Shown one piece after another: positions 1 through 64,000 of a stretch of 64,000 bases of DNA. Position numbers and translations under genes: made by a program. How positions within the stretch are numbered: the first letter of the stretch is position 1; every line of letters begins with the position of its first letter. The DNA is taken from contig JARZZM010000018.1 in the NCBI GenBank assembly GCA_030130125.1, positions 1-64,000 on the forward strand, given 5' to 3'. This DNA is from Thermoproteota archaeon. Lineage in GTDB: Archaea > Korarchaeota > Korarchaeia > Korarchaeales > Korarchaeaceae. The notes beneath the pieces were generated by a model. That model was given only the letters and a program-made list of their open reading frames with translations, made no database searches and was not told the origin of the DNA.

Positions 1-56
1 TGCTTAACGAGCTTATACGCAGTCCTCTTAATTACCTTCTCCCTCACTGTTCCCAT
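1..56 (-). CDS. rps17e: Ribosomal protein S17e, N-terminal fragment
   Basis: Reading leftward from the ATG at 56, the window gives 18 residues (MGTVREKVIKRTAYKLVK) before the edge. They match the conserved start of archaeal and eukaryotic S17e, which opens MG-V-R and continues with a basic K-R-A-L pattern. S17e is a small-subunit ribosomal protein. An A/T-rich TATA-like stretch lies at about 85-105, at the right distance for a short leader. The gene runs outward, divergent from the dnaG side. The identification rests on few residues, so confidence is moderate. Confidence 0.62.
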   Translation of the reverse strand, partial: MGTVREKVIKRTAYKLVK

Positions 57-186
57 ATCTATCCTCGGATGGGGATGGACCCCACTCTATTTTAATCTTT
101 TTATGGTCTTTTTACAGGACGGCATGATTATTTGGATGCAGGTAAGGGCGTGAGCTTCTCGAATAGGGCTCGTAAATTAGGTGCCC

Positions 187-231
187 TTCACTGGAATTTT
201 AGGAATCTCTGTGGTAGGGATTTCCAGTGGA
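187..231 (+). other. Stem-loop of unknown role upstream of the dnaG promoter
   Basis: Bases 189-196 pair perfectly with 222-229, extended by a T-G and a T-A pair to 187/231, enclosing about 25 bases. The hairpin lies just before the TATA-like element at 240-249. It could be part of a separate small RNA, a terminator or a regulatory site. No box motif or coding potential is evident. Confidence 0.3.
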
Positions 232-239
232 CCGAAGAG

Positions 240-249
240 ATTATATTTG
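240..249 (+). promoter_or_regulatory. TATA box for the H/ACA RNA and dnaG
   Basis: ATTATATTTG lies about 25 bases before the first base of the predicted guide RNA stem (270). This is the expected archaeal TATA-to-start distance. The same transcript could read through into dnaG and pelota, because no second TATA-like element is seen before the dnaG start. Confidence 0.5.
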
Positions 250-269
250 CGGCAAGTGTCGTATACTAG

Positions 270-353
270 CCGCCCGCCGCTGCATGACCCCGTGGGTAGG
301 GAGGAAAGCATGGGCTGACCTGTGACCCGCGGGGATTAGTTGGCGGGCGGACA
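270..353 (+). ncRNA. Candidate H/ACA box pseudouridylation guide RNA
   Basis: The segment folds as a single archaeal H/ACA hairpin. The lower stem is 9 perfect G-C-rich pairs (270-278 with 342-350). It is followed by an internal loop (279-287 and 335-341), a 10-bp upper stem (288-297 with 325-334), and an apical part with a UGU-GA motif at 321-325 and tandem G.A pairs (301-302 with 317-318), which resembles an L7Ae kink-turn. An ACA triplet follows the lower stem directly at 351-353, 16 bases below the upper stem, which meets the 14-16 base rule of this family. The guide strands would be GCUGCAUGA and AUUAGUU. The kink-turn is imperfect and I could not place the target. Confidence 0.55.
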
Positions 354-379
354 TCCAGGTCCTTGGGAGGATGGTTATC

Positions 380-1606
380 TTGGCAGATAATTCGAGAAGG
401 GACGCTTTCCATCATAAGTATGTTGCCAAATTGGAGGTTATAGTTAACGGCGTGGTAGAGACCAGTGATGTGATAGGGGCTATTTTCGGGCAGTTAGAGG
501 GTCTACTAGGCCCTGAGTTAGAGCTCAAGGAACTACAAAGGACGGGGAAGATAGGAAGGATAAACATAAGGATGAGGAGAGAGGGAGATAGATCTAGAGG
601 GATTGTTGAGCTATATTCCGGGCTGGATAAGGTCAGAACTGCATTACTCGCCGCTGCAATGGAGACTGTCGATAAGGTCGGTCCTTATCCAGCGAAATTC
701 AAGTTGATTAGAATACTTGACGATAGAGAGGAGAGACGAAATGAGATAGCCAAGAGAGCCGCTGAAATATTAAAGAAGTGGTCCGTTGAGAGGGAGGACA
801 GCTTCAGGAAGCTCATAGAGTTCGTGCAGAGGGAAAGCGCGAAGTCCAACTTCATACTCTATGGGGATGAGGAGCTGCCAGCTGCCAGGGGCGTTGAGGA
901 CGCTGAGGAGATAATAGTCGTCGAAGGTAGGGCTGATGTCATGAATCTCCTGAAATACGGTTACGATAACGTGATAGCGATGGGCGGAGCTGTAGAGAGG
1001 GTTCCCAAGTCTCTAGTTAAGCTTATCTCGGAAAAGGAAGCTATAGCTTTCGTCGATGGGGATAGGGGCGGTGAAATGGTTCTCAGGACTTTGCTCGAGC
1101 AGACAGACATAGACTATGTGGCCAGAGCTCCGGAAGGTAAGGTGGTCGAGGAACTGACAGCTAAAGAGATTAGGAGGGCCCTTTCCTCAGCTGTCCCGGC
1201 CGATGAGATGAGGAAGGAGCTCGGAATATCTCCGCCTCAGGAGAGGGGGATCATAGCCATAAGATCCGCTGAATCCCATGTATCCCATCAGAGACATGAG
1301 AGAGGGGAGGATGAGAGACTACTCAGGATACCAGAGATGTTCAGAGATCAGTATGCGAGGATCAAGGGCACCGATAAGGTCCTATTACTGGACGACAACC
1401 TCTCACTGATAAGGGAGGTGTCGACGTCTGATCTCCTCAACGCTCTATCGGAGGTCGGCGGTGTCAGGTACATCGTCTACGACAGGATAGTTACTCAGAG
1501 GATAGTGGATAAGGCCTATGAGGTGGGTGTCAGGGCCATAGTTGGGGGAATAGCTAGGGATATCGTGAGGAAACCCTCTGGAATGGCGATATATACAGCA
1601 CAGTAG
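380..1606 (+). CDS. dnaG: Archaeal DnaG primase
   Basis: About 408 residues. It is the archaeal DnaG type: a conserved N-terminal region (SDVIGAIFGQLEGLLG near residues 30-45), then a TOPRIM domain with the acidic signature IIVVEGRADV near 173-182 and a DGDRGG motif near 216-221, and a conserved C-terminal segment (GGIARDIVRKPSGM). Archaeal DnaG makes short RNAs and is also found with the exosome. An ATG at 371 directly abuts GGGAGG (365-370), leaving no spacing, so the TTG at 380 fits the ribosome binding site better. Pelota follows after 9 bases, so the two are probably cotranscribed, possibly with the guide RNA upstream. Confidence 0.93.
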   Translation: MADNSRRDAFHHKYVAKLEVIVNGVVETSDVIGAIFGQLEGLLGPELELKELQRTGKIGRINIRMRREGDRSRGIVELYSGLDKVRTALLAAAMETVDKVGPYPAKFKLIRILDDREERRNEIAKRAAEILKKWSVEREDSFRKLIEFVQRESAKSNFILYGDEELPAARGVEDAEEIIVVEGRADVMNLLKYGYDNVIAMGGAVERVPKSLVKLISEKEAIAFVDGDRGGEMVLRTLLEQTDIDYVARAPEGKVVEELTAKEIRRALSSAVPADEMRKELGISPPQERGIIAIRSAESHVSHQRHERGEDERLLRIPEMFRDQYARIKGTDKVLLLDDNLSLIREVSTSDLLNALSEVGGVRYIVYDRIVTQRIVDKAYEVGVRAIVGGIARDIVRKPSGMAIYTAQ

Positions 1607-1615
1607 GTGGCATAG

Positions 1616-2689
1616 TTGAAGATCCTAGAGCAGGATCTCAAGAAGGGATTCATCAAACTGAGAGTTGAAAGCCTAGATGATCTCTACTGGCTCTCCTCGA
1701 TCCTAGAGCCAGGAGACCTTGTTACCATGAGGACTACTAGGAGAGTGAGGCAGGAGGGAATAAGGGCAGACAGCGGAGAAAGGGTCTCCATGACCATCAC
1801 CTTAGAGGTGGAGAAAGTCAAGATGGATCGGTACTCCGCTAGGCTGAGGATCACGGGCATAGTCAGGGTAGGTCCGGAGAAGTTCGGGATACAGGGTCAG
1901 CATCACACGTTAAACGTCACAGAGGGGTCCACATTGAAAGTCGTGAAGGAGAGGTGGAGTAGATCTCATCTGGACATATTGAGGAGAGCGGAGGAGTCCT
2001 CAAGTAAGGGAAACGTCATATTAGTGGCGATAGATGACGAAGGTGCCACCGTTGCAAAGGTGGACGCGTATAGGGCTGAGGAGATCGCCTACGTAAGGTC
2101 CAACCTCCCGTCGAAGAGAGGGGATCTAAAAAGGAGGGATGATGCAGAGAGGAGATACTACGCAGAGCTCTCATCCCTATTGGAGGAGATAGATTCCAGG
2201 ATGAAACCCCAAGCTATAGTGGTGGGAGGGCCTGGATACACCAAGGAGAAGTTCACATCTTACGTGAAGGAAAGGAATCCAGAGCTCGGGAAGAAGCTCC
2301 GAGAGGGCGGAGCCACTAGTTCCACTTTCTCTGGCATTCTAGAGATGATAAAGCGGGGCGATGTTGAGAAAGTTGTGAAGGAGTTTACCTTGGCGCGGGA
2401 CATGAGGGCGGTGGATGAGATATTTGAGCTACTTGGCAAGGGATCTAGGCTCGTTACTTACGGGCTGAAGGAGGTAATGAGGGCCGCCCAGTTTGGCGCA
2501 GCTGATGAGGTCTTGGTAGCTAGCTCTCTCCTTTTCGATCCCGTGACGCGTGACGACGTGCTCAGGATATTGGAGATGTGTGAGGACACAAGGGCTGAGT
2601 TTCACATAGTAGATGCGAAGAGCGAGCCCGGCGAGAAGTTGTTGTCCCTTGGTGGCATTGCTGCGAAACTTAGGTATCAGATAGAGTGA
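1616..2689 (+). CDS. pelA: Pelota/Dom34 mRNA surveillance factor
   Basis: 357 residues starting at a TTG preceded by GGTGGCA. The N-terminal Sm-like domain has the pelota hallmarks ([23 protein letters not shown]), followed by eRF1-like central and C-terminal domains ([31 protein letters not shown]). Pelota recognises stalled ribosomes and splits them with ABCE1. The central domain has no GGQ, as expected for pelota as opposed to the peptide release factor. It lies 9 bases behind dnaG on the same strand. Confidence 0.94.
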
Positions 2690-2693
2690 GCGG

Positions 2694-3407
2694 TCAGATT
2701 CTATCCTCAGCCAATCTCGATCTGAACCCTTTCTTCACCTTCTTGAGCTTTGATATTGCTTCTTCAAAACTCTCTCTCGGTAACAGGTGGTATTTAAGGT
2801 AGAGGCCCGTTGTACCAACGGATTTCCGCTTTGTGAGGATCCTCACTCTCTCCTCAACTACGTCCTTATCCACGCCCAGTACCCTGGCCACATATTCCTC
2901 GTATCCGAGCACAGGATACTCTAAGTGACCATTTTCCGTCGGGAATATCAATCTCAGTTCCTTGTTCACGCCTGGTACTCTCTTTCCTCTTCTAAGGCCC
3001 ATTAAATTGAGCCTCCCACCGAATTTGTAGAACTCTTCCTCCCTCTTCCTCAGTATCCCTATCGGTATAGAGACCGTGGTATTACCATTGAAGTGAATGT
3101 GGTACTTAGGAGTGCTTCTAGGGGTAGCTTGGACTATCTCCCTGTAGACAGGATCCCCTAGATGGTCTGCCAGGATCCCTTCTAGGAGAGAGGGGGGGAG
3201 CGAGTATCTAGGTACGACCACATCTACGTCGCTGCTCTCTCTAACATCTCCACGAGCCACGCTCCCGTAGACATAAGCAGGTGTTCCCCTGCTGTATAGC
3301 ACTTCCATCACCTCGATCGCTCTCTTCCTCTTCCTAGCTAATACCCTCCATCTCTCAGGATCGTAGATAACTTCTGCTTCTGGTTTTATATCGAGCAACG
3401 CGTGCAC
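2694..3407 (-). CDS. Nucleotidyltransferase-domain protein
   Basis: About 237 residues from the GTG at 3407. A GTG at 3431 would lie upstream of the start expected from the TATA-like element at 3436-3446 and would overlap the divergent gene. The signature YVYGSVARGDVRESSDVDVVV (hG-S-xRG-x-DxD) of the polymerase-beta/MNT nucleotidyltransferase superfamily sits near residues 46-66, with both catalytic aspartates present. The rest resembles uncharacterised archaeal nucleotidyltransferases. The substrate is unknown; it is longer than the usual MNT toxin-antitoxin proteins and has no HEPN partner beside it. It converges with pelota. Confidence 0.75.
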   Translation of the reverse strand: MHALLDIKPEAEVIYDPERWRVLARKRKRAIEVMEVLYSRGTPAYVYGSVARGDVRESSDVDVVVPRYSLPPSLLEGILADHLGDPVYREIVQATPRSTPKYHIHFNGNTTVSIPIGILRKREEEFYKFGGRLNLMGLRRGKRVPGVNKELRLIFPTENGHLEYPVLGYEEYVARVLGVDKDVVEERVRILTKRKSVGTTGLYLKYHLLPRESFEEAISKLKKVKKGFRSRLAEDRI

Positions 3408-3415
3408 CTTACCTG

Positions 3416-4090
3416 ATGAATGGATCCCCACTCACTAAAAATGCTCTCAGGTGCAGCAGGTGCGGATCTAGCGAAGTGCTAATTGTCAGGAGGTATTCAG
3501 GAGAGGTACTATGCCGTCGCTGCCTCAGAGATTCCCTACTCAGCAGGATTAAGCGGGCTATAAGCAGGTACAAGCTCCTGAGGAGGGACGACGATATCGT
3601 CTTCATCAGGTCAGGGCTCAAGCGAGATGATCTGCTGTGGGATCTCTTCTCGGAGATTGAATCTGGATTCCCTGTCTCGATCAGGGAGGAAAGATTACCG
3701 CCCTACACGGATTTGTGGGAGGCCGTCTTGGCCTTCTTAAAGGAGAGAGAAGAGGGTAAAGGCAAAGCTGTCCTCCCTCTGCTCTTGGATGACGCCGTGG
3801 GCCTCCTTCTAAGGTTCATTTTCACGGGATCTCCATCCCTCCTTGTGTTGAAAGGCAGGGTATTCCTCGCTTTGAGGGAGGTCTTCGGTCATGTTTCACC
3901 TTTTGTCGAGATCCCCGCGGAGGAATTGCTGGCTCTCGCGGAGTCGAGGGAAATAGGGCCCGACTTCGAGAACATCTACCTTAAGCTAGTGCGGAAGTTG
4001 GAGGAGAAGAATCCGGGGATGAGGTTCAATGTACTTAGATTATCCGAGAGGGAGGACTTTCTCAGATCGATCGGCATAGTTTTTAGATAG
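3416..4090 (+). CDS. Degenerate NcsA/TtuA-type PP-loop paralog (probable pseudoenzyme)
   Basis: 224 residues, ATG about 25 bases after a TATA-like TTTTATAT at 3383-3391, so leaderless. It follows the layout of the NcsA protein at 26,433-27,416: an N-terminal zinc ribbon (C13, C16, C33, C36), a strand leading to RSGLKRDD (65-72) where the active enzyme has HSGGKDSS, LLDDAVGLLLRFIFTGS where it has GHNLDDLVQTAVMNLSRG, and HVSPFVEIPAEELLALAE where it has RVRPLKMVYEREVATLVV. The P-loop glycine-glycine, the middle CxxC and the later cysteine are all missing, and about 60 residues of the central domain are absent. I infer a non-catalytic partner, comparable in logic to eukaryotic Ncs2/Ctu2. Function unproven. 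Confidence 0.6.
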   Translation: MNGSPLTKNALRCSRCGSSEVLIVRRYSGEVLCRRCLRDSLLSRIKRAISRYKLLRRDDDIVFIRSGLKRDDLLWDLFSEIESGFPVSIREERLPPYTDLWEAVLAFLKEREEGKGKAVLPLLLDDAVGLLLRFIFTGSPSLLVLKGRVFLALREVFGHVSPFVEIPAEELLALAESREIGPDFENIYLKLVRKLEEKNPGMRFNVLRLSEREDFLRSIGIVFR

Positions 4091-4128
4091 AGACTGACTC
4101 GGAAGGTTGAGCAGGGCGAGGCGGGAAC

Positions 4129-5568
4129 ATGTCGAAAAGAGAAGCGTTCGAACTAACTCCTAAGGGAGAGAACTTCTCCAGATGGTTCGATGAGGTCCTT
4201 TTCAAGGCGGAAATCTTGGATGAGAGATATCCAGTCAAGGGTATGTACGTATGGCTTCCTTTCGGCTATGAACTCATGGAGAACGTGATGAACTTCATGG
4301 AGAGGCTGATGAGACAGACTGGGCATAGGAGGGTATACTTCCCGGGCGTGGTGCCGGAGGGAGTTTTGAGCAGGGAGTTCAGATTCATCAAGGGCTTTGA
4401 GGATTCCATTTACTGGATCACCCGACTGGGTAAGCAGGAGATAAAGGAGAAGCTAGCGTTAAGGCCAACCAGTGAGGCCATTATGTACGAAGTCCTGAAC
4501 AGGTGGATAACGAGCTACAAGGACTTACCGCTCAGGATCTACCAGATCGTTCCGGTGTACAGGTACGAGACTAAGGCCACTAGGCCCATGCTGAGGGTCA
4601 GGGAGATCGTGTTCTTCAAAGAGGGGCATACATTCCACGCCACGTACGAGGATGCGGTGAAGCAGGTGGAGCTGGAGGTGTGGATCTACAAGAAGTTCTA
4701 TGACGAGCTGCTAGTCCCCTATGTGGTGGTGAAGACCGTACCTTGGGACACATTCCCCGGGGCCAAGTACAATTACGATCTGATAACCATAATGCCCGAC
4801 GGGAAGGCCTTGGAACTTGGTAGCGCCATAAACTTCGGTGACCTGTTCGCTAGGACCTACGGCTTGGAGTATATGGACGAGAACGGACAGAAGAGGAACG
4901 TCAATACCACCTCCTTCGGGATATCTGAGAGGTCTCTAGCGGCCCTGATAGCCATACATGGCGACGATAGGGGATTGAAACTCCCGCCCAAGCTTGCTCC
5001 AATCCAGATCGTCGTGGTACCCATACCATCGAAGGGGTATGAGGAGAAGGTGCTTGAATACGCCAAGGAGGTCTACAACGCCCTAGTCAATGATTACAGG
5101 GTCGAGCTGGATGATACCGATGAAAGACCTGGGTACAAGTTCTTCAAGTGGGAGATGAAGGGTGTACCCGTGAGAATTGAGGTAGGTAGGAAGGAGTATG
5201 AGGAGAGGGCCTTGACCCTCTTCAGGAGGGATACCATGGAGAGGTCTTTAGTCTCATTCGACGACCTTAGGAGCAGGATTGAATCCCTTTTCGGTGAAAT
5301 AGAGGAGGAGATGAGGAGGCAGGCCAAGGAATACTTTGAAAATAGGACGGTTCATGCTAAAACAGTAGGGGAGATCAGGGAAAACGTGGGCGAGAAGATT
5401 GTGTCGTTCCCTTGGTGCGGTCTAGAGGAGTGCGGGCACGAAGTCGAGGAAGAGATTGGATATGGTATATTGGGGTACGAGGAAAACGCACTGGAGGGAA
5501 AGGGGGAGAAGTGCGTTATCTGTGGAAGAGAGGCGAAACACAGGGCATGGATAGGAAGATCCTACTGA
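4129..5568 (+). CDS. proS: Prolyl-tRNA synthetase, archaeal/eukaryotic type
   Basis: 479 residues, the usual size of the archaeal class II enzyme. Class II motifs are visible: motif 2 around RYETKATRPMLRVREIVFFK (near residues 144-163) and ALRPTSEAIMYE (near 109-120). The anticodon-binding domain follows from about residue 285. The C-terminal zinc-binding domain typical of this class has cysteines in PWCGLEECG and EKCVICGREAKHRAW. The ATG at 4129 follows GCGAGGCGGG. It charges tRNA-Pro. Confidence 0.97.
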   Translation: MSKREAFELTPKGENFSRWFDEVLFKAEILDERYPVKGMYVWLPFGYELMENVMNFMERLMRQTGHRRVYFPGVVPEGVLSREFRFIKGFEDSIYWITRLGKQEIKEKLALRPTSEAIMYEVLNRWITSYKDLPLRIYQIVPVYRYETKATRPMLRVREIVFFKEGHTFHATYEDAVKQVELEVWIYKKFYDELLVPYVVVKTVPWDTFPGAKYNYDLITIMPDGKALELGSAINFGDLFARTYGLEYMDENGQKRNVNTTSFGISERSLAALIAIHGDDRGLKLPPKLAPIQIVVVPIPSKGYEEKVLEYAKEVYNALVNDYRVELDDTDERPGYKFFKWEMKGVPVRIEVGRKEYEERALTLFRRDTMERSLVSFDDLRSRIESLFGEIEEEMRRQAKEYFENRTVHAKTVGEIRENVGEKIVSFPWCGLEECGHEVEEEIGYGILGYEENALEGKGEKCVICGREAKHRAWIGRSY

Positions 5569-5663
5569 TCACCGACGTTCGGTCTCCTCTCCTTATGATT
5601 TCCTTTCTTTACCTCCAAAATCCCTCGCCAACCGATTGTAGTTGCTGGACAGCATAGAAGGAA

Positions 5664-5674
5664 ACCTTTATTTT
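5664..5674 (+). promoter_or_regulatory. TATA box of the S26e gene
   Basis: CCTTTATTTTC lies about 30 bases before the S26e ATG at 5706. This predicts transcription starting near 5693 and a leader of about a dozen bases. Confidence 0.45.
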
Positions 5675-5705
5675 CACAGATCATCTCAGTTCGCTAGGGA
5701 AATGT

Positions 5706-6047
5706 ATGCCTAAGAAGAGGAAAAACAGAGGTAGGAAACTGGGTGGTTCGGGCCACGAGAGGATAGTCCAGTGCTATCAGTGTGGGAGAGCGGTCCCAGC
5801 TGATAAGGCGGTTAAGGTGACTAGGTGGGTGTCGCCTGTTGGTGGAAGTCTCGGGAAGGACTTAGAGAGACAGGGGGCCTACATATCCAAGAGGCTCGAG
5901 ACTAGGTACTACTGCATAAGTTGCGCGGTCTACCTAGGAATCGTGAGACCTAGGTCCGAGGAGGAGAGGAAGATAGCCATTCCCCTGAACAGACCCTACA
6001 GGAAGAGAGGGTCCTCTAAGCTCCCTCTCAAGTTCCTCAAGGTATGA
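5706..6047 (+). CDS. rps26e: Ribosomal protein S26e
   Basis: 113 residues. The basic N-terminus (MPKKRKNRGRKLGGSGH) leads to a zinc site formed by CYQC (near 23-26) and CISC (near 71-74), the S26e arrangement. S26e sits near the mRNA exit channel of the small subunit and is found in eukaryotes and in TACK archaea but not in most Euryarchaeota, which helps place the organism. It converges with the polymerase gene, the stop codons being 7 bases apart. Confidence 0.93.
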   Translation: MPKKRKNRGRKLGGSGHERIVQCYQCGRAVPADKAVKVTRWVSPVGGSLGKDLERQGAYISKRLETRYYCISCAVYLGIVRPRSEEERKIAIPLNRPYRKRGSSKLPLKFLKV

Positions 6048-6053
6048 GGGGGA

Positions 6054-8270
6054 TCATCCGAACCACTCCTCCAACCCCCCTGTCCTCTTCTCAGATATTC
6101 CGACTTTCTTGAGGGAGGATAGGGTCCTCTCCATAACCTGATCGAAGAGCTTCACGTAGTAGTCCAAATCCACGTCATCTAGATCGAAGAACTCGGCCGG
6201 TCTAGCTCTCTCGTTAACACTTCCTGGTCCTTTCACTATGAGGATCCTTAGGACTTGCCCTCTATGCACCTCTATACCTTTCCTCTCTAGCAGCCACATC
6301 GCCACGTAGAATCCCTTGGTCCTTCTCTCGAACTTGTCCAGTTCCTTGCCCATGGTCTCCATGATGATGAGATCCTCTTTTCTTACCTCCCTATTTAAGA
6401 TCTTGCTTCTGTACTCGTTGATCAATCTCCTTATCTCATCTAGATCGCTCCCCCTGAGGGCCATTTCAACTACCTTCTTCTGGGCCTCCTTTATTATGGA
6501 TGGATAGTCCCTCCTGACGAACTCGAATCCCTTAGTGATGAGCCTGCCTTCCACTAGATGTGCGTACTTCTTCTTCGCGACGTAGATCCCTCTCTCGGCG
6601 ATGTACTCTAACTCGATCCTTATGGGGAGGTCCTTATTCACCACCTCGAGCAGCTCTTCGTAGTCCTCTCTCTTTCCTCCCACGAGTTGAATCCCATCCG
6701 TGTCTATATAGATCACGGTGAGTCCCTTGGACTCGGCTCTCTCCCTCACCTCCTTTATGTAATACCTCCCGTATGCTGAGGTTATCCTAGCCGCCTTCAC
6801 ATTCATGAGGAGGGCGTTCGTCCAACCCATGTAGCCATACATGGCATTGGTAACGACCTTAACGGCCTTCTGGAGAGCATCCAACCTCTTGTACTCGGGG
6901 TCATCTGGTGGAATTTCTTTCATCTTGGCCTTGATCGCTGATCTCTCCTCCATCAGCTTTCCGACCAGTATTGGAACAAGACCCCTCACATCTCTACAGA
7001 TCCTCGCAGTGACGCCCTCTACCTCTACCTCCTCGACTTCCTCGCAGAGTTCCGGGGAGGGATCGACAGTCTCGAAGCTTATGTTATGATGAGCCATGAT
7101 CGAAGGGTACATGCTGGCGAAATCGAGGTAGCCTATCTCCTCGTACATACCTGGTGATTTCAGCCAGACGTAACCGCCCTCATATCCGCTCTCCCTCCTC
7201 GTCTCCTTGAGAGGAAACACCCACCCGTGGGATTTCGCCTCTCTAATGACGTAAGATTCGACTATTTCACCCACAGGGGTCCTGATCAGTCTATGAATGG
7301 GTCTCAGGGTGAGTTTAGAGAGTTCGGCCTGGTGATCCATCAACCTCCCGTATATCTCCCTTATCGTGTGGAGCTTCTGTTTCAGGTAGCTAATGGCCCC
7401 TTCTCTGTCCGATCTCCAAGCTTCCGCGACCCTGAACTTCATCAGCACCTTGGGCCTCTCCACACCTATTTCGTCGGCTAGCTCATACCATGTCCTCTCT
7501 GGGAGTTGTGGGAAATCCCTCCAAGCGATGGGAAAGATGTCGAGGTTGGCCCTTCCTCTTATCCTATTCTCAACCAGTATGGTTCCCCTGAAGAACCTAC
7601 CCGTCTCTTGGGGCTCAGAACCGTCTCTCCCTACCGCCAGTTTGATCCCATGGAGCTTGGCCCGGGCCATCATGTGCTTGAACTCGTCGGCATCGTGGCC
7701 GTATCCAACTAAGGCATCTGGGTCCTCCGTTCTAATCATCGAGATGAATTCCCTGAGCACAGTCGAATCATCTAAGTCCTCCGTCGCGATCGTCTCTATG
7801 GGGCCATCATCGATGGCATAAGCGATGGCTACCACCGGGCTCTTTCCCTCTATGGGAAAACCCTCATCGTTGTATACCAACCCCGAAAAGAAGACCTTCT
7901 TGAGGTTCTCCAGTCCACCGAGTTCTCCGATAGGTTTCAGGTCCTCATCTAGCTGTGAGAACGGGATTAGCTCGTGATCAACGCAGAATTGAAACCAAGG
8001 AGGGACGTCCAGATCGAAGGGTCTCTCCACCTTCTTGGCAGCCTTCTTCCTAGCCTTGTCGTCCAAGAAGTAGAACTTTATCAGCTCCTTCTCTACGCCC
8101 ATCACCTTGGCCCTTACCCTCTCCTTCTCTATGAAGCCAGAAACCTTTGTCTCCTCATCTGGGAGCGTGTAGAAGTAGGGCCTGTGCTTCACCTTCCTGC
8201 TGGTCCCTCCAGTGAACCACACCTCCACCGCTCCTTCTGAATCCTCCAAGTGGTAGTAAATCGGGGGCAT
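6054..8270 (-). CDS. polB: Family B DNA polymerase with degenerate 3'-5' exonuclease site
   Basis: 738 residues. The polymerase half is intact: motif A YLDFASMYPSI (D383), motif B KAVKVVTNAMYGY (K471, Y478) and motif C YIDTDG (D523, D525). The proofreading half keeps the fold but not the metal ligands. The Exo I DIE triad is replaced by S-G-L (129-131), the Exo II segment reads GYGHDADEF, and the Exo III YxxxD position reads YLKQKL (295-300). DNA synthesis without proofreading is therefore expected. The start follows GGAGAGGAG. It could act in repair or translesion synthesis, or as a partner to another polymerase; its role is inferred. Confidence 0.93.
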   Translation of the reverse strand: MPPIYYHLEDSEGAVEVWFTGGTSRKVKHRPYFYTLPDEETKVSGFIEKERVRAKVMGVEKELIKFYFLDDKARKKAAKKVERPFDLDVPPWFQFCVDHELIPFSQLDEDLKPIGELGGLENLKKVFFSGLVYNDEGFPIEGKSPVVAIAYAIDDGPIETIATEDLDDSTVLREFISMIRTEDPDALVGYGHDADEFKHMMARAKLHGIKLAVGRDGSEPQETGRFFRGTILVENRIRGRANLDIFPIAWRDFPQLPERTWYELADEIGVERPKVLMKFRVAEAWRSDREGAISYLKQKLHTIREIYGRLMDHQAELSKLTLRPIHRLIRTPVGEIVESYVIREAKSHGWVFPLKETRRESGYEGGYVWLKSPGMYEEIGYLDFASMYPSIMAHHNISFETVDPSPELCEEVEEVEVEGVTARICRDVRGLVPILVGKLMEERSAIKAKMKEIPPDDPEYKRLDALQKAVKVVTNAMYGYMGWTNALLMNVKAARITSAYGRYYIKEVRERAESKGLTVIYIDTDGIQLVGGKREDYEELLEVVNKDLPIRIELEYIAERGIYVAKKKYAHLVEGRLITKGFEFVRRDYPSIIKEAQKKVVEMALRGSDLDEIRRLINEYRSKILNREVRKEDLIIMETMGKELDKFERRTKGFYVAMWLLERKGIEVHRGQVLRILIVKGPGSVNERARPAEFFDLDDVDLDYYVKLFDQVMERTLSSLKKVGISEKRTGGLEEWFG

Positions 8271-8293
8271 GATGCTCCTCTCCTAATTAGATG

Positions 8294-8320
8294 AGGAGGC
8301 GCTTTAAGGTTTCGCCTCCT
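8294..8320. promoter_or_regulatory. Palindrome over the polB promoter
   Basis: A perfect 8-bp inverted repeat, AGGAGGCG - 11 bases - CGCCTCCT, encloses a TATA-like CTTTAAGG centred near 8306. That is about 25 bases before the predicted polB transcription start, whose ATG is at 8270. A dimeric regulator bound here would block or alter TBP binding. It could also form an RNA hairpin if transcribed, but it lies upstream of the expected start. Confidence 0.45.
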
Positions 8321-8403
8321 GTTGCTCGTAAAATCTTTATCGGACATCTCGCGATAAGCAGCGATAGATTTTTGGGAAGACATCCAAGTAGCCCGGTGAT
8401 CCT

Positions 8404-9519
8404 TTGAATAAGTTCAACTCCCTGATAGTGAGGTACTCCGAGATAGGCCTGAAATCCTCGCACGTCAGGAGAGAGATGGAGAGATTACTGATCAGGAATT
8501 TGGAGGAGACCTTCAGGGCGGAAGGAGTTCACTTCATCAAGATCGTCAAGAGAGCTAGCAGAATTGTGGTATACACATCAGATCCTCGGGTCAGGGAGGT
8601 CACCAAGTGGGTGTTCGGTGTGAAGTCCTACAGCCCCTCCATCGAGACCGAAGCCCAGATAGATGAGATAAAGAGAGTGGCCCTCTCGATAGCCACCCAG
8701 AAGGAAGGTAGTTTCGCTGTCAGGGTCCAGAGAGTCACCAAGGACTTTCCCCTAACGTCAATGGAGTTGGCCAAAGATGTCGGCGGGCTGATAAAGGGAA
8801 ATACGGGAAAGCCCGTCGATCTTAGTAATCCAGACCAAGAGATAATTATAGAGATAGTGGCGGGCAAGGCCTACATCACCGATGAGAGGATAGAGGGGTA
8901 CGGTGGGCTTCCCGTCGGCAGTCAGGGGAAAGTGATCGCCCTCATATCCAGCGGTATAGACAGCCCCGTGGCTGCTTGGCTTATGATGAGGAGAGGCGCC
9001 GCAGTCATACCTGTTCACTTCAGGAAGACACCAGAGGAGGAGAGAGGATTCAGAGAGATAGTCTCTGTGCTGAAGCGGTACTCCCATGGCGCTAAGTTCA
9101 AGCCTGTGGTGATAGAACATGGATCGGCCCTGAAGGAGTTCGTCGAGAGGGGCGCAAGGGAGTGGACATGCCTCCTCTGCAAAAGGAGGATGCTCGTCAT
9201 CGCCAATAAGATGGCCAAGGAGATGGGAGCCAGCGCCATAGTCACGGGCGACTCCCTCGGCCAAGTGGCAAGTCAGACCCTAGATAACTTGGAGGTGGAG
9301 AGCAGGTGCTTAGAAAAGCCAGTTCTCAGGCCCTTGATAGGGATGGATAAGGACGATATAGTCAAGCTAGCGAAGGAGGTCGGGACCTATGATGTATCTG
9401 TATCTTATGATATTTCGTGCCCATTCGTCCCCAAGAAGCCTAAGACTAAAGGTAAATGGAAGGATTTCGTAAATGTAGCGGAGAAGGTAGGTGCGGATGA
9501 GTTGCTGCACACATGTTAA
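8404..9519 (+). CDS. thiI: tRNA 4-thiouridine synthase ThiI
   Basis: 371 residues from a TTG just after GGTGAT. An N-terminal ferredoxin-like/THUMP region (about 1-165) binds tRNA, and a PP-loop adenylation domain carries SSGIDS (182-187). Cysteines in WTCLLC and in DISCPF are candidates for sulfur handling. There is no C-terminal rhodanese domain, as in most archaeal ThiI, so another sulfur source is required. The enzyme makes s4U8 in tRNA and may serve thiamine synthesis. The TAA is two bases from the 3' end of the convergent 5S rRNA. Confidence 0.92.
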   Translation: MNKFNSLIVRYSEIGLKSSHVRREMERLLIRNLEETFRAEGVHFIKIVKRASRIVVYTSDPRVREVTKWVFGVKSYSPSIETEAQIDEIKRVALSIATQKEGSFAVRVQRVTKDFPLTSMELAKDVGGLIKGNTGKPVDLSNPDQEIIIEIVAGKAYITDERIEGYGGLPVGSQGKVIALISSGIDSPVAAWLMMRRGAAVIPVHFRKTPEEERGFREIVSVLKRYSHGAKFKPVVIEHGSALKEFVERGAREWTCLLCKRRMLVIANKMAKEMGASAIVTGDSLGQVASQTLDNLEVESRCLEKPVLRPLIGMDKDDIVKLAKEVGTYDVSVSYDISCPFVPKKPKTKGKWKDFVNVAEKVGADELLHTC

Positions 9520-9520
9520 G

Positions 9521-9648
9521 GGGGCTTAGCGGCTTCCGCGTTTCCCGAGCCCTTACGGAGCTCAGTACTCCGCGGAACGCGGCCGGGCTTAACTTCCGGG
9601 TTCGGAATGAGTCCGGGTGTGTCCCCGGCCGCTATGGCCGCTCGCCCT
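9521..9648 (-). rRNA. rrf: 5S ribosomal RNA
   Basis: The minus strand carries the archaeal 5S core: CCATAGCGGC near the 5' end, ACCCG, CCGAACCCGGAAGTTAAGC in the middle, and GGAGTACTG further on. The two ends pair as helix I (GGGC/GCCC, then GCGGC/GCCGC, with a small internal loop). The length is about 128 bases; the exact ends are estimated to a few bases. It is not next to 16S or 23S in this window, so it is a free-standing 5S gene with its own promoter. It runs toward thiI. Confidence 0.93.
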
Positions 9649-9670
9649 CGTAGGGGGGGTATTCGCTCTC

Positions 9671-9681
9671 ATTTATAAACT
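9671..9681. promoter_or_regulatory. Shared TATA box between 5S rRNA and ileS
   Basis: The nearly symmetric ATTTATAAAC lies about 26 bases upstream of the 5S 5' end on the minus strand. It is also in position to start the ileS message about 25 bases before its ATG at 9727. It is the only TATA-like element in this short interval, so both directions probably use it. Confidence 0.5.
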
Positions 9682-9726
9682 TGAAGGTCGACGTAGGAGT
9701 GAGCACGCAGCGAGGTGCCCTAGGAA

Positions 9727-12684
9727 ATGAGCAGGGTAAGTCAACTGACTAGGAATTTCGATCCAAAGGAGTACGAGCCTGAGATACTGAAGTTCTGGGA
9801 TGAAGCTAGGGTCTACGAAAGGTTGAGAGATGCTAGGAAGGGTAGTAAGAGGTTTCACTTCCTAGATGGTCCCCCCTATCCGTCATCTGACATGCCCCAC
9901 CCGGGAACCGTGTGGAACAAGATAATCAAGGACTCGGTAATCAGGTTCAAGAGGGGAGAGGGATACGACGTCTTGGATAAACCAGGATGGGACACTCACG
10001 GCCTCCCCATAGAGGTGATGACCGAGAAGGCCTTGGGCTTCACATCCAAGAAGGACATTGAGAATTACGGGATAGACAAGTTCGTTTTGAAATGTAAGGA
10101 GCTAGCGACCAAGAATCTGAAATCCATGACTAAGCACTTCAAGGAGTTCGCGGTATCGATGGATTGGGATCGTCCATACAGGACGTTCGAGAACGAATAC
10201 ATAGAGAGCGCCTGGTGGGGCGTGAAGAAGATTTGGGAAAGCGGGAGACTCTACGAAGGAGAAAGGCCCGTTCACTGGTGTCCCAGATGCGAGACCGTTC
10301 TATCAGACTACGAGGTGAGTGAGAGCTACAAGGACCTGATGGATCCCTCCATATACGTCAAGTTTAGGGTTCGAGGGAGTGAGAACGAGTATCTTCTCAT
10401 ATGGACGACCACCCCGTGGACCCTGCCTGGCAATGTAGCGGTCATGGTGCACCCTAACGAGAAGTATGTCAAAGTCAGGGTCGGTAGGGACCTGCTCATC
10501 CTAGCTAAGGCTAGGTTAGAGGCCGTGATGAAGGATGCGGGGATAGAGAAGTACGAGATCGTGGAGGAGTTTGAGGGACGTACGCTTGAAGGTCTGAAGT
10601 ATGAGCATCCTCTAGAGGACCTAGTTTCTGTTCAGCAGAGGCTCAAGGATGAGCACAGGGTCGTGCTAAGTGAGGAGTATGTCACTATGGAAGAAGGTAG
10701 CGGGTGCGTGCATAGCGCGCCCGGTCACGGTAAGGAGGATTTCGAGGTCGGCATGAGGTACGGCCTGCCCGTCGTCAGTCCAGTGGATGAGAGGGGTAGG
10801 TTCACTGAGGACGCCGGTAAGTATGCTGGTCTCCAAGTGAGGGAAGCGAATAACATAATAATTGAAGATCTGGATGAGAGAGGCGCTCTGTTCCACAGGG
10901 GGACCGTTATACACAAGTATCCCGTTTGCTGGAGGTGCGACACGCCGCTGATAATAAGGACAACCAAGCAGTGGTTCGTCAAGCTGACCGACCTGAGAGA
11001 GAAGCTGCTCGAGGAGAGCGGTAAGGCCAAGTGGGTCCCCAAGTGGGGTGGGGAGAGAAGGTTCAGGGACTGGCTGCTTGGCTTGGAGGACTGGATAATA
11101 TCGAGGCAGAGGTATTGGGGCATTCCGCTACCGATTTGGAGATGCGAGAGCTGTGGTCATGTAGAGGTAATAGGCTCTGCCAAGGAGATTGAGGAGAAGG
11201 CTGGAGTCAAGCTAGAGGACCTACATAGGCCGTGGGTCGATGGGGTTACATGGAAATGCCCCGAGTGCGGGGGAGAGATGAGGAGGGTCCCTGATATAAT
11301 GGATGTGTGGTATGACTCTGGTGTATCCTTTTTCGCCAGCGTCGGGTATCCTCATAGGAACAGGGAAGTCTTCCAAGAGATATTCCCCGTCGATTTCATA
11401 ACGGAGGGACATGATCAGATAAGGGGGTGGTTCTTCAGCCTCCTGAGGATGGGGACCCTCCTCTTCAACCAAGTGCCTTACAGGTCCGTCCTAATGCACG
11501 GCTTCATGTTAGATGAGAAGGGAAGGGAGATGCACAAACGCTTGGGGAACTATGTGCCTCCTCCGGAGATCTTGAAGAATGTAGCTAGGGACACTTTCAG
11601 GTTCTTCGTCCTCACCAAAGTACCGTGGCAGGACCTGAGGTTCTCCTGGAAGGGACTCAAGGAGATGGAGAGACGCCTCTCAGTCATATGGAACGTTTAC
11701 GTATTCGCTACAACTTATCTGAGGAATAGAGAATTGGGTCAGCTCCCTCCCAAGGAGGAGCTGGATCCTGTTAACAGGTGGGTTCTGTCTAGGCTTCATT
11801 CCATGATGAAGAGGGTCAGGGAGAGCATGAACGAATATCACCTCCATGTAGCAAGTAACGAGATCCTCTCGTTCCTGATAGATGACCTGAGTCACCTGTA
11901 TCTTAGGGTAGCTAGGAAGAAGCTGAGATCAAAGGATAGATCCGTGGCCGACCAATGGGGAAAGGTGCTCTACCATGTGCTGAGGGAGACCTTGCCCTAC
12001 CTATCCATCTTCGCACCGCTCATGTCTGAGAAGATATACTTGGAATCGTTTAGAGGAGAGAACGATCCAGATAGCGTGAACTTCCTCCTGTTGAAGGATC
12101 CGGATGACGGGATGATCGATCCTGAGCTGGAGGATATGATGAGGCACATCAGATCTATAATCAGCGCGTCAGGATTTGCTCGATCGAACGCCGGGATGAG
12201 GAAGAGGCAGCCTTTGAGGGAACTGGTAGTCGTTACTGAGAACGATATGGTGAGGAAGGCCGTCGAGGTCCTCAAAGATGTGCTGGTCATGGAGGCGAAT
12301 GTTAGGGAGGTTAGGATAGGGGAGGCGCCTACTGACGGAAAATGGGCTTATGCTGACTTCAGTGAGGGAAGCGTGTTCCTCAATTTGGAGATGGGTGATG
12401 AGGAGATTCTGGGAGGTCTCGCTAGGGAGCTTACTAGGAGGATACAGCTTATGAGAAAGGAATTAGGTCTCACCATAGGTTTGGAGAGGATAGAAGTCTA
12501 TGTGCAGGGTGATGAGGACATAAAAAGGGCGCTGGAGAGGTACTACGACGAGATAGCGTGGGACTCCGATGCGAACGTTATAAAGTTCGTCAGTGATGAG
12601 AGCGAGGTGCCAGGGAGTTCCTTCGGAAAGGAATGGGAGGTAGACGGTCGGAGGGTATTCATATGGGTGAAGAAGGTGGAGTGA
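9727..12684 (+). CDS. ileS: Isoleucyl-tRNA synthetase
   Basis: 985 residues, class I. The nucleotide-binding signature is PHPGTV (58-63), an HxGT form of HIGH. GWDTHGLPIE follows, and the editing (CP1) domain spans roughly 200-400 with WTTTPWTLPGN. Zinc-binding cysteines appear in WRCESCG and WKCPECG. The KMSKS loop reads EMHKRLGN (from about residue 601), which keeps the second lysine. The C-terminus carries the anticodon-binding helical domain. Start chosen at ATG 9727 after GAGGTG. Its end overlaps the aspS start by 22 bases, so the two are translationally coupled. Confidence 0.97.
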   Translation: MSRVSQLTRNFDPKEYEPEILKFWDEARVYERLRDARKGSKRFHFLDGPPYPSSDMPHPGTVWNKIIKDSVIRFKRGEGYDVLDKPGWDTHGLPIEVMTEKALGFTSKKDIENYGIDKFVLKCKELATKNLKSMTKHFKEFAVSMDWDRPYRTFENEYIESAWWGVKKIWESGRLYEGERPVHWCPRCETVLSDYEVSESYKDLMDPSIYVKFRVRGSENEYLLIWTTTPWTLPGNVAVMVHPNEKYVKVRVGRDLLILAKARLEAVMKDAGIEKYEIVEEFEGRTLEGLKYEHPLEDLVSVQQRLKDEHRVVLSEEYVTMEEGSGCVHSAPGHGKEDFEVGMRYGLPVVSPVDERGRFTEDAGKYAGLQVREANNIIIEDLDERGALFHRGTVIHKYPVCWRCDTPLIIRTTKQWFVKLTDLREKLLEESGKAKWVPKWGGERRFRDWLLGLEDWIISRQRYWGIPLPIWRCESCGHVEVIGSAKEIEEKAGVKLEDLHRPWVDGVTWKCPECGGEMRRVPDIMDVWYDSGVSFFASVGYPHRNREVFQEIFPVDFITEGHDQIRGWFFSLLRMGTLLFNQVPYRSVLMHGFMLDEKGREMHKRLGNYVPPPEILKNVARDTFRFFVLTKVPWQDLRFSWKGLKEMERRLSVIWNVYVFATTYLRNRELGQLPPKEELDPVNRWVLSRLHSMMKRVRESMNEYHLHVASNEILSFLIDDLSHLYLRVARKKLRSKDRSVADQWGKVLYHVLRETLPYLSIFAPLMSEKIYLESFRGENDPDSVNFLLLKDPDDGMIDPELEDMMRHIRSIISASGFARSNAGMRKRQPLRELVVVTENDMVRKAVEVLKDVLVMEANVREVRIGEAPTDGKWAYADFSEGSVFLNLEMGDEEILGGLARELTRRIQLMRKELGLTIGLERIEVYVQGDEDIKRALERYYDEIAWDSDANVIKFVSDESEVPGSSFGKEWEVDGRRVFIWVKKVE

Positions 12685-13940
12685 AAGTCCACGGCTGGGT
12701 CAGCGAGATACGCGATCTGGGAAGGATCAGGTTTGTGGTCATAAGGAATTGGAAGGAGAAGATCCAGCTGACCCTCAAGAGAGGAATCACTCCTAGCGAG
12801 CTATTCGAGCTCACCGACGATTTAACCCAAGAATCGGTCATAGAGGCCGTGGGCGAGGAAGTAGCTGAGAAGAAGGCTAGAGCCGTGGATAGGGAGATAG
12901 TGCCGGCTAAGATAGTCGTGCACTCCGTAGCCCATCCCAAACTTCCGATGGATCCCAACTGGAAGGTCCCCGCCCAGCTACCTACCAGATTGGATAACCG
13001 TCCTCTAGACCTCAGAAGGCCGGAAGTCCAGGCCATTTTCAAGATAGAGGCATCTCTTATACATGGCATGGAGGAATGGCTGAGGGAGAATGGGTTCCTG
13101 AGGGTATTCACACCTGCCATAATAGGGGCCGCGAGTGAGAGTGGTGCGGAGGTCTTCAGGGTCCAATACTTCGATAGAGAGGCGTACTTGAGACAGGATC
13201 CCCAGCTGCACAGGCAGTTAACCATAATAGGGGGATTTGAGAGAATATACGACCTAGGCGTGAACTGGAGAGCGGAGCTCAGTCACACTCCCAGACATCT
13301 AAGCGAGTTCAGATCCATAGCGGTGGAGCTGGCCTTCATAGAGAATGAGCAGGATACAATGAGGGTTGAGGAGGAGGTGATCAGAGCCGGTATAAAACGC
13401 GTGGTGGAGGAGAGGTCAAAGGAGTTGGAGCTACTGAATGTAGATCTAGAGGTTCCAAAAACGCCATTTCCAGAGTTAAGATTCCCCAAAGTGTACGACA
13501 TATTGGAGGAGATGGGGAAGAGCGTTGAATATGGCGAGGACTACGACACTGAAAGCGAGAGGCTTCTATGGCAGTATGTGAGGCAAGAGTACGGGACGGA
13601 CTTCTTCTTCGTCAACAGATTCCCGTTCAAGGTGAAACCATTCTACGTGATGAAAGAAAATGAAACTTGGGCTAGAAGCGTTGATCTTCTCTATAAGGGA
13701 CTGGAACTAAGCTCAGGCGGTCAGAGAGAACACAGATACGATGTACTCGTGTCACAGATAAGGGAGAAAGGGATGAATCCGAGAAGCCTTGAGTGGTTCA
13801 CCAAGTTCTTCGCTTACGGTGCACCACCTCATGGGGGGTTTGCTGTGGGGATAGAGAGGCTAACCATGAAGATGCTGGATCTACCCAACATAAAGGAGGC
13901 GGCCCTCTTCCCTAGGGATCCAGAGAGGGTATTGCCTTAA
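12663..13940 (+). CDS. aspS: Aspartyl-tRNA synthetase, archaeal type (AspRS/AsnRS family)
   Basis: About 425 residues from the ATG at 12663, seven bases after GGAGGG; an upstream ATG at 12633 has no good site. An OB-fold anticodon domain (VHGWVSEIRDLGRIRFVVIR) precedes a class II core with FTPAIIGAASESGAEVF, YLRQDPQLHRQ, the motif 2 arginine in WRAELSHTPRHLSEF, and the motif 3 end GIERLTMKML. Archaeal enzymes of this family may also charge tRNA-Asn for later amidation; I cannot decide that here. It forms an operon with ileS. Confidence 0.92.
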   Translation: MGEEGGVKVHGWVSEIRDLGRIRFVVIRNWKEKIQLTLKRGITPSELFELTDDLTQESVIEAVGEEVAEKKARAVDREIVPAKIVVHSVAHPKLPMDPNWKVPAQLPTRLDNRPLDLRRPEVQAIFKIEASLIHGMEEWLRENGFLRVFTPAIIGAASESGAEVFRVQYFDREAYLRQDPQLHRQLTIIGGFERIYDLGVNWRAELSHTPRHLSEFRSIAVELAFIENEQDTMRVEEEVIRAGIKRVVEERSKELELLNVDLEVPKTPFPELRFPKVYDILEEMGKSVEYGEDYDTESERLLWQYVRQEYGTDFFFVNRFPFKVKPFYVMKENETWARSVDLLYKGLELSSGGQREHRYDVLVSQIREKGMNPRSLEWFTKFFAYGAPPHGGFAVGIERLTMKMLDLPNIKEAALFPRDPERVLP

Positions 13941-14010
13941 TCTTGAGAAGGAATGATCGACGATAGTCGTTCAAACGTAAAATAGGCCCGAAAGATGAAA
14001 CGCCTGAAAA

Positions 14011-16482
14011 ATGTGGAATAGGAAGACTCTATCGCTAATGGCAGCGCTGTTATTGCTGTCGATAAGCTTCCCCAATGTGCACGCTCAGCCATCAACTGCT
14101 CAACCACCAGATAGCGTGAGATATAGCGGTACGGTTTTAGTCAGAGGTAGAGAGGCACCCTCATCTTTCCACCTAATAGAGGCTGTGAACTACGTTGTAG
14201 ATGTGATGGCGAAAATAGGTGACATGGGATACTATCCTCTTGAGGAGGGAAACACCACCTACAACGCAGTTCTAGTTAACGGTACCAATGTCACATTCGT
14301 GCTCAAGGACCTATCGCTCGTCTCCCATCCCGCCAATGGAGCCGACAACTTGACTGGGTACGCTCTCGTAGGACCCTTCCTCGTGAAGGCGTCTTCAGAC
14401 AAGATCCTTCAAATATCGATCCTTTCGAAAAGAAGGCCCACAGTGGAACTCTTGGAGGCCAAAGTCGATGGTGAAGCCGTTGCCATGATACAGGGTAATG
14501 AATCTAGGGGTTCTTGGGTCTCCTCCTTAGATGGATGGATTTTCGAGGTTAACTGGACGAACGAAGGTGACCTCTCCGAGGTACTTATATGCAAAAATAA
14601 CACGATCCTCTCCTTTAACGGTCTCATCAATCCCCTTGCAAGCGAAGTGGAGTTAGAAGGTCCCGTTGACCCCTATACGTATACTAAGTTTGCCATTCAA
14701 GATGGGGAGGTCTCCTTACTGGCTTATGGACCTCCAGTAAATCTGACTGTAACAAGCAGGTTACCTATCCGCGAATTCCTTGGGATATACGCCCTCAGCG
14801 ACGGGAAGTATTTGGTGAGAATTGATCGGACAGGGCCCTCCACGTACACGATATTGTCTCCGGATCGATGCGATACGTGTATCGTTGATGGGCTGACTTT
14901 CGTGTCCGATCCGAGCTTCAGTCTGGACATAGGGCTGGATGCGCCTAGTGAGGGCATTGGTGGTACTTCCATCGAGGTATCCGTGGATCCGGGAGATGCA
15001 TCCAACCTCACACTGCTCCTTCCAGGCGGGAGATCTGTATTCCTAAGAAATGAAGGTTTCAAATACCTTCTCAAGGTGAGCCTTCCCCTTCCCAAGACAG
15101 AGATAGTCGTTCCGATTTATCTAACTGGCTTTTCCAGTGATGGAATCTACGGTATCGAGCGTGAGATGAAGGTCCTCAGGGCTTATGACATTAGGCTGCT
15201 GAACGGTTCTCGCATCTTCCTAGTCGGAGGGAGGGGGGATCTCCACATCTTGGCTTTGAATATAGGGCCCACACCGCTCTCCCTGATCGAGGCTAGACTC
15301 AATTTAACCACGAGAAGGGGAGAAGTGCTATCCCTCAAGTTCCCGCTCTCGATACAGCTTCAAGGTAACGGATCACAGAGGATCCTACTGCCCTTGAGCT
15401 TACCGGTTGGAGATTATAAGGGCAAGTTGGAGATATACGTTGAGGATTCAAGTGGAGAGATCCATACTATCTCTCTGGGTGATATTTCGGTGGTATCCAC
15501 CAGTGAGAACCCATTGAATGCACTAATTGCGATATCTCCCGATCTCCCCAGTGTAGGAGACCGTGTGGAGATCAAGGTGACATTCACTACTATGGTCCCC
15601 CTCTCCAAGATTTTGATAGCCGTTAACTCGTCTGATGAGCTGGAACCAGTAACTGATACCTCCAAGTTAGTGAAGGACCTACCGGAAGGATCTACCAAGG
15701 AGTTGACCTTCACCTTTAGGGCAGCGAGCGTTGGTCCGGCCGTCGTGAAGGTAGTGATCTACTACTCTATAGAAGGCGAAGCTTCCGAGCGAATCTATAC
15801 CAAGGAGATAAAGATACCGATAGGCGGGGTATCTGGGAGAGCCCTTGTGGAGATCAATAAGAGGCAAGTGAACGTCGGGGAGCAGATAAGACTGAAGATC
15901 AGAATAGAGGATCTGTCTGGTAATGTAACGGTCGAATTCCCAGCTAAGATGTCCATTCTAGAGGCTAAGGGCAGAATCAGGGGAAACTCCGTGGAGTTCG
16001 TCGCACCAGGTGAGATCGAAGTGGTAGGGTCATTCTCCGAGGGGGGCGTTTATACGATCCCGACATATATCTCGGTGAATGGCAGCCTCCTCATCCCCTC
16101 AAACACGGTGACCGTCAAGGTGGTGGGGGAGAGTGGTCAAGAGTCATTGGAGATGTCACTCAGATCTAGGCTTGCCGATCTTAGAAGGAGATTTAAGACG
16201 CTTAAAGAGGCTTCGGGGGGGTTGGACCCCCAAGTAAAGGAGAAAATGAGTGAGATAGAGGGCATGCTTGAGGAGGCTAAGAGGTTGATAAATCAGGCCT
16301 CCTACGGAAAGGCCAGCGAGATCCTCAATAGAGCGGAAGCTGAGATCTCCTCCCTAGAGGAGTATACCTACTCGTCTCTTGACGAGTTAATGAACAGTCT
16401 CATCTATTTCCTCATAGGTGTTGGGATAACGTCTGCCGTACTGCTTGCGATCCGCCTAAGGAGGCCTGAGCATGGAACTTGA
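14011..16482 (+). CDS. Large secreted or surface-anchored protein, beta-rich with C-terminal coiled coil and membrane anchor
   Basis: 823 residues. It has a signal peptide (basic MWNRK, then a hydrophobic stretch to residue 24, ending NVHAQ). Several beta-sandwich-like segments follow with many N-x-S/T sites. A charged coiled-coil region lies at roughly 710-780 (rich in E, K, R and L), and there is one membrane segment near the end (YFLIGVGITSAVLLAIRL) followed by a basic tail. The layout is that of an archaeal cell-surface or stalk protein facing outward. I do not recognise a specific family. It overlaps the next gene by 11 bases. Confidence 0.75.
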   Translation: MWNRKTLSLMAALLLLSISFPNVHAQPSTAQPPDSVRYSGTVLVRGREAPSSFHLIEAVNYVVDVMAKIGDMGYYPLEEGNTTYNAVLVNGTNVTFVLKDLSLVSHPANGADNLTGYALVGPFLVKASSDKILQISILSKRRPTVELLEAKVDGEAVAMIQGNESRGSWVSSLDGWIFEVNWTNEGDLSEVLICKNNTILSFNGLINPLASEVELEGPVDPYTYTKFAIQDGEVSLLAYGPPVNLTVTSRLPIREFLGIYALSDGKYLVRIDRTGPSTYTILSPDRCDTCIVDGLTFVSDPSFSLDIGLDAPSEGIGGTSIEVSVDPGDASNLTLLLPGGRSVFLRNEGFKYLLKVSLPLPKTEIVVPIYLTGFSSDGIYGIEREMKVLRAYDIRLLNGSRIFLVGGRGDLHILALNIGPTPLSLIEARLNLTTRRGEVLSLKFPLSIQLQGNGSQRILLPLSLPVGDYKGKLEIYVEDSSGEIHTISLGDISVVSTSENPLNALIAISPDLPSVGDRVEIKVTFTTMVPLSKILIAVNSSDELEPVTDTSKLVKDLPEGSTKELTFTFRAASVGPAVVKVVIYYSIEGEASERIYTKEIKIPIGGVSGRALVEINKRQVNVGEQIRLKIRIEDLSGNVTVEFPAKMSILEAKGRIRGNSVEFVAPGEIEVVGSFSEGGVYTIPTYISVNGSLLIPSNTVTVKVVGESGQESLEMSLRSRLADLRRRFKTLKEASGGLDPQVKEKMSEIEGMLEEAKRLINQASYGKASEILNRAEAEISSLEEYTYSSLDELMNSLIYFLIGVGITSAVLLAIRLRRPEHGT

Positions 16483-17533
16483 TGAATGGGCCACTAATGC
16501 CCTAAGGCTACTGGAATCGGGACTCGCGGGCGTAAGTAAGGCAGGCATAGTATTTCCTCCTACACCGGATGGGATCTCCTCATCGGTGATCATGGAGGAA
16601 GTACTGTCCCAACGTGGAATAGAGCCGGAGCTTATTACGTCAACGCCCGAAAGCGCAATAGATGTAATAGAGAGTTGTTCGGGGAGATGCGACTCTCTAA
16701 TGTTCTTGGATCTCCCTCCCCACGGCAGGGGTCCCATCCAAGTATCGAGTGAGTTGTATAGGAGCGTAATCATACTGGATCACGGTTCAACTCCTTTATT
16801 GAGCTATAAGAATACTGTCAGGGTGAGCTTGGATTCTCCTGGAATTTCTACAAGTCTCCTAGCATACCTGATAGCCGTAGAGGCTGATGAGAATAATGAT
16901 CTCCTATCGTGGGTGGCTTCTGGCGGATTCTTTGGGAAGTGTACCTCGGAAGTATGTGAAGGTGTGCTCGAAAAGGCGCGCCTCTCCTGGCCTGAGCTGC
17001 TGGATGAGAATTCGATAAGGACCGTTCAGGAGGCGCTGGTAGCGGCGTCCTTCCTAGGCGAGGATTGGGTCTACCTAGCAGCTTCAGCCCTAGGAGAATC
17101 GTTCGATGATCCGGATTGGTTCCTGAGCGGAACCTCAGCCACGGCTAGTCTGATCAGGTCCAAGATCGCCGATGTGAATAGGGAGATTGATTCCCTCCTC
17201 GACGAACCCGCATTTGAATCGAGGAGCCTCGCTGGATGGGAGGTTCAGGAATCCTATCAGAGATTCGTGGTTTCGCTTGTGGCTCATGAAAGGGGGTTCC
17301 CTTTCGCTGTATCTTATTTCTACGATCCTCCATTGGGACTGATCTATGTAGCGGGCGATCCCCAAGTGGATCTCTTCCCTCTAACTAGGGAGGCGATGGG
17401 GGAGATGGAGGGATCCGTGTTCGGGGGTAGAGGATTTTCCTCCCTGATAGTGGACTCCGATCGTATGGGTGAGTTCATAGAATCACTAGCCAGAATCCTA
17501 CAAAGGAATCAACCGAATCCTCCGGCGGCATGA
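16472..17533 (+). CDS. DHH-like phosphoesterase-fold protein with altered metal site
   Basis: 353 residues. The N-terminal half follows the DHH (RecJ/GAN/Cdc45) plan. PPTPDGISSSVIMEEVL stands where active enzymes have HxDxDGxSS, MFLDLPPHG where motif II has D, and VIILDHGST where motif III has DHH. Two of the histidine/aspartate ligands are replaced, so hydrolysis may be lost, as in Cdc45. The C-terminal part ends in GGRGFSSLIVDSDRMGEFI, reminiscent of the DHHA1 GG-h motif. It overlaps the surface-protein gene by 11 bases. A replication or recombination role is possible but not shown. Confidence 0.6.
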   Translation: MELDEWATNALRLLESGLAGVSKAGIVFPPTPDGISSSVIMEEVLSQRGIEPELITSTPESAIDVIESCSGRCDSLMFLDLPPHGRGPIQVSSELYRSVIILDHGSTPLLSYKNTVRVSLDSPGISTSLLAYLIAVEADENNDLLSWVASGGFFGKCTSEVCEGVLEKARLSWPELLDENSIRTVQEALVAASFLGEDWVYLAASALGESFDDPDWFLSGTSATASLIRSKIADVNREIDSLLDEPAFESRSLAGWEVQESYQRFVVSLVAHERGFPFAVSYFYDPPLGLIYVAGDPQVDLFPLTREAMGEMEGSVFGGRGFSSLIVDSDRMGEFIESLARILQRNQPNPPAA

Positions 17534-17587
17534 TTATATCTTGTGTCTCCTCATTCAAACATAGTCCATCCGGGAGGATGAGATAAT

Positions 17588-17920
17588 TTGCCGATCCGAG
17601 TCGCTGTCGCAACAGATGATGGGAAAACCCTAAAGGAAGGGCCCTTTCACGAGGCCAAGTTCTTCGCCATATACGATGTCCTAGGGAGAAGTCCCACCGA
17701 GGTGGAGATGAGAGTTAATACTAGAAAGGGAAGTAAAAGGGGACCTACCTCCGTTCTAGAGATACTGAGGGATTGCGAGGTATTAATAGCTAAGGAGTTC
17801 GATGCTGAGTTGAGGGAGATAGTGGAGGCTAGGGGGATCATAACCCTCGAAACAGACAGAGAAGACGTTGAATCAGCCGTGCTCGAGATAGCCGAGAGGA
17901 TATCAAGGCTGAGCGGGTAG
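17588..17920 (+). CDS. NifX/NifB-like (dinitrogenase iron-molybdenum cofactor family) protein
   Basis: 110 residues from a TTG five bases after GGGAGGATGAG. The fold signature is that of COG1433: a first strand IRVAVATDDG, an HF-like segment (PFHEAKFFAIYDV), and a final E-L-x-E-ARGI strand-helix. These small RNase H-like proteins bind metal clusters in nitrogenase assembly, but stand-alone archaeal copies have unknown function. No nif genes are near. It is followed one base later by the Thg1 gene. Confidence 0.7.
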   Translation: MPIRVAVATDDGKTLKEGPFHEAKFFAIYDVLGRSPTEVEMRVNTRKGSKRGPTSVLEILRDCEVLIAKEFDAELREIVEARGIITLETDREDVESAVLEIAERISRLSG

Positions 17921-17921
17921 C

Positions 17922-18683
17922 ATGCTTGATTGGAAGTCCAGGGAGATATTTTCTCGTTTATCCATTCCTGTTGATATACCCATAATCGTGAGAGTGGATG
18001 GATGGAGATTCAGGAAGTTAGCCGAGGAGCTGGAGCTCGAGAGGCCCTACGACGAGAGATTATTGAGATCCTTGATCAATGCATCTAAGGAGTTAATGGA
18101 GCGCAACCTCCCAGTTGCCCTCGCCTACCTATTTTCCGATGAAATATCCATCCTATTTGCACCCCCTCTACCGTGGAACGGTAGAGTGGAGAAGATCGTT
18201 TCGATAGTATCCTCTTTCATCTCAGCGCAAACCTCCCTGGCCCTAGGATATGCAGCCAGTTTCGACGGGAGGATTATCCTCATCAGAGACGAGGATGAAC
18301 TGGTGAGTTACCTGTCTTGGAGGCAGGATGAGGCGTGGAGAAACGCGCTGAACTCCTACGCGCTCCTGTCCCTTGAGAATGAAGGGCTCTCGAGGGAGAA
18401 GGCTGCTGAAGAACTGCATGGAAAGAAATCGGAGTACCTCCACGAGCTCATCTTCAAGAAACTCGGAGTCAATATTGCTAAGGTACCTGCTTGGCAGAGA
18501 AGGGGCGTTCTCGTCAGGAAGGCCGTCAGGATTAGAGACACGGAACACGGTCCGGTGGAGAGGAGAGAGATAATCGTCGACTGGGAACTTCCTCTATTCT
18601 CATCCCCGGAGGGTCTCGAATACATTAGGAGGGTATTGGAGACCGTGCCAGTTTTTAGGAGGGGCGGGTTGCTTCAGGGTTAG
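17922..18683 (+). CDS. Thg1-like tRNA 3'-5' polymerase / tRNA-His guanylyltransferase
   Basis: 253 residues. The N-terminal palm has PIIVRVDGWRFRKLAEEL with the first metal aspartate (VDG) and YLFSDEISILF with the second acidic pair (SDE), both diagnostic of Thg1. The middle holds SYLSWRQDEAWRNALNSYA and the HGKKSEYLHELIF segment that matches the family. These enzymes add G to the 5' end of tRNA-His or repair truncated tRNA 5' ends. It is in a tight run with the NifX-like gene and a phosphoesterase. Confidence 0.88.
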   Translation: MLDWKSREIFSRLSIPVDIPIIVRVDGWRFRKLAEELELERPYDERLLRSLINASKELMERNLPVALAYLFSDEISILFAPPLPWNGRVEKIVSIVSSFISAQTSLALGYAASFDGRIILIRDEDELVSYLSWRQDEAWRNALNSYALLSLENEGLSREKAAEELHGKKSEYLHELIFKKLGVNIAKVPAWQRRGVLVRKAVRIRDTEHGPVERREIIVDWELPLFSSPEGLEYIRRVLETVPVFRRGGLLQG

Positions 18684-18686
18684 GTG

Positions 18687-19199
18687 ATGTGCTTGCTTGT
18701 GGGGATAATATCCGACTCTCACGATGACCTAGAGTCTATAGAGAGGGCTGTGGAGATCTTTCAGAGAATGGGTGTTGACGAGATAATACATCTAGGTGAC
18801 TTGATTTCCCCTTTCTCATTAAAGCCCATAATAAACTCGGGAATACCCTTCCGCCTCCTCAGAGGGAACAACGACGCTGAGGCGCTCACCACCATCTCGG
18901 CTCTGGAGAATGAGGGAGCATATTATCCAGGGCCTGTAGAGGTACTCCTCAGCGAGAAAAAGGCCCTGTTGTTCCACGGATTTGGCCCAAAGGAATTAAC
19001 TAGGTTATCAGCCATCCAGCTGGCCAAGAGTGGGAAGTTCGACTTCGTGCTTTACGGACACACTCACGAGGTCCACGTGGAGGAGGTGGGGGGCGCGCTG
19101 GTGATAAATCCAGGTGAGTCATGTGGAAAGCTTACGGGAAGGAGAACAGTCGCGATCTTAGAAACAGGAGAAAAGAGTGTGGAGGTTTTAGATCTATAG
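18687..19199 (+). CDS. YfcE/MJ0936-type metallophosphoesterase
   Basis: About 170 residues. The metal-binding motifs are complete: GIISDSHDD, HLGDLIS, RGNNDAE, LFHGFG and LYGHTHEVHVEEVGGALVINPGES. Members hydrolyse phosphodiesters with divalent metal; the physiological substrate is unknown. A GTG directly after the Thg1 stop could also be used; ATG 18687 is preferred. It is convergent with the aminotransferase, 2 bases apart. Confidence 0.9.
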   Translation: MCLLVGIISDSHDDLESIERAVEIFQRMGVDEIIHLGDLISPFSLKPIINSGIPFRLLRGNNDAEALTTISALENEGAYYPGPVEVLLSEKKALLFHGFGPKELTRLSAIQLAKSGKFDFVLYGHTHEVHVEEVGGALVINPGESCGKLTGRRTVAILETGEKSVEVLDL

Positions 19200-19201
19200 G
19201 G

Positions 19202-20371
19202 TTACAGGGAACTCACAAACTCCCTTATCCTCTTCATCCCCTCAACTATATCCTCCATGGGGCCAGCGAATGATATCCTAAGGAAGCCCTCCCCCGATTC
19301 TCCAAAGGCAGTTCCAGGTAGTAACGCAACTCCTGCCTCGTTCAGCAACCTATCAGCTAGTTCTTCCGAGGATAATCCGGTTCCTTTTATGTTGGGGAAT
19401 GCGTAGAACGTCCCTGCAGGTTTTATCATCGAGAAACCTTTGATCTTCTGTATCTCCTCGTAGATGATATCCCTCTTCTTCTCGTAGTCCTTAACCATCC
19501 TCTCTACCTCATCCTGCGGACCCCTTATAGCCTCAACAGCCGCCACTTGGGCGAAATGGACGGGACAGGAGGCCGCATTTAGTTGAATCTGGGCTATCTT
19601 CTGGGCTATATCCTCCTTCGCCACGGCGTAGCCGAGCCTGTACCCTGTCATTGCCCAAGTCTTGCTGAAACCGCTCACTAGCACAGTTACCTCTTCGGCA
19701 CCAGCTATGGACAGAACGCTCTCGTGTTTCCTCCCATCGAATATTATATCCTCATATATCTCGTCGGATATTATCAGTATATCCTTCTTGAGAGCTAGAC
19801 TCACGATCTCCTCCAGATCCTCCCTTCTGTAAATGCCCCCTGTGGGGTTACTGGGGGTGTTTATCACTATGGCCTTGGTCTTATCAGTTACCTTCTCCAA
19901 GATGTCGTTAACATCAGGCGAGAACTTTCTCTCCTCTTTGAGTACCACCGGCTTGACTACGCCGCCAACAAACCTAGTTACACTCTCGTATGAGGGGTAT
20001 GCTGGCATGGGAATTATTACCTCATCACCCGGATCTACGAAGGCCATCAGGGCGGCGAATATGGACATCTTGGCACCGACGGTCACGACCACATTCTCAG
20101 GTTCGACCTTCACGCCCCTGCTGTTCGAGACCCTCTCTGCAATCGCCTCTCTAAGCTCATATATCCCAGATGCAGGTGTGTACTTTGTCTTTCCCTCATC
20201 AATCGCCTTCTTAGTAGCCTCCAGCACGTGTTTAGGTGGCTGATAACCGGGCTCCCCTATTTCCAAGTGAATTACACTCTTCCCCTGTCTCTCAAGCTCT
20301 CTAGCCTTGGCCAAGACTATGAATGCTCCCTCTACTCCTAACGAGTTCATCCTCTCTGCAAACTCAGGCAT
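19202..20371 (-). CDS. Class I/II aminotransferase (aspartate aminotransferase type)
   Basis: 389 residues, PLP fold type I. Visible marks are VTVGAKMSIF at the cofactor phosphate loop, NTPSNPTGG, ISDEIYEDIIF, the Schiff-base lysine in VSGFSKTWAMTGYRLGY, and the substrate arginine in FLRISFA. It most resembles archaeal aspartate or broad-specificity aminotransferases. In a peptide-fermenting organism it would supply 2-oxoacids to ferredoxin oxidoreductases such as porGDAB. The exact substrate cannot be read from sequence. Confidence 0.9.
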   Translation of the reverse strand: MPEFAERMNSLGVEGAFIVLAKARELERQGKSVIHLEIGEPGYQPPKHVLEATKKAIDEGKTKYTPASGIYELREAIAERVSNSRGVKVEPENVVVTVGAKMSIFAALMAFVDPGDEVIIPMPAYPSYESVTRFVGGVVKPVVLKEERKFSPDVNDILEKVTDKTKAIVINTPSNPTGGIYRREDLEEIVSLALKKDILIISDEIYEDIIFDGRKHESVLSIAGAEEVTVLVSGFSKTWAMTGYRLGYAVAKEDIAQKIAQIQLNAASCPVHFAQVAAVEAIRGPQDEVERMVKDYEKKRDIIYEEIQKIKGFSMIKPAGTFYAFPNIKGTGLSSEELADRLLNEAGVALLPGTAFGESGEGFLRISFAGPMEDIVEGMKRIREFVSSL

Positions 20372-20430
20372 GACACTGCACCCGAACAGTGAGGAGGAGC
20401 TTTACTGAAAAACTTTCAAAATGGGGAGAT

Positions 20431-21429
20431 TTACTTGGACATCCCCTGAAGGACAAGAAGGTAGGCTATGAAGCCGAAAACAAGCTCGTTAAGGAACACG
20501 GTTATAGTGGAGGAAACTAGCGTTATTGCGAGGGCATCACCCTTACTGAATCCCATTGCAGATAAAAGGCCCGTCATCACCCATTCTCTCACTCCGGTGT
20601 TCCCAGGGATTCCTATGGGAATAAGGACCATAATGATGGACACTGAGTATATTAGGATTCCCATGAGGGGATCTATCCAGTAGCCGAGGGCGTAGAAGTA
20701 GATGAAAATCGGTAGCATGTCGAAGAACCAGTTGAGGAACGCGCAGAGTAGGGAGAGACCTAGTGCTCTCCTGTTCCTCATGAGCTCCCTGAACGCCCTA
20801 GAATATTCACTCACCATCTCCTTTATCTTCCCGAGATCCCTTCGAAACTTCCGTTCAAAGAAGGATATCAATCTGAGCAGGCTGCTTTCGTCCATGCTAA
20901 CTCTGTAAATGAGATAGAAGGTCACTATCAGGAGACCCATCGCCAAGAATATGGTGGTGAGAGTGCTATGTCCCACGCCGGACGATCCCACTAAGTAGGA
21001 GAAACCAAGGACTATGCTGACCACGAATGGTATTATCATGACGACCCTGTGGGCTACAATAGTGGACACAGCATGCCCCATAGGAACCTTAGATTTTCTA
21101 TTGATCAGATAGGCTCTGGCTACTTCTCCTGTGGCTGAACCAGCTGGTATTAGCAGATTTATGAACAGGCTGGTCCACCCTATTAGGAAGACATCCATGA
21201 AACTAGCTCTCCTATCTAATAGGATGTACCAGCCCAAGTTGTAGAACAGGACCCCCACATGTATCGAGAAGAAGGAGAGAACTACGGGAACTATTCCTAT
21301 AGTACGAAGGCTGCTCACCGCCTCACTTAGATCGAAGGTGGCGAGTAGGGGTATCATGAGAGCTATACCTAGTACTAGCAGGAGCAGGCTCTTCCTGCCT
21401 ATTTTCGGGGTCCTTCCTGCCTCTTCCAT
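20431..21429 (-). CDS. UPF0104 / flippase-like integral membrane protein
   Basis: 332 residues with about eight hydrophobic segments. It carries the family marks NLLIPAGSATGEVARAYLI near 95-113, an H-R motif in VAHRVVMI and IPIGIPGNTGVREW near 285. The family includes the membrane part of lysylphosphatidylglycerol synthase and many archaeal members thought to move lipids or lipid-linked sugars. A TATA-like CTTTTTAAATAT (minus strand, about 21,450-21,461) predicts an almost leaderless message. Confidence 0.8.
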   Translation of the reverse strand: MEEAGRTPKIGRKSLLLLVLGIALMIPLLATFDLSEAVSSLRTIGIVPVVLSFFSIHVGVLFYNLGWYILLDRRASFMDVFLIGWTSLFINLLIPAGSATGEVARAYLINRKSKVPMGHAVSTIVAHRVVMIIPFVVSIVLGFSYLVGSSGVGHSTLTTIFLAMGLLIVTFYLIYRVSMDESSLLRLISFFERKFRRDLGKIKEMVSEYSRAFRELMRNRRALGLSLLCAFLNWFFDMLPIFIYFYALGYWIDPLMGILIYSVSIIMVLIPIGIPGNTGVREWVMTGLLSAMGFSKGDALAITLVSSTITVFLNELVFGFIAYLLVLQGMSK

Positions 21430-21480
21430 CGGACTTCCCTCGCGAAGATATTTAAAAAGGATTTACAAAATTCTATTGTG

Positions 21481-22404
21481 TTAGCACTCATTATCACCCT
21501 TACCGTACGAGATGAACTCCATGGCCGCTATCTCGTCCCATACGGGCAGTCCATAGGACGTTCCGGGCCTCGAAATGGTCAGGGCTGCCGCGGAGTTGGC
21601 TAATCTTATGGATTTCACTGGGGAGAAGCCCTTGGCCCTTGAGGTTAGGTAAGCAGCCGCGAACACGTCCCCCGCTCCGGTCGTATCAACCACGTTTACG
21701 GGGACGGCTTTCACATGACATAGGGTTCCCTCAACCCAAGCAAGTGACCCCTTAGGACCCATCTTTATGAGAACTTCTTCTGGCCCTTCTCTTCCTATCT
21801 TTCGAGCAGCTAGCTCTGGATCTCTCTCCCCAGATAGGACTGCTGCCTCCTTCTCGTTAAGAAAGATCTTTCCCACCCCATCTAGTAGCTTCCAGCAATC
21901 ATCCCTGTTTTTAGAGAGTATCCTAATCCCGGGATCCCAAGATACTCCCTTCCTCACCTCCAAGACCGCTCTTGCTATGGGTACCCTGACGCTGGCCATG
22001 TGCACTTCATCTACCGATCGGATCAGCTCACTTCTCTCTGCTATATCTACTGGAGAAAGCTCCTCATTAGCACCAGGGCTCTCTATCATCCTTCTACTCT
22101 CCCCTAAAACGTTGATTATGACTACAAGTCCCGTTCTCCTGCCCTCTGTTATTTTGATGTGGGACGTATCAACCCCTCCCTCCTCCATAGTCCTTAGATA
22201 AATCTTCCCTAGGGAGTCATCACCCAGAGAGGCGATGACGAATACCTCAACTCCCAGCCTAGCGGCGGCCAGAGCGAAGTTGGAGGCCGATCCCCCCGCG
22301 CTCATCGTGGCTGCCAAGGCGTCTATGGCCTCGTCCTGATCGGGTATTCTCTCTATAAACGTGGTTACGTCGATGTTCGCATTCCCAATGGCCAAGAATT
22401 TCAT
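21481..22404 (-). CDS. PfkB-family sugar kinase (ribokinase-like)
   Basis: About 307 residues from the ATG at 22404, which overlaps the tmk stop. Family motifs are present: MSAGGSASNFALAAARLG (substrate side), WDPGIRI, FLNEKEAAVLSG and the catalytic anion hole VVDTTGAGDVFAAAYL. The second signature places it in the ribokinase/fructokinase/nucleoside-kinase group. The substrate (sugar or nucleoside) is not decided by the sequence. It forms a small operon with thymidylate kinase. Confidence 0.88.
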   Translation of the reverse strand: MKFLAIGNANIDVTTFIERIPDQDEAIDALAATMSAGGSASNFALAAARLGVEVFVIASLGDDSLGKIYLRTMEEGGVDTSHIKITEGRRTGLVVIINVLGESRRMIESPGANEELSPVDIAERSELIRSVDEVHMASVRVPIARAVLEVRKGVSWDPGIRILSKNRDDCWKLLDGVGKIFLNEKEAAVLSGERDPELAARKIGREGPEEVLIKMGPKGSLAWVEGTLCHVKAVPVNVVDTTGAGDVFAAAYLTSRAKGFSPVKSIRLANSAAALTISRPGTSYGLPVWDEIAAMEFISYGKGDNEC

Positions 22405-22988
22405 CAAACCACCTCAAGCTTCTTCAAGATGATATTAAGAACTGTTTGGAAGACCTCCTCCTCTCCCCTACTTGCATCCACCACTACGGTCCTACTGGAC
22501 CACTCCTCCTCCCTTATCAGACTGAGGTAATTGGCCCTAATCGACCTCAATTTGTGCAGAGTGTGGAATAGCTGCCTCTCTTTAACGCGTTCCAAGGCTA
22601 ATGCAGGATCCAAGTCCAAGTAGATCACTAAATCAGGCAGCAGAGCCCACTTATTTATCTCCCGAACCCACTCCATCGGGAGATCGCACCCCTGATATGC
22701 TAGTGATGATAGGAGGTACCTGTCGCTTATGATCGTATAGCCTCCCTCCAGAAGACCTTCCAACTGAATCACGTGCTGCATTCTATCAGCGGCGAAGAGT
22801 AGAGCCAGCGTTCTGTGGTCGACCTCCATCCTCCCCTCTAGTACTTCACGTATGATCCTACCTATTGGACCGTCGGTCGGCTCCGTCGTCCAGTAAGACC
22901 TTATACCCCTTCTCTCCAACTCTTCACTGATCCTAGTACTTATGGTCGTTTTACCAGATCCGTCTATACCCTCAAAGGCTATGAGCAT
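22404..22988 (-). CDS. tmk: Thymidylate kinase
   Basis: 194 residues. The P-loop is FEGIDGSGKTT (5-15), then the TMP-binding segment (TTEPTDGPIG), SDRYLLSSLAYQG (DRY motif), and DLVIYLDLDPALALERVKER. It phosphorylates dTMP to dTDP. Its 3' end overlaps the sugar kinase start, so the two are coupled. Its 5' end lies 52 bases from the divergent prs start. Confidence 0.95.
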   Translation of the reverse strand: MLIAFEGIDGSGKTTISTRISEELERRGIRSYWTTEPTDGPIGRIIREVLEGRMEVDHRTLALLFAADRMQHVIQLEGLLEGGYTIISDRYLLSSLAYQGCDLPMEWVREINKWALLPDLVIYLDLDPALALERVKERQLFHTLHKLRSIRANYLSLIREEEWSSRTVVVDASRGEEEVFQTVLNIILKKLEVV

Positions 22989-23011
22989 CTTCTGGATCCA
23001 CTTCGACTACC

Positions 23012-23020
23012 TTTTTAATC
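23012..23020 (+). promoter_or_regulatory. TATA box of prs
   Basis: TTTTTAATC is centred 25 bases before the prs ATG at 23041. The message is predicted to begin at the start codon itself (leaderless). Confidence 0.5.
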
Positions 23021-23040
23021 TCGCACTGCGCCCTCAGCAT

Positions 23041-23937
23041 ATGCTACTGGTGGGCCCCAATGACGATTTCAACATTAGGCTCGCTAAGAATCTCGGTGTG
23101 GAATTAGTGGCTTTAGATAGGAGGGTATTCCCAGATGGGGAGGTGTGCCCAAGGGTATTGGGGGACACCCGGGATGAAGACGTCGTCCTCTCCATGAGAA
23201 TGGAGGCAGGTAGTGGATCTCCCAACAGATACTTGATGGAGGTTCTCTTCACGCTAAGGAATCTTAAGGAACATATGGGTGCTAAGTCCATAACTCTCGT
23301 TATGCCGTATTTCCCTTACGCCCGGCAGGATGCTATATTCAGGGCGGGAGAGCCCTTGAGCTCTAAGTACTTGGGGGAGCTACTTGAGGCGGCTGGGGCC
23401 GATGCTGTAATCAGCGTTACGGTGCATCTCCACAGGATTGGAGGATTCTCCGAGCTTTTCGAGGGAGCGAAGGCTGTGAACGTGAGCGGCTTTGAAGCGC
23501 TCGCTGACAAGGTTAGGGAGTTGCCCCTTGGAGACCCATTCATCTTGGGGCCTGATACCGAGAGCATACACTGGGCCAAGGAGTTGGCTCACTACTACGG
23601 GACTGAGGAGTTCGATGCATTCAAGAAGGAAAGGGATGTCGCTACTGGTGAGATAAAGACGCATGTTAAGGAGATAGATCTCTCAGGTAGGGATGTGATA
23701 GTTGTTGATGATATGGTATCCACTGGAGGGACGATGGCGAACGCCGTGAAAGAGGTAAAGAGAATGGGCGCTAGAATTGTTGTATCGGCTTTTGTACATC
23801 CGGTCCTCGCGCCTAAGGCGGTGGATAGAATACTAGGAGCCGGAGCAGATATCATCATAGCCACGGACACGATAAAGTGGTCAGGCTCCAAGGCGTCTGT
23901 GGTGGAGTCGATTGCCGAAGCCGTTCGGGGTGTGTGA
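23041..23937 (+). CDS. prs: Ribose-phosphate pyrophosphokinase
   Basis: About 298 residues. The ATG at 23041 is chosen because homologs begin at this strand (MLLVGPNDD) and the TATA box sits 25 bases upstream; an open frame reaching back into tmk is not coding. Motifs: PYFPYARQDAIF, GPDTES, KKERDVATGEI for ATP, and the PRPP loop VIVVDDMVSTGGTM. It makes PRPP for nucleotide, histidine and tryptophan synthesis and for the phosphoribosyltransferase found at 44,833-45,414. Confidence 0.94.
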   Translation: MLLVGPNDDFNIRLAKNLGVELVALDRRVFPDGEVCPRVLGDTRDEDVVLSMRMEAGSGSPNRYLMEVLFTLRNLKEHMGAKSITLVMPYFPYARQDAIFRAGEPLSSKYLGELLEAAGADAVISVTVHLHRIGGFSELFEGAKAVNVSGFEALADKVRELPLGDPFILGPDTESIHWAKELAHYYGTEEFDAFKKERDVATGEIKTHVKEIDLSGRDVIVVDDMVSTGGTMANAVKEVKRMGARIVVSAFVHPVLAPKAVDRILGAGADIIIATDTIKWSGSKASVVESIAEAVRGV

Positions 23938-23938
23938 G

Positions 23939-24421
23939 ATGAGATTACGTCTAGGAATGGCGGTATCCGCCCTTCTTACGCTGATCTTGTCGCTGGGGAT
24001 CGCCTATCTTTCGATACAAGTCCTTAAAAGCGATCCTCTGCCCTCCTCGTTGGGAATTATCACCTCAGTGTCGCTGATCTTGGTCTCCGCACTTGTGTTC
24101 AGGGGAGATGAACGAGCCATACTCCTATTATCGATGTTCTACATCGTGTTGGGAGTTTTGGGGTTGTTTCTCATTCCGGCGCTTCCTTCGGAAGGTATGC
24201 TTACCTTCATATTTTCTATCGCCCTCGGCTCATATCTGCTGAAGCACAGAAGCGATCCGTTCAGGCCTGAGGAGTCCATCAAAGCCGAGGGTAAGTTACC
24301 CCCTGAGGAGCCCTTGGAGGGTGAAGGAGGTGGCGAGAAAGTAGAGATCTCGGGAAGTGAACCTTCGTTGGGGAACTACCTGATCGCAGAAACAACAAGC
24401 GAGGGTTTCTCAGATATGTGA
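23939..24421 (+). CDS. Small integral membrane protein, unknown family
   Basis: 161 residues from the ATG next to the prs stop. Four hydrophobic helices lie within the first 105 residues, followed by an acidic, glycine- and glutamate-rich soluble tail of about 55 residues. I do not recognise the family. Its position one base after prs suggests cotranscription but gives no functional clue. Confidence 0.65.
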   Translation: MRLRLGMAVSALLTLILSLGIAYLSIQVLKSDPLPSSLGIITSVSLILVSALVFRGDERAILLLSMFYIVLGVLGLFLIPALPSEGMLTFIFSIALGSYLLKHRSDPFRPEESIKAEGKLPPEEPLEGEGGGEKVEISGSEPSLGNYLIAETTSEGFSDM

Positions 24422-24484
24422 TAGTTAAATATCCCCTCACATCCCCCAACTATGGGAAGGTGATTAGGGATACCGAGGAAGAAG

Positions 24485-25498
24485 GTGGTCAAGGAGGAAC
24501 CTAAGGAGGGAGCGCCTGATGAGATTGATGAAACTTATTATGAAGAGGTGGGTGCGGGAGAGGAGTTCGATCTAACCGATCTAGAGGGGGTCGGCCCCGC
24601 CACTGCTAAGAGGCTCATGGAAGCTGGTTACACCACGTTGGAGTCCATAGCTATGTCTACCCCAGCTGAGCTGGCTGTTTACGCGGGGATAGGAGAAGGT
24701 GTAGCCCAGAAGATAATACAGGCCGCGAGATCTAAGTTGAATATCGATGTCATGTCCGCTTACGATTACTATCAGCAGAGGAAGGTGGTTCAGAGGATAA
24801 CAACTGGTTCCAAGGCATTGGATGAACTATTAGGAGGGGGTGTTGAGACCCAGTCGATCACGGAGATATACGGTCCCTACGGATCTGGAAAAACGCAGTT
24901 TGCTCATCAGATGGCGGTAACGGTTCAGCTTCCGGAGGATAAGGGTGGTCTGGGAAGAGCAGCCCTCTTCATCGATACGGAGGGAACATTCAGGCCAGAG
25001 AGGATAATACAGATAGCTGAGAGGTTCGGATTGGATCCGGAAAAGGCCCTGAAGAACATACTGTACGCGAGGGCGTTCACTAGTGATCACCAGATGATAG
25101 TAACGGAGAGGGCAGAGCCCTACATAAAGGAGAGGAATATAGGGCTGATAATCGTGGACTCCCTGATAAGCCACTTCAGAGGAGAATACGTGGGCAGGGA
25201 AACCCTCGCCGAGAGGCAGCAGAAGCTCAACAAGTACCTCCACAAGCTGCTCAAGCTGGCTCTGGGATACAATCTAGCGGTCATAGTCACAAATCAGGTG
25301 GTGGCCGATCCCGGTGCCTTCTTCGGAGATCCTAACAGGCCTGCAGGTGGTCACGTATTGGGCCATGGCGTAACGGCTAGGCTCTACATAAAGAGGGGGA
25401 AGAAGGACCGCAGGGTGGTCAAGCTAGTCAAGAGCCCCTACCTTCCGGAGGGAACTGTTGAGGTCGTCATAACTGAAGGAGGTATAGAGGATGTCTAA
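24485..25498 (+). CDS. radA: RadA recombinase
   Basis: About 337 residues. An N-terminal helix-hairpin-helix domain (DLEGVGPATAKRLMEAGYTT; YAGIGEGVAQKIIQAAR) binds DNA. The RecA core has Walker A GPYGSGKTQ, Walker B LIIVDSLISHFR, the MSAYDYYQQR linker and the L2 region VVADPGAFFGDPNRPAGGHV. RadA performs strand exchange in homologous recombination. The GTG at 24485 is the first ordinary start, but an in-frame ATA at 24470 sits five bases after GGAAGGTGAT and would give MPRKKVVKEE. Confidence 0.96.
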   Translation: MVKEEPKEGAPDEIDETYYEEVGAGEEFDLTDLEGVGPATAKRLMEAGYTTLESIAMSTPAELAVYAGIGEGVAQKIIQAARSKLNIDVMSAYDYYQQRKVVQRITTGSKALDELLGGGVETQSITEIYGPYGSGKTQFAHQMAVTVQLPEDKGGLGRAALFIDTEGTFRPERIIQIAERFGLDPEKALKNILYARAFTSDHQMIVTERAEPYIKERNIGLIIVDSLISHFRGEYVGRETLAERQQKLNKYLHKLLKLALGYNLAVIVTNQVVADPGAFFGDPNRPAGGHVLGHGVTARLYIKRGKKDRRVVKLVKSPYLPEGTVEVVITEGGIEDV

Positions 25499-26187
25499 CC
25501 TTCTTCATACTCCCTTTTCTTCCTCTCATATTCCCCCCTGTCCATGACTACTCTGGCTGGAACTCCGATAACGACCTTCCTTGGGGGTACATCCCTCGTG
25601 ACGACGGCTCCTGAAGCCACAACAGCACCCTCGCCTATTCTGACTCCTGATATCAACACCGCATTGGCGCCAATAACGGCATCATCCTCTATAGTTACTC
25701 CGAGCAGCCTCTTGCTCGCCGGATACTTATCATTGGTTATGACGACGAATGGAGCCAAGAACACGCGATCCCCTATCCTGCTCTCCGGCGGTATGTAGGT
25801 GCCGCTTTGTATGCTGACTTTCTTCCCAATGACCACTCTCCCGTCTACAACTGCATGGGTTCCCACGACGGTCCCATCCCCTATGATCGTGTCTTCCCTT
25901 ATGAGGACGGCGTGCCCCGTTTGAACTCTATTCCCCATCTTCACCCTCTCGTATACGACTGAGTGACTTCTCAGAAAGCAGTTCTCTCCGATAACGGCTC
26001 CCTCGCTCAGATCATCGTAAGATGCCAAGTCCTTCTCGCCTAAGGACCTGATCTTGCGGTAGGTGGGGTACCCAATAACGGAATACATCCCCAAAACTGT
26101 GCCTGGGCCGATGGATGAAGGACCAATTACTGTCACATCTCCCTCCAGAGATACACCTTTCAGGTTCGCCTTTTTAGAGAGGAACAT
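25495..26187 (-). CDS. Left-handed beta-helix acyltransferase (WlbB/PglD-like)
   Basis: About 230 residues. Almost the whole chain consists of hexapeptide repeats ([LIV]-G-x4), such as IGPSSIGPGTVLG and IGDGTVVGTHAVVDGRVVIG. The C-terminal section VFLAPFVVITNDKYP and IEDDAVIGANAVL matches sugar N-acetyltransferases of cell-surface glycan synthesis. ATG 26187 is preferred to the GTG at 26196 because of spacing from CCGGTG. It overlaps the radA stop by four bases. The donor and acceptor are unknown. Confidence 0.85.
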   Translation of the reverse strand: MFLSKKANLKGVSLEGDVTVIGPSSIGPGTVLGMYSVIGYPTYRKIRSLGEKDLASYDDLSEGAVIGENCFLRSHSVVYERVKMGNRVQTGHAVLIREDTIIGDGTVVGTHAVVDGRVVIGKKVSIQSGTYIPPESRIGDRVFLAPFVVITNDKYPASKRLLGVTIEDDAVIGANAVLISGVRIGEGAVVASGAVVTRDVPPRKVVIGVPARVVMDRGEYERKKREYEEG

Positions 26188-26205
26188 CGTTGACACCGGG
26201 GATAT

Positions 26206-26436
26206 ATGAAGGAGACCATTAAAGTGTTCCTGGCCGGTAGAGAAGTGGAACTGCCTTGGAATACTATGGTGGATGATCTTTACGGGATACTTGGTGCGAG
26301 CAAGTGGAGCACCCTCCTCTTGGTGAATGGAGAGCCTAGAGCTGATGATTCCTACTTGGAGGAAGGAGATGTGATCACGTGGTTAAGGATAACTTACCAT
26401 GAGAGCCCTAGGGAGAGCTCGGGGGAGGATAGTTGA
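26206..26436 (+). CDS. MoaD/ThiS-like beta-grasp protein lacking terminal Gly-Gly
   Basis: 76 residues. The beta-grasp sulfur-carrier pattern is clear: VFLAGREVELP, LLLVNGEPRADDSYLEEGDVITWLR. Sulfur carriers and SAMPs end in Gly-Gly at the tail. Here the last strand is followed by ITYHESPRESSGEDS, with no Gly-Gly. It overlaps the ncsA gene by four bases, so the two products are probably made together and may interact. Without the diglycine it cannot carry a thiocarboxylate in the normal way; a binding or regulatory role is inferred. Confidence 0.75.
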   Translation: MKETIKVFLAGREVELPWNTMVDDLYGILGASKWSTLLLVNGEPRADDSYLEEGDVITWLRITYHESPRESSGEDS

Positions 26437-27416
26437 GGAAGTGCGACCTTTGCGGCTTCAATGAGGCCGTGTACACGGATCACAGTAAGGGGGTATCGGT
26501 ATGCGCCGACTGTCTTATGAAGTCCGTGAGGAGGAGAGCTTGGCAGGTCTTGAAGGGAGAGCTAATAGCAGGGGACAAGGTGATGATAGCTCACTCGGGG
26601 GGAAAGGACAGTTCCCTTGCTCTTCTCCTCACAAAGGAGTTCGCTGACACTCACCCGGACATGAAGCTTAGCCTACTCTCTGTTACTGTAGATGAAGGGA
26701 CCTTCTACAGGAAGGCCTCCGTGAAGCTCGCTGAGAGACTGGCTAACGAGCTCGGGGTGAGACATAGGACGTATACAATGGAGGAGATTCATGGTCTATC
26801 CATAGAAGAGCTGGATTTCAGACTTCCTGCCAACTGGAAGAGAAGTCCATGTACCTACTGTGGAGTCCTCAGGAGACAAGCTTTGAACGCGATTGCTAGG
26901 GAGATAGGGGCGACTGTCGTTGTGACAGGGCATAACCTCGATGATCTGGTCCAGACGGCAGTGATGAACCTGTCGAGGGGGGACATCAACGCCCTAGTGA
27001 AGACCCTCAGGCATGAGAGGAAGATGGAGGAGGGGCTTGTACCTAGAGTCAGACCGCTGAAGATGGTCTATGAGAGGGAAGTCGCTACTCTAGTTGTGGC
27101 CAAAAAGATCCCCTCCCATCTAGGGAAGTGTCCCTTCACCCAAGGGATGAGGATAGGTGTGAGGAGGGAGATAGATTACTTGGAGGACCACATCCCCGGT
27201 ACTAAGGTTAAGGCACTTCATACCTTCTCTCTGATCTCCCACGGGTTATCGCCAGATGTACAGCTCAGGAGATGCCGCGTGTGCGGTGAACCAACCACGA
27301 CGGAGATGTGTAAGGCCTGCCAGTTCAAGAGAGAGTTGTCTACTTTCCTTCACCGGGACCTAGTTCGGCCGCTCAATCTGGAAAAGGTAAGAAAGGATAG
27401 AGATCTGTGGGACTAA
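26433..27416 (+). CDS. ncsA: NcsA/TtuA-type tRNA 2-thiolation enzyme
   Basis: 327 residues from a TTG after GGAGGAT. Architecture: an N-terminal zinc finger (C4, C7, C24, C27), the PP-loop HSGGKDS (54-60), the CxxC at C140/C143 and a later cysteine near 233 (GKCPF), which together would hold a [4Fe-4S] cluster, GHNLDDLVQT, and a C-terminal zinc finger (CRVCG, CKAC). The family adenylates and thiolates uridine in tRNA (position 34 in Ctu1/NcsA, position 54 in TtuA). It is the intact counterpart of the degenerate paralog at 3,416-4,090. Confidence 0.93.
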   Translation: MRKCDLCGFNEAVYTDHSKGVSVCADCLMKSVRRRAWQVLKGELIAGDKVMIAHSGGKDSSLALLLTKEFADTHPDMKLSLLSVTVDEGTFYRKASVKLAERLANELGVRHRTYTMEEIHGLSIEELDFRLPANWKRSPCTYCGVLRRQALNAIAREIGATVVVTGHNLDDLVQTAVMNLSRGDINALVKTLRHERKMEEGLVPRVRPLKMVYEREVATLVVAKKIPSHLGKCPFTQGMRIGVRREIDYLEDHIPGTKVKALHTFSLISHGLSPDVQLRRCRVCGEPTTTEMCKACQFKRELSTFLHRDLVRPLNLEKVRKDRDLWD

Positions 27417-28711
27417 ATCCTGAAAGGAACCAGTTCCTCCCTCCTTGGTATGTACCATTTCCTCTTAGGTAATGGTCTCAGGCCGTACTCCAGAGACCTA
27501 TCCGAGTAGTTCAGAATCAGCTTCATTAGGTCTCCTCCGAGGAACCAACCCGCTCCTCCTAGTGATGCGTCCAGTTCGTGGAAGTTGGAAGCGTCATCTC
27601 TAGGCAGACCCCTTCCGAAGAAGAGGATTGGAACGGGATCTCCGCTGTGCTTGCCCAGCAGGCAGGGAGTAGCGTGGTCTCCCGTGATCACCACTAGTAG
27701 ATCTTCAGGGGGGTCTATGATCTGCTCCAAGGCCTCGTCTATCCTTTCCAAGACCTCGACCTTTAACTTGGGGTCTTTCCTGTGAGATGCAACGTCTGTG
27801 CCCTTCATGTGCACATACACGAAGTCGAACTCTTCCAAGAGATCCAGCGCTTCCCTGATCTTTCCATGGAAATTGGAATCAGGTAGTCCTGTGGCTCCCT
27901 CTGGATGATGTACCTCGAAACCCAAGGCCCTAGCTATTCCCTTGTACATGGGACCGGCGGCTACTGCTGCCGGGTTAAATCCCCATCTCTCACCGAATCT
28001 CTCCAGATTAACCGATTTCGAGGCTCCTCTTGGCAATATGAAGTTTGCTGATGGTTTGCCCTCCCTAACCCTCCTCTTGTTGACTTCATGCCCTTTAAGG
28101 ATCTCGTAAGATCTTATGAGGAATTCCTTTAGAGCTCTGGCTGTTTTAATCGCTTCCTCTTCAATGGGTAGGGGTTCTAAAACAGGGTATCCCTCCTCAT
28201 GTGGATCAACATCGGTTACTTGACTACTAAGGCCCTCCCCCCTCAGGATGAGGAAGCCCCTATGCTCCAAGGTATGCACGAACTCGGCCTCTACTTCACC
28301 CCCTAAGAGGCTCATTCTGGATATCTCGGAGGCTAAGATCTCAGCATCCTCACCAGATATCCTCCCAGCCCTCCTATCTTCCACTATTAGTTCACCGCTC
28401 CTCTCGGAGACTGTGGCAAAGTTGGCCCTGAAAGCGACGCCTCCTCTCGGCGTTATACTCTCTCCCAAGGCTTCAAATATCCCTCTTCCTGGGTACTCCT
28501 CGTCTAAGCTGTAGCCGAACAAGGAGAGGTGCCCGGTGTCACTCCCTGGGGGGATTCCCGGAGCTATAGGATACTGCATACCCAACAGACCCTTAGATGC
28601 CATGAGATCCATGTTCGGTATTTCTGCAGCCTGGAGGGGCGTCAAGTGCTTTAATGAAGGATGAGGCCTATCACCCAAACCATCCAAGATGATGAGCATT
28701 ACCTTTCTCAT
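27413..28711 (-). CDS. apgM: 2,3-bisphosphoglycerate-independent phosphoglycerate mutase, archaeal type
   Basis: 432 residues. Alkaline-phosphatase superfamily marks: ILDGLGDRPHPSL with the metal aspartate, PIAPGIPPGSDTGHLSLFGY with the nucleophilic serine (SDTGH), YVHMKGTDVASH and VITGDHATPCLLGKHSGDPVP. It interconverts 2- and 3-phosphoglycerate in glycolysis or gluconeogenesis. It converges with ncsA (four-base overlap). Confidence 0.94.
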   Translation of the reverse strand: MRKVMLIILDGLGDRPHPSLKHLTPLQAAEIPNMDLMASKGLLGMQYPIAPGIPPGSDTGHLSLFGYSLDEEYPGRGIFEALGESITPRGGVAFRANFATVSERSGELIVEDRRAGRISGEDAEILASEISRMSLLGGEVEAEFVHTLEHRGFLILRGEGLSSQVTDVDPHEEGYPVLEPLPIEEEAIKTARALKEFLIRSYEILKGHEVNKRRVREGKPSANFILPRGASKSVNLERFGERWGFNPAAVAAGPMYKGIARALGFEVHHPEGATGLPDSNFHGKIREALDLLEEFDFVYVHMKGTDVASHRKDPKLKVEVLERIDEALEQIIDPPEDLLVVITGDHATPCLLGKHSGDPVPILFFGRGLPRDDASNFHELDASLGGAGWFLGGDLMKLILNYSDRSLEYGLRPLPKRKWYIPRREELVPFRI

Positions 28712-28773
28712 ACGATTTTTGAACTGCCCCTTATTTAATACGTCACCCCTCCCTTAGGGGAAGGGTAAGGGAA

Positions 28774-29541
28774 ATGGGATGGATGAAAGTTAAAGATATC
28801 TCTGAGCCTTTGAAGGCCGATGTGGCCGTGCTTGGGTTCCCTGGCATGGCCAATGTCGGTGAGCAAGTGATAACTTACCTGATAAAGAATTTAGATCCGG
28901 TTCCAGTAGCCAAGATCTACTCGGAGTACCTCATGTTTCCCAACAACATGGTGGGCATTTCAGTGCTCGAGGGGGGGAGGTTCACACTCCCGTCAATATC
29001 CGTGTTTCAAGCTAAAGATCCATCAATAGCCTTAGTGACCAGCGATGTCCAGCCGGTTCCATGGGGGGGAATGGAAGTTGCGAGCAAGGTCTTGGAGATC
29101 CTCGATAGGATGGGGGTCACTAAGACTGTGGTGGTGACGGGTTTCGTGGATGAGAACTATGCTGGTAAGGTTCTGGCTTTCGGCGACGATGAGGAACTAC
29201 TGGGTAGATTTTTAAGTGCTGGTGCCCTTAAGGAAAGCTTGATCAAGTCTGTTATAGGTCTAGCTGGTTCGATGTTGGGTATGGCCAAAATAAGGGGATT
29301 AAACAGTGTGGTACTGAGTGGAGTGGCTCCTGATTATTCACCGGATCCCAAGGCAGCGAAAGGAGTGCTTGAGGTCTTGGACAAGACCTTCTCGTTGGGC
29401 TTGGACTTTGAGATGATAGACAAGCAGATAGAGGAGATAGAAAGGATAAAGAGTGAGTTGATAAAGGAAATAGAACGCAGGATCAGGGAGGAACTAGGAG
29501 GACACGGTGAGATGGATGAGTCCGCGGAGTACGTCGGGTAG
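28774..29541 (+). CDS. PAC2-family protein (first copy)
   Basis: 255 residues, COG1938/PAC2 fold: VAVLGFPGMANVGEQVITYLI near residues 18-38, IYSEYLMFPNN, VTSDVQPVPWG, VVVTGFV and LSGVAPDYSPDPKAAKGVLEVL. A charged C-terminal helix follows. Eukaryotic PAC2 is a proteasome assembly chaperone. Archaeal members are proposed chaperones or ATP-grasp-like partners, with no settled function. A paralog is encoded at 32,534-33,307. The 3' end overlaps the PadR gene. Confidence 0.85.
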   Translation: MGWMKVKDISEPLKADVAVLGFPGMANVGEQVITYLIKNLDPVPVAKIYSEYLMFPNNMVGISVLEGGRFTLPSISVFQAKDPSIALVTSDVQPVPWGGMEVASKVLEILDRMGVTKTVVVTGFVDENYAGKVLAFGDDEELLGRFLSAGALKESLIKSVIGLAGSMLGMAKIRGLNSVVLSGVAPDYSPDPKAAKGVLEVLDKTFSLGLDFEMIDKQIEEIERIKSELIKEIERRIREELGGHGEMDESAEYVG

Positions 29542-29893
29542 GCTCCCCGCACCCCTTCAGAGGTTGAAAGACAAGCTAACGAAGGAGAATCTCTGGTTAT
29601 ACGTGCTATCCATTCTCAGGGAGAGACCGGCATATCCTTACGAGATATCGGATCTAATAGAGGAGAGGTTCGGATGGAGACCGGCTAGAGTAACTGCGTA
29701 CATAGTGATGAGGTCCCTCAAATCCAAGGGATATGTGAAGATGTCAAAGAGGAAGGGCGAAGAGACAGGCAAGATGAGAAACTACTACGAGATAACCGAG
29801 TCAGGGCGGAAGCTTCTTGATGAGGGTCTCTCGTTCCTTGAAATAACACTGGAGTCTTTGAAGAGAGAGTCAGGGAAGGAAGGTGCTGGATGA
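29507..29893 (+). CDS. PadR-family transcriptional regulator
   Basis: 128 residues, with a first start inside the preceding gene; a TTG at 29564 (LKDKLTKENLW) is also possible. The winged-helix signature is complete: ENLWLYVLSILRERPAYPYEISDLIEERFGWRPARVTAYIVMRSLKSKGYVK, here quoted only for its key parts (WLYVL, YPYEI, YIVMRSL), then YYEITESGRKLL and a C-terminal helix for dimerisation. PadR proteins are usually repressors of nearby genes. The likely targets are its own PAC2-DUF354 cluster. Confidence 0.85.
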   Translation: MRWMSPRSTSGRLPAPLQRLKDKLTKENLWLYVLSILRERPAYPYEISDLIEERFGWRPARVTAYIVMRSLKSKGYVKMSKRKGEETGKMRNYYEITESGRKLLDEGLSFLEITLESLKRESGKEGAG

Positions 29894-30924
29894 AGGTATG
29901 GCTCGACGTCATAACTCCCAAACAGGCCAGATTGATGTCGGCTATAGCTTCTTTCCTGAATTCAGACTACCTAATAACTGTAAAGGGATTGGAGGAGTCA
30001 GTATCCCTGCTGAAAAAGCTGGGGAGCAGGCATAAGGTCGTGGGGAAGTATGCCATCGGGGGGCTCAAGGATAAGCTCCTATCATACGCTGAGAGAGTCG
30101 AACTACTGCTAGATACCGCCTTTGACTTTGATCCGGACGTTTTGATATCTTTCTCCTCACCTGAGGCTGTTAGAGTGGCTTTCGGCCTCTCTATCAAGGC
30201 CGTCACCATGAATGACACACCCCATTCGTATCATGTCGCTAGGCTGACCTTTCCCTTATCTTGGAGAGTCGTTTATCCAGAAGCCATCCCGGAGAATGAG
30301 ATGCTTAGATTAGGGGCTTCTAAGGACTCCTTGATCTCTTATGCTGGCGTGGATGAGGTCGCTTGGGTAAGAGATTACGCTCTATCGACCCTGCCTGAGA
30401 GCAGGGAGTTCAAGGTATTTATAAGGCCCGAGGAGAGTGGCGCCTCCTATTTGCTTGGGAGGGGTAGGTCTATAGCGCTGGAACTCGTAAAGGCTGTACT
30501 AGAGATGGGAGCGGAGGTTATAGTCAAACCGAGGTACGAGAGTCAAGTCGAGGAACTTACTAAAATGAGGGCCTTCAGGGAGGGAAGGCTCTTAGTTTTA
30601 AGGGGTGCTGTTGACACTCTGGACCTCTTCAGCAAGATTTCCCTAGTGATAACTGGTGGGGGAACCATGGCACGGGAGGCAGCTCTCTTGGGGACTCCCT
30701 CCATATCTGTATTTCCGCTTGATGTGAGATTGTATGTCAACGAGTATCTGAGGGAGAGAGGTTTTCCTATCTGGAGATCTAGGAAGTTAGAGGAAGCCGA
30801 GCGTCTCGTGACGAACATACTTAGGGATCCTGATTCCTTCATCGTGGACACGAGAGATATGTTGCTTGCCCTTGAGGATCCCAGGAATGTAATCGCTTCC
30901 ATCTTGGGTGAGATTAATGACTAA
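29890..30924 (+). CDS. DUF354 (COG1817) glycosyltransferase-like protein
   Basis: 344 residues starting four bases inside the PadR gene. The family pattern is MKVWLDVITPKQARLM, an N-terminal Rossmann-like half, DTPHSYHVARLTFPLSW, and a C-terminal half with LVITGGGTMAREAALLGTPSIS, which resembles the donor-binding loop of GT-B glycosyltransferases. The function is unproven; archaeal members often sit near surface polysaccharide genes. A short hypothetical gene follows with overlap. Confidence 0.82.
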   Translation: MKVWLDVITPKQARLMSAIASFLNSDYLITVKGLEESVSLLKKLGSRHKVVGKYAIGGLKDKLLSYAERVELLLDTAFDFDPDVLISFSSPEAVRVAFGLSIKAVTMNDTPHSYHVARLTFPLSWRVVYPEAIPENEMLRLGASKDSLISYAGVDEVAWVRDYALSTLPESREFKVFIRPEESGASYLLGRGRSIALELVKAVLEMGAEVIVKPRYESQVEELTKMRAFREGRLLVLRGAVDTLDLFSKISLVITGGGTMAREAALLGTPSISVFPLDVRLYVNEYLRERGFPIWRSRKLEEAERLVTNILRDPDSFIVDTRDMLLALEDPRNVIASILGEIND

Positions 30925-31171
30925 TAAGATTGCCTATCTCCCTAGATGTTACTCCCTCCCCGATGGAGTTCCGATAGAGACCGATAAGGGATGGGAAGAG
31001 GTCGTTAAAACCATTCTAAGCGTCGACTCCGTGGTGATCGATGGCGGTTGCTCGGATCCAGATACCTCTCTAATCGCTTTCTTAGCTAGATTGCTAGATA
31101 AGGAAGTTTACTGGGTGGGCCAGAGGCCCGGAGGGCTGCTAGCCAAGCTGGTCACTGGTAGATTCCAATAG
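30917..31171 (+). CDS. Small hypothetical protein
   Basis: 84 residues from the ATG at 30917, overlapping the DUF354 stop. It has the look of a small alpha/beta protein (SVVIDGGCSDPDTSLIAFLARLLDKEVYWVG) with a Rossmann-like strand-loop-helix. No family was recognised. It overlaps the convergent oxidoreductase by 33 bases. Its codon use is like its neighbours, so I take it as probably real. Confidence 0.5.
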   Translation: MTNKIAYLPRCYSLPDGVPIETDKGWEEVVKTILSVDSVVIDGGCSDPDTSLIAFLARLLDKEVYWVGQRPGGLLAKLVTGRFQ

Positions 31172-32482
31172 CCGGTACTTCCTGCTCATCCCCTCCGCAG
31201 CCACTGCAACTGGATCTAAAAGGTCACATACCTCTGGCTGATAAGCGAACTCCATCAGCCTCATGTCCTGCACATAGAAGCCCGCGTAAATGGCGGCTGT
31301 CAGGAAGACTACCCTCTCCCTCACCCCCCTCCTCCCGAAGACCTGAGCGCCCAACAGTTTTCCCTTGGGATCGGTCACCAGCCACACCACGAATCTGTCC
31401 CTCTCCGGCATGTATCTCGGGAGGTCGGATCCAGCAAATCTGAATGCTCTATATTCTATCCCGAGTTTTTCCGCCTTACTAGCCGATATACCGACCCCAC
31501 CGAACCAGTAGATACCCACAGAGACCAAATACGGGGAAAGAGCCCCTTTGTATCTGACTTTAAGGCCTGCTGCGTTCTCAGCCGCTATTCTACCTTGAAC
31601 AAGAGCCGTTGATGCCAGACCGGTTGCCGTCGGCTGACCCGTTACGAAATCCCTCACCTCAGCGACGTCGCCTGCTGCGAGGACATGAGGGTCGGATGTG
31701 AAGAGATAATCGTCCACCTTGACGGCACCCGTGTCGCCTATCTTCAACCCTGATGCAGCGGCTAAATCTGAATTAGGCTTGGCTCCTATGACGACCACGG
31801 CCGTTTCGGCCTCTATCTTCCCGGTAGGTGTTACAACGGATCGGAGTCTGCCGCCCGATCCCTCCAGCTTAGTCATGGGCGTCTTCAGCTTTACCTTGAC
31901 TCCCATGTCGGTGAGCGCCTTGGCTACGGATGAGGCTATTGGGGGATCTATCTTCCCGGGCATGAGCTGTCCCATGGCCTCTATTAGCGTTACATCTCGG
32001 CCAGTTCTAGCTAGCTCTGCCGCGACCTCTATTCCCGTGGCACTACCACCAACCACGACCACCCTGTTTCCCAAGACTCTGCTGAGCCTCTCGACAGATT
32101 CGACGTCCCACACGGTTCCGACCCCTTCTAGGTCAATGCCCTCGACCTTGGGGAATATGGGCTTGAGCCCGGTAGCTATTATCAGCCGATCGTAAGGTAT
32201 CTCATCTGTCTCACCATCCCTCTCGAAGATAAGGGTTTTATCCTCCAAGTTAATGTGTTTCGCCTCTGATCTGAGCAGCACGTTAATCCTTCCCTTTGGT
32301 GCCGTCTCTATGACCGCTTCCAGAGGTAGTCTGCCTCCCAAGACCATAGGTAAGGCGCATGGATGAATGGAGACGTGTTTTCCCTTTTCTATCACGTAAA
32401 CTTCCGAATCCGGATCTACCTTCTTCAAAACGGCTGCAGCTGTCTGCCCGGCTGTGCCATGCCCCACGACTACATATTGCAT
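31139..32482 (-). CDS. FAD-dependent pyridine nucleotide-disulfide oxidoreductase (NOX/CoA-disulfide reductase family)
   Basis: 447 residues. FAD-binding VVGHGTAGQTAAAVL at the N-terminus, a redox cysteine in SIHPCALPMVLGG (near residue 42), the NAD(P)-binding VVVVGGSATGIEVAAEL near 140, and VLAAGDVAEV for the FAD ribityl site. A C-terminal dimerisation domain follows. The single cysteine layout matches NADH oxidases and CoA-disulfide reductases: it may reduce O2, polysulfide or CoA disulfide. It is divergent from the second PAC2 gene. Confidence 0.9.
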   Translation of the reverse strand: MQYVVVGHGTAGQTAAAVLKKVDPDSEVYVIEKGKHVSIHPCALPMVLGGRLPLEAVIETAPKGRINVLLRSEAKHINLEDKTLIFERDGETDEIPYDRLIIATGLKPIFPKVEGIDLEGVGTVWDVESVERLSRVLGNRVVVVGGSATGIEVAAELARTGRDVTLIEAMGQLMPGKIDPPIASSVAKALTDMGVKVKLKTPMTKLEGSGGRLRSVVTPTGKIEAETAVVVIGAKPNSDLAAASGLKIGDTGAVKVDDYLFTSDPHVLAAGDVAEVRDFVTGQPTATGLASTALVQGRIAAENAAGLKVRYKGALSPYLVSVGIYWFGGVGISASKAEKLGIEYRAFRFAGSDLPRYMPERDRFVVWLVTDPKGKLLGAQVFGRRGVRERVVFLTAAIYAGFYVQDMRLMEFAYQPEVCDLLDPVAVAAEGMSRKYRLLESTSDQLG

Positions 32483-32533
32483 CGGTATCCCAGAGGTAGG
32501 CCTATTGTTTAATATTGAGTTAAGGGCTCCCTA

Positions 32534-33307
32534 ATGGGGAGCTCGGTGGGATACGTTGAACTAGTAAGACTAGAGGAAGTAGCGCCGAGGGATCCTATCC
32601 TGATACAGGGGGTCCCAGGGCTCGGTCTAGTGGGGAAGATAGCTGCCAGCTATCTCATTAGAAAGTCCGAAGCCAAGAAGATAGCGGTCATCTACAGCGA
32701 TTACCTGCCACTGCCGGATGGATCCTCCGGTGTGAGGGTTGAGGGGGATGAGATACAACCACCTACCTACGAGATCTACCTAGTTGAGGGACCTGAGAAT
32801 GACGTTTTGGTGCTCACCTCCGAGGTTCAGCCAATCGCCTTCGGCCAATATAAGATAGGGGAACTCGTGCTGGACTTCGCTCAGGAGTTGGGGGTTACCA
32901 CGGTCATTACCATGGGTGGGTACGTTCCAGGATCGCCCGATGTGACGGGGGTCTTCGCCTGCACTAACGACGAGGACTTCATGAAGGTCTTGGAGTCTAT
33001 TGGTGTCAAGCCCCTAACCGGCGGTTATGTGACTGGAGCAGCTGGTCTCCTAGTTGGGCTCGCTGATCTCAGGGGGTTAACGAGCGCCTGTCTCCTCGGA
33101 ACTACCAGCGGCGCCTTTCCCGATCCCAAGGCGTCTAAGATGGTATTGGAGGTAATCGATGCTCTGTATGGCCTGAATATGGACTTAGAGGAGTTGGAGA
33201 GGGAAGCGGAGATGGCGGAAGAGGTAATCAAGGAAGAAATAAAGCTCAGTGAAGGAGCCGAGTATAAACCGGAGGAGGAAGAGAAGGGTCTCCCTTACCA
33301 CGGTTAG
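32534..33307 (+). CDS. PAC2-family protein (second copy)
   Basis: 257 residues, paralog of the protein at 28,774-29,541. Shared signature: DPILIQGVPGLGLVGKIAASYLI, VIYSDYLPLPDG, VLTSEVQPIAFG, ITMGGYVPG and LGTTSGAFPDPKASKMVLEV. The acidic C-terminal tail (about 35 residues rich in E and K) is longer. PAC2 proteins often act as heterodimers in eukaryotes, so the two archaeal copies could pair. No proteasome gene is in the window. Confidence 0.85.
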   Translation: MGSSVGYVELVRLEEVAPRDPILIQGVPGLGLVGKIAASYLIRKSEAKKIAVIYSDYLPLPDGSSGVRVEGDEIQPPTYEIYLVEGPENDVLVLTSEVQPIAFGQYKIGELVLDFAQELGVTTVITMGGYVPGSPDVTGVFACTNDEDFMKVLESIGVKPLTGGYVTGAAGLLVGLADLRGLTSACLLGTTSGAFPDPKASKMVLEVIDALYGLNMDLEELEREAEMAEEVIKEEIKLSEGAEYKPEEEEKGLPYHG

Positions 33308-33381
33308 CGTCCACATCCATAACGCCCCATCTGCATGCTAACTTAAAAGACGAAACATCTCACTATAGTGGGAGCTGAAAG

Positions 33382-34374
33382 ATGCCTGGAAGAGACGACG
33401 AGATACCTGTGTATACGCCTGAACTTCCCTACCAGCCTAAAATTAGTGGTAGAGTGTTGTTAGCCGCTGCCCTTGTGATCCTCCTGCTGATAGCCTCTTT
33501 CCTGAGTGTATATACCGTTGAACTGGGTTATGCAGCCGTGACAGTGGATCCTTTCACAGGTGATATATCGGGGCCAGTTATAGGGCCTAAGGTCGCCTTC
33601 AAGATGCCCTGGCAGTCGGTCAAGAAGGTCTACATTGCCACGGACGCCGTCCACATGTGGACCGATGTCAACGCTGTCCAGCACGGTTACGGTAGCGCTA
33701 TAGGAGACTATCCGGCTATAGAATCACTCACCAAAGATGGACTACAGGCTTGGGTGGACCTGACTGTAAGGTGGCACATAATCCCGAGCTCGGTACCAAA
33801 GATCGTGGAATCTTACCCAGCTCTGGACTACGAGGAGAAGCTGATAATACCTGAGATAAGGAAGATCGCCAGAGACGTTCTCTCCAAGTACGAGGCTGCC
33901 GAAGTACCCGTAGCTAGGGACAGGATTAGCGGTGAGATATTCAGCTTCCTCCAAGAGGTGTTCGCCAAGGACGAGACGACAGGCGGAGGTATAGTGATAG
34001 ATGAGGTCTACGTCAGGAACATAAAGCTTCCTGAGGAATTCCTGAAGGCCATTCAGGAGAAGCTAACATCTCAGCAGAGGATGATAGCTGCTTACTACGA
34101 CAGGAACAGGACCATAATACTCGCTAACGCCTCAGCCACTGCCAAGGTGCTCGAGGCCGAGGGTGAGGCTAAGTCAAGGATCATAATAGCCAATGGGACG
34201 GCGAGATCCATAGACATACTAGTTAGATCGGGAGCCGATCCGGATAAGATAGCACCACTAGTCATCTACCTAGAGGGGTTAAAGGACATAGCCAAGGCCA
34301 ATGCTACCATAATAGTCACGGCCGGGGAGGCTACCCCTATTATGTATCCCATACAGACTAGTGCGGGTGGTTGA
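33382..34374 (+). CDS. SPFH/prohibitin-like membrane protein
   Basis: 330 residues. One N-terminal membrane anchor (VLLAAALVILLLIASFLSV, residues about 26-44) is followed by an SPFH/band-7 domain (YTVELGYAAVTVDPFTG through IVIDEVYVRNIKLPEEFLKAI) and a helical AEGEAKSRIIIANG segment typical of stomatin and prohibitin oligomerisation. Members form ring-like assemblies on membranes and often modulate membrane proteases. A TATA-like CTTAAAAGA lies near 33,342-33,350. Confidence 0.88.
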   Translation: MPGRDDEIPVYTPELPYQPKISGRVLLAAALVILLLIASFLSVYTVELGYAAVTVDPFTGDISGPVIGPKVAFKMPWQSVKKVYIATDAVHMWTDVNAVQHGYGSAIGDYPAIESLTKDGLQAWVDLTVRWHIIPSSVPKIVESYPALDYEEKLIIPEIRKIARDVLSKYEAAEVPVARDRISGEIFSFLQEVFAKDETTGGGIVIDEVYVRNIKLPEEFLKAIQEKLTSQQRMIAAYYDRNRTIILANASATAKVLEAEGEAKSRIIIANGTARSIDILVRSGADPDKIAPLVIYLEGLKDIAKANATIIVTAGEATPIMYPIQTSAGG

Positions 34375-34375
34375 G

Positions 34376-34789
34376 TTGAAGTCGTTCGGCGTCAGGAAGG
34401 TACATGTGATCAGAGTGGATCGGGGAGAGGAGGTCGTCTCCTCAGTAATTAAGGCCTGCTCCGAGGCGGGAATAGGAGGGGCGGTTCTATCTGGCTTGGG
34501 ACTGTTGAGCAAGGCTAAACTTGCCGTGTTCAATCCAGAGAAGGAGGAGTACGAGACCTTTGATGTGGATACGCCAATGGAGCTAGCCTCCCTAGCTGGG
34601 AATGTGAGCCTCAGGGAAGGGAAGCCCTTTGCTCACATCCATGTGGTCTTGGGGAATAAGGAGAGAACAGTGGCGGGCCATCTTGTCGAGGGATACGTCG
34701 GAGGGACGTGTGAAATTGCGATTATAGAACTTGAAGGGGAGCTGAAAAGGGATCTAAAGAGAGGAGGTCTCTTCCTCCTGAACGTGTGA
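34376..34789 (+). CDS. PPC-domain (DUF296) protein
   Basis: About 137 residues from the TTG at 34376, after GGTGGT; a GTG at 34361 is possible. The PPC signature is present: HVIRVDRGEEVVSSVIKACSEAG, GGAVLSGLGLLSKAKL, PMELASLAGNVSL and PFAHIHVVLG, including histidines of the metal site. The domain forms trimers and occurs with AT-hooks in plants; stand-alone archaeal forms are of unknown function. It follows the SPFH gene by one base and overlaps the convergent surE. Confidence 0.82.
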   Translation: MKSFGVRKVHVIRVDRGEEVVSSVIKACSEAGIGGAVLSGLGLLSKAKLAVFNPEKEEYETFDVDTPMELASLAGNVSLREGKPFAHIHVVLGNKERTVAGHLVEGYVGGTCEIAIIELEGELKRDLKRGGLFLLNV

Positions 34790-35665
34790 GTGTTTTCCGG
34801 TCAAATCCATGAGATACCCCTTGAGCTGATCCACCAAGGAGGCGATTTCCTCCAAGGCCCTTCTCCTTTTTCTATTCAGCTCTTCACAGTTTAGCTCCCT
34901 TACACTCAGATCCAAGCTTATGGGGGTTATGGAGACTGCTCTCTCCACCATTAGAGCGTAAAGATCGGTGCCCCTATCCTTCTCAGTTACTGGAACCGGA
35001 TTTCCACCCAACCAATAGTAAGGATTCCCTCTAGTATCTATTCTTTCCAGTACATAGTTCTCAAACTTCATTCTAGCTAGCCTAGTTACCCTTATGGGCG
35101 TGTCCTCTGATATTTTGTAAGGGAAGTTCACGTTGAGTAGATCTACGCCCTCCGGCAGTCCCTTCCTAACCAACCACTCCGTTATAATTGCCGCTAGTCT
35201 GGCTTGAGGTAGAAACCTGTCCACCGGGCGGCTGGGCTGTCCAGCGGGTATCTCCACGCTGAATGCGGATGATGTTATCCCCATTATCGTGCCTTGCAGG
35301 GCTGCCGCTATGGTACCACTCGTGAATATGTTGTCCAAGGTTATGTTGTCGCCCACATTTACACCGGAGACCACAACATCTGGTTCTGAGTCCATTATAT
35401 ATTTTACAGCAACGGTGACGGCATCTCCAGGGGTTCCGCTAACTGTGAACGCTTCCCTGTACCCGAAACCCCTAACCTTTACAGGAAGCTTCCTTATCCT
35501 GAGAGGCTTGTGAAGAGTTATTCCTTTTCCGGCCGCGCTCATTTCGTGCTCGGGGACAACAACAGTCACCTTACCGATCTTCCTCTCCATTAGACCAGTC
35601 CAAAAAGCCCTGAAAGGGGCAGAATGAAGCCCATCATCGTTCGTGAGGAGGATGTGATAATCCAT
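34754..35665 (-). CDS. surE: 5'/3'-nucleotidase SurE
   Basis: 303 residues. The metal site is complete: LLTNDDGLHS (DD at 9-10), VVPEHEMSAAGKG, VVSGVNVGDN and TSGTIAAALQG. SurE removes phosphate from nucleoside monophosphates and short RNAs. The C-terminal extension beyond the usual 250-260 residues is charged and may form a dimer arm. It lies 3 bases after the disulfide oxidoreductase stop. Confidence 0.93.
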   Translation of the reverse strand: MDYHILLTNDDGLHSAPFRAFWTGLMERKIGKVTVVVPEHEMSAAGKGITLHKPLRIRKLPVKVRGFGYREAFTVSGTPGDAVTVAVKYIMDSEPDVVVSGVNVGDNITLDNIFTSGTIAAALQGTIMGITSSAFSVEIPAGQPSRPVDRFLPQARLAAIITEWLVRKGLPEGVDLLNVNFPYKISEDTPIRVTRLARMKFENYVLERIDTRGNPYYWLGGNPVPVTEKDRGTDLYALMVERAVSITPISLDLSVRELNCEELNRKRRRALEEIASLVDQLKGYLMDLTGKHSHVQEEETSSL

Positions 35666-35668
35666 ACT

Positions 35669-36376
35669 CTATTCCCTCAGAGCCTTGATCAGATCCATTG
35701 CGTACTTCTCCTCCGGTTGCACCCCTATAGAGACCTCCTTTGGTATCTCCTTACCATTGTCTCTCACGGTTATCACATTATGAGGAACTGCAGAGACATG
35801 GAACATATCAGCTAGGTCGGGATTCTCGTACGCCTCTACGCAGTCTGCCTCGACCTGTCCTTTTAACTCTATGGCAAATTTATTGGCTAGGAGGACCTGA
35901 TTCGGGCAGTAAGGACACGTTGGAGTCACGAATATCATTATATGAGCCTCTTTACCGTAGTTCCTAGCCTCCTTGAGAATCTCCCTGACCCGATCCGAGA
36001 GGCCACTATCATCTCTGCTCACCAGTATCATGGTCTCCACGAATGCCCAAGCCTCATATCCTGCTGGAGCGCCTGTGTACCTTATCCTGTATCCAGATCT
36101 AGGGTCTATTAGAATCGTGGGTGTCTTCGTTACTTTGAACTCCTCTATGAGTTCGGGTTCTAGGGTAACATCGTGTATCTCGACCCTTATCCTGTCGGAT
36201 AGGTCGTCCAGCTCCCTTAGCAGCTGTTCCGTCCATTGGGAGTATTCTTCGTTGCCCACGCCTTTGAACATGACCAGCTCAATAGGTCGGACCATCTCGG
36301 CGTCAAATCTGGCCTTAAGCTGAGACGCCGTTTGCTCGTCAATGACCCTCTGGGAGTGGTTGTGCGCGTGGCCCAT
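35669..36376 (-). CDS. Protein disulfide oxidoreductase (two-thioredoxin-fold PDO), N-terminal site lost
   Basis: About 235 residues from ATG 36376, about eight bases after the start expected from TATTTAAATT at 36,405-36,416; a GTG at 36400 would precede that start. It has two thioredoxin folds. The C-terminal one has FVTPTCPYCPNQ (active CPYC) and the cis-proline site VSAVPHNVI. The N-terminal one has MFKGVGNEEYSQWTEQLLREL where PDO normally has CxxC. It would work as a single-site oxidoreductase. A short His-rich N-terminus (GHAHNHS) is unusual. Confidence 0.85.
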   Translation of the reverse strand: MGHAHNHSQRVIDEQTASQLKARFDAEMVRPIELVMFKGVGNEEYSQWTEQLLRELDDLSDRIRVEIHDVTLEPELIEEFKVTKTPTILIDPRSGYRIRYTGAPAGYEAWAFVETMILVSRDDSGLSDRVREILKEARNYGKEAHIMIFVTPTCPYCPNQVLLANKFAIELKGQVEADCVEAYENPDLADMFHVSAVPHNVITVRDNGKEIPKEVSIGVQPEEKYAMDLIKALRE

Positions 36377-36495
36377 GCTTACACCGGAATAACCGACCAC
36401 TCATCTATTTAAATTCCATCATGTAAACTCACATGGCCGAGGCTCATGCCATCGAAAAACACGGTTAATCTAACTAAAATTTACATTAAATTGGG

Positions 36496-37053
36496 ATGAT
36501 GACAATGAATAGGGATGAAAAAGAGGCTTCACTTTCAAAAGTGACCGCACAGATAGGTGTATGGAGCGCCCTAGCTGTGGCCGCTAGGATAGGGAAGCAT
36601 GTCCTTATAGGCCCTCTTCAGTTCGTTAACTTACCTCTACTCTTTACGATGTTAGCTGGTATGCTTTACGGGAGTGATGTTGGTTTCGGCGTGGGATTCC
36701 TCTCCTTTTTAGTGTCCGATAGTGTAATCGGGCTGGGCATCTGGACCCTAGTCGATGGTGGTCTAGCGGGAGCTATAGGGGCAATCTGGGCTAGATTACG
36801 GATTAAAGAACGTGTATTCATCTTTGTAGTAGCATATCTGTCCACCTTCCTCTACGACATATTGACATCGTGGATCCTCTACCTGATATTCGGGTTCCCT
36901 CCTATGGAGGCGTTCATTCTGGGATTTGTGGGTTTATTCCTTCCCGTAGCAGGTGGTGGTGCTATAGCAATCGGTCCGACAACCGAGGCCACGACATCGC
37001 TTCTGCTGTCTATTTTAGCCCCTAGGTTCTTGGGTGAAAGAACCTACCAGTAA
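36496..37053 (+). CDS. ECF transporter S component
   Basis: 185 residues with five or six membrane helices. LQFVNLPLLFTMLAGMLYG near 38-56 and VGFLSFLVSDSVIG match the substrate-binding S components of energy-coupling factor vitamin transporters. The substrate is not evident. No ECF ATPase or T component lies in the window, so it would share a module encoded elsewhere. Confidence 0.75.
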   Translation: MMTMNRDEKEASLSKVTAQIGVWSALAVAARIGKHVLIGPLQFVNLPLLFTMLAGMLYGSDVGFGVGFLSFLVSDSVIGLGIWTLVDGGLAGAIGAIWARLRIKERVFIFVVAYLSTFLYDILTSWILYLIFGFPPMEAFILGFVGLFLPVAGGGAIAIGPTTEATTSLLLSILAPRFLGERTYQ

Positions 37054-37264
37054 GTGGCTATACGCATTAATTAGATGTAGGTGACGCGGGAGGGACCCCT
37101 GTGGGGCAGATAAATGTTTACATATAATAATCAATAGGGGCCTTCACGTTAATCATACACTGTTTTTGTGTAAAAAGAGATCTAGAAACCTCTCAAGCTT
37201 AAGAATGGACAATCTAGATATCTTTTTACCCTTAAAGATGGTCATACTGTAGGGGTGGTATCCC
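37054..37264. other. Intergenic region before the por operon
   Basis: 211 bases without coding potential. An A/T-rich half (TTTACATATAATAATC near 37,109-37,130) and an imperfect inverted pair, AGATCTAG near 37,180 and CTAGATATCT near 37,214, are seen. The TATA box of porG (ATATCTTTTTACC, about 37,217-37,230) lies at the downstream end. I see no RNA gene. Confidence 0.4.
37217..37230 (+). promoter_or_regulatory. TATA box of the porGDAB operon
   Basis: ATATCTTTTTACC is centred about 25 bases before position 37,249. It places the transcript start just before the ribosome binding site GGGGTGGT (37,251-37,258) and so supports a start codon very close to 37,265. Confidence 0.5.
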
Positions 37265-37852
37265 CTGATTGAGATAAGATGGCACGGTAGAGGAGGACAA
37301 GGTGTTTGGAGCGGGTCTGCCGTACTCGCCTATTCAGCCATTAAAGCGGGTAAATACGCGCAGTCCTTCCCGCAGTTCGGTCCTGAGAGGATAGGTGGCC
37401 CGGTTACCGCGTTCAACAGGATCGATGATAAGCCTATAGTGGATAGGGGACCCATTTACGAGCCGGATATTGTTATAGTGATAGATCCAAGCCTGCTAAA
37501 GCCCAGGTACATGACGTCACTACTAAGCGGCCTAAAGAAGGGCGGTTACTTCCTAGCTAATAGCGAGAAATCTCCTTCTGAGTTGAGAGAAGAACTTGAC
37601 TTGCCAGATGAGGCTCATGTGTGGTCCGTCGATGCCACGACCATCGCTCTGGAGGAGATAGGCAGGGCCTCTCCCAATACAACGATGCTGGGGATGCTAC
37701 TTGCTGCAACTAACCTGCTACCTGTGGAGTATCTAGAGCAGGGTATATTGTGGAGATGGCCCGGCTCCGTAGGTGAGAAGAACATTAACGCTCTCAAGAG
37801 GGCGATGAAGGAGGCCAAGTCAGATCCCGCCAAGGAGGTGGTGAGTGTATGA
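37265..37852 (+). CDS. porG: Pyruvate:ferredoxin oxidoreductase gamma subunit, CTG start
   Basis: About 195 residues. The conserved PorG N-terminus IEIRWHGRGGQGVWSGSAVL lies upstream of any ATG, GTG or TTG in frame; the first of these, at 37439, would cut off 58 residues of conserved domain. The upstream stop is TAG at 37,250-37,252 and the only start-like codon is CTG at 37265, about six bases after GGGGTGGT. The subunit belongs to the four-subunit POR/VOR complex that oxidises 2-oxoacids to acyl-CoA with ferredoxin as acceptor. porD follows with a four-base overlap. Confidence 0.88.
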   Translation: MIEIRWHGRGGQGVWSGSAVLAYSAIKAGKYAQSFPQFGPERIGGPVTAFNRIDDKPIVDRGPIYEPDIVIVIDPSLLKPRYMTSLLSGLKKGGYFLANSEKSPSELREELDLPDEAHVWSVDATTIALEEIGRASPNTTMLGMLLAATNLLPVEYLEQGILWRWPGSVGEKNINALKRAMKEAKSDPAKEVVSV

Positions 37853-38124
37853 GCACGCCGATGGTTGGGTGGAAGGATCTCCCCATGGCGGCAGTTCCCT
37901 TCTTGAGTGCGAGGGAATACCCCACTGGGGAGTGGGCGGTATTCCAGCCCAAGATAGATGAGAGCAAGTGTGTGAAGTGTGGGCTCTGTTGGATGTACTG
38001 CCCTGACAGCGTGTACAGGTGGGATGGGGAGGGAGTTCCCGTTCCCGACTTGGATCACTGCAAGGGTTGCGGGATATGCGCTACGGAGTGCCCCACTAAG
38101 GCAATAGAGATGGTTAGGATATGA
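37849..38124 (+). CDS. porD: Pyruvate:ferredoxin oxidoreductase delta subunit (ferredoxin-like)
   Basis: 91 residues. Two [4Fe-4S] motifs are present: CVKCGLCWMYCPD and CKGCGICATECPTKAIEM. The N-terminal extension MVGWKDLPMAAVPFLSA and STGEW-like lead-in are typical of PorD rather than free ferredoxin. It passes electrons from the catalytic subunits to soluble ferredoxin. It is encoded between porG and porA. Confidence 0.95.
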   Translation: MSTPMVGWKDLPMAAVPFLSAREYPTGEWAVFQPKIDESKCVKCGLCWMYCPDSVYRWDGEGVPVPDLDHCKGCGICATECPTKAIEMVRI

Positions 38125-38136
38125 GGGGTGAGTTTT

Positions 38137-39375
38137 ATGGTGGTTCAGAAGTTGGTTAGTCAAACCATGATGGCCCTTAATGGAGATGAGGCTGTCGCTT
38201 GGGCTGTGAAGCAGAGCAATGTGGATGTGGTTGCAGCCTATCCGATAACTCCACAAACAATAATTGTGGAGAGAATATCCGAGTTCGTCCACAATGGAGA
38301 GGTGGACATGGAATTCATAAGGGTAGAAAGCGAACACAGCGCCCTAAGTGCGAGCTGGGGGGCGGCTCTCGCTGGGGCGAGGGCGTTTACTGCCACTGCT
38401 GCAAACGGTCTAGCCTTAATGTGGGAGATCTTGTACATAACCGCTTCCACTAGGACTCCGGTCGTCATGGCCGTCGTTAACAGAGCTTTGAGCGCGCCGA
38501 TAAACATTCATAATGATCATAGTGACAGCATGGGAGCTAGGGACTCCGGTTGGATTCAGATCTACAGCGAAGATGCGCAGGAGGCCTATGATAACACCAT
38601 AATGGCCTTCAGGATAGCTGAGGAGGCGATGTTACCTGTCATGGTAACCTTAGACGGATTCACCATATCTCATACACTGCAAAACGTCTCGGTTCTTCCT
38701 GATGAGGTTGTTTCAAACTTCGTCGGGATCAGGAAGATCCCAAGGATCAAGCTACCCCACATCTATGGGGAGAAGGAGATACCACTGATGCTGAACCCGA
38801 AGTATCCGATATCGTTCGGGCCACTGGACTTGTTCGACTACTACTTCGAGCATAAGGTCCAGCAGAATGAGGCCATGAAGGCTTCCATCCCCATCATAGA
38901 GAAGGTTCACAGGGAGTTCGCTGAGATAAGCGGAAGGTCTTACGAGCCCGTCCACATGATCCCCTATAAAACGGAGGACGCGGATGTCGTGCTGCTGGGC
39001 CTCTCCTCAACCATGAGTGTGGTGAGGAAGGTTGTGGACGAGCTGAGGAGTGAGGGGAAGAAGGTGGGTGCCATAAGGTTGAGGGTATTCAGGCCTTTCC
39101 CAGCTGACATGATTAGGAAGGAACTTTCTAAGATCAGCACTGTAGGTATCCTTGATAGATCGTTGAGCTTCGGGGCCGAGGGTGGTCCCGTATTCATGGA
39201 GGTGAGATCTGCCCTTTACAGCTCCTCCTCGAAGCCCACCGTATACGACTATGTGTACGGGCTTGGAGGAAGAGATTTACCGCCCAAACTGATAAAGAAG
39301 GCGTTCAACGAACTCCTTGAGGCTAGAGAAGAGCCAGAGAAGCCTGTTATCAAGTATCTGGGGGTGAGGGAGTGA
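38137..39375 (+). CDS. porA: Pyruvate:ferredoxin oxidoreductase alpha subunit
   Basis: About 412 residues. ATG 38137 follows GGGGTGAG; a GTG at 38128 lies inside that site. The conserved features are AAYPITPQTIIVERISEFV, FIRVESEHSALSASWGAALAGARAFTATAANGLALM and the C-terminal VGILDRSLSFGAEGGPVF. The alpha subunit holds the domain I/II partner of the thiamine diphosphate site. It cannot be told from sequence whether pyruvate or a branched 2-oxoacid is preferred; pyruvate is the usual case for this arrangement. Confidence 0.95.
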   Translation: MVVQKLVSQTMMALNGDEAVAWAVKQSNVDVVAAYPITPQTIIVERISEFVHNGEVDMEFIRVESEHSALSASWGAALAGARAFTATAANGLALMWEILYITASTRTPVVMAVVNRALSAPINIHNDHSDSMGARDSGWIQIYSEDAQEAYDNTIMAFRIAEEAMLPVMVTLDGFTISHTLQNVSVLPDEVVSNFVGIRKIPRIKLPHIYGEKEIPLMLNPKYPISFGPLDLFDYYFEHKVQQNEAMKASIPIIEKVHREFAEISGRSYEPVHMIPYKTEDADVVLLGLSSTMSVVRKVVDELRSEGKKVGAIRLRVFRPFPADMIRKELSKISTVGILDRSLSFGAEGGPVFMEVRSALYSSSSKPTVYDYVYGLGGRDLPPKLIKKAFNELLEAREEPEKPVIKYLGVRE

Positions 39376-40364
39376 TGGTAGCTAAGGCTGTATGGAGGCC
39401 GGATATAAAGGAACTGGCGAGGATAGAGGGTCAGAAGAGGCCTGTTGAGTCCGGTCACAGGTTGTGCGCAGGCTGCGGCGCGGGGATAATAATAAGGCAG
39501 ATAGCCATGGCAGCTAGAAAGCCGCTAGTCTGGATAAATGCCACGGGATGCGTTGAAGTAGCGACGACCATATTCCCGTACACCTCTTGGAACATCCCTT
39601 GGGCTCACAATGCCTTTGAGAACGCCGCAGCTGTCGGGTCCGGAGTGGAAGCCGCTAGAAAGAAGCTAGCTAGGGTGAACAGGTTCGATGGAGATCCCGA
39701 TGTAGAATTGGATTACGACGTGATAGTGCTTGGTGGAGATGGAGGTACTTACGATATAGGACTGCAGGCGATATCCGGGGCCTTTGAGAGGAGGCATAAG
39801 ATCATGTATGTGCTATATGACAACGAGGCTTACATGAACACCGGTATACAGAGGTCAGGTGGAACGCCCTTCGGAGCGAGGACCACCACCACTCCAGTAG
39901 GCAAGGTGATCAAGGGTAAACCCCTCTTCAAGAAGCCGATAATGGACATAATGGTGGCTCACGGGATACCTTATGCAGCTACAGTTTCTCCTGCCTACTG
40001 GAACGATGCGCTCGTCAAGTTCAGGAAGGGTTTCGAGGCGGAGGGTCCAGCATTCATTCACGCCTTCTCCACATGTCCACTCGGCTGGGGAAGCGCCCCA
40101 GAGGATACGGTGAAGATTATGAAGCTGGCCGTCGAGACATGCGTCTTTCCTCTCTACGAGGTCGTGGATGGGGAGTACAGGCTCACCGGTCCGAGCGTAT
40201 CCATAGCCAAGAATCCCGACAGGAAGAAGCCCGTCGAGGAGTACTTGAAGCTTCAAGGAAGGTTCAGGCACATGTTCAAGCCTGAGAACAAGTGGATGAT
40301 AGAGAAGTTCCAAGAATGGGTAGACAGACAGTGGGAAACCCTGCTGAAGAAAGCGGGTTACTGA
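39375..40364 (+). CDS. porB: Pyruvate:ferredoxin oxidoreductase beta subunit
   Basis: About 329 residues, ATG overlapping the porA stop. Thiamine diphosphate and Mg binding: GDGGTYDIGLQAISGA with DNEAYMNTGIQRS. Cysteines of the proximal [4Fe-4S] cluster are in HRLCAGCGAG, ATGCVE and in CPLGW. It completes the porGDAB operon, probably the central energy-yielding step of this organism. Confidence 0.96.
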   Translation: MVAKAVWRPDIKELARIEGQKRPVESGHRLCAGCGAGIIIRQIAMAARKPLVWINATGCVEVATTIFPYTSWNIPWAHNAFENAAAVGSGVEAARKKLARVNRFDGDPDVELDYDVIVLGGDGGTYDIGLQAISGAFERRHKIMYVLYDNEAYMNTGIQRSGGTPFGARTTTTPVGKVIKGKPLFKKPIMDIMVAHGIPYAATVSPAYWNDALVKFRKGFEAEGPAFIHAFSTCPLGWGSAPEDTVKIMKLAVETCVFPLYEVVDGEYRLTGPSVSIAKNPDRKKPVEEYLKLQGRFRHMFKPENKWMIEKFQEWVDRQWETLLKKAGY

Positions 40365-40423
40365 ACCCCTCACCTTTCTCATTTTTGGAGGGATTTGTAA
40401 GGAAAAACGCTTGCTAGTTTCGG

Positions 40424-40678
40424 TCAGAACTCTTCCTCTTCTTCCTCCCAGAATATCTCTTCTTCCTCTTCTTCCTCCCAGAAGTCCTCGTCTTCGAGCC
40501 ACTCCTCCTCTTCTATCCCTTCCTCAAGAGGTATAACCTCTTTCACCTCTCCCTTCTCTATCTTGACTCCGAGAAGGGCTCCGCAGTTGGGGCACTGTAT
40601 TTCTCCCTCGTAGTCCTCCTCGTCCAAGTAGAATTCATAGCCGCATGATGGACATGTTATCTCCACCAATGCCGACAC
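40424..40678 (-). CDS. LysW-like zinc-ribbon protein with long acidic tandem-repeat tail
   Basis: 84 residues. Residues 8-35 form a LysW-type zinc ribbon: ITCPSCGYEFYLDEEDYEGEIQCPNCGALLGV, here cited for CPSC and CPNC. LysW normally ends in an EDWGE tail whose last glutamate carries the amino acid in lysine or arginine synthesis. Here the tail continues as about 35 mostly acidic residues with two FWEEEEEE blocks and ends in phenylalanine. A TATA-like CTTATATATA (minus, about 40,703-40,714) predicts a nearly leaderless message. No LysX, LysZ or LysY is nearby. Confidence 0.7.
   Translation of the reverse strand: MSALVEITCPSCGYEFYLDEEDYEGEIQCPNCGALLGVKIEKGEVKEVIPLEEGIEEEEWLEDEDFWEEEEEEEIFWEEEEEEF
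40432..40490. repeat. Tandem repeat of about 30 bases in the LysW-like gene
   Basis: Two near-identical copies of CTTCTTCCTCCCAGAA with flanking TCTTCCTCT stretches sit side by side. They encode the duplicated (E)n-x-FWEEEEEE blocks of the acidic tail. The repeat keeps the frame. Confidence 0.7.
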
Positions 40679-40845
40679 CGCGTTGCTAAGCTTGACTACA
40701 CTATATATAAGTTTCGGAGGGATCCGGTAGATTAGTTAAACGTTTTAGATAATAGTGGCCATATTATATAGATAAATAGGTTCATTCGCCATCATATAGA
40801 AACATTATCTGAGTTACTGTTAGGATTAGACACCGGAAACGATCC

Positions 40846-41238
40846 TCAACTACCGTACCTGATTAGTAGCAGCGCTAGGACTAACTCTATGATGCCCCCG
40901 AGCAGGGCTAGGGAGAACAGTCTGTAGCTCACGTTTAGCTCGATAGATAGGGTGCACGCCTCTATACACGGATTACTCTGGTATCCCAAGAAACCGAGTA
41001 TCCCCCAGCTGGAAATGCCGATGATGAGCAGGGATATGGCTAGAATCAAGTAGGATGCCCTCTTAAACTTGAAGTAAGCCAGTGATATTAGAAATATCGC
41101 GATGTAGCTGAACCTAAGGGTATAGCAGGAGAGGCACGGTCTGATGCCCTGAACGAACTCCGTATAGAAGCTCAGGAGGATCCCTACTAAAGCTATGAAC
41201 GCTATAGTAAGGGAGATTGCCTTGGTGGACATACCCAT
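40846..41238 (-). CDS. DsbB-like disulfide-forming membrane protein
   Basis: About 130 residues from ATG 41238 (or 41232); a longer frame to 41334 would overlap the UPF0248 gene. Four membrane helices and two cysteine sites are present: CLSC in GIRPCLSCYTLRFSY after the first helix, and NPCIEACTL in the second outer loop. This matches DsbB-type quinone-linked thiol oxidases. It may re-oxidise a PDO-type partner on the outer face. TATA-like AAAAATTTTTTA lies about 41,265-41,280. Confidence 0.75.
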   Translation of the reverse strand: MGMSTKAISLTIAFIALVGILLSFYTEFVQGIRPCLSCYTLRFSYIAIFLISLAYFKFKRASYLILAISLLIIGISSWGILGFLGYQSNPCIEACTLSIELNVSYRLFSLALLGGIIELVLALLLIRYGS

Positions 41239-41281
41239 CCCGTTCAATTCCCGAGCATCACATAAAAAATTTTTAAGATTT

Positions 41282-41527
41282 TCATACGTCCTCCTTGAGG
41301 TAAAGGAGTTCCCTTCCCCTCCAGATAGCAACAATCCTATGGTGTGGTATCTCCCTTCCGTCCTTCAGTATCACCCTATCGCTCCTCACTTCGATCTCGT
41401 CCCCTCTCACCTCTTCTAGGTCGTTTGAGGACCCTCTGCTCACGAATACTATTCTAAACTCTTCAGGCTTCACCCTAGGATCCCACACCATCGACTCTAG
41501 GATAGACCTGACCCTGCCTTTTCTCAC
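41282..41527 (-). CDS. UPF0248 / DUF504 protein
   Basis: 81 residues, GTG start. The family pattern is IRSIL-x-MVWDPRVKPEEFRIVFVSRG near the N-terminus and REIPHHRIVAIWRGRELLY near the C-terminus. It is widespread in archaea, sometimes fused to RNA-processing domains; the function is unknown, though an RNA role has been suggested from fusions. Confidence 0.85.
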   Translation of the reverse strand: MRKGRVRSILESMVWDPRVKPEEFRIVFVSRGSSNDLEEVRGDEIEVRSDRVILKDGREIPHHRIVAIWRGRELLYLKEDV

Positions 41528-41581
41528 GTGAATTCCAAACGACGTAGTAGTTTAATTGGATGATGCATATCCAGCACTAGG

Positions 41582-42307
41582 TTGAAAATGAAAGTGCTGG
41601 CAGTGTCCGATGTACATGCGCCCGTATGGCTGAAGGATCTAGAGAATGCTGTGAGTAGGAAGCAGAAAGGAGAGTACCTCATCCTGATAGCAGGTGACAT
41701 GGTAGATAGAGGGAACTACAAGCAGTATCGAAGGGTAGTGGATGTCTTGGAGGGTCTAGGAGATGTCAGGATGGTGGCTGTCTTCGGCAATGACGAGTAC
41801 GATAGTGTGAAGGATGCCATAAGGGAGGAGAACCCTGAGGTAACGTTTCTCGATGATGAGAGCATAGTTTTGGAGGTGGAGGGGCGGAGGGTAGGCATAG
41901 TTGGGTCCAGAGGGAGTCTGGAACTCCCTACTACGTGGCAAAAGAGAAACATCCCAGGGATAGAGAAGATCTACAGCGAGAGGTTGAGGGTGATAGGAGA
42001 GATGCTCAGAGAGCTCAGGGAAAAGGTTGATGTAACAGTTCTCCTTACCCACTACGCCACCACGACGAAGACCATGAAGGGTGAGAATCCCAGGGCTTGG
42101 AGGTACTTGGGCCACAGGGGGTTCGAGAGGTACATGAAAGAGGGGCTCGTAGACGTTGCTGTCCACGGACATGTTCACAACGGGAGTAAGACCGCTAGAG
42201 TCGGCAATACCAAGGTATACAATGTGGCCTTCCCCATTTGGTGGGAACTGGTTGAGATAGATCTGAGGAGCGAGCGCATTTCAATAGAGGAGTTCCTGTC
42301 CAAGTAG
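41582..42307 (+). CDS. Metallophosphoesterase
   Basis: 241 residues, TTG or the ATG six bases later. The calcineurin-like motifs are in place: VSDVHAP, AGDMVDRG, FGNDEY, LLTHYATTT and VHGHVHNGSK. It is probably leaderless, with a TATA-like GTTTAATTGG at 41,550-41,559. The substrate is unknown. cutA and the E1-like gene follow on the same strand. Confidence 0.88.
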   Translation: MKMKVLAVSDVHAPVWLKDLENAVSRKQKGEYLILIAGDMVDRGNYKQYRRVVDVLEGLGDVRMVAVFGNDEYDSVKDAIREENPEVTFLDDESIVLEVEGRRVGIVGSRGSLELPTTWQKRNIPGIEKIYSERLRVIGEMLRELREKVDVTVLLTHYATTTKTMKGENPRAWRYLGHRGFERYMKEGLVDVAVHGHVHNGSKTARVGNTKVYNVAFPIWWELVEIDLRSERISIEEFLSK

Positions 42308-42327
42308 TTGATTGGGGGTGATCTCGC

Positions 42328-42636
42328 CTGAAAATAGTATTGACTACTGTGGAGCGGGAGGGAGATGCCGAGAAACTTGCGTCCTCACTGTTAGGAGAGA
42401 AGCTAGCTGCATGCATCTCTTTCTTCCAAGTTAGAAGCTTGTACTGGTGGAAAGGGAAGATAGAGAGGGCTCAAGAGTTCCTCCTGATTATCAAGACCGC
42501 TGATGAATTGATGGATAGGTTGATAGAGTATCTGACCGGGATACATCCTTACGATGTTCCCGAGATAGTGGTCCTCCCCGTGGAGAGGGTATGGGAGGCG
42601 TATGAGAGGTGGTTGAGGGATGTCACGCTACGATAG
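42328..42636 (+). CDS. cutA: CutA1 divalent-cation tolerance protein, CTG start
   Basis: About 102 residues. CutA proteins begin M-K/x-I-V-L-T-T; here LKIVLTTVEREGDAEK starts at CTG 42328, five to six bases after GGGGGTGAT. The only ordinary start, TTG 42340, would remove the first strand. The rest of the family is clear: LAACISFFQVRSLYWWKGKIE and HPYDVPEIVVLPVE. CutA forms stable trimers and binds copper; its real role is unknown. It overlaps the E1-like gene. Confidence 0.88.
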   Translation: MKIVLTTVEREGDAEKLASSLLGEKLAACISFFQVRSLYWWKGKIERAQEFLLIIKTADELMDRLIEYLTGIHPYDVPEIVVLPVERVWEAYERWLRDVTLR

Positions 42637-43339
42637 GCAGATCCCACTCATAGGGGAAGATGGTCAGAGGAGGCTGAGTAATTCACTCGTAGCAATCGTG
42701 GGGCTGGGAGGTATAGGTTCTCCCTTGGCCCTCTATTTGGGAGGTGCTGGAGTTAATCTAAGGCTAATAGACGGCGATCTCGTCAGTTTGGATAATCTTC
42801 ACAGGCAGATCCTGTACGGGGAGGATGACGTGGGTTTACCCAAGGCTCTAGTTGCTGAAAGGGAGATCAAGAGGAGGAATAAGGAGATAGAGGTGGAGGG
42901 AATACCCGAGCCCCTCACCGAGGGTAATATAGGCGATGTGCTCTCGGGGGTCGATCTAGTACTCGATGCGACGGACAACTTCGCCACTAGGTACCTGATA
43001 AATGAGTATTCCGTTTCTCACAGGATTCCCTTCATCTACTCCGCTATCTCCGGCTTTTATTTCGCAGTAACGTTCATAGTTCCTAGGGAGACTCCCTGCT
43101 TGAGGTGCATGTTCCCAAACGTCCAAGACAGGGGCCCTGTTCCGGTCTTGGGGATGACTCCGGCTCAGGTCGCCTCCATAGCAGCCGTGGAGGCCGTGAA
43201 GTACTTAGCTGGCATGGAACCCTCTCTTAAAGGTAAGTTGCTGATGGGAGATCTCAGGACGATGGAGTACACGGAAATAAAAGTGGAGAGGGATCCCAAG
43301 TGCCCGGTCTGTAGCAGGCTGTTCACAGGAGGTCCTTGA
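42620..43339 (+). CDS. E1-like ThiF/MoeB-family adenylyltransferase
   Basis: 239 residues. Adenylation motifs: VAIVGLGGIGSPLALYLGGAG (nucleotide loop), the LIDGDLVSLDNLHRQILY segment and the LDATDNFATRYLIN aspartate. Zinc is bound by CLRC and CPVC. In UbaA/MoeB the loop after the crossover carries a cysteine; here that stretch reads QDRGPVPVLGMTPAQ without one. It can probably adenylate a beta-grasp protein's C-terminus but may not form a thioester. It overlaps cutA by 17 bases and glyS (convergent) by 17. Confidence 0.88.
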   Translation: MSRYDRQIPLIGEDGQRRLSNSLVAIVGLGGIGSPLALYLGGAGVNLRLIDGDLVSLDNLHRQILYGEDDVGLPKALVAEREIKRRNKEIEVEGIPEPLTEGNIGDVLSGVDLVLDATDNFATRYLINEYSVSHRIPFIYSAISGFYFAVTFIVPRETPCLRCMFPNVQDRGPVPVLGMTPAQVASIAAVEAVKYLAGMEPSLKGKLLMGDLRTMEYTEIKVERDPKCPVCSRLFTGGP

Positions 43340-44852
43340 TGTTCCTCCCCTCGTATATGAAGCTCCTTAACTTGGCCGGTAGCTCCACGATCCTCACCCT
43401 CACCTGTTCCATAGTATCTCGATCCCTGAGGGTGACTGTCTCGTCCTCCATCGTCTGGTGATCCACCGTAACGCAGGCCGGGGTACCCACCTCGTCCATC
43501 CTTCTGTATCTCCTGCCTATAGTTCCTGATTCATCATAGAAGGCCACGAAGCCCTCCGATATTAACATCCTGTAGATCTCCTTAGCTTTCTTGGGCATTC
43601 CATCCTTCTTCATTAGTGGGAAGACCGCCACCTCGATGGGCGCTAGGTATCTCGGAAGCTGCAGCCAGACCCTCTCCTCGTCCTCCCTGTAGGCAAGCAT
43701 CAGCTCATGGAACAACACCCTATCCAAGCCTATGGATGGCTCGTAGAGGTGCGGTAGGAGCTTCCTCTTGCCGTCGGGGCTGGTGACCCTGAGATCGTTT
43801 CCTGAGACCTTCATGTGGCCAGACAGATCATAGTCCGTGCGGTAGGCGTTGTTGACCAGCTCGACCCAACCCAAGTCCTCGGTATAGACCTCCAGATCCC
43901 AGTGGGCTAGAGCATAGTGGGCCTTCTCACCCTCTATGAGCTCCCTATATCGGAGCCTTTCCAGAGGAAAGCCCAGCACCTCGCTGAAGAACTTCTGGTA
44001 CAGAACCAGCCAGTAGGTTATAAGGTGGTTTATGGTGTAGCCTGTCTCGAGACCTTCTCTAGCGGTCATCTCCACTATTCTCCCCGTCTCCCTGTCCTCC
44101 CTCCTGAGGAACCTTATCTTGTAGTCCATGTAGGGTTCGAGCTTCTCGCGGTACATCTCGTCGGGATTATCCGGATCGAAGAACACGTGAATCTCCAGCT
44201 GCTGAAACTCCCTCATCCTTATCAAGGCTCTTCTCGGGGAGATCTCGTTCCTGAAGACCCTTCCAACCTGTCCGAGGATGAAGGGAAGTTTCCCCCTCAT
44301 GGTCATGTATGACTTCCTGAACTCCACCACGCTCCCCTGAGTTGTCTCCGGCCTCAGCGCGGCGTTGGGCTCCTCGGCCTCAGCACCTACCGAGAGGGTG
44401 AACATCAGGTTGAACTTCTTTATTCCAGTCCACTCCTTGGAACCGCACTTGGGACATTTTATCCCGTTATCCACTATGATCTTCATCAGCTCTTCGTCCG
44501 AAAGTCCCTCCAAGTTCTCTTCTATACCCAAGGTTTCCTCTATCAGTTTATCAACCCTGAACCTCGAGTGGCACCTCTTGCACTCTATTAGCTTGTCGAA
44601 GAAGTGTTCCAAGTGGCCCGAAGCCTCGAATACCTTGAGTGGAAGTATGTTAGGGGTCTCTATCTCATGTACTCCCTCGGGAAGCACTATCTCCCTCCTC
44701 CAGAGGGAGACTATCTTTTCTTTCATCCTGAGGCCTAGAGGCCCGTAAACATAGAAGCCCGCGGGAGCCCCAGAGTAGACATCCCTAGAGGATGGCCAGA
44801 AGAAACCCCTCCTCGTGGCCAGCTCCACGATCTTATCGTACGTACCCCTCAT
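43323..44852 (-). CDS. glyS: Glycyl-tRNA synthetase, alpha2 class II type
   Basis: 509 residues. Motifs: YDKIVELATRRGFFWPSSR at the start, ALRPETTQGSVVEFRK, the motif 2 FRNEISPRRALIRMREFQQLE, and motif 3 near GLDRVLF. An inserted zinc-binding part has CKRCHSRF and CPKCGS. The anticodon-binding domain forms the C-terminal 120 residues. Somewhat shorter than many archaeal GlyRS (about 570). It overlaps the phosphoribosyltransferase gene by 20 bases. Confidence 0.96.
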   Translation of the reverse strand: MRGTYDKIVELATRRGFFWPSSRDVYSGAPAGFYVYGPLGLRMKEKIVSLWRREIVLPEGVHEIETPNILPLKVFEASGHLEHFFDKLIECKRCHSRFRVDKLIEETLGIEENLEGLSDEELMKIIVDNGIKCPKCGSKEWTGIKKFNLMFTLSVGAEAEEPNAALRPETTQGSVVEFRKSYMTMRGKLPFILGQVGRVFRNEISPRRALIRMREFQQLEIHVFFDPDNPDEMYREKLEPYMDYKIRFLRREDRETGRIVEMTAREGLETGYTINHLITYWLVLYQKFFSEVLGFPLERLRYRELIEGEKAHYALAHWDLEVYTEDLGWVELVNNAYRTDYDLSGHMKVSGNDLRVTSPDGKRKLLPHLYEPSIGLDRVLFHELMLAYREDEERVWLQLPRYLAPIEVAVFPLMKKDGMPKKAKEIYRMLISEGFVAFYDESGTIGRRYRRMDEVGTPACVTVDHQTMEDETVTLRDRDTMEQVRVRIVELPAKLRSFIYEGRNIKDLL

Positions 44853-45414
44853 TTTCCACTACCCACCTCACGATATCATCAGGCACTCCCGCTTGCCTCA
44901 GTACCTCGTATATGTAATCTTGGCCCTTATCACCGTACTTCATAAAGAAGTATCTGACGGTCTCAGCGTATTCCCAAAAATATATGACCCAAGCATCCGT
45001 CTCCTCCGAGTAATAGTCCGGCTTAATCTTGCTCCAAGGCTTGTAGTGCATGGTAGCTACCCTAACTTCAGCAGCTCCCCTCTCCTCCAAGTGTTCCTTG
45101 GCCACGATGAGGCTGTCTCCCGTGTCAGCTACATCGTCCACTAGCAAGACCTTCTTACCGTCTAGTCTCGTGGGAAGGGGTTCCACGACCTCAGCTCCTT
45201 CCCTGATGTCGAGGGCTTCATAATGAACCACCCTTATGCTCCTTATATCCCTCACATCCAAGAAATCGCTCAGGAGCCTAGCTATCACCACTCCGCCCCT
45301 GAGTATCGCCACGATCGTGTCGGGCTTGAAACCCGAATTTATTACGGAATCCGCCAGCCTTCTAGCATAGATCAATGCGTCATCAGGGCTGACATGCAGG
45401 AACTTCATGGACAC
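44833..45414 (-). CDS. Purine phosphoribosyltransferase (hypoxanthine/xanthine-guanine type)
   Basis: 193 residues, GTG start after GGAGGTG. PRPP-binding loop: VLLVDDVADTGDSLIVA near residues 97-113; an early ILRGGVVIARLL loop at about 38-49. The C-terminal part (YYSEETDAWVIYFWEYAETV) matches archaeal Gpt/Hpt-like salvage enzymes. It uses PRPP from prs to salvage purine bases. It is transcribed with mazG-like and glyS. Confidence 0.85.
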   Translation of the reverse strand: MSMKFLHVSPDDALIYARRLADSVINSGFKPDTIVAILRGGVVIARLLSDFLDVRDIRSIRVVHYEALDIREGAEVVEPLPTRLDGKKVLLVDDVADTGDSLIVAKEHLEERGAAEVRVATMHYKPWSKIKPDYYSEETDAWVIYFWEYAETVRYFFMKYGDKGQDYIYEVLRQAGVPDDIVRWVVENEGYVR

Positions 45415-45417
45415 GTG

Positions 45418-45714
45418 TCACACCTCCGGGCACCTACAGGGGATCGATCCACATTTGGGACATCCTTTTCCATATCTTTCAACAAAAGCAGATTCCAAAT
45501 CTATGGAGAGAAGATCGGCTAGGCTTAGCAGCCATGCGAGAACATCGGCAAACTCTTCCTTGAGGTTGTCGTCATCGGAGGTCCTCAGAGACCTGAAGAG
45601 CTCCCCTAGCTCCTCCCCCAAGTGGAGAGCGGTTCCCTTAACGCCTCTTTTACGGTCTCTCTCGCCGTAAATCTTTCTTATCAGCTCTTGGGCCTCGGAT
45701 ATTCTCATCGGCAT
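45418..45714 (-). CDS. MazG-like nucleotide pyrophosphohydrolase with cysteine-rich tail
   Basis: 98 residues. MazG-type helices with the metal-binding acidic residues are seen in HLGEELGELFRSLR (EExxE) and EEFADVLAWLLSLAD (ExxD). The C-terminus adds a small zinc-knuckle-like CPKCGSIPCRC, unusual in classic MazG but present in archaeal relatives. It likely cleans non-standard NTPs or dNTPs. It is next to the purine phosphoribosyltransferase. Confidence 0.88.
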   Translation of the reverse strand: MPMRISEAQELIRKIYGERDRKRGVKGTALHLGEELGELFRSLRTSDDDNLKEEFADVLAWLLSLADLLSIDLESAFVERYGKGCPKCGSIPCRCPEV

Positions 45715-45721
45715 TACCTGC

Positions 45722-45883
45722 TCACATGAGCTGAAGAGCTATTATGACGACGCCCGTTACGACCGATAGCAAGACGGGGAACCACTTGGGGACCTTTAAG
45801 CCGCCTGCCTCGTCTGTGCTGAAGGTCAGGATACCAGCAACGGACATCGGCATGAAGCTCTTATCCTTCTTACCCTTGGGCAT
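45722..45883 (-). CDS. secG: Sec61-beta subunit of the protein translocase
   Basis: 53 residues from the ATG after GGGGGTAAC; a longer frame to 45913 has no such site. It has the Sec61-beta plan: a basic start (MPKGKKDK), MPMSVAGILTFSTDEA, LKVPKWFPVLLSVVTGVVIIAL with one C-terminal membrane helix. It is the small tail-anchored subunit of the SecYE-beta channel. A TATA-like TTTATTAGT lies between it and the divergent lactamase gene. Confidence 0.85.
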   Translation of the reverse strand: MPKGKKDKSFMPMSVAGILTFSTDEAGGLKVPKWFPVLLSVVTGVVIIALQLM

Positions 45884-45944
45884 GTTACCCCCGCGCTCGG
45901 GGAGCTGGACCACACTAATAAATTTGCAATGGTGAGTTCAGGAG

Positions 45945-46871
45945 ATGAGAATAAGGTTCAGAAACGGCATAGAACTCGACTGTGGAGGAAAGCTGCTCCT
46001 AGACCCAGTGAGGACAGTGAAAGACGTACCTTCTCTCATATCCCACGCTCATTCTGATCACGTACCCAAGGATGTGGGGAATCCCTTGGGGCGGATCATA
46101 GCTACCGAGGGAACCGCGGCTCTCATCCGGAGGAGGTATGGAAATGGAACCATGGACATCATCCATTTCGACGAGAGCGTGGAACTGGGACCCTTAGAGG
46201 TGTATGCCTTCCCAGCTGGGCATATATACGGATCCGCAGGGTTCTTGATAAATTGTGGAAGAAGAACTATCTTTTATACAGGGGATGTGAATCCTCTCGG
46301 CGGGCTTACGGTGGAGAGTCCCGCTAGGATCCCGAGTTCGGACGTACTGATAATCGAGTCCACCTACGGGCATCCCAGATACAGGTTCCCCGATCCCCAT
46401 AAGGTGAGGACGGATATAGCTAGGTGGGTCGCGGAGGAGGTGTCCTCCGGTAGATCCCCTGTCATAGAGGCATACCTAGTGGGAAAGTCTCAAGAAGTTA
46501 TAGCTCTCCTGAACAAGTACACGAATGTGGAGGTCGTGGTCTCTGAAAGAGTCGCCGAGGTGAGTGAACCTCTCAGGGATAGGTTCGGGCTCAAATATAA
46601 GACTTCGACTGACGGGCCCCATGTCCTAGTCACCCATAGGGCTAGGATCAATGGGAAGGCTAGGGTGACTGGCTGGGCCCTCTTCTCTAAGAGGAGACAG
46701 GATTTCCCGCTGAGTGCCCATGCCGATTTCGATGGGCTCGTGAGTATAGTTATGGGCACCAACCCCGAGAAGGTGCTGACCGTCTATGGGTTCAGCGAGG
46801 AATTCGCTAAATGGTTGAAAAAATGGGGGATTGATGCTCAACCGCTTGGAGGAGAATGGATGGAGCTCTGA
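45945..46871 (+). CDS. Metallo-beta-lactamase fold RNA/DNA exonuclease-like protein (COG1236)
   Basis: 308 residues. Metal motifs: SHAHSDHV (HxHxDH), FPAGHIYGSAGF, YTGDVNP and DFPLSAHADFDGLV. Short for CPSF73-like nucleases: no clear KH domains and a reduced beta-CASP. Members related to the family process RNA ends or act in DNA repair. ATG is six bases from CAGGAG. It is convergent with the Lrp gene, stop next to stop. Confidence 0.85.
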   Translation: MRIRFRNGIELDCGGKLLLDPVRTVKDVPSLISHAHSDHVPKDVGNPLGRIIATEGTAALIRRRYGNGTMDIIHFDESVELGPLEVYAFPAGHIYGSAGFLINCGRRTIFYTGDVNPLGGLTVESPARIPSSDVLIIESTYGHPRYRFPDPHKVRTDIARWVAEEVSSGRSPVIEAYLVGKSQEVIALLNKYTNVEVVVSERVAEVSEPLRDRFGLKYKTSTDGPHVLVTHRARINGKARVTGWALFSKRRQDFPLSAHADFDGLVSIVMGTNPEKVLTVYGFSEEFAKWLKKWGIDAQPLGGEWMEL

Positions 46872-47369
46872 TCATCTCTTCTTCGTGGTAATCCCGGGTA
46901 TCTCATCGGGAACCACAGAGGGCCTCTCCTTGACGGTGTCGAGGACGAGGGATGTGTTCGTGTCCCTGAGACCGGGTATGCTCTGGATCTTCCGGAGTAT
47001 ATCGTTCAACTCGGATTGGCTGCCAGCTATGACCTTGAGCACCACATCATACTGACCAGTTATCTCATGTACTTCAAGTACCGAGTTCCCTAGGAGCTCC
47101 ACCACTTTTTTAGCCACATCTGTGTGCTTGCCTGGTTCCGTCTCTAACAGGATTATATACTTGTTCCCCTTACCGAGTTTAGCGTGGTCAACGAGAGCGG
47201 TGTACCCCTTTATTATACCAAGCTCCTCGAGCTTCCTGACCTTCTTCATGACACCAGCAGGGCTCATTCCGAGCTCTCTGGCTATCTGGGTATAGGTTAT
47301 CCTTCCATTCTCCACCAGTTTCCTCAATATCTCTATCTCCTTCGCGGTTATTCCCTTTACTCTAGGCAT
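46872..47369 (-). CDS. Lrp/AsnC-family transcriptional regulator
   Basis: About 165 residues. ATG 47369 is chosen: the upstream 25 codons have no support and the site GGGGGTG precedes this ATG. A winged helix (ITAKEIEILRKLVENGRITYTQIARELGMSPAGVMKKVRKLEELGIIKG, cited for EILRKL, YTQIARELG and GVMKKVRKLEELGII) is followed by an effector-binding (RAM) domain ending with the conserved GQYDVVLKV. It likely senses an amino acid. Targets unknown. Confidence 0.9.
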   Translation of the reverse strand: MPRVKGITAKEIEILRKLVENGRITYTQIARELGMSPAGVMKKVRKLEELGIIKGYTALVDHAKLGKGNKYIILLETEPGKHTDVAKKVVELLGNSVLEVHEITGQYDVVLKVIAGSQSELNDILRKIQSIPGLRDTNTSLVLDTVKERPSVVPDEIPGITTKKR

Positions 47370-47489
47370 GAGATAACACCCCCACAGCGCCGTCCAAGGG
47401 GATGGGGAGTCGGTTCCCGACTCCTTGCTAACATCTACACCCACGTAAATAAAAAGATTTTTGCATTATGAGGGGATGGTGTTATAGAA

Positions 47490-49154
47490 GTGCGGTATAA
47501 TGTGGCACTGGATGTTGCCACTGAGAGGAGTAAGGATCTTTTCACCCTCCCGGGGATATACTCGGCATTATTGCTCAATATTGTTGCCGTTACACTCCCG
47601 TGGAGTGGACTTCATGTAGTAGGAGCTTACCTGTCTTCCTTGAGATACCTGTTCACATCTGCTCTCTTCTCAACAACATCCTTGTTCTCAGTCTGGAGGA
47701 GCGCCGAGTATTTCGACCTGAGGAGATCCTTATGGACCTCCTTTTTCGTAACGGCACCACTTGCCTTTGGGGTTCTTCTTGAGGGATTGGTTATCCCCTT
47801 TTATTCGCTTTGCTACACGTCTCTCCTCCTTGCCTCTCTCATATCTTGGTCCATGGGAAAATCTACCAAATCTAAGTTGCTGCCATTCATCCTAGCTGGG
47901 GAGGCGATCGCTGTCAATGGACTGTCGCTCCAGCTTCTCTCGATCCTCATCTCATCGATGATCTCAGCTCGCCTCGTGGGGGCAGTTGTGGGTTCGATAA
48001 CCGAGCCAGTTATAGGGCTCAAGGGATTCGATGGTGTCAGGGCTCTAGCAGATATCGTACTGGGGGATTCCGGGGCCTCTCTAGAGGAGAAGTTGGTGGA
48101 GAGGGGCGTGAAGGGCTTCGCCAGTTTTGATGTCATAAAACTAGGTGAATCGGTGATTACAGCTATTGATGTGCATCCTGGTCCATTTAGGATGGGAAGC
48201 CACGATCTCCCGAGGAGAGTCTTAGCTCGTCTCAGGGATAGGGGGTTGAATCCTATCTTTCTGAGGAGAGCATGTTCTCACGAGAGAAATCTAGCCTCAT
48301 CGAAGTTCACGGATGAGATACTGGAGGAGATCGTGAGGTCATTAGGTAAGGTAACGCCCTGCTGCATCGGGGAACCGGTGTTCACCTCAAATGATGGGTT
48401 CGAGGTCGGTGCCCAGAGATTCGATGACACCCTGCTCTTCACCGTCTCGGGCAGGCCTCTAGAGAGTTTCGAAGATATCCCACATGAGATCGAGGGGGTC
48501 TTAGCTAGGGAATTGGGGGTTAATGTGTCAGTTGTGGATAGACATGATTCGCTCAGAAGAGATTGGTACGAGATGGCCTTCATTGACTCGGAACTGGGTC
48601 AGAAATTGGTCAGGATCCTTTTAGAAGTGGGGAGATCCGCCCTTCAAAGGGAATGTCGGGAGAGAGTGTTAGTGGGATACCGATGGGATGACCCTGGCTG
48701 GCCTTCCGTAGGGCGCGGAGGGGTTGGGGTGGTCAGTTTGAGGGTGGGCGATATTACCGCCTCCTATATGATGATAGACGGCAACAACATGGTCCCCGAG
48801 CTCAGGGATCTGATAGATGAGTTCGCTCCCCGAGGAGTTAGGGTGATAGTATCCACTACCGATACTCATGAGACTATCTCCACCAAGCACAGGTATAATC
48901 CGGTCGGCAACGAATGCCGTACCGAAGAGTGCCTGAGGGAGAGAGCATCCTACCTCATTGACTTGGTTAAGAAGTCGATAGGATCCATGGAAGAGGTAAA
49001 GGCTGAGTGTTACAGGGGGGAAGTGGAGGCTGTGTTCATGGGAAGCGAGCTCATGGCAATGCTCTCGTCCCTAATGGGATCAAGCAGGCTGGCCAAACCC
49101 TTGCTGGCGTTGGCAATGCTTCCACAAATTGTGGCCCTTCTCCTGTGGGTGTGA
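47490..49154 (+). CDS. DUF2070 membrane protein
   Basis: 554 residues, GTG start. Six or seven hydrophobic segments lie in the first half (to about 170) and a soluble domain follows with the family motif IDVHPGPFRMGSHDLPRRVLARL near 229-251. The last residues (MLPQIVALLLWV) form a terminal helix. DUF2070 is confined to archaea; no function is known, but the HPGPF motif resembles a catalytic loop. The Lrp gene on the other side of a shared promoter may regulate it. Confidence 0.88.
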   Translation: MRYNVALDVATERSKDLFTLPGIYSALLLNIVAVTLPWSGLHVVGAYLSSLRYLFTSALFSTTSLFSVWRSAEYFDLRRSLWTSFFVTAPLAFGVLLEGLVIPFYSLCYTSLLLASLISWSMGKSTKSKLLPFILAGEAIAVNGLSLQLLSILISSMISARLVGAVVGSITEPVIGLKGFDGVRALADIVLGDSGASLEEKLVERGVKGFASFDVIKLGESVITAIDVHPGPFRMGSHDLPRRVLARLRDRGLNPIFLRRACSHERNLASSKFTDEILEEIVRSLGKVTPCCIGEPVFTSNDGFEVGAQRFDDTLLFTVSGRPLESFEDIPHEIEGVLARELGVNVSVVDRHDSLRRDWYEMAFIDSELGQKLVRILLEVGRSALQRECRERVLVGYRWDDPGWPSVGRGGVGVVSLRVGDITASYMMIDGNNMVPELRDLIDEFAPRGVRVIVSTTDTHETISTKHRYNPVGNECRTEECLRERASYLIDLVKKSIGSMEEVKAECYRGEVEAVFMGSELMAMLSSLMGSSRLAKPLLALAMLPQIVALLLWV

Positions 49155-49168
49155 ACCGGATTGGGCAG

Positions 49169-49180
49169 GATAAGATTTAT
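49169..49180 (+). promoter_or_regulatory. TATA box of tRNA-Lys
   Basis: AAGATTTATCTA lies about 30 bases before the tRNA 5' end at 49207, the usual distance for an archaeal tRNA promoter. Confidence 0.5.
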
Positions 49181-49206
49181 CTAGGGGAGGACCTTACAAT
49201 CCATCC

Positions 49207-49286
<80 letters not shown>

Positions 49287-49298
49287 GGGGTGATCCGG

Positions 49299-49655
49299 TT
49301 GAGCGATCTCGACAGGGCAAAGGAGCTGCTGGAGGAGGCTAGAAGGGAACGCTCCGAGGTGGAGAGGTATCTCACGCTCATAAAGGAATCGATGATACAC
49401 TCGTTCAGGGCAGGGCTCAGCAGGTTAGGAATCGAAGCCGACCATGAGAACGTCCTGAGGCTCTATCTCACGACTCCCCACGCGTATAGACCTTCGGTGG
49501 GAGAGCCGGAATTGGAGGAGTTCGAGTTCAGGTATGGCCTCATCACATCAGATAAACTAGGTGCAATGAGGGTAGACGACAGATTCTTGGATGCGATCCT
49601 AGATCTGGCTGAGAGGATATACTTCTGGGCCGAATCCATAAACAAGAAATGGTGA
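49299..49655 (+). CDS. Helical hypothetical protein next to tRNA-Lys
   Basis: About 118 residues from TTG 49299, four bases after GGGGTGAT. It starts as a charged coiled coil (LDRAKELLEEARRERSEVERYL) and continues as helices with a conserved-looking LRLYLTTPHAYRPSVGEPELEEFEF. I do not recognise the family. Its 16-base distance from the tRNA suggests cotranscription with it. Confidence 0.65.
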   Translation: MSDLDRAKELLEEARRERSEVERYLTLIKESMIHSFRAGLSRLGIEADHENVLRLYLTTPHAYRPSVGEPELEEFEFRYGLITSDKLGAMRVDDRFLDAILDLAERIYFWAESINKKW

Positions 49656-49671
49656 GTTAGGACCGGAATGA

Positions 49672-50877
49672 TCACTCGAACCTGAGCGCCTTAGCCGGTT
49701 CCAGCCTCGCCGCCTGCAAGGCGGGTGGAAGGGCGCCTAATATCGTGATGAAGAGGGTTACACCAGCTATGGCCATAGCGTGCTCGGGTAGTAGGGTGGG
49801 CGTTATCACGAAGGAGGTGGCATGTGGTCCGCCCATCTCCCCTGGACCCATTACGGTCGCCAAGAGCAGGGAGGCCCCATATCCGAGCAGCATACCAGAT
49901 ATTATGGCCATGCTGCTCATCAGAATTCCTTCAAAGAGAAAGGATATGGCTATGTCCCTCTGAGAGGCGCCCATTGCCCTCATCACCCCTATTATCCTAG
50001 TACGCTCGGTAACCGCGGTGAACATCGCGTTCATTATCCCTATCGACGCGACCACTATGGTCATGGCAGCTATCGCCCCTAGGACCAGTAGTGACATGTT
50101 GACCACAGTGTCAAGCTGCTTCTGAATGTCCTTCATGGCTATAGGGAAGGCTGTGTCCCCATACTCATCGCTGAGTTGGTCTACCACCTTGTCCACGCTA
50201 TCCACATCCTCAGCTACTATTGCCAGTATCGTGTAGCTTCTCTGCCCCATCAGCTTGACGTAGAGCTTCATGGCATAGTCTATGGGTGCCAGTATGGATC
50301 TGTCAACATCTGCTATTATGGACGTTCCGTAAGGCGCAGCGATCCCATAGATCCTTGGCCTGGTCGTGAGTGTGTCGTCGTAGGACACCTTCACATTAAG
50401 TCCTATCAAACCCTCGATCTCTTCTGGAGGTAGCTCGTTTACCAACTTGTATCCCAGCACCACAGCCTCCTCCTTTGGGTTGGGGGGCCAATCTCCATAC
50501 AGGAGTTCTATATCGGGGAAGACATCCTCGACATAGTTCATATCGACCCCCATGACCACATAGGTCTTGCTCTTCCCTAAGATGGTGAGGTTCATTGGGA
50601 TCCTTATCAGAGGCATCACAGCCTCCACCCCCTCCATTCCCTCTATCTTGCTGACATCCAAGTCGTCGAACATCTTCTCCCGAGCTGAGAGGTAGATCAG
50701 TCTCATGCTGCTGCCCTTGAATATGTCCTTGAGGGCCAAACCGTAACCTGTGGCGAATGATATCACTGCAGTCAGGGTCAAGACTCCCAAGAATATCCCT
50801 AGCAGGGTAAGCGCTGCCCTCTTCCTCCTGCTCATCATGGCCTTGTAGGAGAACTTCACGATGTCACGGGACTTCAA
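49672..50877 (-). CDS. ABC transporter permease, MacB/FtsX type
   Basis: 401 residues. One N-terminal membrane helix (RRKRAALTLLGIFLGVLTLTAVISFATGYG, cited for GIFLGVLTL), a large outer MacB-periplasmic-core-like domain (about 45-260), then three helices in the FtsX arrangement with TERTRIIGVMRAMGASQRDI and the last GALPPALQAARLEPAKALRFE. It is the permease of an exporter that uses mechanical coupling rather than substrate passage through the membrane. It overlaps the adaptor gene by 14 bases. Confidence 0.93.
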   Translation of the reverse strand: MKSRDIVKFSYKAMMSRRKRAALTLLGIFLGVLTLTAVISFATGYGLALKDIFKGSSMRLIYLSAREKMFDDLDVSKIEGMEGVEAVMPLIRIPMNLTILGKSKTYVVMGVDMNYVEDVFPDIELLYGDWPPNPKEEAVVLGYKLVNELPPEEIEGLIGLNVKVSYDDTLTTRPRIYGIAAPYGTSIIADVDRSILAPIDYAMKLYVKLMGQRSYTILAIVAEDVDSVDKVVDQLSDEYGDTAFPIAMKDIQKQLDTVVNMSLLVLGAIAAMTIVVASIGIMNAMFTAVTERTRIIGVMRAMGASQRDIAISFLFEGILMSSMAIISGMLLGYGASLLLATVMGPGEMGGPHATSFVITPTLLPEHAMAIAGVTLFITILGALPPALQAARLEPAKALRFE

Positions 50878-52462
50878 TCTCCTCGGACCTCCTGCCGAAT
50901 ATGACTTTGCCCACTATCAGCCCTATCACCAAGCCAGCCACAGCCCAGACCACCGCGTAGCGGGGATCAGTCATGGTAACCGTCGTCTTGGACGGTTGCT
51001 CGGTTGCTTGGGGTCCCTCAACCGAGACCTCCCTCCTAGTCTCTTTCCAGTTCTCTGGAGAAGCCATGTACTTTACAACTACGCCTATCTTGGGTGGAAG
51101 CTTATCCTCAGGGACCTGACACGATAGAGCGAAGCCAGTGCTCTCTCCATCATCCAGCTCCCCCAAGTAAGTGGATGTGCCCACGCAGACCCCTGATTCT
51201 ATGGTCACATTGATGTTATCGGCCTGTCTATTACCGACATTTGCTAAATTGCCCCTGATCCTCAGCTTGCCCTTGCTGTAGCTGGCTTCCATTGAGGAGA
51301 TGACTACCCTAGCTTCCTCTATCCTCCCAAACCCGACCTCGGTGTTGAGCTGCTTGGTCACATCCTTATCTTTTTCCTCCTCCGTGTAGGTAAACGAGAG
51401 GCTCAGCCTATAGGATTTGCTGTCCTCTGATGGTAGCAGGCTCAACTTTATGCTCCTAGAATCGCCAGGTATCATGTCCCCTAGATCGAAGAGGGTGGGA
51501 CCAAGTACCGTGATCGTCTTGGATGAGAGTTGAAGCTTCACCTTTCTGGCTGTCTCATCTCCCACGTTCTTCACGATCAGGTTGACCTCGTTGGGTATGC
51601 CCGCGTAGAGCATGTGCTTATCGGAGAGTACGATCAAGCTAGGAGATGCCTCTTCCTCTTTCTCGTTCTTTTCAACCAGCTGAACGGTGAAGACCTTGGA
51701 TACGCTGTAGTCCTTCCCTCCGCTGGTGTAGTGCACCAAGACCGCCACCTTGTCCGTATCCTGATCCAAGTTCTCATCTGCGTATGCACCTATGTCATAC
51801 CTGACCGAGGCCCCGGGAGTCAGTAGAGCACCCCCGCTTATGGATGGGTTCAGTATTCTGGTCAGAGAGGCGCTGATCTGTATTGAGGTTATGTGAGCGT
51901 CTTCCTTCCCGGCATTCCTCAGAATGAGATACAGCGTGGAGGCTTCCCCCTTGACCACCTTTCCGCCGAGGGTGAAGTCGATCGAGGATCTTCCCTTCAC
52001 TTCTAGGCTGAAGGTGAATTGGTTAGCACCGCTTTTCACCACATCCCCGTCCTCATCGAGTACTTCGTAGCTCAGATTCACCTCGAAATCGTACCATCCG
52101 GGAGGGGTCTTCGTCGGGATTTCAACGCTGAAGGTGAGTGCGAACCCTTCCCCGTCCTCGAACCTGTCCTTGCCCAGTTGTATCCCAGGTATTAATTTCT
52201 CGATGCTACCCCCGTTGGGATTCCTTAGTGGTGAGGGTATCTTCAGCACAGCCTCCAAAGGCCTCAGAGTGTGATTTTCCTCCACGGATACTTGGAATAT
52301 TGCAGTCAGGGGGACCACCCCGTCTCCCGAGTGGACTATCAATGCCTCCTGCTGAGTTCCCCATCCATAATCCACCAAGGTCACATGGCCCTTAACGGCT
52401 GAGAGGGGCAGCAAGGGGATCAGGAGAAGGACTAGAAGGGCTCCTATATTACGCCTTGACAT
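50864..52462 (-). CDS. Exporter-associated secreted protein with CARDB/NEW3-like repeats
   Basis: 532 residues. A signal peptide (LLVLLLIPLLPLSAVKG) is followed by three or four beta-sandwich repeats of the NEW3/CARDB kind (LILRNAGKEDAHITSIQIS; LIVKNVGDETARKVKLQLS; LANVGNRQADNINVTIES). The C-terminus has one membrane helix (YAVVWAVAGLVIGLIVGKVIF) and a short basic tail. It probably acts as the outside partner of the MacB-like permease. It overlaps both neighbours by 14 bases, so the three genes form one operon. Confidence 0.82.
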   Translation of the reverse strand: MSRRNIGALLVLLLIPLLPLSAVKGHVTLVDYGWGTQQEALIVHSGDGVVPLTAIFQVSVEENHTLRPLEAVLKIPSPLRNPNGGSIEKLIPGIQLGKDRFEDGEGFALTFSVEIPTKTPPGWYDFEVNLSYEVLDEDGDVVKSGANQFTFSLEVKGRSSIDFTLGGKVVKGEASTLYLILRNAGKEDAHITSIQISASLTRILNPSISGGALLTPGASVRYDIGAYADENLDQDTDKVAVLVHYTSGGKDYSVSKVFTVQLVEKNEKEEEASPSLIVLSDKHMLYAGIPNEVNLIVKNVGDETARKVKLQLSSKTITVLGPTLFDLGDMIPGDSRSIKLSLLPSEDSKSYRLSLSFTYTEEEKDKDVTKQLNTEVGFGRIEEARVVISSMEASYSKGKLRIRGNLANVGNRQADNINVTIESGVCVGTSTYLGELDDGESTGFALSCQVPEDKLPPKIGVVVKYMASPENWKETRREVSVEGPQATEQPSKTTVTMTDPRYAVVWAVAGLVIGLIVGKVIFGRRSEEIEVP

Positions 52463-53147
52463 CGGGTATCACCTCTCCCAATATTTTACCATCCCTTATC
52501 TTCACGATACGGTCGGCCATTTCGGCCATCTTCTGGTCGTGGGTGACCATCACGACCGTCCGGCCCTCCTCAACTAGGGACCTCAGTATGCTCATCACCT
52601 GCAATCCGGAGGCCGTATCCAAGTTACCGGTGGGTTCGTCAGCGAGTATGACTATTGGATCGTTCGCCAATGCCCTTGCTATAGCCACCCTCTGTTGCTC
52701 CCCACCAGAAAGCTCGGTTGGCCTGTGATTGGCCCTATGCTCCAGACCTACGGCAGAGAGGAGTTCCATTATCTTCCTCCGGCGGTTGCCGTTGTACTCT
52801 CCTATTGCCAAGGCCAGTTCAACGTTCTCGTAGGCGGTGAGCCACGAAACCAGATTGAATGTCTGGAATATGAAGCCTATCGTCTTCCTCCTCAGGAGGG
52901 TGGCCTGCTTATCCGTGAGCCTCATTACATCCTTTCCGAATATCCTCACGGTCCCTGAGGTGGGTTTCGTGAGCAGACCAAGTATGCTAAGTAGGGTCGT
53001 CTTGCCGCTACCTGACGGGCCCATCACAGCAATGAACTCCCCCTTCCGAACAACTAGGGAGATTCCCCTGAGTGCCTCTACGTAGTTCCTCCTAGTTCCG
53101 TACCTCTTCCGGACATCCATCAGTTCGTAGACCGTATCTCCCTGCAT
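52449..53147 (-). CDS. ABC transporter ATP-binding protein (LolD/MacB type)
   Basis: 232 residues. Walker A GPSGSGKTT, Q-loop TFNLVSW, signature LSGGEQQRVAIARAL, Walker B VILADEPTGNL and switch histidine VMVTHDQ. It energises the adjacent permease. The promoter (minus strand) has TTTATTAAC near 53,188-53,198 and repeated GCTAAGTTATT elements nearby. Confidence 0.95.
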   Translation of the reverse strand: MQGDTVYELMDVRKRYGTRRNYVEALRGISLVVRKGEFIAVMGPSGSGKTTLLSILGLLTKPTSGTVRIFGKDVMRLTDKQATLLRRKTIGFIFQTFNLVSWLTAYENVELALAIGEYNGNRRRKIMELLSAVGLEHRANHRPTELSGGEQQRVAIARALANDPIVILADEPTGNLDTASGLQVMSILRSLVEEGRTVVMVTHDQKMAEMADRIVKIRDGKILGEVIPDVKA

Positions 53148-53180
53148 CGGAGGGCACCTCTCGTCACAAAGTTTAACATA

Positions 53181-53246
53181 GCTTAGTTAATAAACATTGC
53201 TAAGTTATTCTTGGTTATGTGGTTGGACCAGAGCTAAGTTATTCTT
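53181..53246. promoter_or_regulatory. Repeated GCTAAGTTATTCTT elements between the exporter and CoA-transferase genes
   Basis: GCTAAGTTATTCTT occurs exactly twice (53199-53212 and 53233-53246, 34 bases apart) and a third similar copy, GCTTAGTTAATAA, lies at 53181-53193. They flank the TATA box of the exporter operon (53,188-53,198 on minus) and the TATA-like TTCTTTAT of the CoA-transferase gene. They look like operator sites for one regulator that acts on both directions. Confidence 0.45.
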
Positions 53247-53279
53247 TATCCCCTTCGCATTCGTCGGGGGATCGAAACG

Positions 53280-54788
53280 CTGGAGGGAAGGGTAAAAGGG
53301 CTTAATCACTTGGTTACCGACCCTGAAAGTGCCGTTATGAGGGTTATGTCCGATAGGAAGAGGGTAAGCATTGGTATAAGCGGGTTCGGTTCCTCAGGAT
53401 ATCCTAAAATTATTCCAAAGACGATAGCAGAGCTTTACGATGAGGGAAGGCTGTCTGCGAAGATCTCTCTACTCACGGGGGCTTCTGCCTATCAGGTGGA
53501 TCAGATACTGGGGGAGAGAAACTTAGTGGAGAGGAGGTACCCCTATCAGTACAGTCCCGTGATGAGGAAGCTCATAAACTCGGGTAAAGTGGAGTTTTAC
53601 GATTTTCATCTGGGAGAGTGGCCCCAGTACTTGAGATCGGGCTTCCTCAGCTCGAAGATAGGGCCATTGGATCTAGCCGTGATAGAGGCCGTTTACGTGG
53701 ATGAGAGAGGAATTGTACCGTCGATGAGCGTGGGAGCTGTGGATGCGTTCGCCTCTGAGGCGAAGGAGGTCATAGTAGAGGTGAATCCAGATATACCCGA
53801 TGAACTGATCGGCGTGCATGACATATACTCCCCCAGAATCCCGCCCAACCGGGAGCCCATTCCGGTGAGGGACGTGAGCGATAGAATAGGGAGGGACAGG
53901 CTAACTGTACCTGAGGGCAAAATAGTGGCCATAGTGGAGTCCCATGGTCATGATAGGGGGGGGGATGTCGGGAAGCCGGGCCCCGTGGAGAGGAAGATAG
54001 CAGATAACCTCCTTGGCTTCTTAGAGAGGGAGATTGAGGAGGGGCGCATTCCGGAGAGGATGCTGCCGATAGAGTCCGGTGTGGGCACCGTGCAAGATGC
54101 CGTGATGTCCGCGCTAGCTGAAGCCGGGATAAGGGGTCTAAAGGCTTGGACAGAGGTGGCTCAGGACTCGTTCTACAAGATGATGGCTGCTGGCGAGATG
54201 GAGTACATTTCAGCAACTTCTCTGATGCTTTCACCCAAGGGAAGGGAATTCTTCTTCTCCAACCTAGGAGATTTCAGGGAGAAGACCATCTTAAGGCCTC
54301 AATCCGTCACCAACGATTGGGAGGTAATCAGGAGGTTAGGGGTTATAGCCATGAACACTGCCGTGGAGGTGGACATCTACGGATTCGTTAACAGCACCCA
54401 CATCATGGGTACGCATGTGATAAACGGTATAGGAGGGTCTGGTGACTTCGCCAGAGCCGCTTACATGAGCATATTCATAACGCCCTCCACTAGGAAGGAC
54501 GGGAGGATCAGCTGCATAGTCCCCATGGTAAGTCACGTCGATCACATAGATCACGATGTCGATGTAATCGTGACAGAGCAAGGAGTGTGCGATCTGAGGG
54601 GGAAATCTCCCAGGGAAAGGGCAAGAGAGCTCATAGAGAACTGCGCACATCCGGATTACAGGGATCAACTCCTTGAGTACTTTGAGAGGGCGATCCAAGA
54701 GGTTGGGGGTCACATGCCCCTGCTTCACAAGGAGGCCCTCTCTTGGTACATAAGGTATCTTGAGAGTGGGGACATGCGCGCGGGGTGA
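53280..54788 (+). CDS. Acetyl-CoA hydrolase/transferase family protein, probable CTG start
   Basis: About 502 residues. Family marks: SIGISGFGSSGYPKIIPK near the N-terminus, EVNPDIPDELIGVHDIYSPRIP, SGVGTVQDAVMSALAEAG (the catalytic glutamate region ESGVG), and GIGGSGDFARAAYMS. Homologs begin about 36 residues before the SGF motif with R-V-x-N-x-L; this matches LEGRVKGLNHLVTDPESA from CTG 53280, seven bases after GGGGGAT. The TTG at 53310 would drop that segment. It hydrolyses acyl-CoA or moves CoA between acids. The gamma-CA-like gene follows. Confidence 0.9.
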   Translation: MEGRVKGLNHLVTDPESAVMRVMSDRKRVSIGISGFGSSGYPKIIPKTIAELYDEGRLSAKISLLTGASAYQVDQILGERNLVERRYPYQYSPVMRKLINSGKVEFYDFHLGEWPQYLRSGFLSSKIGPLDLAVIEAVYVDERGIVPSMSVGAVDAFASEAKEVIVEVNPDIPDELIGVHDIYSPRIPPNREPIPVRDVSDRIGRDRLTVPEGKIVAIVESHGHDRGGDVGKPGPVERKIADNLLGFLEREIEEGRIPERMLPIESGVGTVQDAVMSALAEAGIRGLKAWTEVAQDSFYKMMAAGEMEYISATSLMLSPKGREFFFSNLGDFREKTILRPQSVTNDWEVIRRLGVIAMNTAVEVDIYGFVNSTHIMGTHVINGIGGSGDFARAAYMSIFITPSTRKDGRISCIVPMVSHVDHIDHDVDVIVTEQGVCDLRGKSPRERARELIENCAHPDYRDQLLEYFERAIQEVGGHMPLLHKEALSWYIRYLESGDMRAG

Positions 54789-54798
54789 GGTGAGGGAG

Positions 54799-55341
54799 AT
54801 GATAATCCCCTTCAGGGATAAGAGACCCTCGATCCATGAGACGGCTTTCGTCGATCCCGGCGCGCGGGTGGCTGGGGATGTGACCCTACTAGAGGATAGC
54901 GCCATCTACTTCGGCAGCGTGGTGAGGGGCGACGACGACTCCGTGGTCATCGGCCCTGAGACCGGAATACTCGAGCTCTGCCTTGTTGAAGCCCCGGCGG
55001 GTCATCCTGTGGAGATCAGAGGGGCACTGATATCCCATTCAGCAGTGGTTCACGGGGCCAAGGTGTTGGAGGATGTGGTCATTGGGATAGGCGCTAGAGT
55101 GCTGGATGGTGCTGTCGTCGAAGAGGCCGCCGTGGTGGGTGCAGGGGCCCTCGTCCCACCGGGGAAGGAGATACCTCCAGCCACCCTCGTGCTTGGCATA
55201 CCGGCCAAGGTGGTGAGGGAGCTCAGTGAGGATGAAATAAGGAGGTTCAGGAGGGAGAGAGAGGTGGTCATCGAGAAGGCCAAAATCTACAAGAAAATGT
55301 TCAGCGAGTTAGCCCAAGGCCCTTATCGATCTCTCGAATAG
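54799..55341 (+). CDS. Gamma-carbonic-anhydrase-like protein with incomplete metal site
   Basis: About 180 residues from ATG 54799 after GGTGAGGTGAGGG. Left-handed beta-helix: SIHETAFVDPGARVAGDV, IYFGSVVRGDD, VIGIGARVLDG. The zinc site of this family needs three histidines: the first, normally in D-G-S-V-I-H, is replaced (ETGILELCLVEAP), while the pair in ISHSAVVHG remains. Carbonic anhydrase activity is therefore doubtful. It may be an acyltransferase-like or CoA-linked protein, given its place behind the CoA-transferase. Confidence 0.85.
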   Translation: MIIPFRDKRPSIHETAFVDPGARVAGDVTLLEDSAIYFGSVVRGDDDSVVIGPETGILELCLVEAPAGHPVEIRGALISHSAVVHGAKVLEDVVIGIGARVLDGAVVEEAAVVGAGALVPPGKEIPPATLVLGIPAKVVRELSEDEIRRFRREREVVIEKAKIYKKMFSELAQGPYRSLE

Positions 55342-55689
55342 GATCACTAGGTTAGCTAAGTTCTCTCCAAGATCCTCCTCTATTCTCCTGAGGAAGATGT
55401 CCCTGAGTTTGTCCTGGTTCAGTCCAAGCTTCTCCTCCATCTGCCTCAGGTTATATGCAGCGAGCCTCACTACATCCTCGTCCTCGTCAGTGGGCGGTTT
55501 AGCCAGTATGGCGCTCTTAACTAGCTCGAAGCTCTCCAGAAAAGAAGTCTTGTCCGTGATTGGAAGTTCTTCCACGTATGTCTTGGCCATGAGATCCACT
55601 ATCGAGGAGAGCTTGTCCTCAGGAAGATACTCCCCAGCGAGAGAGAGGGTCCTCACCGTTTCAAAGAGCGCCTGTATTACGGTGCTCAT
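55309..55689 (-). CDS. Helical hypothetical protein
   Basis: 126 residues, all-helical in appearance with heptad-like stretches (LRQMEEKLGLNQDKLRDIFLRRIEEDL). No family recognised. It overlaps the convergent gamma-CA-like gene by 33 bases and is divergent from hisD, about 80 bases away. Composition and codon use look normal. Confidence 0.62.
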   Translation of the reverse strand: MSTVIQALFETVRTLSLAGEYLPEDKLSSIVDLMAKTYVEELPITDKTSFLESFELVKSAILAKPPTDEDEDVVRLAAYNLRQMEEKLGLNQDKLRDIFLRRIEEDLGENLANLVILFERSIRALG

Positions 55690-55766
55690 CTTGGAGAAGA
55701 GTTGTCACGATGTTATAAGCTCTCCTCCACATCAAGCTTATTACGGGATTCGTAGGCTTCTCTCCT

Positions 55767-57050
55767 ATGGAACTGGCCCTCTTCGGTGACGTAAGGGATC
55801 TCTGGAATGAAGCCTTCTCCAAGCTCCGCGAGAGAATCAGCTTACCAGTCGAGGTCGCCGCCCAACTAGTGGGTGAGGTGAGGGAGAGAGGACTGGAAAG
55901 CGTGTTACATTTGACCGAAAAATTCGATAGGATCAGATTAGCCAAGGAGGAGGTATATGGAGCCCCGCATGACTACAGAATAGAGGAATTCATGTTAGAG
56001 CCCTACGAGAGGTTATACTCCTGCGCCTTATCCCTATTGGATGGAAGGGAATGCTCCGTCGGGGGTTTCAAGACCCGACTAGAGTGGATAAGGGAGGGTA
56101 CAATATCGAAGCTTGTGGAGAGGGTGGGTGTATACGTTCCCGGGGGCAGGCATCCCCTCCCCTCCTCCCTGCTTATGGCAGTAGCTCCCGCTAGGGCAGC
56201 GGGAGTTGAAGAGTTCGTCGTGGCTACGCCTCCGAGAAATTCCAAGCTAGTAGAGGGACTAGCCGCCCGGCTGGGCGTGGATGAGGTTCTGAGAGTTGGT
56301 GGGATCCAAGCAATAGCTTCTCTCGCTTATGGACTTCCTGAAGTCGGCCTAGAGCCGGTCGATATGATCGTGGGACCCGGGAACTCCTATGTGACAGCCG
56401 CCAAGGCGGTCGTTTCGAGGGATGTGAGAATAGATCTCCTAGCGGGACCGTCGGAGGTTCTCATTCTCTACGATGGTAGCTTTCCCATAGAGTTCGTGGT
56501 CATGGATATGCTCGCTCAAGCGGAGCACGGACCAGACTCCATTTCTCTAGCCCTCGTCACGTCTGAGGAATTAGCGCTCAGGCTGAAAGAGGAGCTCGAT
56601 AAATATTCGGGGGATGAGAGTGTCTCTTCCCTCAGGGAGAGGGGCGGCATACTGTACGGGGACAGGAGATCCTTGGAGGAGTTCAGCGATGCTTTAGCAC
56701 CCGAGCATCTGGAGATAATGGGAGAATTCAATGTAAGGCTAGCTGGAGCCGTATTCGAGGGTGTTGGAGTGGTGTACGGCGATTACGGTTACACGGGAGC
56801 CAATCACATCTTGCCCACTGGAGGTACTCTAATGGAGAGGCCTGGCCTTAGCCCGTTCTCTTTCTTCAAGGACTTCTCTGGAATATACGTTTACAGACAG
56901 AGTGGAACCCTAGAGGCCCAAGCCCTAATCTCCGAGAGGGTCGCCGAGTTCGCTAGGTTGGAGGGGTTGGAGTACCACGCTAGGTCCGCCGAGGTTAGAG
57001 GAAAAATTTATAAGGGCCCTGATACCGCCCCCAGCAACGGGGTGACATGA
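55767..57050 (+). CDS. hisD: Histidinol dehydrogenase
   Basis: 427 residues. The family marks are clear: GVYVPGGRHPLPSSLLM, VDMIVGPGNSYVTAAKAVV, IDLLAGPSEVLIL, QAEHGPDS, and the zinc histidines in APEHLEIM and GANHILPTGG. It catalyses the last two steps of histidine synthesis. No other his biosynthesis gene is in the window, so the pathway is scattered or absent. The PotD-like gene starts at its stop. Confidence 0.95.
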   Translation: MELALFGDVRDLWNEAFSKLRERISLPVEVAAQLVGEVRERGLESVLHLTEKFDRIRLAKEEVYGAPHDYRIEEFMLEPYERLYSCALSLLDGRECSVGGFKTRLEWIREGTISKLVERVGVYVPGGRHPLPSSLLMAVAPARAAGVEEFVVATPPRNSKLVEGLAARLGVDEVLRVGGIQAIASLAYGLPEVGLEPVDMIVGPGNSYVTAAKAVVSRDVRIDLLAGPSEVLILYDGSFPIEFVVMDMLAQAEHGPDSISLALVTSEELALRLKEELDKYSGDESVSSLRERGGILYGDRRSLEEFSDALAPEHLEIMGEFNVRLAGAVFEGVGVVYGDYGYTGANHILPTGGTLMERPGLSPFSFFKDFSGIYVYRQSGTLEAQALISERVAEFARLEGLEYHARSAEVRGKIYKGPDTAPSNGVT

Positions 57051-57062
57051 TGGGGGATTTAG

Positions 57063-58190
57063 TTCACCTCTAGGAGAGATTTCCTCAAGTTGGCAGTCGT
57101 TGGGGCTGCCGGTTTAATCGTCGGTGGATCTGCTGGCTACTTTTATGGGTCTTCCGTCTCTCAGGCGAAGATAGAGCAGGAGGCGAGCGAGGCTAGGAGA
57201 GAACTCTCTGGAAAGGTCGCCATGTACGACTGGAGCAATAACAACAATCCCTTCGTCTTCGAGCTCTTCAAGGACGAGACTGGCGTCAAAGTAATCTACG
57301 ACGTGTTCGATAGTGATGATGAAGCATTCGCCAAGCTCGAGGCTGGTGGGAGCGGCTACGACATCGTGGTGCTCACCGATAAGTACGTGAGAAATGCCAT
57401 AGAGAGGGGATATGTCAGGAAGCTGAATAAGGAGCTGATCCCCAACCTTAAGTACTTGGATCCCAAGTTCAGGGAACTTGAATATGATCCCGGGAACAAC
57501 TATTCGGTCCCGTACGGATTCGGTAGTACGGCCATAGGACTCAACTCCGACGAGGTAAAGGATCTGAGGAGCTGGAAGCAATTCTTCGATCCTAATTACT
57601 TACAGAAGTATAAGAAGAAGTTCTCTATGCTGGAGGATCCGCCTGAGGTCGTGTTCGCTACCAAACTGTACTTAGGAAAGGAATTAGATGACTGGAGTGA
57701 TTCCACGATGGAGGAGGTGAAGGAGGCCCTCATAAAGCAGAAACCGTATATAGCAGGTTACTTCAGCACGGACAAGTACCTACCGGGCTTAGAGAACGGG
57801 TCTCTGCTGGCCGCCCACGCCTATAACGGGGACGTGCTCACTATAAAGTACGGCGACGGGTTCAAGAACATATCGTACCTGATTCCGGAGGAGGGAGCTA
57901 TAGCTTGGATAGACAACCTGCTTGTCCCCAAGGATGCCCCCAATCCGGAGGCAGCCCAGGCTCTCATAAACTACCTCATAGATCCTTTAGTAGCGGCTTA
58001 CAAGACCATCTCCGTCTACATAGCGATGCCCATACCAGCGACTAAAAAGCTTCTCCCCTCTGAGCTGGCCGAGGAGCCCGCCCTCATACCTCCACCTGAT
58101 CTCATGAAGAGGTTGTATCTATCTCCAGTAATGACCGACAAGAAGAGAGCCAAGATCAACGATATATGGGAGCAGGTGCTCGCAGCCTAG
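57063..58190 (+). CDS. Tat-exported PotD-like substrate-binding protein; start codon unresolved
   Basis: About 375 residues. The frame begins after TAG 57060 with F-T-S-R-R-D-F-L-K-LAVVGAAGLIVGG, a full twin-arginine signal (SRRDFLK plus hydrophobic stretch). No ATG, GTG or TTG lies before the Tat motif in this frame; the first, TTG 57090, would remove the motif. The ATGATG at 57,047-57,052 behind GGGGTGAC is in another frame and stops at TAG 57,071. The mature part resembles spermidine/putrescine-binding proteins (YDIVVLTDKYV; SVPYGFGSTAIGLN; IAWIDNLLVPKDAPNPEAA). Transport partners are not nearby. Confidence 0.8.
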   Translation, partial: FTSRRDFLKLAVVGAAGLIVGGSAGYFYGSSVSQAKIEQEASEARRELSGKVAMYDWSNNNNPFVFELFKDETGVKVIYDVFDSDDEAFAKLEAGGSGYDIVVLTDKYVRNAIERGYVRKLNKELIPNLKYLDPKFRELEYDPGNNYSVPYGFGSTAIGLNSDEVKDLRSWKQFFDPNYLQKYKKKFSMLEDPPEVVFATKLYLGKELDDWSDSTMEEVKEALIKQKPYIAGYFSTDKYLPGLENGSLLAAHAYNGDVLTIKYGDGFKNISYLIPEEGAIAWIDNLLVPKDAPNPEAAQALINYLIDPLVAAYKTISVYIAMPIPATKKLLPSELAEEPALIPPPDLMKRLYLSPVMTDKKRAKINDIWEQVLAA

Positions 58191-58201
58191 GGTGGAAAAT
58201 T

Positions 58202-59488
58202 TTGGTCTCGATACCGAGGGGGTTCAGGGACTTCCCCCCTCCATTTATGATACTAAGGAAGCGGATCATGTCGAGAATAGAAGAAGTGTTCAAGCGCTAC
58301 GGCTTCGACCCATTCGAGACTCCCGCACTGGAGTACTGGGAGACCGTCAAGGGCAAGTTGGGAGAGGAGGCGGAGAGCCGACTCATGTTCATATTTCCGG
58401 ACTTCCTCAGCAAGGAGTGGTACACCCTGAGGTACGAGCTCACCTTCCCCCTAGCTAGGTACATGGCCATGCATCCGGAAACGCCGTTGCCGTTCAAGAG
58501 GTATCACATAGGGAGAGTATGGAGGCACGAGGAACCTCAGAGGGGTAGGTACAGGGAATTCTGGCAGTGTGATGCGGATGTGGTAGGCAGCCCCTATCCC
58601 GAGGCCGACGCTGAGGTGATAAGCCTGAACACTGAGGTAATGAGAGAATTTGGTTTCAGGGATTTCACGGTGAAATTGAATGATAGACGGCTCCTAACGG
58701 GCATTTTTGAGGAGGAACTTGGTATTTCCAATCCCATCCCAGTCTACAGATCTATAGATAAGCTGGACAAGATCGGTGAAGAGGGGGTGAGGGCGGATCT
58801 CCTATCTAAGGGGATGCATGAGGATCTGGTCGATAGAATAATGGATCTCATTTCTAAGAGGGGAGGATTCTCGGAAATAGTCGAGGACTTGAGCTCAATG
58901 AGGAATGAGGCCGTTTACGAGGCACTCAAACACTTGGAGGAGATCTTCTCGATAGTAGGTGATGAGAGACTGGTCTTCGACCTGTCGCTGGTCAGGGGTC
59001 TCGAGTACTACACCGGACCCGTTTTCGAGACGGTGGTTAGGGAACCCAGAATAGGTTCACTGGCCGGGGGTGGAAGATATGACAGGCTAATCGGAATGTA
59101 CTCCAATAAGGATGTCCCGGCCACCGGGGTGAGCGTGGGAGTTGAGCGGCTCATTGATGCGGGACTGGAGCTCGGGATCTTCAACTTGGATGAGAGGAGT
59201 TACGTGCAGGTGTTCGTGGTCAGTGTCAAGAGGGATAGCTGGAAGTACGCTTGGAGGGTCGCTGAGATGCTGAGGAGGGGAGGGTTCTACGTTTCCCTCG
59301 ATCTGATGAGGAGGAGTCAGTCGAGTCAGAGGGAGTACGCTCGTAAATTGGGGGCTGAAATCATGGCGTTCGTGGGTCCCAAGGAGGAGGAATCCGAAAC
59401 CGTCACGCTCTACACGGAGCAGACCAGAACGACGGTGAGCCTCAGAGAGGTAACCGATGCTGTGAGGAAGCTTCTCTCCCAATCTTAA
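58202..59488 (+). CDS. hisS: Histidyl-tRNA synthetase
   Basis: About 428 residues from TTG 58202, six bases after GGGTGG; homologs begin at SIPRGFRDF-like sequence. Class II motifs: PRGFRDFPPP, TLRYELTFPLARYMA, YHIGRVWRHEEPQRGRYREF, LVRGLEYYTGPVFE and GVSVGVERL. The C-terminal domain binds the anticodon. The last 47 bases overlap the opposite-strand nuclease-like gene. Confidence 0.95.
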   Translation: MVSIPRGFRDFPPPFMILRKRIMSRIEEVFKRYGFDPFETPALEYWETVKGKLGEEAESRLMFIFPDFLSKEWYTLRYELTFPLARYMAMHPETPLPFKRYHIGRVWRHEEPQRGRYREFWQCDADVVGSPYPEADAEVISLNTEVMREFGFRDFTVKLNDRRLLTGIFEEELGISNPIPVYRSIDKLDKIGEEGVRADLLSKGMHEDLVDRIMDLISKRGGFSEIVEDLSSMRNEAVYEALKHLEEIFSIVGDERLVFDLSLVRGLEYYTGPVFETVVREPRIGSLAGGGRYDRLIGMYSNKDVPATGVSVGVERLIDAGLELGIFNLDERSYVQVFVVSVKRDSWKYAWRVAEMLRRGGFYVSLDLMRRSQSSQREYARKLGAEIMAFVGPKEEESETVTLYTEQTRTTVSLREVTDAVRKLLSQS

Positions 59489-60125
59489 CCCTGAAATCGG
59501 TCTCTAAAGAAGCTATCTCTGCCAAGATGGATCTGATGTTGTTCACGAAGGAAGGGAACTTGGAAATCGGGACTACTGGGACGCCTGATTTGGATAGTTT
59601 AGAGCCGAAATCCAGCCAAGTGACGACACACGGTACTAGGACACCATGTCCTGGTTTTGGATGAACATCTTCTAATAATCGTCGTTCAATAGCTTGTTTC
59701 AGGGCTATTGTCCTCATATATTGGTGCTCAGCGGCCTCGAGCATTTTGTAAACCTTGGGAGAGCTCCCCTTCGACCACATCTTGCAATCGAGAGCCAGTG
59801 TCACCTCGCCGTCGGAAGCCACCACATCTATTTCGTATCTTTTCCCCTGCAGTGTGAATCGAAGACCCCTCTTAGTGGAAAATCCAGATATTTGAAGCCC
59901 TCTCTCACATAATCCCTCGAAATCCTTCCAATCGAGGAGAGCTATCGCTTTCTCGGGGCTCACCCCGAGTTTTATGAGGAGGAAGGCCACTCCAACTAGG
60001 TCTCGGCCCGGATCATCCCCTCCTAGCTCCTCTTCGAAGTATGAGAGGAGGCTTTCTGGGATTCTGTCCCATCTACCGCTCACCATGAGGTGAATGCTCC
60101 TTAGAGCCTCTTCCCTCAGTATCAC
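59442..60125 (-). CDS. Predicted PD-(D/E)XK nuclease-fold protein
   Basis: 227 residues. A central YEIDVVASDGEVTLALDCKMW (near 104-124) fits the EID - D-x-K core of restriction-endonuclease-like nucleases, followed by a helix with a conserved-looking HQYMRTIALKQA. The N-terminal half is helical and could read DNA or RNA. No modification or helicase gene is near. The 3' end overlaps hisS, so the last 15 residues may not be under strong constraint. Confidence 0.65.
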   Translation of the reverse strand: MILREEALRSIHLMVSGRWDRIPESLLSYFEEELGGDDPGRDLVGVAFLLIKLGVSPEKAIALLDWKDFEGLCERGLQISGFSTKRGLRFTLQGKRYEIDVVASDGEVTLALDCKMWSKGSSPKVYKMLEAAEHQYMRTIALKQAIERRLLEDVHPKPGHGVLVPCVVTWLDFGSKLSKSGVPVVPISKFPSFVNNIRSILAEIASLETDFRVKIGREASSQHRLPL

Positions 60126-60192
60126 AGGCTGTGGAACCCCCCCATGAAGATTTACATTTTATCACATTATTTTAGGTGCGAGGTGAGTGGCC

Positions 60193-60597
60193 TTGAAGGT
60201 AATTACATCTACCTTCTCGTTCAAGACGGACGGGGAGATCAGCTTCATCAATATAACCGATAAGATTCAGGAGATAGTCGAGAAGAGCGGGATTAGAGAC
60301 GGAATAGCCGTGGTCTTCGCTCCCCACGCTACTGGGGCCATTGTAATCAATGAGAACGATCCGTCCCTGCTAGAGGATTTGAGGGAGGTTCTTGAGAGGA
60401 TCATTCCCCGTCACGCCGAATACAAACACCCGGTAAATGCGCATTCCCATCTCAGATCCATCCTAATGGAACCCAGCAAGGTGTTCCCTGTGACCGGCGG
60501 GTCTTTAGCGTTGGGAACTTGGCAGAGCATCATATGGGTTGAGGTGGATACCCATCCACGCACTAGAAAGGTAATAGTTACTGTCCTTGGGGATTAG
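60193..60597 (+). CDS. YjbQ (UPF0047) family protein
   Basis: About 134 residues from TTG 60193 just behind GAGGTGAG. Family pattern: ITSTFSFKT, INITDKIQEIVEKSGIRDGIAVVFAPHATGAIVIN (cited for FAPHATGAI), HPVNAHSHLRSILMEPS and GTWQSIIWVEVD. Several histidines line a pocket. YjbQ can form thiamine phosphate from alcohol substrates as a side activity; the real role is open. It converges with the MFS gene. Confidence 0.9.
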   Translation: MKVITSTFSFKTDGEISFINITDKIQEIVEKSGIRDGIAVVFAPHATGAIVINENDPSLLEDLREVLERIIPRHAEYKHPVNAHSHLRSILMEPSKVFPVTGGSLALGTWQSIIWVEVDTHPRTRKVIVTVLGD

Positions 60598-61873
60598 CCG
60601 GTTCTTCCACGAACAGGGCGAACAGCAACAGAGTGAACAATCCAATGGAAGCGCTGGCTATGAAGGATAACGCGGCGCCAGGTAGGACGATGCTCCCCAC
60701 CTGTACATTTCGAGGAGCGAAGTCTTTGTAGAGCTGACCACCAACTACCGGACCCAAAACCGCCCCGACGTTGAACATAGCTTGTACCGTCCCGAACACC
60801 TTTCCCCTTATGTTCCTTGGGGCTATATCAGCCTGGAGCGCTCTAAACGAGGGTATGTACATGTTGAATGCGATGGATCTGATGGTGGATATAACCGTGA
60901 GTCCCTCTACATCTCTAGCAGTGGGTATCAGCAAGGTCATGAGACGTGAGGAGACTCCAGCTATTAAGATCAGTGGTTTCCGCCCAAATCTGTCGCTCAA
61001 TCTCCCTCCAGGGTAAGCGGCTGCTAATCCAAAGAGTCCGGAGATTGTGGTGACTACTGCTATTGCGGCCGGGTCCGACGAAATGAACTGTATAATGTAG
61101 AGGCTCATTATTGGAGCTATGAATCCCATCGCAAATCCGTTAGCCAATGCCATAGTGTAAATCGTATTTATACTTCTTCTGACGGATTTGGGGAGTTTAA
61201 CATCCTCTCTGAGTGAATCTATTGCCTTTTTAGCTAGCTCCACCCTATTCTCCTTGAGTAGTAAGGAGAAGAGAACGGAGAACGCCGATATAACCGCTAA
61301 ACCGATGAAGGGGAACTTCAGCGCCTGTTCAACATCTCTTATCCCCAGAATTTGGATACCGAATTTGTAGATACCCACGCCTATGGCCGGACCCCCGATC
61401 ATTGCTAGATTCGTTAAGGTCATGTATATCGCCATGGATCTCCCCCTCATCTCGCTTGGAACGCTGTCCATCAGCAATGCCTCGGCGACAGGCCAGACCA
61501 TGGCTGAAGCAATTCCCTGAAGGCCTCTAATAGCATAGAGGTCGTAGACACTCGAGGACAGTATGTATGCATAGGCCAGAAGCGAGTATATGATCGAGCC
61601 CGCCGTTATCAATTTCTTCCTTCCAATCCTATCGCTGAGGGAGCCGAAGTACCTAGCGAAGAAGGCCCGTGTGAGCATAAATGCAGACATCATTAAACCG
61701 TACTCCACGGCATACTGGGAGGCATGTTCTATGACGCCCAACTCCTCGGGGAGTTCGGTTATCCCTCCCTCCAAGTAGACCACATAGTAAGGGAGGATTG
61801 GGGATATGGCACCGAATCCCAGAGATATGACGAATCCAACCAGTGAGAGTATTATGATGTTCCGCTTCTCCAT
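60578..61873 (-). CDS. Major facilitator superfamily transporter
   Basis: 431 residues with 12 hydrophobic segments. The loop 2-3 motif RYFGSLSDRIGRKKLI and its repeat in loop 8-9 (GGRLSDRFGRKPLI) identify the superfamily; the second half starts after the long central loop (about residues 200-225). The drug-efflux-like motif in GLQGIASAMVWPVAEAL supports an exporter. The substrate is unknown. ATG 61873 follows GGAGG. Confidence 0.9.
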   Translation of the reverse strand: MEKRNIIILSLVGFVISLGFGAISPILPYYVVYLEGGITELPEELGVIEHASQYAVEYGLMMSAFMLTRAFFARYFGSLSDRIGRKKLITAGSIIYSLLAYAYILSSSVYDLYAIRGLQGIASAMVWPVAEALLMDSVPSEMRGRSMAIYMTLTNLAMIGGPAIGVGIYKFGIQILGIRDVEQALKFPFIGLAVISAFSVLFSLLLKENRVELAKKAIDSLREDVKLPKSVRRSINTIYTMALANGFAMGFIAPIMSLYIIQFISSDPAAIAVVTTISGLFGLAAAYPGGRLSDRFGRKPLILIAGVSSRLMTLLIPTARDVEGLTVISTIRSIAFNMYIPSFRALQADIAPRNIRGKVFGTVQAMFNVGAVLGPVVGGQLYKDFAPRNVQVGSIVLPGAALSFIASASIGLFTLLLFALFVEEPANPQGQ

Positions 61874-62130
61874 TTCGAATGCCTCCTTGAAGATCGGGGT
61901 CCGACAGCCATGTGCGAAGTTCCCTGTACAGTAATGCTTTTAACTGTTGAAGGTCAGCCGACCCAACCCGTTCTGGGGGTGCAAGTATGGGGGATCTAGT
62001 TTGGCCTTGAGAGACCTCTGAGGAGATCTCCCCTCTCCTTGTCTAAGGCAGCCTTCATCATTCCCGCGTTCCATACCATGTCCGGATCATCCAGAGACCT
62101 GCCCAGATCCTTGGAGGGAGGTGTACTTAG
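61874..62130. other. Intergenic region between MFS and trpB2
   Basis: 257 bases. It holds a TATA-like GCTTTTAACTG near 61,938 (minus) for the MFS gene, a possible minus-strand mini-gene (61,996-62,079), and the ribosome binding site GGAGGGAGGTG of trpB2. I see no RNA gene. Confidence 0.4.
61996..62079 (-). CDS. Possible 27-residue protein
   Basis: ATG 62079, six bases after GGATGAT, opens a frame beginning MVWNAGMMKAALDKERG and ending RGLSRPN at TAG. The frame is also open upstream toward trpB2 and its residue mix looks like coding sequence. No family known to me. It may be a small regulator, a relic, or chance. Confidence 0.3.
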   Translation of the reverse strand: MVWNAGMMKAALDKERGDLLRGLSRPN

Positions 62131-63414
62131 ATGATAAGGGTGGACCTCGGCCAAGAGGAGATACCTACCTATTGGTACAACATAGTCTCGGATCTGCCTG
62201 ATTTACCGCCACCCATACATCCGGCGACGAAGGAGCCACTGGGACCCGGGGATTTCTATCCTCTGTTCCCGAAGGAGTGCGTAGATCAGGAGTTCTCCAA
62301 GGAGAAGTACATCAAGATACCTGAGGAGCTCAGGGAGTTTTACGCTAGGATCGGTAGGCCCACGCCCCTGTACAGGGCCAAGAGATTGGAGGAATACCTG
62401 AGGACTCCGGCTAAGATATACTACAAGAGGGAGGATGTGACTCCGACGGGAAGCCACAAGCTGAACACCGCATTAGTGCAGGCCTTCTGTGCTGCCAAGG
62501 AGGGACTTGAATACCTGACGACCGAGACGGGTGCGGGGCAGTGGGGAAGTGCGCTGTCCTACGCGACTTCTATGATGGGACTGAGAGCTCTAGTTTTCAT
62601 GGTCAGGATCTCGTACCAACAGAAGCCCTATAGAAAGCTAGTCATGAAGCTCTATGGTGCAGATATTGTTCCTTCGCCGAGCGACAGGACCGAAATAGGC
62701 AGGAAGTATCTTGAACAGGATCCGAATCACCCCGGCTCCCTAGGCATAGCCATAAGCGAGGCTATAGAGACAGCGATGAAGGACAAGAAAGCGAAGTACT
62801 CGCTGGGGAGCGTTCTAAATCATGTGCTACTGCATCAGACCGTAATAGGATTAGAGGCTAAGAAACAGATGGAGATCGTGGGCGAGAAGCCGGATGTGCT
62901 CATAGGATGCGTTGGAGGTGGAAGCAACTTCGCTGGGCTCACTTTCCCCTTCATAGAGGAGATGCTGAGTGAAAGGGAGAAGTACGAGGTTATAGCAGTG
63001 GAGCCGAGGGCATCTCCTTCACTCACGGAGGGGGAGTACAGGTACGACTTCGGGGACAGCGCTGGGGTGACTCCCCTCATAAAGATGTTCACGCTCGGGC
63101 ATGACTTCGTGCCACCACCCATACACGCTGGTGGTCTAAGGTATCATGGAGCTGCTCCGACGGTGAGCCTTCTGAAGTCCAAGGGATTAATTAAGTCAGT
63201 TGCTTATTCACAAGAGGACGTATTCGAGGCTGGGAGAATATTTGCCATGACGGAAGGTCTGATCCCAGCCCCAGAAACCACCCACGCGGTGAAAGCGGCA
63301 ATGGATGAGGCGCTGAAGGCTAAAGAGGAGGGTAGGGAGAAGGTGATACTCTTCAACTTCTCCGGACATGGGTTGCTGGACCTGAAGGGGTATGAGGATG
63401 TTTTGGGGCTTTAA
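62131..63414 (+). CDS. trpB2: Tryptophan synthase beta chain, TrpB2 type
   Basis: 427 residues. The PLP lysine is in [15 protein letters not shown], then [15 protein letters not shown] and the phosphate loop [12 protein letters not shown]. The longer N-terminus ([21 protein letters not shown]) marks the TrpB2 group, which acts without a TrpA partner or as an indole scavenger. No trpA or other trp gene is in the window. The ATG follows GGAGGGAGGTG. Confidence 0.93.
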
Positions 63415-63425
63415 ACCCCCTCAAT

Positions 63426-64000
63426 TTATTTTGGGACTATTCTGGTACCCGTCTTGCCTTCCAGCGCTTCAATGACCTTGTCTAAGCTCGTTATTATGGC
63501 TTCCCTGCCCGTCCTCTCCACGAACCTCATGGCAGCTTTGACCTTGGGGCCCATATTCCCCGGTGGGAAGTGTCCCTCCTCGTGATACTTCCTAGCCTCT
63601 TCCAGCGTCAAGACATCCAAGAACCTCTGGTTGGGCTTCTTGAAGTTTATTGCGACCTTCTCCACGTCGGTGAGTATCATGTAGAGGTCGGAGTCCAGCG
63701 AGGTGGCCAGTCTCTCGCCAGCTAGATCCTTATCGATTACAGCGTCCACTCCCTCGTATTCTCCATCGTCAATGACGGGAATTCCTCCCCCTCCAGATGC
63801 AATCACCACTATTCCTGCTTCCACCATCCTCCTGATCGCTTCTATCTCCACCTGTCCTATGGGATCCGGAGAGGGTACCACTCTCCGCCAACCCTTTCCC
63901 ACATCGTACTTCATAACCCATCCCTGCTCTTCCTTCCGCTTCGCCTCCTCTTCAGGGTACCACGGTCCGATGAACTTGGTCGGGTTCTGGAACGCCGGGT
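63426..64000 (-). CDS. arcC: Carbamate kinase, C-terminal part (runs off the window)
   Basis: The frame is open to the right edge, giving at least 190 residues. It includes the conserved PAFQNPTKFIGPWY, GWRRVVPSPDP, IASGGGGIPV, AVIDKDLAGERLA and the C-terminal PGNMGPKVKAAM. The protein begins beyond 64,000; an ATG at 63914 is internal. It makes ATP from carbamoyl phosphate, consistent with peptide or arginine/citrulline fermentation. It converges with trpB2. Confidence 0.93.
   Translation of the reverse strand, partial: PAFQNPTKFIGPWYPEEEAKRKEEQGWVMKYDVGKGWRRVVPSPDPIGQVEIEAIRRMVEAGIVVIASGGGGIPVIDDGEYEGVDAVIDKDLAGERLATSLDSDLYMILTDVEKVAINFKKPNQRFLDVLTLEEARKYHEEGHFPPGNMGPKVKAAMRFVERTGREAIITSLDKVIEALEGKTGTRIVPK

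Follow-up and report, generated by a model that had tools for sequence, protein, structure and literature searches.

The cytosolic U34-tRNA thiolase of eukaryotes pairs an active subunit, Ctu1, with an inactive paralog, Ctu2/Ncs2 (PF10288), and this two-subunit arrangement is seen as eukaryotic, while U34 thiolation in archaea is described as the work of NcsA alone (PMC10067955; PMC5372739). Human Ctu2 has no cluster cysteines and keeps its zinc sites, and its model superposes on the second subunit of NcsA; Ctu2 may orient tRNA in the Ctu1/Ctu2 complex (PMC10067955), although the role of Ncs2 has also been described as unclear (PMC5372739). In the open-access literature we found no Ncs2-like or inactivated NcsA paralogs from archaea. 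Here we describe an archaeal NcsA paralog that may be an inactive thiolase helper subunit of a kind otherwise known only in eukaryotes.

The window is a 64,000-nucleotide stretch of contig JARZZM010000018.1 from a member of the Korarchaeota, which we take to be a hot-spring or vent archaeon. It contains a canonical, active NcsA at 26433..27416 on the + strand (327 aa, TTG start, NcsA model E=1.1e-46), in which the PP-loop and all three Fe-S cysteines are intact, and a shorter relative at 3416..4090, also on the + strand (224 aa, ATG start). Both reading frames are present as the original prediction had it. A canonical TtuA, with SGGKDS and CxxC in place, lies elsewhere in the genome (C14:29836-30702). 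As the genome thus has an active NcsA and an active TtuA, the protein encoded at 3416-4090 is a third paralog.

The sequence of this third paralog lacks what an NcsA enzyme needs at its active site. As predicted, RSGLKRDD at residues 65-72 (3608..3631, +) stands opposite HSGGKDSS at residues 54-61 of NcsA, and the CxxC (C140/C143) and third cysteine (C233) of NcsA have no equivalent. A column count over 13 orthologs from the phylum found the PP-loop Asp and the Ser that follows it in none, so the SGGKDS ATP motif is missing throughout; most have a deletion in place of the [4Fe-4S] CxxC loop, and only one has an aligned third cysteine. The original prediction did not mention the additional TtuA, nor what has become of the two zinc ribbons. 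The C-terminal zinc ribbon is gone from all 13 orthologs, and the N-terminal CxxC...CxxC ribbon with its YSGE motif (residues 12-37; 3449..3526, +) is kept, with all four cysteines in 13/13 and a match to Pfam TtuA_LIM_N in 17 of 18 family members. Equivalents of P208, E216 and E251 are likewise found in every ortholog. The ratio dN/dS is 0.10-0.25 (NG86, five congeners), about twice the 0.04-0.15 of NcsA. Taken together, the lost motifs, the kept residues and the dN/dS values indicate, at the level of sequence, a catalytically dead protein under purifying selection.

That other residues still give the protein some catalysis or nucleotide binding seems quite improbable to us. Such activity could draw on a predicted fold that is intact, on several conserved glutamates (E82, E170, E196) and on LDD at residues 124-126 (3785..3793, +), a remnant of the GHNLDD motif in which L is found in 12 and each D in 11 of the 13 orthologs while G, H and Q are gone. 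However, no conserved residues are left at the PP-loop site, and E170 and E196 are inherited from, and common to, NcsA.

That the protein belongs to the TtuA/NcsA fold family, outside its enzymes, is clear from both structure prediction and profile comparison. The AlphaFold2 (AF2) model (pLDDT 88.1, pTM 0.86) has the N-terminal zinc ribbon and PP-loop alpha/beta core of the family, and a Foldseek search of the PDB returned TtuA/NcsA chains at all of ranks 1-17 (E 1.5e-9 to 8e-8), with TilS next. The idea that the PP-loop fold might prove to be missing therefore fails. By BLASTP, the similarity to the NcsA of the window is weak (E=0.001, first 75 residues), so we drew the evidence from families. 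In hhalign, the family profile aligned with NcsA of the same phylum over 208 columns (probability 99.6, E=1.6e-23), with other archaeal NcsA at E 9.8e-28 and with TtuA at 5.6e-21, NcsA being the nearer. After removal of the zinc finger and first helix, the E values were 1.1e-10 for the phylum's NcsA and 7.4e-12 for other archaeal NcsA, compared with 0.2-0.6 for finger-free control profiles that had been column-shuffled or reversed. Homology of the zinc ribbon only was discarded on these values. An unrelated zinc-finger family was rejected too: matches to uS14, RING and TFIIB were confined to the finger and did not figure among the leading fold matches. The profile-profile comparison that had been suggested as a check thus places the protein in the NcsA/TtuA family.

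The best family-level match is NcsA, the archaeal U34-tRNA thiolase (NF047749; PDB 6scy), with which the protein shares the fold and the N-terminal CxxC-CxxC ribbon; it differs in lacking the PP-loop, the [4Fe-4S] cysteines and the C-terminal zinc ribbon, and is about 100 residues shorter. TtuA, the m5U54-tRNA 2-sulfurtransferase (PDB 5mko, 3vrh, 5gha), has the same fold and gave the top Foldseek matches, but all of its catalytic motifs are gone from the protein. An inactive partner of TtuA in position-54 thiolation, rather than of NcsA, is accordingly worth weighing: TtuA is closely related, occurs in the phylum and ranks first when the profile is compared with PDB sequences (8.8e-19, against 2.5e-17 for NcsA, both across almost the entire profile length). 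We nevertheless regard it as improbable, because the family profiles lie nearer to NcsA than to TtuA and the finger is CxxC-CxxC, like that of most NcsA, rather than CxxC-CxxH; the genomes without a TtuA match described below argue the same way.

The resemblance to Ctu2 lies in the pairing of an active NcsA with an inactive paralog of NcsA-like fold and no active site, and both proteins lack the Fe-S cysteines and keep the N-terminal zinc site (Ctu2 from PMC10067955). Unlike Ctu2, the Korarchaeota proteins have lost the C-terminal zinc ribbon, which counts against a partnership with NcsA. Pfam CTU2 (PF10288) did not match the protein or its orthologs, and in 297 archaeal genomes it returned nothing above its cut-off; the best sub-threshold matches were frames of canonical NcsA length, and a search for archaeal Ctu2 by this route was set aside. 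Of the original suggestion of an Ncs2/Ctu2-like pseudoenzyme, what holds is a conserved, selected NcsA paralog of PP-loop fold that lacks the catalytic residues and shares its genome with an active NcsA; a pairing with NcsA and membership of the Ncs2/Ctu2 family stay conjectural. The dead paralog perhaps works like Ctu2, by analogy, and with Pfam CTU2 unmatched we do not class it as Ctu2.

A search of 61 relatives recovered a full-length ortholog in nearly every genome of the family to which the window belongs (f1). A family profile (A1) confirmed another in a second family of the same class (G025) and retrieved new ones from outside the class (G026 and, as a partial copy, G028); in G027 the ortholog is a fragment at a contig end. 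All fully read orthologs lack the PP-loop and have invariant zinc cysteines. There was no match in G005, G021 or G024, whose genomes are 63-71% complete, among the 29 genomes of the phylum in our sample. By this distribution the P-loop-less paralog appears as an ancient gene common to the whole phylum. A decaying pseudogene or assembly artefact, which fast evolution and a length shorter than that of NcsA might suggest, is hardly credible: the frame is open in more than 20 genomes, dN/dS is far under 1, the zinc cysteines do not vary and the locus is the same across at least two classes. We consider this explanation ruled out by conservation.

Upstream of the gene lie genes for a DnaG-type primase (371..1606, +) and Pelota (1616..2689, +), then a divergent nucleotidyltransferase gene (2694..3431, -; Pfam NTP_transf_2); downstream, 38 bp past the stop codon, is the gene for prolyl-tRNA synthetase (4129..5568, +). 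The dnaG-pelota pair adjoins the ortholog in two or more classes of the phylum, mostly with the divergent nucleotidyltransferase in between; the latter adjoins the orthologs read in families f1 and f3, and the order with prolyl-tRNA synthetase is maintained in other genera of f1. These surroundings offer no ncsA operon, which counts against a partnership with NcsA, and they fit a repurposed RNA-binding protein of NcsA fold with a role of its own, for example in tRNA or ribosome handling with Pelota or prolyl-tRNA synthetase, and not as a thiolase subunit. The shrunken core and the missing C-terminal zinc ribbon are in keeping with such a role, as is the position of the Thermoproteia copies beside a thermosome gene instead. 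We regard this explanation as possible though rather doubtful: the housekeeping neighbours differ between Korarchaeota and Thermoproteia, so that they indicate no shared partner, and in Thermoproteia the presence of the dead paralog follows the NcsA clade (below).

The nucleotidyltransferase offers a different clue to the locus. The same family directly adjoins canonical NcsA in four genomes of family f42 (44% identity, E=2e-60, between the window's copy and that of L111). We take f42 to be Asgard archaea from its numbers of Ras-type GTPases, 24-28 in each of the five genomes searched, three of the four with the nucleotidyltransferase-NcsA pair among them. Because this neighbour lies beside Asgard NcsA, and some of the best canonical matches of the dead-paralog family are f42 NcsAs, we suggest that the dead gene may sit in an old NcsA locus. 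The occurrence of the uncharacterised nucleotidyltransferase beside canonical NcsA in these Asgard-like genomes (L111:2441-3139, L113:147-875) also hints that it has a link to tRNA thiolation. Separately, a ThiI-like PP-loop protein (SSGIDSP) is encoded 4.3 kb downstream of the dead gene, at 8404-9519 (+), and three genes of tRNA-thiolation type lie inside 27 kb of the window.

The A1 profile also retrieved P-loop-less paralogs from Thermoproteia (G113, G338, G169), and a class-wide search found the paralog in many families, all copies read being without the PP-loop (alignment A6). Its bearers include family f76, which we judge by its Sso7d genes to be Sulfolobaceae and in which the copies are very divergent. 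In Sulfolobus acidocaldarius, both U34 and U54 of tRNA are thiolated (PMC7668247). The AF2 model of a Thermoproteia paralog (pLDDT 91.8) again gave TtuA/NcsA as the first fold matches. The Thermoproteia copies resemble the protein encoded at 3416-4090 in fold, in the loss of the PP-loop and Fe-S motifs and in tree grouping; they differ from it in that the C-terminal zinc ribbon is mostly there (16 of 17 counterparts, against 0 of 13 in Korarchaeota) and in that, where read, they adjoin a thermosome gene. When a combined profile was run against a sample of 394 archaeal genomes, the top matches (E <1e-45) came only from Korarchaeota and Thermoproteia, though weaker, unread matches may hide others.

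A survey of 38 Thermoproteia genomes related the dead paralog to the type of NcsA. Most Thermoproteia NcsA carry I(I/V)EGIxGYN (L193, L200-L207, L258, L264-L266), and those of other archaea mostly (V/I)DEGIxGYR; it is the former variant that co-occurs with the dead paralog. The GYN-type NcsAs form a well-supported clade, with 23 sequences placed, and all 23 genomes that have one also have the dead paralog, its P-loop loss being read in 22 and the remaining copy (G612) recognised by similarity only. Conversely, the paralog is absent from all eight f28/f62 genomes, whose NcsAs carry a CxxC-CxxH finger and form a clade of their own (L187, L255, L257, L259-L263); at least six of these genomes have TtuA. 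One f138 genome (G397) combines a third type of NcsA with the dead paralog, and in the f140 genomes among the 38 no dead paralog was found. In three genomes (G220, G501, G588), NcsA and the dead paralog are both retained and no TtuA match was found, which argues against a partner of TtuA. A single evolutionary event, counted many times, may account for the co-variation with the type of NcsA.

On the strength of this co-variation, the persistence of the dead paralog without a TtuA match, the closeness of its profiles to NcsA, the nucleotidyltransferase neighbour in common with Asgard NcsA and the published work on Ctu2 and NcsA, we prefer to read the protein encoded at 3416-4090 as a non-catalytic partner of NcsA that works like eukaryotic Ctu2/Ncs2, a reading by analogy that we hold with modest confidence. 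The dead paralog would, always or at times, fill one position of the NcsA dimer; it would neither adenylate nor sulfurate U34 and would instead assist the active NcsA subunit by helping to bind or orient tRNA or the sulfur-carrier protein. The NcsA of M. maripaludis is a homodimer and functions alone (PMC10067955), and the latter property counts against a partner. The Thermoproteia dead paralog most likely has the same role, and probably the same origin.

In a tree from all shared columns, the dead paralogs stand apart from the active enzymes, and with 22 catalytic-type columns removed they form one side of a branch with 99/99 support. Separate origins from each lineage's own NcsA were rejected with all columns (p-AU 0.0014 and 0.0029), and were not clearly rejected without the catalytic ones (p 0.06 and 0.08); recent decay of the Korarchaeota's own NcsA gave p-AU 0.0014 and p 0.06, respectively. 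The dead-paralog tree has long branches. Given these and the weaker rejection, the sequences favour, and do not prove, one shared origin for the dead paralogs of Korarchaeota and Thermoproteia. It is a good deal more speculative, and in our estimate unlikely, that both groups and eukaryotic Ctu2 derive from one ancient duplication of NcsA, with a two-subunit thiolase in these archaea; if they did, the split of the U34 thiolase into active and inactive subunits would predate eukaryotes. With a dead paralog in two major archaeal groups, one including the Sulfolobaceae, there is a simpler system in which to ask what the inactive subunit is for, and whether the subunit split arose once or repeatedly.

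We also noted some irregular members of the wider family. In two Thermoproteia loci (L119:6669-7418; L120:6600-7154, -), the dead paralog overlaps a zinc-ribbon gene tail-to-tail and is divergent from the thermosome gene; no Pfam family matches the L120 copy. In one single-contig genome (L287, G418:C1:589097-589901), the dead-paralog gene is broken into frames of 126, 169 and 42 aa, possibly by recent loss or sequencing error. Elsewhere in archaea, shrunken TtuA-family genes occur in G361, G107 and G192 (L117:5356-6066, L121:2956-3573 and L122:2985-3731); one of the three has SGCRDS and no PCxxC, another has SGGKKS, and each may have decayed independently.
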